Source: Rubrobacter sp. (GTDB lineage Bacteria; Actinomycetota; Rubrobacteria; Rubrobacterales; Rubrobacteraceae). From it: a stretch of DNA of 16,966 bases. A program made the translations under genes and the position numbers. The number at the start of each line of letters is the position of its first letter. Position 1 is the stretch's first letter. The notes below the pieces were generated by a model, which saw only the letters and a program-made list of their open reading frames with translations, did no database searches and had not been told where the DNA came from. Below are positions 1-16,966 of the stretch, piece after piece. The stretch is from NCBI GenBank assembly GCA_013815485.1, contig JACDGB010000003.1, positions 1-16,966 on the forward strand, in the 5' to 3' direction.

Positions 1-1138
1 ACTCCGCCTCGCGGTCCCGGCCTCCTCCGCCCCCGAACGCCTCTCGATACGTGTGGGCGGCGAGCGCAACGACGGCCACGGAGAGGCCAGCCCGGCGCAA
101 TCGGCGCACGCTCTCCGGCAATCCTTCATCCGGGGAGCAGAGGATCAGGACTACCCCTTCCCCGAGCCCCTCGCGTTCTTCGAGAAGAGTGCTTGGGTCA
201 TCGTCACCATCGGCCCGGATCGTCGCCAAAAGCCGCATCGCCCGCCAGTGAGAGCCTTCATCGGCGTGGAACTCAGTGGCGCTGCTGCCCCGATCCGTAC
301 ACGAAAGCCGCGAAGGCAGCCGCTCCTTGTAGAGATGCGTGAGCACGGAGGCGGCGGCGGATACGGCGTCCTCGACCTCCTGCTCGGGGACGCGCAGCCC
401 CCTGCGGCGCAGGTCCAGAGCCACGGTGTAGCGTTGGGGGGCGTGCAGAGCGAACTCCTTGACGAACAGTTCTCCGGTGCGGGCCACGCTCTTCCAGTGG
501 ATGTGCCGCCGGTCGTCGCCGCGCCGGTACTCCCTGAGGCTAGCGAACTCATCCCCCCGCTGGCCGGCCGATCCCCTCGACCCCGCCTCGACATTCCCGG
601 TTCCTAAAGAGAAGCCCGTCAGGTCGTGGACCCTGGGATAGACCACGACCTCCGTGCGCTCATCGAACCTTCGCACGAACCGCAAGAGTCCGAACGGGTC
701 CGTCGCCCGGACCTCGGCCGGTCCCAACTCGTAGATGCCGCGGCGGGTGAAATTCATAGGGGCTTCCATCACCTCGCGCCCGCCGCCCGCGAGCGCCGGT
801 AGCGCGTAGCTGCGTTCCTCGGGGAGACGGTCCACGACCTCGGCCCCGGAGATACCGGAGCGCGAGCCGTTTGAGACGCGCAGGTCCACGTGGGCCACGC
901 TACCGGCGGTCATGCGGGCGTTGGAGAGGATGCGGGAGAACCCGAGACTTCGTGAGGAGATGATACCGAGCGCCAGCGCCGCGATGGGCAGAAGGAGCAG
1001 CGCGTAGGCGAGTTGGTGGAACTGGGTAGTCCCGATCACGCGGGCCACTGCCAGAGTCATCATCCCGGCTACCAACGCCTGCCACCCTCGGGCCGTGGGC
1101 CGGACGCCGAACTTCTTGCCCAGGATCGCGCGTAGCAT
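1..1138 (-). CDS. DUF58 domain protein, 3' end beyond the left edge
   Basis: Reading from ATG at 1138, an uninterrupted frame of 379 codons runs off the window. Two hydrophobic stretches at about residues 19-35 and 42-60 look like an N-terminal membrane anchor. A beta-rich middle ends in DPFGLLR (137-143), followed by the DUF58 hallmark at about 185-207: GDEF, REYRRGDD, then HIHWKS. The later part (LRVPEQEVEDAV, then a VVLILC strand) fits the vWA-like C-terminal half. It lies 14 nt after the MoxR stop, and DUF58 proteins typically sit beside MoxR ATPases. These pairs are thought to act in chaperone or envelope-assembly roles, with no assigned reaction. GAGGG directly abuts the ATG; TTG at 1147 is an alternative start. 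The family call is firm, the function is not. Confidence 0.88.
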   Translation of the reverse strand, partial: MLRAILGKKFGVRPTARGWQALVAGMMTLAVARVIGTTQFHQLAYALLLLPIAALALGIISSRSLGFSRILSNARMTAGSVAHVDLRVSNGSRSGISGAEVVDRLPEERSYALPALAGGGREVMEAPMNFTRRGIYELGPAEVRATDPFGLLRFVRRFDERTEVVVYPRVHDLTGFSLGTGNVEAGSRGSAGQRGDEFASLREYRRGDDRRHIHWKSVARTGELFVKEFALHAPQRYTVALDLRRRGLRVPEQEVEDAVSAAASVLTHLYKERLPSRLSCTDRGSSATEFHADEGSHWRAMRLLATIRADGDDDPSTLLEEREGLGEGVVLILCSPDEGLPESVRRLRRAGLSVAVVALAAHTYREAFGGGGGRDREAE

Positions 1139-1152
1139 CCCTCGCAACGGCG

Positions 1153-2142
1153 TTAGACCGCTTCGGTGACTGGGACTGAGGAGAGGATCTCACGCACTAT
1201 CCCGCCGGCTACAACCCCCGCGCCCCCGGCGAAACCATTCGCGTCCGGGGAGTCCGCGAGCCGGGCCTCGGCGGACGGGATGATCCTGTGCCCCAGAACC
1301 ACCGGGGCGAGAGCCTTCACATCATCGGGGATGCAGTACGAACGACCGTTCGCCGCCGCCCGCGCCCTGGACGCCGAGAGCAGCATCCGGCTCGCCCGCG
1401 GCGAGGCCCCGAGAAAAACGCCCGCGTGATGCCGCGTCGCCGATGTCACCGAAACGACGTAGCGCAAGACGGCCTCGCTGGCGTGGACTTCTTCGACTAG
1501 TTGGCGCATCTGGCGGAACTCATCCAGTTCCACGACCGGTGAGAGGTCCGATGACGGGTCCTTGCTGAGTTTCAGGAGGTCCATCTCGGCGTCTTCGTCC
1601 GGGTATCCGAGGTTCATCTTGATCATGAACCGGTCCAACTCCGCGTGTGGCAGTGGATACGTGCCCTCGTGTTCTATGGGGTTCTGGGTGGCGATCACGC
1701 CGAACGGCTGGGACAGATGACGCGTCTCGCCGTCCACCGTCACCGAAGCCTCCTCCATCGCTTCGAGGAGCGCGCTCTGGGTCTTCGGGCTGGCGCGGTT
1801 GATCTCATCGGCCAGCACCACGTTGGCGAAGACAGGCCCAGCCCAGAACTCGAAACCCGCATCGGCCTGGTTGTAGACGTTGAGGCCCGTCACGTCGGCG
1901 GGCAAAAGGTCTGGGGTAAACTGTATGCGTCGGAACTCAGCCCGGATGGAGCGGGCAAGCGACTTGGCGAGCAGCGTCTTCCCCACGCCCGGCACGTCTT
2001 CTATGAGGATGTGGCCGCCGGCCAAGAGCGCGACCACCGCCAGGAAGACGCCCTCACGCTTGCCCGAGACGGCGCGCTCGACGTTGTCCACGACCTGCTC
2101 CGCCTTCTGCGCGAAATCGTTGTAGTCCAAAATCCCATCCAT
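1153..2142 (-). CDS. MoxR-family AAA+ ATPase
   Basis: A 329-aa AAA+ ATPase of the MoxR class, which are ATP-driven chaperone-like proteins acting on vWA/DUF58 partners. Counting from ATG 2142, Walker A is DVPGVGKT (ending at residue 56), Walker B is VVLADEIN (about 108-115), and the sensor-1 strand ends in ATQNP (about 151-155). The family's EGTYPLPHAELDRF segment is also present. Length is normal for MoxR. The frame opens upstream at TTG 2160, but a perfect extended -10 box at 2162-2170 predicts a transcript starting near 2155. This favours the ATG at 2142 with a leader of about 13 nt. The DUF58 gene follows 14 nt downstream, so the two are almost certainly cotranscribed. Confidence 0.93.
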   Translation of the reverse strand: MDGILDYNDFAQKAEQVVDNVERAVSGKREGVFLAVVALLAGGHILIEDVPGVGKTLLAKSLARSIRAEFRRIQFTPDLLPADVTGLNVYNQADAGFEFWAGPVFANVVLADEINRASPKTQSALLEAMEEASVTVDGETRHLSQPFGVIATQNPIEHEGTYPLPHAELDRFMIKMNLGYPDEDAEMDLLKLSKDPSSDLSPVVELDEFRQMRQLVEEVHASEAVLRYVVSVTSATRHHAGVFLGASPRASRMLLSASRARAAANGRSYCIPDDVKALAPVVLGHRIIPSAEARLADSPDANGFAGGAGVVAGGIVREILSSVPVTEAV

Positions 2143-2161
2143 GCCTGTACGACGAAGCAAG

Positions 2162-2170
2162 ATTATAGCA
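2162..2170 (-). promoter_or_regulatory. Extended -10 promoter for moxR-DUF58
   Basis: On the minus strand the sequence TGCTATAAT is a perfect TATAAT with an upstream TG extension. It lies in the 43-nt gap between the Uma2 stop and the MoxR ATG. There is no good -35 hexamer 16-18 nt upstream, which is usual for extended -10 promoters. Predicted transcription start is about 2155. It is unusually AT-rich for its surroundings. Confidence 0.6.
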
Positions 2171-2203
2171 AGCGGTCAAAAGCGGCAGTCACCGGTGCTT
2201 CGG

Positions 2204-2779
2204 CTACTCCGCGGGCGGCAGCGCCTCAGCCACGTCGAACGCGAGATCAGAGACGGTCGGGGAAGTCACCCGCTCGCCGCGTCGCGCCCGGAGGACCGTG
2301 CCGTAACCGTTGGCGGTGGGACCCGAATGTATCTCCACCTGATCTTGCGTGAGGTCCACTATCCACGTCTCGGGGATGCCGGACGCGGCATAAAGGGGCA
2401 GCTTCGTCTCGCGGTCGTATCGGAGCGAGGTGTCGGACACCTCTACCACCAGCATCACCTCCTCGGAGGAGAAACGGCCGGAGGTGTCGGTGTTCCTCCG
2501 CAGTAGCACGAGGTCGGGCTGGGGTTCCTCATTCCCGGCGAGAACGAGGGGATTCTGCACGCTTACAAAGAGCGTGGAATTCTGAGAAGAACCGAAAGTC
2601 CAGTGCGAGAGCAACCGGTTCAAGCGCGTGACGCTCTGCATGTGCCTCGACCCTATAGGCGACATCTCCACCACTTCTCCGTCTACCAGCTCGACCCGGT
2701 CGTCTTCGGAGAGGATGCCGGTCTCGCCCATCCTGTGGTACTCCTCGACGGTGAAGCGGTGCTTTCTGGCGACTTCCAC
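2204..2779 (-). CDS. Uma2 family (DUF820) PD-(D/E)XK nuclease-fold protein
   Basis: A 191-aa protein matching the Uma2/DUF820 family, which has a restriction-endonuclease-like fold. It opens with a short FTVEEYHRM segment and the family motif RVELVDGEVVEMSP (about 28-41). The putative catalytic residues are Asp89 (PQPDLVLL), Glu113 (VVEVSDTS) and Lys126 (in DRETKLPLYAASG). PETWIVD follows, as expected. The GTG start at 2779 is preceded by a strong Shine-Dalgarno sequence (GGAGGGAG). The gene begins 21 nt after the HNH nuclease stop, so the two probably share a transcript. Uma2 genes are often multicopy in cyanobacteria and high-GC bacteria, and their role is unsettled. The active-site set looks intact. 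Confidence 0.88.
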   Translation of the reverse strand: MEVARKHRFTVEEYHRMGETGILSEDDRVELVDGEVVEMSPIGSRHMQSVTRLNRLLSHWTFGSSQNSTLFVSVQNPLVLAGNEEPQPDLVLLRRNTDTSGRFSSEEVMLVVEVSDTSLRYDRETKLPLYAASGIPETWIVDLTQDQVEIHSGPTANGYGTVLRARRGERVTSPTVSDLAFDVAEALPPAE

Positions 2780-2800
2780 GGCTGCTCCCTCCGGAGGCTA

Positions 2801-3349
2801 CTAGTGAGCCAGTCCGTCGGCGGGCTCGCCGTAGAACTGCTCGACGTAGCGGCGCTGGACGGCGTTGAGGCCCCGCGAGTACCATACCATGACCACGTAC
2901 CGCGGCTCCTTGGGGGTGGACTTCGGGTACATGCCGCACTCCATCGGGAGGCGGTTGCCCTTCCTCGCGTTGCACTTGGTGCAGGCGGTCACCACGTTGT
3001 CCCAGGTATTGCCGCCGCCACGCGAGATGGGCTTGACGTGATCTCGGGTCAGGCACTCGCGGCGGTTCAGGTCGTCGCGGTGCTTGCCACAATACTGGCA
3101 CTTGTAGTTGTCGCGGGCGAAGAGGATCGTGTTCGTAACGTGGCGCCTCAGGCGACGGGGGATCTCGACGAACTTGATGAGGCGTATCACCAGCGGATAG
3201 GGATACTCGGCCTTCTCCGAGCGGAACCGGCGTTCCAGGTTGGCCTCCACGATCTCGGCCTTTTCGGAGACAACGAGGACGATAGCCCTCTTGGCGGGAA
3301 CCAGGGCCACAGGCTCGTAGCTGGCGTTCAGGGTCAAGCAGCTTGCCAC
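2801..3349 (-). CDS. HNH endonuclease
   Basis: A 182-aa HNH nuclease of a standalone type common in actinobacteria and cyanobacteria. The N-terminal part (LTLNASYEPVALV, about 5-17, then RAIVLVVSEKAEIVE) is typical of that subfamily. The zinc-binding pairs are C84-x2-C87 and C123-x2-C126. The HNH core is DHVKP (103-107), GGGNTWDN (111-118) and CNARKGNR. The GTG start at 3349 is the first possible codon after an in-frame stop and lies only about 5 nt beyond the predicted transcription start, with no clear Shine-Dalgarno, so it may be read leaderless. Cellular substrate is unknown. No phage or intein genes surround it. Confidence 0.92.
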   Translation of the reverse strand: MASCLTLNASYEPVALVPAKRAIVLVVSEKAEIVEANLERRFRSEKAEYPYPLVIRLIKFVEIPRRLRRHVTNTILFARDNYKCQYCGKHRDDLNRRECLTRDHVKPISRGGGNTWDNVVTACTKCNARKGNRLPMECGMYPKSTPKEPRYVVMVWYSRGLNAVQRRYVEQFYGEPADGLAH

Positions 3350-3360
3350 GCTGGGATTTT

Positions 3361-3388
3361 AACATAACGGGATGCTTGGTCGTGTAAA
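3361..3388 (-). promoter_or_regulatory. Candidate promoter for the HNH-Uma2 unit
   Basis: Minus-strand TTTACA (3388-3383, 5 of 6 to the -35 consensus), a 16-nt spacer, then TATGTT (3366-3361, 4 of 6 to the -10). The predicted start is about 3354, leaving almost no leader before the GTG at 3349. A TAAAAT alternative -10 overlaps. The segment is clearly AT-richer than its surroundings. Confidence 0.45.
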
Positions 3389-3402
3389 ATCTTCGTTAAG
3401 CG

Positions 3403-3484
3403 GTCAGCATTTCAGCTTGTCAGCCAGTCAGCACAAAGGGTAAGAAACTCGACCGTCGGCTCTCCCGGTCGCTGAAGCGCTGAC
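3403..3484. repeat. 8-bp-periodic TCAGC repeat forming an inverted repeat
   Basis: TCAGC occurs at 3404, 3412, 3420 and 3428, exactly every 8 bp. Its complement GCTGA occurs at 3471 and 3479, again 8 bp apart. The segments 3403-3416 and 3471-3484 are inverted copies matching at 12 of 14 positions, separated by 54 nt. The right arm touches the last base of the dgcN stop codon. It could act as a 3' structure for the dgcA-dgcN transcript or be a dispersed repeat element. There is no U-tract for a classical terminator. Confidence 0.55.
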
Positions 3485-4503
3485 TAGCTATCAAGCACGG
3501 CGTCCAGTATGGGATCCGCCGAATAGCGTATCGGGTCGGCGGTAGGCAACCCGGTTTCGCTAGATATTCGCGCGATAAATTCCTCCGCCTCGCCATCATC
3601 GAGCCCTTTCGTGTTGACGCTCACGGCGACGACTGGAGCGGGCTTGACGAGCCCGGCTACCTCTTCGTAGAGTCGGACCATGCGGGAAGCCGCCGGACGC
3701 GGGACGCCGACCATTATCTCTTCATCCGAGGCGTCGGCGCAGAGTATGAGGCAATCGGCGCACGAGCCATGCAGGAGCCCGAGCGTCACCCCGGAGTACG
3801 CCGGATGGCCGAGAGAACCCTGTCCCTCGACCAGAATGAGGTCTGGACCGGACTTCGCGGCCTCCAGGACTAGTTGTTCTGTGGCGCCGGCTATGAAGTC
3901 CGAGACTACGGCGTCCACGCATATGCCCCAACCGGAGATCACGATGCCCGTCTGTCCCGTCGCCGCGAAGGCGGTGGACGCGCCCCGCTCCCTTGCCGCC
4001 CGCTCTATCTCCAAAGTGGCGGTCATTTTGCCGATGGCGCTGCTGGTCCCGACGGTGAGCGCGACCTTCGGTTCCACGGAGAAACCGTCGCCGGAGAAGA
4101 GCGGCACGTCTTCGGGGGGCTCGCGCACGTCCCAAACTCTCGCCTCCGGGAACTCGGGCGCGAGTCGCTGATGCAGGCCGCTGACGATCTCCATCCCCGC
4201 CTCTGCCGCCTCAGCGATGGACTCCCTCCACTCTTCGGGCAGCCGGCCACCGGAGGGCGCTATGCCGATGAGCAAGGATGTCGGGGAATGCGAAAGCACC
4301 TCCTCCATCGTGGCGACTATGGGGGCGTCGCGCCGCAAATCGGGGGCGACATCGAGGACTCGTCGGTCGGCAAGCGTTGAGTCCATTACGGCCACGACTT
4401 CGTCCCGACCGTAGCGCAGGAGGCCGTGGGCGGTCTTGGCGCTATCGAAGCGGCCTTCGGCGAAGATTGCGTAGCGCCGCTCGGGGACGTGGGCCGGGAT
4501 CAA
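3484..4503 (-). CDS. dgcN: DUF1611 family protein, probable D-glutamate N-acetyltransferase DgcN
   Basis: A 339-aa DUF1611 protein. An N-terminal Rossmann-like part (AIFAEGRFD; LLIGIAPSGG at about 78-87) leads to a P-loop-like GTSSAIGKMT (152-161). Further conserved segments are ATGQTGIVISGWG, DLILVEGQGSLGHPAYSG and VSVNTKG. DUF1611 proteins are often annotated only as domain-of-unknown-function. A family member has been assigned as DgcN, which N-acetylates D-glutamate so that DgcA can epimerise the product. That role is inferred here from family and from its partner. No ATG lies near the N-terminus. TTG at 4503 overlaps the dgcA stop as TTGA, indicating translational coupling and supporting this start. 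Confidence 0.82.
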   Translation of the reverse strand: MIPAHVPERRYAIFAEGRFDSAKTAHGLLRYGRDEVVAVMDSTLADRRVLDVAPDLRRDAPIVATMEEVLSHSPTSLLIGIAPSGGRLPEEWRESIAEAAEAGMEIVSGLHQRLAPEFPEARVWDVREPPEDVPLFSGDGFSVEPKVALTVGTSSAIGKMTATLEIERAARERGASTAFAATGQTGIVISGWGICVDAVVSDFIAGATEQLVLEAAKSGPDLILVEGQGSLGHPAYSGVTLGLLHGSCADCLILCADASDEEIMVGVPRPAASRMVRLYEEVAGLVKPAPVVAVSVNTKGLDDGEAEEFIARISSETGLPTADPIRYSADPILDAVLDS

Positions 4504-5501
4504 GCCGGGTTCACCCCAAGTCCCGGTCTGTCGGGGAGCAGGATGCGACCGTTCTCGTAGCCGAGTCCCTCGAACGGGTCGTCGGCGAGGAGCATCGCGC
4601 CGTCGAGGTCAACGAAGTCAATCAGGCCGGAGACGTGCGCGGCTGCGGCTATGCCGAGGGAAGTCTCGACCATGCAGCCGAGCATCACCTTCATGTCGTG
4701 GGCGCGGGCGGTCTGGATCATGGCTATCGCGCCCCGGATCCCACCGCACTTGGCGAGCTTGACGTTCACCCCGCTCACGCATCCGGCCAGCTTCGGCACG
4801 TCACGGGCGGTGATCGCGCTCTCGTCAGCGATGAGGGGCACGGACCCGGCTGCCTCCGTGACCGCTTTCAGGGCATCGGAGCCTTCGGTGGCGGGAACTG
4901 GCTGTTCGATCATGGCGACGCCCATCTCCACAAGCTCCCTGACGATATCGGGCGCGTCATCCGTGGAGAAAGCCTCGTTGGCATCCACCCAGATGGCGGC
5001 GTCTGACTCCTGCGCAACGGCCCGGACGGTCTCGATATCCTCCCTGCCGCCCACCTTCATCTTGAAGATTGGGAACCCCGAACGAGATAGTTCTCTGGCC
5101 GCTTCGAGGGTCGTCTGCCGGTCGGCGATGCCCAAAGTGTAGGCGGTCGTGGGCGTGGGGCGACCGAGGCCGAGGAGCCGGTAGACCGGGACGCCGAGCC
5201 TCTTGGCGGTGAGGTCGTGGAGGGCGGCGTCGAGTGCGGCGAGGGAGGCTGGCGGGAGGTGGGCGTTTTCTCGCAGCGTGCCTTCGATATTCCAGGGGTC
5301 TTTTATCTCCGCAGTCTCCAGGGCGGAGCGGGCGTCTTCGGCATTCTGGCCGTAGTAGTTCGTTGGTTCTGCTTCGCCCCGTCCCGTGAGGTTTCCATCC
5401 TCCAGTTCGAAGACCACGCGCTCGAAGGTATCGGCGGAGGAGCGGGCGATGGCGAAGGTGCGTTTGGTATGTACCGTGACGATCTCTGCTCGAATATCCA
5501 T
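4500..5501 (-). CDS. dgcA: Dipeptide epimerase-like enolase-superfamily enzyme, probable N-acetyl-D-glutamate racemase DgcA
   Basis: A 333-aa enolase-superfamily protein of the muconate-lactonizing subgroup. The barrel residues are all visible: KMK (147-149), metal ligands in WVDANEAF (Asp173), IEQP (Glu199) and ADES (Asp226), and the second catalytic lysine in KLAKCGG (Lys251). GCMVETS and the final DLDG motif match dipeptide epimerases such as L-Ala-D/L-Glu epimerase. The overlap with a DUF1611 gene points to N-acetyl-glutamate epimerisation in D-glutamate use or peptidoglycan recycling, but a plain Ala-Glu epimerase role remains possible. The ATG at 5501 has no Shine-Dalgarno and lies 9 nt after a TAAAAT box, so the mRNA may be nearly leaderless. 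Confidence 0.88.
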   Translation of the reverse strand: MDIRAEIVTVHTKRTFAIARSSADTFERVVFELEDGNLTGRGEAEPTNYYGQNAEDARSALETAEIKDPWNIEGTLRENAHLPPASLAALDAALHDLTAKRLGVPVYRLLGLGRPTPTTAYTLGIADRQTTLEAARELSRSGFPIFKMKVGGREDIETVRAVAQESDAAIWVDANEAFSTDDAPDIVRELVEMGVAMIEQPVPATEGSDALKAVTEAAGSVPLIADESAITARDVPKLAGCVSGVNVKLAKCGGIRGAIAMIQTARAHDMKVMLGCMVETSLGIAAAAHVSGLIDFVDLDGAMLLADDPFEGLGYENGRILLPDRPGLGVNPA

Positions 5502-5510
5502 ATACGGGGC

Positions 5511-5516
5511 ATTTTA
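5511..5516 (-). promoter_or_regulatory. Possible -10 box for dgcA-dgcN
   Basis: Minus-strand TAAAAT, 5 of 6 to the -10 consensus, 9 nt before the dgcA ATG. No recognisable -35 hexamer is present. It lies in the 128-nt divergent spacer shared with the response-regulator gene. Confidence 0.35.
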
Positions 5517-5594
5517 GCGAGCGATGACGACAGATGCGGGCCAGGCTATTTCGGATTGTTCGGTTCGGGGCGTGAAGCGTGATGACGCAAGGTT

Positions 5595-5622
5595 TATACT
5601 GCGGGCATCCTTAAGAACGGAG
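5595..5622 (+). promoter_or_regulatory. -10 box and ribosome binding site for the signalling genes
   Basis: TATACT at 5595-5600 matches the -10 consensus at 5 of 6 positions; the -35 position (GTGAAG) is weak. GGAG at 5619-5622 is 7 nt before TTG 5630 and decides that start. Three TTCGG copies (5550, 5559, 5564) just upstream could be an activator site, but this is speculative. Confidence 0.4.
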
Positions 5623-5629
5623 TGGTGCT

Positions 5630-6361
5630 TTGGCGCGGACCGTGGCGGAGATCCTGATAGTCGAAGATGACCGGGTGATACTGGAGGCTCTTTCATACAA
5701 CCTTTCGCGGGAGGGTTTCGGTGTTAGCCGGGCGACCAGCGGGGCCGAGGGGCTCGGCATCGCCCGCCGTCTCCGGCCTGATCTCATTCTGCTCGACATC
5801 ATGTTGCCGGAGGAATCTGGCATCGAGGTTTGCCAGAAGATCCGGGAGCGCGACGAGGAGGTGGTGATAGTGATGATCACCGCTAAAGACGCCGAGGAGG
5901 ACAAGGTCCTGGGCTTCGAGGTGGGGGCGGACGACTACGTGACCAAGCCGTTCGGGATGAAGGAATTGGTCGCGCGCATCAACGCGAACCTGAAGCGCAG
6001 CGAGGTCGGCTACCGAGGCCGGGTGCTTGAGGCCGGAGACCTTCAGATAGACACGAAGAACTTCCAGGCGACGGTGAATGGCGAGCCTCTGTCTCTGCGT
6101 TTGAAGGAGTTCGAGCTTCTGGTTGCGCTGGCGAGCGCGCCGGGTGAATTGAAGAGCCGGGAGGAGTTGGCGAAAGACGTGTGGGGGCACGCCGGGGTCG
6201 GTTCCTCGCGCACCATAGACGTGCATGTGCGCCGCATTCGGGCGGCCCTCGCGGAGATCTCCTCCTACGAGTTCATCCACACTGCGAGGGGCCTCGGGTA
6301 TCGCTTCGAGGCCGTGCCCAATGCACGGGTCGGGACCGCGAACGAGACGCCGGAGCAGTGA
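5630..6361 (+). CDS. OmpR/PhoB-family response regulator
   Basis: A 243-aa two-domain regulator. The receiver domain has the acidic pair E12-D13-D14, phospho-acceptor Asp56 (LLDIMLP), Thr84 (MITAKD) and Lys106 (YVTKPF), so it should be phosphorylatable. A winged-helix DNA-binding domain spans about 132-232, with LRLKEFELL, VWGHAGVGSSRTIDVHVRR and the closing ARGLGYRFE, all typical of OmpR/PhoB regulators. TTG 5630 is preceded by GGAG at 7 nt; GTG 5642 is a weaker alternative. A histidine kinase gene starts 4 nt after its stop, so that kinase is the natural partner. Target genes cannot be told from the window. Confidence 0.95.
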   Translation: MARTVAEILIVEDDRVILEALSYNLSREGFGVSRATSGAEGLGIARRLRPDLILLDIMLPEESGIEVCQKIRERDEEVVIVMITAKDAEEDKVLGFEVGADDYVTKPFGMKELVARINANLKRSEVGYRGRVLEAGDLQIDTKNFQATVNGEPLSLRLKEFELLVALASAPGELKSREELAKDVWGHAGVGSSRTIDVHVRRIRAALAEISSYEFIHTARGLGYRFEAVPNARVGTANETPEQ

Positions 6362-6365
6362 GCCC

Positions 6366-7115
6366 GTGTTGGAAGGCGGCAAGAAGGATCTGGATTACGT
6401 AGGACCGGAGGAACTGCGGCGGGTCAACAAGATCCGGCGCGACTTCGTCGCCAACGTCTCCCACGAGCTGAAGACCCCGGCGACCTCGCTCCGTCTTTTA
6501 GCCGAGAGCGTGGTCGAGACTATTGAGGAGGATCCGGATCAAGCACGCTACTTCGCCGAGCAACTGAAGAACGAGACCGAACGCCTGGGCCAACTCATAT
6601 CCGACCTCCTTGACCTCGCGCGCCTGGAGAGCGAGGAGAAGGTCCCGACCCCCAACCCCGTGGATGTCCGACACGTCTTGATGGTCGTGCTCGGACGGAT
6701 GCGCCGCGTCGCCCGCAGCAAGGACATCTCCCTGCAATGGAAACGCTTCGGCAGGAGCGCGCAGTACGAGATCCCCGGCGATGAGACTCAGTTGACCTCC
6801 ATGTTCACGAACCTGATAGATAACGCCATAAAGTACACGCCGCCGGGCGGGCGGGTCGAGGTGACCGGCGGCTCGGACGACCTCGGCGTGAGCGTCCGCA
6901 TCTCGGACACCGGCATCGGCATCCCGGAAGGCAAGTTGTCCCGCATCTTCGAGCGGTTCTACCGGGTGGACAAGGCTCGCTCCAAAGAGACGGGCGGCAC
7001 CGGCCTCGGGCTCTCCATAGTGCGCCACGTCGCCGAGAACCACGGCGGCAGGGTCGCCGTCGAGAGCGCGCCCGGAGAGGGCACGACCTTCACCGTCTAC
7101 CTGCCGCGAGGTTGA
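6366..7115 (+). CDS. Short PhoR-like histidine kinase without a sensor domain
   Basis: A 249-aa kinase from GTG 6366. HisKA holds FVANVSHELKTP with His33. HATPase_c shows the N box NLIDNAIKYTPPGG, G1 ISDTGIGIP, F box IFERFYRVD and G2 GGTGLGLSIV, so catalysis should be intact. Only about 25 residues precede the dimerisation helix. There is no membrane segment and no PAS, HAMP or GAF domain, although relatives usually have them. The frame stays open back to 6225, but that stretch overlaps the response-regulator gene and is low-complexity Arg/Ser/Pro, so it is a shadow. GGAG lies 10 nt before the GTG. It is probably cytoplasmic and must take its signal from a partner protein. Confidence 0.9.
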   Translation: MLEGGKKDLDYVGPEELRRVNKIRRDFVANVSHELKTPATSLRLLAESVVETIEEDPDQARYFAEQLKNETERLGQLISDLLDLARLESEEKVPTPNPVDVRHVLMVVLGRMRRVARSKDISLQWKRFGRSAQYEIPGDETQLTSMFTNLIDNAIKYTPPGGRVEVTGGSDDLGVSVRISDTGIGIPEGKLSRIFERFYRVDKARSKETGGTGLGLSIVRHVAENHGGRVAVESAPGEGTTFTVYLPRG

Positions 7116-7131
7116 GAGATGGGTGAGATAG

Positions 7132-7145
7132 GTCCGCGACCGGAC
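7132..7145 (+). other. Small hairpin after the short kinase
   Basis: GTCCG-CGAC-CGGAC forms a perfect 5-bp stem with a 4-nt loop, 16 nt after the kinase stop. There is no U-tract, so termination is doubtful and read-through into the hybrid-kinase gene is possible. I see no convincing promoter in the rest of 7116-7271. AGGAA at 7261-7265 is the ribosome binding site for the next gene. Confidence 0.25.
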
Positions 7146-7271
7146 GCCGCGCACGAGGACAGGAGCAGAGGCTAAATCCGACGCTAAAGCCGGACCCGCG
7201 AACGGACGAAAATAGCATATGGATCACGGCTTCGGCCGGTACTGTACACGCGGGAGTACGAGGAAGCAGAA

Positions 7272-10200
7272 ATGACGATAGCACGCAAACTGTGGTTGGG
7301 CTTCGGGGTCATGATCCTGCTTTTCCTGCTCGCGGGCCTGGTCGTCCTCCTCAGTGAGCGTTTCGCGGGCATCTTTATAACGATCGCCTTCCTGCTCTTT
7401 GCCGGTCTGATCGCCGTCATCCTGGCGATGACGCTCGCCAACCGGAGACTCATCGGCTCCGTCCGCAGGCTAGAGGAGGGCGCGCGCAGGATCGGCCGGG
7501 GCGAGATGGATTACAGGATCGAACCGGACGATGGCGGCAAATTTGGCGACGTGGCGCTTGCCTTCAACGAGATGCTGGACCGGCGCCGCGATTCCAACAC
7601 GGAACTCAGAGAAGCGGAACACAGGTACCGCAAGCTGGTGGAGAACATCCCGGCGGTCGTCTACATCCAGTCCGCCGACGCCAAGCTCCTGACCTATATC
7701 AGCCCGCAGATCGAGCAGTTAACCGGCTACACCCCGGAGGAGCGGTTGGCGAACCGGAACGGGAACTGGATCGCCCTGATCCACCCGGACGACAGAGATC
7801 AGGTCCGGGCCGAGGACGAACGCACCGACGAGACCGGCGAGCCGTTCCGCATGGAGTACCGTCAGCAGGCGAAGGACGGCCGGTACGCGTGGATTCGGGA
7901 AGAGTCCGTGCTGGTGCGCGACGAGGCCGGCGAGCCTCTCTACTGGCAGGGTTTCCTGTTCGACATAACAGAGCGGAGGCGGGTCGAGGATGCCCTGAGG
8001 GAAAGCGAGGAGAGGTACAGAACGCTCGTCGAGCATACTCCCGTCATCACCTATACCGAAACCGTCGCCGATTCAAGCGCCACCTCCTACGTCATCCCGC
8101 AGGTCGAACGGATGCTAGGTTACACAGCAGAAGAGCTGGACGAGACGGACCCGTTCTGGATCGCCATGCACCCCGAAGACCGGGAGGGGGTCTTAGCGGA
8201 GGATGAGCGCACCAACGAGACCGGCGAGCCATTCGAGGTCGAGTACCGTGTGCTCCACAAGGATGGCCGGGTAGTGTGGGTGCGGGACGAAGCGATCCTG
8301 GTTTCGACGGACGAAGATGGCACGCAACACTGGCAGGGCGTGATCTACGACATCACCGAACGCAAAGAGGCCGAGGAGGAACTGCAATACAGAGAAGAGT
8401 GGTTCCGCTCCTTGGTCCAGAACTCCTCAGACGTGATCGTGGTGATCGAAGCCGACGGGACCATCAAGTACCAGAGCCCCGCGGCAAAGATGGTGCTTGG
8501 CCTCGACACCGAAGATCTTGTCGGTGCCAGCCTCTTCGAGGCGGTCGAGTTTCAGCCGCAAGACCTAGCGAACATGCAGTTTGCCCTGGCGGACCTGCTG
8601 TCGAGACCCGGCGAGAGCATCTCGCTCGAAGCGAGTGTCATGCATGGGGACGGCTCCTGGAGGGTCCTCGAAGTCGTCGCGACCAACCTGCTGGAAGACC
8701 CCGCCGTAAACGGCATAGTAGGCAACTACAGGGACGTGACGAGGCGCAACGAGGCGCAGGAGAAGCTCCGCGAGAACGAGGAGCGTTACCGGCTGGTCGC
8801 CAGGGCCACCAACGAGACGATCTGGGACAGCGACCTCCTGACCGACCGGCAGGTGTGGAACGGGGCGGTCGAGACGATGTTCGGCTACCCCGCGCGCCAG
8901 GAGACGGACAGTGCGTGGTGGGAGGATCACGTACACCCGGATGATAGGGAGCGGGTGGTATCGAGAATAGACGCCGTCCTGGAGACCGGCGGGGAGATGT
9001 GGTCTGAGGAGTACCGTTTCCGGCGCGCCGACGGCACGTACGCGACCGTCGTGGACCGGGCCTACGTGATGCGTGACGAGAACGGCGAGCCGGTGCGCCT
9101 GGTCGGCTCGATGATGGACGTGACCGAACGCAAGAGGGCCGAAGAGGAGATCCGGCGTCTCAACGAAGACCTGGAGGAGCGCGTGCGGGAACGCACTGTC
9201 AGGCTCCGGGACGCGCTCACCGGGCTGCGCGAAAGCGAGGAACGCTACAGCCTGGTGGTCGAGGGCTCCAACGACGGCATCTACGACTGGGACATTCGCA
9301 CCGGCGGTATCTTCTGGAACGACCGTCTCTTCGAGATCGTCAGCCTTACGCGCCAGGAGCTCACCCCGACCCTGGGCAACTTCCTGGGTCTCGTACACTC
9401 GGAGGACCGGGAGACGATGTCGGAGGCTATCACCGCCCACCTGGAAGATGACAGAACATTCGAGGTGGAGTTCCGCTTTCAACCGCCCTCGGGGGAGGAA
9501 CGCACCTGCATCACCCGCGGGAAAGCCCAGCGCGACGAAGACGGGAACCCCTTCCGCATGGCCGGCACGGTGACCGACATTACCGAGCGCAAGCGGGTCG
9601 AGGAGGTCCTGCGTCTCAGGGATCGGGCCATCGCCGCGAGCTCCAGCGGCCTCGTCATCACCGACCCCAACCTGCCGGACAACCCTCTGATCTACGTGAA
9701 CCCCGCCTTCGAGGAGATGACGGGGTTCACGGCCGAAGAAGTTCTCGGGAGCAACTGCCGCTTCTTGCAGGGCGAGGAAGGCGACCGGGAGGCGATCTCT
9801 GGGCTGCGCGACGCCATCAGGGAGGGACGGGACCACACGGTGGTGCTGCGCAACTACAAAAAAGACGGTGCCCTCTTCTGGAACGAGCTCTCCGTCTCCC
9901 CGGTGCGCAACGAGCGGGGCGAGTTGACGCACTTCGTGGGGGTGCAGAACGACATCACCTTGCGCAAGCAGGCGGAGGAGGAGATCCGGAGCTTCAACGA
10001 CACCCTGGAGAGGCGCGTCGAAGAGCGCACAACCCAGCTCGAGGAGGCCACGAAGGCCGCCGACACGGCCAACCGGGCGAAATCCGAGTTCCTGGCGAAC
10101 ATGAGCCACGAGATAAGGACGCCCATGAACGGTGTCATCGGCATGACCGAGCTCCTGATGGACACCGGGCTCACCAGGGAGCAGAGCGACTATGCCAGGA

Positions 10201-12059
10201 CCTTGCGCAAGTCCGGTGAGAGCCTGCTTTTGATCATCAACGACATCCTCGACATCTCCAAGATAGAGGCGGGGTCTGTACGCCTGGAGAAGATCAGCTT
10301 CGACCTCCGCACGGAGTTGGAGGAGACTCTCTACGCGCTCGCCGAACGGGCGCAGGATAAGGGCCTCGAGCTCACCGGTTTCGTGGAACCAGGGGTGCCG
10401 ACGGCGCTGAAGGGCGACTCGTTCCGGCTGCGCCAGGTACTTACGAACCTCATCGGCAACGCCGTGAAGTTCACGGAGGAGGGCGAGGTTGGACTCCGCG
10501 TCGAGCTAGAAGAGGAGGCGAAAGACGCTGTGCTCGTGCGCTTCGAGATCACCGACACCGGCATCGGCATGACCGGGGAGCAGCAGAGAAAGCTCTTCGA
10601 GGCCTTCACCCAGGCCGACACCTCAACCACCCGCCGATACGGCGGCACGGGGCTCGGGCTCACCATCTCCAAACAGTTGGTGGAGCTGATGGGCGGTGAG
10701 GTCTGGGTGGAGAGCGCGCCGGGCGAGGGCAGCACCTTCTCGTTCACGGCCAACCTCGAGAAGCAGCCGGTGGCGGCCCAAACCGCGCAGAATCACCGCC
10801 CGGACTTGAGGGGCCTGCGCGTGCTCGTGGTGGACGACAACGACACCAACCGCCGGATCCTCGACAAGCAAGTCACCTCCTGGGGGATGCGCGACGGGCT
10901 GACGGGAGATGCCTTCGAGGCCCTGCGCATGCTGAAAGAAGCCAGAAGAAGCGGTATTCCCTACGACGTGGCGATCCTGGACATGCACATGCCGGGCATG
11001 GACGGCATCGAACTGGCGAAGAGGATAAAGGAAGCCCCTGAGCTATCCCAGATCAGGCTGGTGCTACTGACCTCGATGGGACGGCGCAGCGATGATCCCA
11101 GGGCAGAGAGCGCCGGGCTCGACGCATACCTAACCAAACCCGTGCGCCAGTCCGAACTGTACGACTGCCTGCTCACGGTGATGGGCTCGCCCGTGGGCCA
11201 CCCTGAACCGTCCACGAGACGCGCGGACCCGCTCGTCGCCCGCCGAGCCAGGCGGGTGGTTTCGCGCCGCCCGGAGAACAGGCCCCACATCCTGCTCGCC
11301 GAGGACAACCCCGTGAACCAGCAGGTCGCCGTCAAGATGCTCGAAAACCTCGGCTACGATGTGGCCGTGGCCGCCAATGGCCGCGAAGCGCTCGACTCTC
11401 TGGCTCATACCACCTACGCGGCGGTCTTGATGGACGTGCAAATGCCCGAGATGGACGGCTACGAGGCTACCGCGGAGATCCGCCGCCGCGAGGAGGGATC
11501 TCCGCAACGCACCCCGATAATAGCGATGACGGCGAACGCCCTGGAAGGAGACCGAGAGAAGGCGCTGAGGGCCGGCATGGACGACTATATCGCCAAGCCC
11601 GTGAAGCCCGCGAAGCTGAACGCCGTCCTGGAACGCTGGGCGTCCGCGAGAGAGGGGGAACCGGAAGCAGCCGGCGAGTTCCCGGAAGGCGTAGGGAACG
11701 GCCACGCTCCTCCTGAGAACCCCATGGACCCCGTGGTCTTGGACAGCCTGCGCGAGCTAGGAGGCGACGACATTCTTGCCGAGTTGGCCAAGCTATTCCT
11801 CGAAGACGCCGAACCGCGTCTCGCTGCCCTCGGGGATGCCGTGAAAGCGGGCGACGCGCGCACCGTGGAGCAGGTCGCCCACGTCCTCAAGGGCAGCTCC
11901 GGCAACATGGGCGCCCGCCGGATGAGCGGCCTGGCCGCCGAACTCCAGGACATCGGGGCCTCGGGGGACCTCTCGAAGGCCCCGGAAAGCCTGAGAAGCC
12001 TAGAGGCGGAGTTCGCGAGGGTCCGTCCGGCGTTGGCCGCGCTCGCCGGGAATGGTTAA
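7272..12059 (+). CDS. LOV-containing multi-PAS hybrid histidine kinase with two receivers and HPt
   Basis: A 1595-aa membrane-anchored hybrid kinase. Domain order: membrane segments at about 8-28 and 33-56, HAMP (about 57-110), PAS domains at about 117-234, 246-363, 375-491, 503-620 and 655-773, then a LOV domain (about 783-898). After it come HisKA ([11 protein letters not shown], His946), HATPase_c ([26 protein letters not shown]), receiver 1 (Asp1237), receiver 2 (Asp1388) and HPt (His1537 in [13 protein letters not shown]). The LOV core is GSNCRFLQG with the flavin-reactive Cys829; Asn861, Asn871 and Gln892 occupy the flavin-contact positions. This predicts a blue-light sensor feeding an internal His-Asp-His relay. 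Two nearly identical coiled-coil linkers lie at about 622-650 and 902-930. The two receivers and HPt resemble BarA/TorS-type relays. AGGAA is 6 nt before the ATG. Domain calls are firm; the light response is inferred. Confidence 0.94.
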
Positions 12060-12068
12060 CATAGCGCC

Positions 12069-13052
12069 ATGAGAGTATTAGTCGCCGAGGATGATGCCGT
12101 ATCGCGAATGATCCTGCGCCGCGCCATCGAGAAGCTCGGCCACGAATGTCAGGCGGCCGAAGACGGCATGGAGGCGTGGAAGATGTACCGTGAGACTCCT
12201 GGCGTGGACGTCATCATAAGCGATTGGATGATGCCCAGAATGGACGGTCTCGAGCTCTGCAACAAGGTGCGGAGCCTCATGGGGAGCCGGGAAGGCTACA
12301 CGTTCTTCATCTTTCTGACGGCCCTGGGAGACAAGGAGCACGCTTTCGAGGGTCTGCGGGCCGGGGCCGATGACTACCTCTCGAAGCCCCTGGACCGCGA
12401 CGAGCTGCGGGCACGGCTGATCGCCGCCACCCGCGTGACCTCCTTGCAAAGACAGCTCACGCAGCAGAAAGAGGAACTAGAGAGGCTGAACCGCGAGCTC
12501 TTCCGACAGGCGCGCACTGACCCCCTCACGCGCCTCGGCAACCGGTTGAGGCTTCGAGAGGACCTGGAGACGCTGCGGGCGAGGGTGAACCGGTACGGGC
12601 ACACCTACTCCGTGGTCCTGTGCGACATAGACTCCTTCAAGCTCTACAACGACCGGTACGGTCACCTGGCCGGAGACGAGATCCTCCAAAGGGTGGCGAA
12701 CGCCCTCATGGAGACCTTACGCGCCGGAGACTCGTCCTACCGGTACGGCGGCGAGGAGCTTCTGGCCGTGCTGGCGGAGCAGACCTCCAAGAGCGCGTCG
12801 GTGGCGGCCGAGAAGCTACGGGCCGCAGTGGAGGAGATGAGCATACCGCATGAAGGCCATCCGATGCCGGGCGTAGTCACCGTAAGCGCCGGTGTCGCGA
12901 CGCTCATCCCCGGCGAGGACAAGAGCACCGACACCCTGATCAAGGAGGCCGATGAGGCTCTTTACAGGGCGAAGGAACTGGGCAAGAACAGGGTCGTGTG
13001 TCACGAGGAGACGGTCGGAAACCGGGACTCGAAAAGCTCCTCAGCTTCCTAA
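12069..13052 (+). CDS. REC-GGDEF response regulator (diguanylate cyclase)
   Basis: A 327-aa protein joining a receiver domain (phospho-acceptor Asp52 in SDWMMPRMDG; FLTAL and YLSKPL at the switch positions) to a GGDEF domain through a coiled coil (LQRQLTQQKEELERLNREL). The cyclase domain has the metal site DIDSF (Asp186), NDRYGHLAGDE, and active-site GGEEL at 227-231; Leu replaces the usual final Phe. RAGD at 218-221 lies five residues before it, the exact spacing of the RxxD c-di-GMP inhibition site. It should make c-di-GMP from GTP under phosphorylation control, like PleD or WspR. It starts 9 nt after the hybrid-kinase stop with no good ribosome binding site, suggesting coupled translation and a shared pathway. 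Confidence 0.94.
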   Translation: MRVLVAEDDAVSRMILRRAIEKLGHECQAAEDGMEAWKMYRETPGVDVIISDWMMPRMDGLELCNKVRSLMGSREGYTFFIFLTALGDKEHAFEGLRAGADDYLSKPLDRDELRARLIAATRVTSLQRQLTQQKEELERLNRELFRQARTDPLTRLGNRLRLREDLETLRARVNRYGHTYSVVLCDIDSFKLYNDRYGHLAGDEILQRVANALMETLRAGDSSYRYGGEELLAVLAEQTSKSASVAAEKLRAAVEEMSIPHEGHPMPGVVTVSAGVATLIPGEDKSTDTLIKEADEALYRAKELGKNRVVCHEETVGNRDSKSSSAS

Positions 13053-13307
13053 AAATCGTCCCCTGCTCGAGCGCCAGGGCACCGTATGAACGCGGGCGGC
13101 GAGCTCGTCCGAGGAGAACGGTTTCACCACATAGTCATCCACCCCGATCGTGAGCCCCTCGATGAGGTCCCGTTCTCTCTGACGAGCGGTTACATGATGA
13201 ACGGCAACATGGAGAGTTGGCTCCGACCTGTTCCAGATCTCCCGCACGAGCCGCCGGCCATCTATGCGGGGCATGTTGCTGCCGGTTATGAGTGAAGTAT
13301 TCATCAC
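13041..13307 (-). pseudogene. Decayed response-regulator receiver fragment
   Basis: An 88-codon minus-strand frame reads as the second half of a receiver domain: NMPRIDGRRLVREI, VTARQRERDLIEGL, then VDDYVVKPFSSDELAARV with the conserved Lys. The first half of the domain (acidic pair, first beta strands) is missing; an in-frame stop lies a short way upstream. At the aspartate position the sequence is ITGSNMP, where ITDxNMP would be expected, so the phospho-acceptor appears lost. No output domain follows. It overlaps the 3' end of the REC-GGDEF gene by 12 nt, tail to tail. Best read as a gene remnant, though a small stand-alone protein cannot be excluded. Confidence 0.6.
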
Positions 13308-13370
13308 CGGACGATGGCATTCGATAGGCTTTGTCTACGGATAGAGGCACGGGGAGTCCGGGTTCGACGC

Positions 13371-13396
13371 GTTTACGGCACGGCGCGCACGGGTAT
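13371..13396 (+). promoter_or_regulatory. Sigma-B/SigF-type stress promoter
   Basis: GTTTAC (13371-13376), a 14-nt spacer, then GGGTAT (13391-13396). This matches the general-stress sigma-B consensus GTTTAA-N12-14-GGGTAT at 5 of 6 and 6 of 6 positions. The predicted start near 13404 gives a leader of about 36 nt before the DUF2795 ATG. It lies in the 387-nt stretch between REC-GGDEF and DUF2795, which otherwise holds only the receiver remnant. Confidence 0.55.
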
Positions 13397-13439
13397 GGCG
13401 ACTCTGGGAAACGCAAGTGACAGTGGAAGGAGTGGAAAC

Positions 13440-13637
13440 ATGGATCTGGGTGGAACTCTAGGCGATCTGGGGCAGTCCTTGCAGGGCGTGAACTTCCCGG
13501 CCAGCAAGGAGGATGTCATCGCCAGCCTCCAGGAAAACAACGCGCCGCAAGAAGCGATAAATCAGGTCAAGAACGCCAGCACGGACACCTTCAACAGCGC
13601 CGACGAGGTCACGCAAACGGCACAGAGCAACCAGTAG
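13440..13637 (+). CDS. DUF2795 small protein
   Basis: A 65-aa protein. After an N-terminal DLGGTLGDLGQSLQG, residues 20-58 (NFPASKEDVIASLQENNAP, then EAINQVKN and TFNSADEV) match the DUF2795 pattern: a beta/alpha start with PASK, a central NNAP turn, and a closing SADEV. The frame is open further upstream, but GGAAGGAG at 13425-13432 sits 7 nt before ATG 13440 and fixes this start. The upstream extension is Arg-rich noise. A sigma-B-like promoter precedes it and a strong terminator follows, so it is a one-gene unit, probably stress-induced. DUF2795 has no known biochemical function. It is predicted soluble, with no signal peptide. Confidence 0.82.
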   Translation: MDLGGTLGDLGQSLQGVNFPASKEDVIASLQENNAPQEAINQVKNASTDTFNSADEVTQTAQSNQ

Positions 13638-13657
13638 AAGAGTAGAAGGGTTTTCTG

Positions 13658-13691
13658 GGCCGGGGTTCTTCGGGGCTCCGGCCTTTCTCTT
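13658..13691 (+). terminator. Rho-independent terminator of the DUF2795 gene
   Basis: GGCCGGGG (13658-13665) pairs with CTCCGGCC (13676-13683), an 8-bp stem with one G-U pair and a 10-nt loop. It is followed by TTTCTCTT (13684-13691) and begins 20 nt after the stop codon. Confidence 0.8.
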
Positions 13692-13811
13692 GCTACCCGG
13701 GTGTACTTCCACCCTTCGCCGCGATGTCAGAGCTGGTTAGAGAGCTGGCATTCCGGCTTCAGGCCGTCCATCGGCGGCACGGCCCAGGAAGAGGGAATCC
13801 GATCTCCCCGA

Positions 13812-13842
13812 CTGGTAGCCGGACAGTCGTCTGGCTGACCAG
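13812..13842 (-). terminator. Hairpin immediately after the ChaB-family gene
   Basis: CTGGT-AGCCGGA pairs with TCTGGCT-ACCAG across a 6-nt loop. The stem is 12 bp with one bulged base and one G-U-type pair, and it abuts the stop codon on the minus strand. It lacks a U-tract, so it may be a stabilising 3' end or a factor-dependent terminator. The rest of 13692-13811 holds nothing recognisable. Confidence 0.4.
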
Positions 13843-14043
13843 CTATTCTTTCGAGACCCAATTTCCGTTCTCATTCTTCTCGTATTTCTGCTCCACCGCG
13901 CTCCAGGCAACACGGTGGGCGCGGCTCTCTTCACCGTACTGCTCCTCGGCGGAATTGAAGGCTTCCTTGTATATCTCCTGGGCCTGTTTGGGCAGGTTGT
14001 CCTTGACGCCTTTGGGTAGATTCAAGACCTTCTCGTATGGCAT
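13843..14043 (-). CDS. ChaB family protein
   Basis: A 66-aa protein with the ChaB family pattern: LPKGVKDNLPKQAQEIYKEA at about 8-27, then FNSAEEQYG, AHRVAWSAVEQKY and a final GNWVSK. ChaB was first named as a regulator of the ChaA cation antiporter in E. coli, but its actual function is unclear. The frame opens at 14085, yet AGGAG sits about 6 nt before ATG 14043 and the family begins with LPxxVxxxLP, so the shorter start is chosen. It lies 44 nt downstream of thiL on the same strand and may be read from that transcript. A small CCGCC/GGCGG hairpin lies just before the ribosome binding site. Confidence 0.87.
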   Translation of the reverse strand: MPYEKVLNLPKGVKDNLPKQAQEIYKEAFNSAEEQYGEESRAHRVAWSAVEQKYEKNENGNWVSKE

Positions 14044-14087
14044 GATAGCTCCTTCCGCCGACTGGATGGCGGACTCGTTGTACACGG

Positions 14088-15029
14088 TTACGCGGGACCA
14101 GAAAAATGGTCCCAGCCAGTGAGATCTTCCACGGGCTTTCTCCCACGCAAGAAGGTCGCGCCTCCGCGGATGACCTCGCCAACGACCGTGATAGATATAT
14201 TGGACTCTCTCGACAGGGCATCCAATGTCCGTTCCGGAGCGGCGAAGAGCAGCTCGTAGTCCTCGCCGCCGGTCGCCGCCAACGTCTCCGGGTCGTGGCC
14301 CAGAGATTCAGAGATCCGCCGCGTGTCGGGGGCAATGGGGAGATGGTCGAGGTCCACCCGGCATCCCACGCCGCTCATCTCGCAGACGCGCCTGACGTCC
14401 GAGGCGAGTCCGTCGGAGAGATCTATCGCCGCGTGTACGCTGAGACGCGCCGCCGCGAGCCCAACCTCGACCCGCGGCTCGGGGCGCAGATGCTTTCGGA
14501 CAAGACGCTCCGGGGCTCGCTCATCGCGCTGAAGGATTAGCAAACCCGCCGCCGAAGCACCGAGTTCCCCGGTCACGGCCAGCAGGTCTCCAGGCCGGGC
14601 ACCGGAACGCAGCATCGGCGGTTCCGGAAGCTCGCCGAGGATGGACACGTTCACGGTCAGAGCGCGGGCGCGAGTGGTGTCACCCCCGAGCTGATACACG
14701 CCGAACTCTTCGCAGGCTTCGGCAACGCCCTTCATGCACCGCAGCGCCGTCTCCGGGTCCGGGGTCCCGCCGGAGACGAGGACGAAGCGCGGCCTCCCCC
14801 CCATCGCCGCCACGTCCGAGACGTTGACCGCGACGGCCTTGTAGCCAACGTCTTCAGGGGCGGCCCAGTCTTCGAAATGATGGCCGGAGACGAGCATATC
14901 CGCAGCGGCGACCCACGAAGTCCCGCCCAGCCGCACCACGGCGCAGTCGTCGCCGATAGGCGCGATCACCTCCGGCGGCGGCGCCGGGAGGGATTTCGAG
15001 AGGTTCCGGATCACACCGAACTCGTCCAC
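14088..15029 (-). CDS. thiL: Thiamine-monophosphate kinase
   Basis: A 313-aa ThiL, which phosphorylates thiamine monophosphate to the active cofactor thiamine diphosphate using ATP. Motifs in order: IGDDCAVV (25-32), ADMLVSGHHF, VNVSDVAAMGG (69-79), QLGGDTTRA (about 113-121), AIDLSDGLASD and GGEDYELLFA. Length is typical and nothing looks broken. The GTG at 15029 directly follows an out-of-frame TAA and lies 8 nt after the stop of the small membrane-protein gene. The ribosome binding site is poor (GAGGGAG is too far upstream), so translational coupling is likely. It is the last biosynthetic gene of the thiamine cluster. Confidence 0.96.
   Translation of the reverse strand: MDEFGVIRNLSKSLPAPPPEVIAPIGDDCAVVRLGGTSWVAAADMLVSGHHFEDWAAPEDVGYKAVAVNVSDVAAMGGRPRFVLVSGGTPDPETALRCMKGVAEACEEFGVYQLGGDTTRARALTVNVSILGELPEPPMLRSGARPGDLLAVTGELGASAAGLLILQRDERAPERLVRKHLRPEPRVEVGLAAARLSVHAAIDLSDGLASDVRRVCEMSGVGCRVDLDHLPIAPDTRRISESLGHDPETLAATGGEDYELLFAAPERTLDALSRESNISITVVGEVIRGGATFLRGRKPVEDLTGWDHFSGPA
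14094..14113. repeat. Perfect inverted repeat inside the thiL 3' end
   Basis: GGGACCA and TGGTCCC form a 7-bp perfect stem around a 6-nt A-rich loop, inside the last codons of thiL and ending 3 nt from its stop. No U-tract follows on the minus strand. It may be chance or a weak 3' structure. Confidence 0.3.
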
Positions 15030-15037
15030 TTAGATCT

Positions 15038-15367
15038 CTATCTCCCTCGAAACCAGGTACGCGGATCGAGGAAGCGCCGGTAACGCGAGACCATCTCCTT
15101 GCCGAGAAAGAGAGCGGAGACGACGAATATCGTCTCCGCGACGGCGACGAGCCCCGCTGAGATCCAGACCTTCGACCCTGCGGACAACGGCAAAAAAGCG
15201 ACCACCGGTATCGCGGCATACAGAATGCTCGGGACCACCACGAGCGCAACGACCGCCGCCCACACTCGGCCACGACTTCCGGAAGACTCGGGCTCCTGAT
15301 GGCTCGGTCCCTTCTTCTCCGGGTTTCTTCCTTCGTCTATGATCCCAACTCCTCTACCGCAGTCCAC
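15038..15367 (-). CDS. Small two-helix membrane protein of unknown function
   Basis: About 100 residues with a charged, hydrophilic N-terminus and two hydrophobic segments (VWAAVVALVVVPSILYAAI; then ISAGLVAVAETIFVVSALFL). A conserved-looking basic tail follows, GKEMVSRYRRF with LDPRTWF, probably cytoplasmic. The frame is open far upstream, but there it is antisense-like Arg/Pro noise inside the Nudix gene. The start is uncertain. GTG 15367 is the nearest standard codon but lacks a ribosome binding site, while an excellent AGAGGAG (15355-15349) sits 5 nt before an in-frame ATC at 15343. It overlaps or abuts the Nudix stop, and thiL follows after 8 nt, so it belongs to the thiamine operon. I do not recognise the family with certainty. 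Confidence 0.7.
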   Translation of the reverse strand: MDCGRGVGIIDEGRNPEKKGPSHQEPESSGSRGRVWAAVVALVVVPSILYAAIPVVAFLPLSAGSKVWISAGLVAVAETIFVVSALFLGKEMVSRYRRFLDPRTWFRGR

Positions 15368-16206
15368 AAGGCGTCGGAATCTTGCTTCGTGTACCAGGTG
15401 GGGAGCGAACGCCACTGCTTCTCCGTGGCCCACAGATACTCGTCGTGAGCGGCCTCCTCCAGATGGACTTCGGTGGTCGGCGCGCGGGCGATGAAGCCGA
15501 CACCGGCGTATAGCTCGGGGTCGTCTGGAGCTTTCCAGGGCTCGACCCGCGTCCACCAGGCGGCTTCCGGCTCCACGTCCATCCCGGTCTCCTCGACGAC
15601 TTCGCGTCGGGCGCAGGTCACGAAGTCCTCGCCGGGCTCCAGCGCGCCGCCGGGGTTCTCCCACAACCCAACGGGCGGCTTGCGGCGGCGCATGAGAAGG
15701 GCACGGGGCTCGTCTCCGGTCGGGTCCACGAGCACGGTTCCGGCCCCCAGTATGGCCCGCACGATTCCATCCGGGCGCGGGGCGGGCGGTGGAGGCTCCG
15801 GGGCAGGATTTTCGTGCAGGCGGGAGATCTGCCCCGCGACGCCCCTGACGTTCCCCGGACTCCACCAACTCGGGAGACCGAGCCACTCCTCCGGCGTCGC
15901 CCACCGGTAGTCCAGGTGTTCGTGGGAGAGCCGTATTTCGGACTCGCGGGTCCTTCCAATGTAGGTGACGCTCCCGAGCAGGCCGCCACCGGGACGCTCT
16001 CCGACCCAGGTTGCGAGTATCCGTTGCGGGGCGACGAGGAGGCCCGTTTCTTCGTGAAGTTCCCGGATCGCGCCTTCGATGAAGCTCTCGTCGGGGACCA
16101 GACGTCCGGCTGGCGGCTCCCAGGTCTCGGTGATCGGACGCTGAAGCAGTAGCACGCGCCCATCCGGAAGGACCGGCAATATGCCTGAGACCAGATCCGC
16201 CTTCAT
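15337..16206 (-). CDS. Tandem Nudix hydrolase (two Nudix domains)
   Basis: A 289-aa protein with two complete Nudix boxes (GX5EX7REUXEEXGU). Box one is at 34-56 (GRLVPDE, then IRELHEETGL) and box two at 187-209 (GALEPGE, then RREVVEETGM). A Pro-rich linker (about 134-145) joins the halves. Both keep the REXXEE metal-binding glutamates, so both could hydrolyse nucleoside-diphosphate-type bonds. Each half also ends in a WATPEEW/WATEKQW-like tail, suggesting duplication of one ancestral unit. The ATG at 16206 overlaps the thiE stop as ATGA, tying it to thiamine synthesis. Substrate is unknown. Clean-up of pyrimidine pyrophosphates or damaged thiamine intermediates is plausible, since the Nudix enzyme NudJ of E. 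coli acts on HMP-PP. Confidence 0.92.
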   Translation of the reverse strand: MKADLVSGILPVLPDGRVLLLQRPITETWEPPAGRLVPDESFIEGAIRELHEETGLLVAPQRILATWVGERPGGGLLGSVTYIGRTRESEIRLSHEHLDYRWATPEEWLGLPSWWSPGNVRGVAGQISRLHENPAPEPPPPAPRPDGIVRAILGAGTVLVDPTGDEPRALLMRRRKPPVGLWENPGGALEPGEDFVTCARREVVEETGMDVEPEAAWWTRVEPWKAPDDPELYAGVGFIARAPTTEVHLEEAAHDEYLWATEKQWRSLPTWYTKQDSDALWTAVEELGS

Positions 16207-16829
16207 GCTGAAAGGTGGACTTTCAGTTCGCGGGCGGCGGCCTCCGGGTCTTCGGCGTCGAGAACGGCCCGGACGACGGCGAAACCGGAAGCGCCCGCGG
16301 CGGCGACTTCGGGGGCTGTCTCCAGCGTCACGCCGCCGATGGCGAACCAGGGTATGGGCAGGTTGGAACGGGAGATCTCCTGCACGAGCCTCAATCCACC
16401 CACGTCGCCTTCGGGCTTGGTCGGCGTCGCGTAGACGGCCCCGATCCCCAGATAGTCCGCGCCGTCATGGAGAGCATTCAACGCCTCATCCAGCGTACCG
16501 GCGGAACGGCCCACGATCGCGCCGGGGCCGAGCAAAGCCCGCGCATCCCGCGTGCGGGCGTCTTCATGCCCGAGATGCACCCCGTCGGCACCGGAGATCC
16601 TGGCTAACCCCACGTCGTCGTTGACGGTGAAGATCGCCCCGCCCCGCTCGCAGACAGTTCGCAGTTCGGCGGAGAGTGGGATCAACTCCTCCCTCGAGGC
16701 ACGCTTGTCCCGAATCTGCACCACGTCCACCCCGCCCCGAACGGCGGACTCCACGCGAGCAACGAGGTCTGGCCGTGGGTCCGTGACGAGCAGCAGCCGC
16801 GCTCCGCGCAGGTTCTCCCGAACGTTCAT
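16203..16829 (-). CDS. thiE: Thiamine-phosphate synthase
   Basis: A 208-aa ThiE, which joins HMP-diphosphate and thiazole phosphate to give thiamine monophosphate. TIM-barrel motifs are all present: LLLVTDP (12-18), VVQIRDK (36-42), FTVNDDVGLA (67-76), DGVHLG (82-87), GIGAVYATPTK (128-138), FAIGGV and the late VVRAVLDAEDP phosphate-binding region. The frame also opens at ATG 16853, but ATG 16829 overlaps the upstream gene's stop as ATGA and begins at the usual family N-terminus. AGGAGG directly abuts it, so coupling probably sets the start. The product feeds ThiL, encoded further along the same operon. Confidence 0.95.
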   Translation of the reverse strand: MNVRENLRGARLLLVTDPRPDLVARVESAVRGGVDVVQIRDKRASREELIPLSAELRTVCERGGAIFTVNDDVGLARISGADGVHLGHEDARTRDARALLGPGAIVGRSAGTLDEALNALHDGADYLGIGAVYATPTKPEGDVGGLRLVQEISRSNLPIPWFAIGGVTLETAPEVAAAGASGFAVVRAVLDAEDPEAAARELKVHLSA

Positions 16830-16966
16830 CCTCCTACCTTCTTTGGCGGCCATGCGACCACATCAAGGCGGCGGGCGAAATGGAGCACCGGTTCCGTGTC
16901 CGGCAATTTCACTCCGACCTGTGCCGTCATCTCCAGTGCCTCGACCTCGGCCTCGGCGCCTTGCAG
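16826..16966 (-). CDS. 3' end of an unidentified gene at the right edge
   Basis: The last 46 codons of a gene entering from the right. The readable tail ends LPDTEPVLHFARRLDVVAWPPKK-VGG, then TGA overlapping the thiE ATG. Codon use is normal and the start/stop overlap makes it the upstream member of the thiamine operon. I cannot assign a family from this fragment. Confidence 0.65.
   Translation of the reverse strand: MQGAEAEVEALEMTAQVGVKLPDTEPVLHFARRLDVVAWPPKKVGG

Follow-up and report, generated by a model that had tools for sequence, protein, structure and literature searches.

Several described systems combine a LOV photosensor with a histidine kinase core. LOV histidine kinases and chimeras such as the Brucella LOV-HK (PDB codes 6ph4 and 6pps), 4gcz, and SB2F1 (8a3u) join a LOV domain through a helical linker to the kinase core, as does the protein described here; unlike it, they are short, possess one or two sensor domains in these entries, and have no receiver/Hpt relay named. 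The LOV domains of 6rhg and 6y7r, which we take to be Chloroflexus CagFbFP, carry the molecule name "multi-sensor hybrid histidine kinase," and it is by this name that they resemble our protein, whereas the likeness to Meiothermus ruber Mrub_1259 (9vf7 and 9vf8, "histidine kinase") covers the LOV part, which is the only part in those entries. The kinase-receiver-Hpt core is shared with BarA/TorS/ArcB-type kinases, which provide its best NCBIfam matches, all below the cutoffs, but these differ in their sensor part, and our protein has two receivers. Finally, the engineered LOV plus heme-PAS kinase YHF, derived from YF1, places sensors in series and is reported to integrate them through a coiled coil (PMC6798134), and is in this respect similar; it has two sensors by design, whereas our protein is a natural array of six.

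The window, a 16,966-nt stretch that makes up one whole contig of a draft genome assigned to Rubrobacteraceae (75% complete, in 511 contigs), encodes this multi-PAS LOV hybrid histidine kinase of 1595 aa at positions 7272 to 12059 (forward strand, as are all features below unless stated). Our joint reading, which we hold to be probably correct, is that it is a membrane-anchored, multi-input hybrid kinase with an exchangeable blue-light LOV module and a relay to a REC-GGDEF protein and c-di-GMP, whose sensor part is reshaped by recombination at linker boxes. The term "membrane-anchored" refers to hydrophobic stretches seen by eye in the translation at about residues 8 to 28 and 33 to 55, which would correspond to two membrane helices (7293 to 7436) separated by a very short loop, with no extracytoplasmic sensor domain. 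A CHASE3/4HB domain lies in this region in the ortholog of genome G001 (with the Pfam lists of homologs P0004 and P0007 pointing the same way), while P0005, an environmental ortholog, likewise lacks an extracytoplasmic domain as judged by eye. The initial annotation had placed five PAS domains ahead of the LOV domain, followed by HisKA, two receivers, and HPt, and Pfam bears this out with HAMP, six PAS stretches, HisKA, HATPase_c, two Response_reg domains, and Hpt. HAMP (residues 57 to 104; 7440 to 7583) is followed by PAS1 (7608 to 7988), PAS2 (7992 to 8375), PAS3 (8379 to 8759), and PAS4 (8763 to 9143), with approximate boundaries from Pfam and a PAS profile, and by PAS5 (9213 to 9602), the module before LOV. 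Downstream of LOV lie HisKA (10077 to 10274), HATPase_c (10413 to 10757), receiver 1 (10821 to 11171; boundaries approximate), receiver 2 (11289 to 11630), and Hpt (11781 to 12026), all recovered by Pfam. A check of the translation found the phosphorelay residues of a hybrid kinase complete, namely His946, Asp1237, Asp1388, and His1537, respectively, in HisKA, the two receivers, and Hpt. Searches of PAS1 to PAS5 against the PDB gave 26 matches, including FixL (2e-16 at query residues 177 to 316), from which no ligand was assigned. This predicted architecture makes it plausible that the kinase receives light as one among several inputs.

The length of the protein had initially been regarded as special for a LOV kinase, a view that did not hold. 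Our homology search scored 7996 candidates and gave 2594 proteins at E <= 1e-20; it could return only proteins of about 880 to 2790 aa and is silent on how frequent short LOV kinases are. The LOV residue pattern is present in 77 of the 119 listed homologs (the near-copy of the window protein set aside), and since 32 listed homologs with this pattern equal or exceed 1595 aa, the longest reaching 2718 aa, the size argument is weak and an exceptional status by size is ruled out.

The motif GxNCRFLQ marks the adduct cysteine of LOV domains, in which further Asn, Asn, and Gln residues contact the flavin and Arg residues bind its phosphate. In the window kinase, the LOV domain spans residues 781 to 904 (9612 to 9983) and contains GSNCRFLQG with Cys829 (codon at 9756 to 9758), followed by Asn861, Asn871, and Gln892 at +32, +42, and +63, exactly as had been read from the translation. 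Arg830, Gln833, and Arg846 are likewise in place, so that the earlier claim of a full set of flavin-binding and photo-adduct residues stands. Cys829 is one of only three cysteines (746, 829, and 1299) in the protein. The proposed check of the region by sequence and structure was equally favorable: the best sequence match to LOV proteins of the PDB reached 6.1e-39, and phy3 (1g28) matched at 1.3e-31 over equal lengths (query 32 to 132, chain 3 to 103), which fits the shared residue spacing proposed earlier for the two domains. An AlphaFold2 model based on a 62-row family alignment was confident (pLDDT 93.2, pTM 0.82) and displayed the LOV fold; in a Foldseek search of the PDB the best 50 of its 556 matches (E <= 0.001) were LOV-containing entries, headed by Mrub_1259. 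The adduct motif, the Asn/Asn/Gln/Arg set, and the LOV/PAS fold are thus all found in this domain, and their agreement on a LOV assignment is far beyond chance. A LOV profile also aligned to PAS1 and PAS2, which are without the LOV residues, and returned no row for PAS3 to PAS5. With 199.4 bits against a cutoff of 250, the protein is a LOV relative and not a member of the YtvA family (NCBIfam NF052652). Sequence, model, and conservation support a canonical LOV domain directly before HisKA with its photochemistry residues present, and the domain is very probably a blue-light sensor, as predicted from sequence and model.

The gene lies in a conserved locus with the order phoB, phoR, kinase, and often REC-GGDEF, followed on the opposite strand by thiL, NUDIX, and thiE. 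In the window the upstream anchors are a PhoB-like response regulator (5630 to 6361) and a PhoR-like histidine kinase (6225 to 7115 for the open reading frame as listed, the conserved part starting at about 6348), and the downstream anchor is thiL (14088 to 15029, reverse strand). Taking the PhoR-like neighbor as anchor, we obtained a match in 30 of the 39 genomes of the family, with the window genome counted, and 20 of these 30 have a multi-PAS hybrid kinase at the locus; among the ten without, the anchors of G008 and G061 are near contig ends, and a kinase there may be out of sight. Many of the locus kinases are complete; five are cut by contig ends (G002, G007, G013, G017, and G034), three were pieced together across frame breaks (G016, G023, and G024), and that of G002, spread over two contigs (L139 and L120), was counted as one gene. 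At this fixed locus the sensor array varies by genus, from 3 to 12 PAS/LOV domains in proteins of up to 2709 aa, as counted with a profile built from the window protein, which may miss divergent PAS domains. LOV was found in 4 of the 20 locus kinases, namely those of G000 (the window genome), G001, and G002 in genus g1 and of G010 in genus g9; it was not seen in 15, and the kinase of G013 is cut after two PAS domains. In G007, a PAS domain similar to PAS5 directly adjoins the HisKA linker, with no LOV domain in between. As for the surrounding DNA, a search for plasmid relatives of 9579 to 12059 gave two plasmid records only, with short matches (8% and 2% of the query), no RNA family was found in the window at the gathering threshold, and promoter- or terminator-like sites in 5400 to 13400 showed no excess over shuffled sequences.

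Nine nucleotides after the kinase stop codon begins a REC-GGDEF response regulator (12069 to 13052) with a GGEEL motif and an RxxD I-site-like motif. The most likely output of the window kinase is c-di-GMP, reached by a phosphorelay: by way of its receivers and Hpt, phosphate would be handed on to the receiver domain of this neighbor and thereby change c-di-GMP levels. Among the 16 loci with the 3' end of the kinase in view, an intact REC-GGDEF open reading frame follows in 11 (G000, G006, G010, G012, G014, G016, G018, G021, G024, G025, and G032); in G001 the gene falls into two frames, for which a sequencing error is possible, and four loci (G002, G003, G015, and G023) lack it. In the own genome, there are 15 EAL matches, and no match to PilZ was obtained in its 75%-complete assembly. 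The signature of active diguanylate cyclases is GG(D/E)EF; the ten other intact homologs have GGEEF with RxxD, in contrast to GGEEL with RxxD in the window, and only two of the four LOV-bearing loci, G000 and G010, have an intact REC-GGDEF gene. Because this gene is split in G001, missing in G002, and altered to GGEEL in the window, the c-di-GMP output may be decaying in the genus of the window; predicted to be common in the family, it is in a doubtful state in genus g1. The same observations, together with the kinases of genus g2 (G003, G015, and G023) that have no REC-GGDEF neighbor, favor an alternative in which LOV is a working photosensor, the REC-GGDEF protein is a relict in the genus, and Hpt serves another regulator, for example, the upstream PhoB-like protein, since PhoB and PhoR homologs lie upstream of every locus kinase with a visible 5' flank. 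We regard this as unlikely, though deserving of serious attention: besides the 11 intact downstream genes, kinase and REC-GGDEF overlap by 4 nt in G006, G018, G021, and G032, the window genes are 9 nt apart with RxxD and GGEE kept, and PhoB already has its own PhoR.

As to how the preferred light input would reach the kinase core, blue light would form the Cys829-flavin adduct, which would twist the coiled coil and, together with the reports from PAS1 to PAS5, shift the kinase/phosphatase balance. The linker concerned (9951 to 10109) places the DIT motif (894) 52 residues before the phospho-acceptor His946, as seen in a residue check. Among 13 listed homologs with LOV directly before HisKA, this distance is 52 (6 proteins), 59 (2), 66 (3), 34 (1), or 41 (1), where the value of 52 for P0002, P0004, and P0007 was read by eye (the automatic value of 62 starts at an earlier DLT); among 13 locus kinases it is 52 (3), 59 (3), or 34 (7). 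The lengths proceed in steps of seven within a long class (52/59/66) and within a short class (34/41), and the linker of the window kinase is heptad-related in length as in its relatives, in keeping with a LOV histidine kinase. For YF1, linkers are reported to show heptad dependence, with 7n variants being light repressed and 7n+1 variants light activated (PMC6798134). We make no prediction of the direction of the light response from this rule because the distance of 52, against 36 counted in the alignment for 8a3u, differs by 16, which is neither 7n nor 7n+1.

A quite improbable alternative is that the same domain, instead of sensing light, chiefly reports flavin redox state or oxygen or passively transmits signals between PAS5 and the kinase. 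LOV flavins can respond to redox state, and LOV-like domains with Pro at the place of the cysteine occur in the own genome (L167) and at four other loci. Nevertheless, the adduct cysteine is kept in the locus LOV domains of G000, G001, and G002 and in both copies of G010, and Cys, Asn, Asn, and Gln are present together in 65 of the 113 LOV-profile domains of the fetched loci, the rest being mostly ordinary PAS domains.

The arrays themselves point to turnover of whole modules. Between two DIT/TERKRAE boxes, the window protein is without 934 aa of sensor modules relative to the G001 ortholog or 1115 aa relative to P0005; in alignments with these two, the junction of the absent block is an 11-residue linker box (9117 to 9149), and P0008 has the same junction. 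We consider it very unlikely that the assembly arrived at 1595 aa by collapsing a longer kinase (about 2700 aa) across its repeated modules, as the extra 1115 aa of P0005 at a repeated linker box and the draft of 511 contigs might suggest, because P0008, three substitutions apart, has the same 1595-aa structure and near-exact repeats are missing, the sole direct repeat in 7272 to 10110 being a 137-nt pair of 70% identity (seed 14, length 20). As read from such end states, recombination at the recurring DIT/TERKRAE linker boxes would have rebuilt the sensor array, adding, removing, or duplicating LOV while leaving the kinase core and the locus in place. In G010, an exact 362-nt block covering most of the domain is common to both LOV domains of the locus kinase; a recent duplication or gene conversion likely accounts for it, with an assembly error as the alternative.

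A kinase-core tree, which covers the locus kinases other than those of G016, G024, G023, G013, and G007 and from which one G032 kinase dropped for a missing motif, unites the window kinase with P0005 as its nearest core (support 100/99). On this tree LOV presence costs 6 changes by parsimony, at least 3 of them forced by well-supported branches, and a single clade of g1 and g9 cores was rejected (p-AU 0.0002) in a post hoc test, the conflict having been visible in an earlier tree. In a LOV tree that left out domains of <120 bits or <90 aa (profile matches being reported down to 55 bits), the five locus LOV domains group together with weak support (82/64). This grouping and the conflict with the kinase-core tree suggest that the evolution of the LOV module has been in part separate from that of the kinase core.

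Rubrobacteraceae include radiation-tolerant and desert-soil members. At a threshold of 1e-15, LOV matches were obtained in 35 of 36 family genomes (own included) versus 1 of 24 others; three further family genomes were searched afterwards, and G033 and G048 were searched again. With domains fetched for most, not all, matches, at least one LOV domain with Cys, both Asn, and Gln was recovered in 37 of 39 family genomes. The domain of G028 has Leu in place of Gln, and none with the full residue set was among the domains fetched from G033 (82% complete). A phylum sample of 296 genomes gave matches at 1e-22 in 27 genomes of the family and, by score alone, in 5 of the other 269; 244 unlisted sample genomes without a match were taken as non-family because none of the 20 listed without one belongs to the family. 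In the richest genomes, the number of candidates scored per genome was capped (72 in the search of 36 + 24 genomes and 14 in the phylum sample). No LOV domain other than that of the window was seen with the residues in the own genome; C351 has Pro for Cys, and weaker matches at C275 and C266 are known by score alone. In ten further family LOV proteins, Pfam places SpoIIE at the end of four, a HisKA_3 kinase at the end of another four, and GerE at the end of one, the tenth being cut at the LOV domain. The count of 37 of 39 disagrees with a remark, in a study of Rubrobacteria MAGs, that these have hardly any genes for sensing blue light (PMC7901476); the annotation behind this remark presumably missed LOV domains. 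A literature search by title and the start of the abstract, in which few subscription papers were covered, found no publication on LOV proteins of Rubrobacteraceae.

By itself, the window kinase is one more LOV hybrid kinase, and it is the comparative findings that matter more. We see as evenly balanced the prospect that blue-light sensing extends through the whole family and that the phoB-phoR/thiL locus serves as a natural sensor-swapping platform, in which PAS, GAF, and LOV modules are moved in phase by linker-box recombination ahead of one conserved kinase/c-di-GMP output. If this is true, related species have one relay with or without a light input. Orthologs that have or lack LOV, or carry it in one or two copies, offer natural comparisons for serial signal integration and for a photosensor that can be plugged in. 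Because 37 of the 39 Rubrobacteraceae genomes possess LOV domains, light sensing in the family is directly testable.

LOV domains with the canonical Cys, both Asn, and Gln residues are encoded in 37 of the 39 Rubrobacteraceae genomes (LOV loci of G000 to G035 and G060 to G062). In a Pfam scan of 10 further proteins from the family, LOV accompanied a SpoIIE or HisKA_3 output in 8. The kinase of genome G010 (locus L121, open reading frame 6196 to 11892) contains paired LOV domains (residues ~624 to 744 and ~1021 to 1141), and an exact block of 362 nt is common to both within this single gene.

LOV-like domains with altered active sites were also observed. The adduct-forming Cys is replaced by Pro, with the first Asn and the Gln kept, in proteins of five loci (L167, L184, L191, L195, and L197), including one on contig C351 of the genome that contains the window (L167, residues 296 to 419); in L184, L195, and L197, a Pro-type domain precedes a Cys-bearing LOV domain. 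A G028 LOV domain (L181, residues 20 to 141) has Leu for the active-site Gln, with the Cys and both Asn residues present.

Both sister genomes encode a second LOV kinase, comprising LOV, a PAS array, GAF, and HisKA_3 (G001, L130, 6332 to 10285; G002, L131, 8564 to 12487). It lies ~5 to 6 kb past MoxR in each, and the window contig stops short of the equivalent position. The HNH protein of the window (2801 to 3349) is 100% identical to its counterparts at these two loci over 178 to 181 aa, against 76 to 90% for the proteins adjoining it. A small DUF2795 protein (window, 13314 to 13637) is encoded between REC-GGDEF and thiL, and a similar one is found in the G002 flank.

In G001 (L119, 11608 to 12722), the REC-GGDEF gene itself is broken into two reading frames, and G002 (L120, 4463 to 5107) lacks it; the preceding kinase is retained in both.
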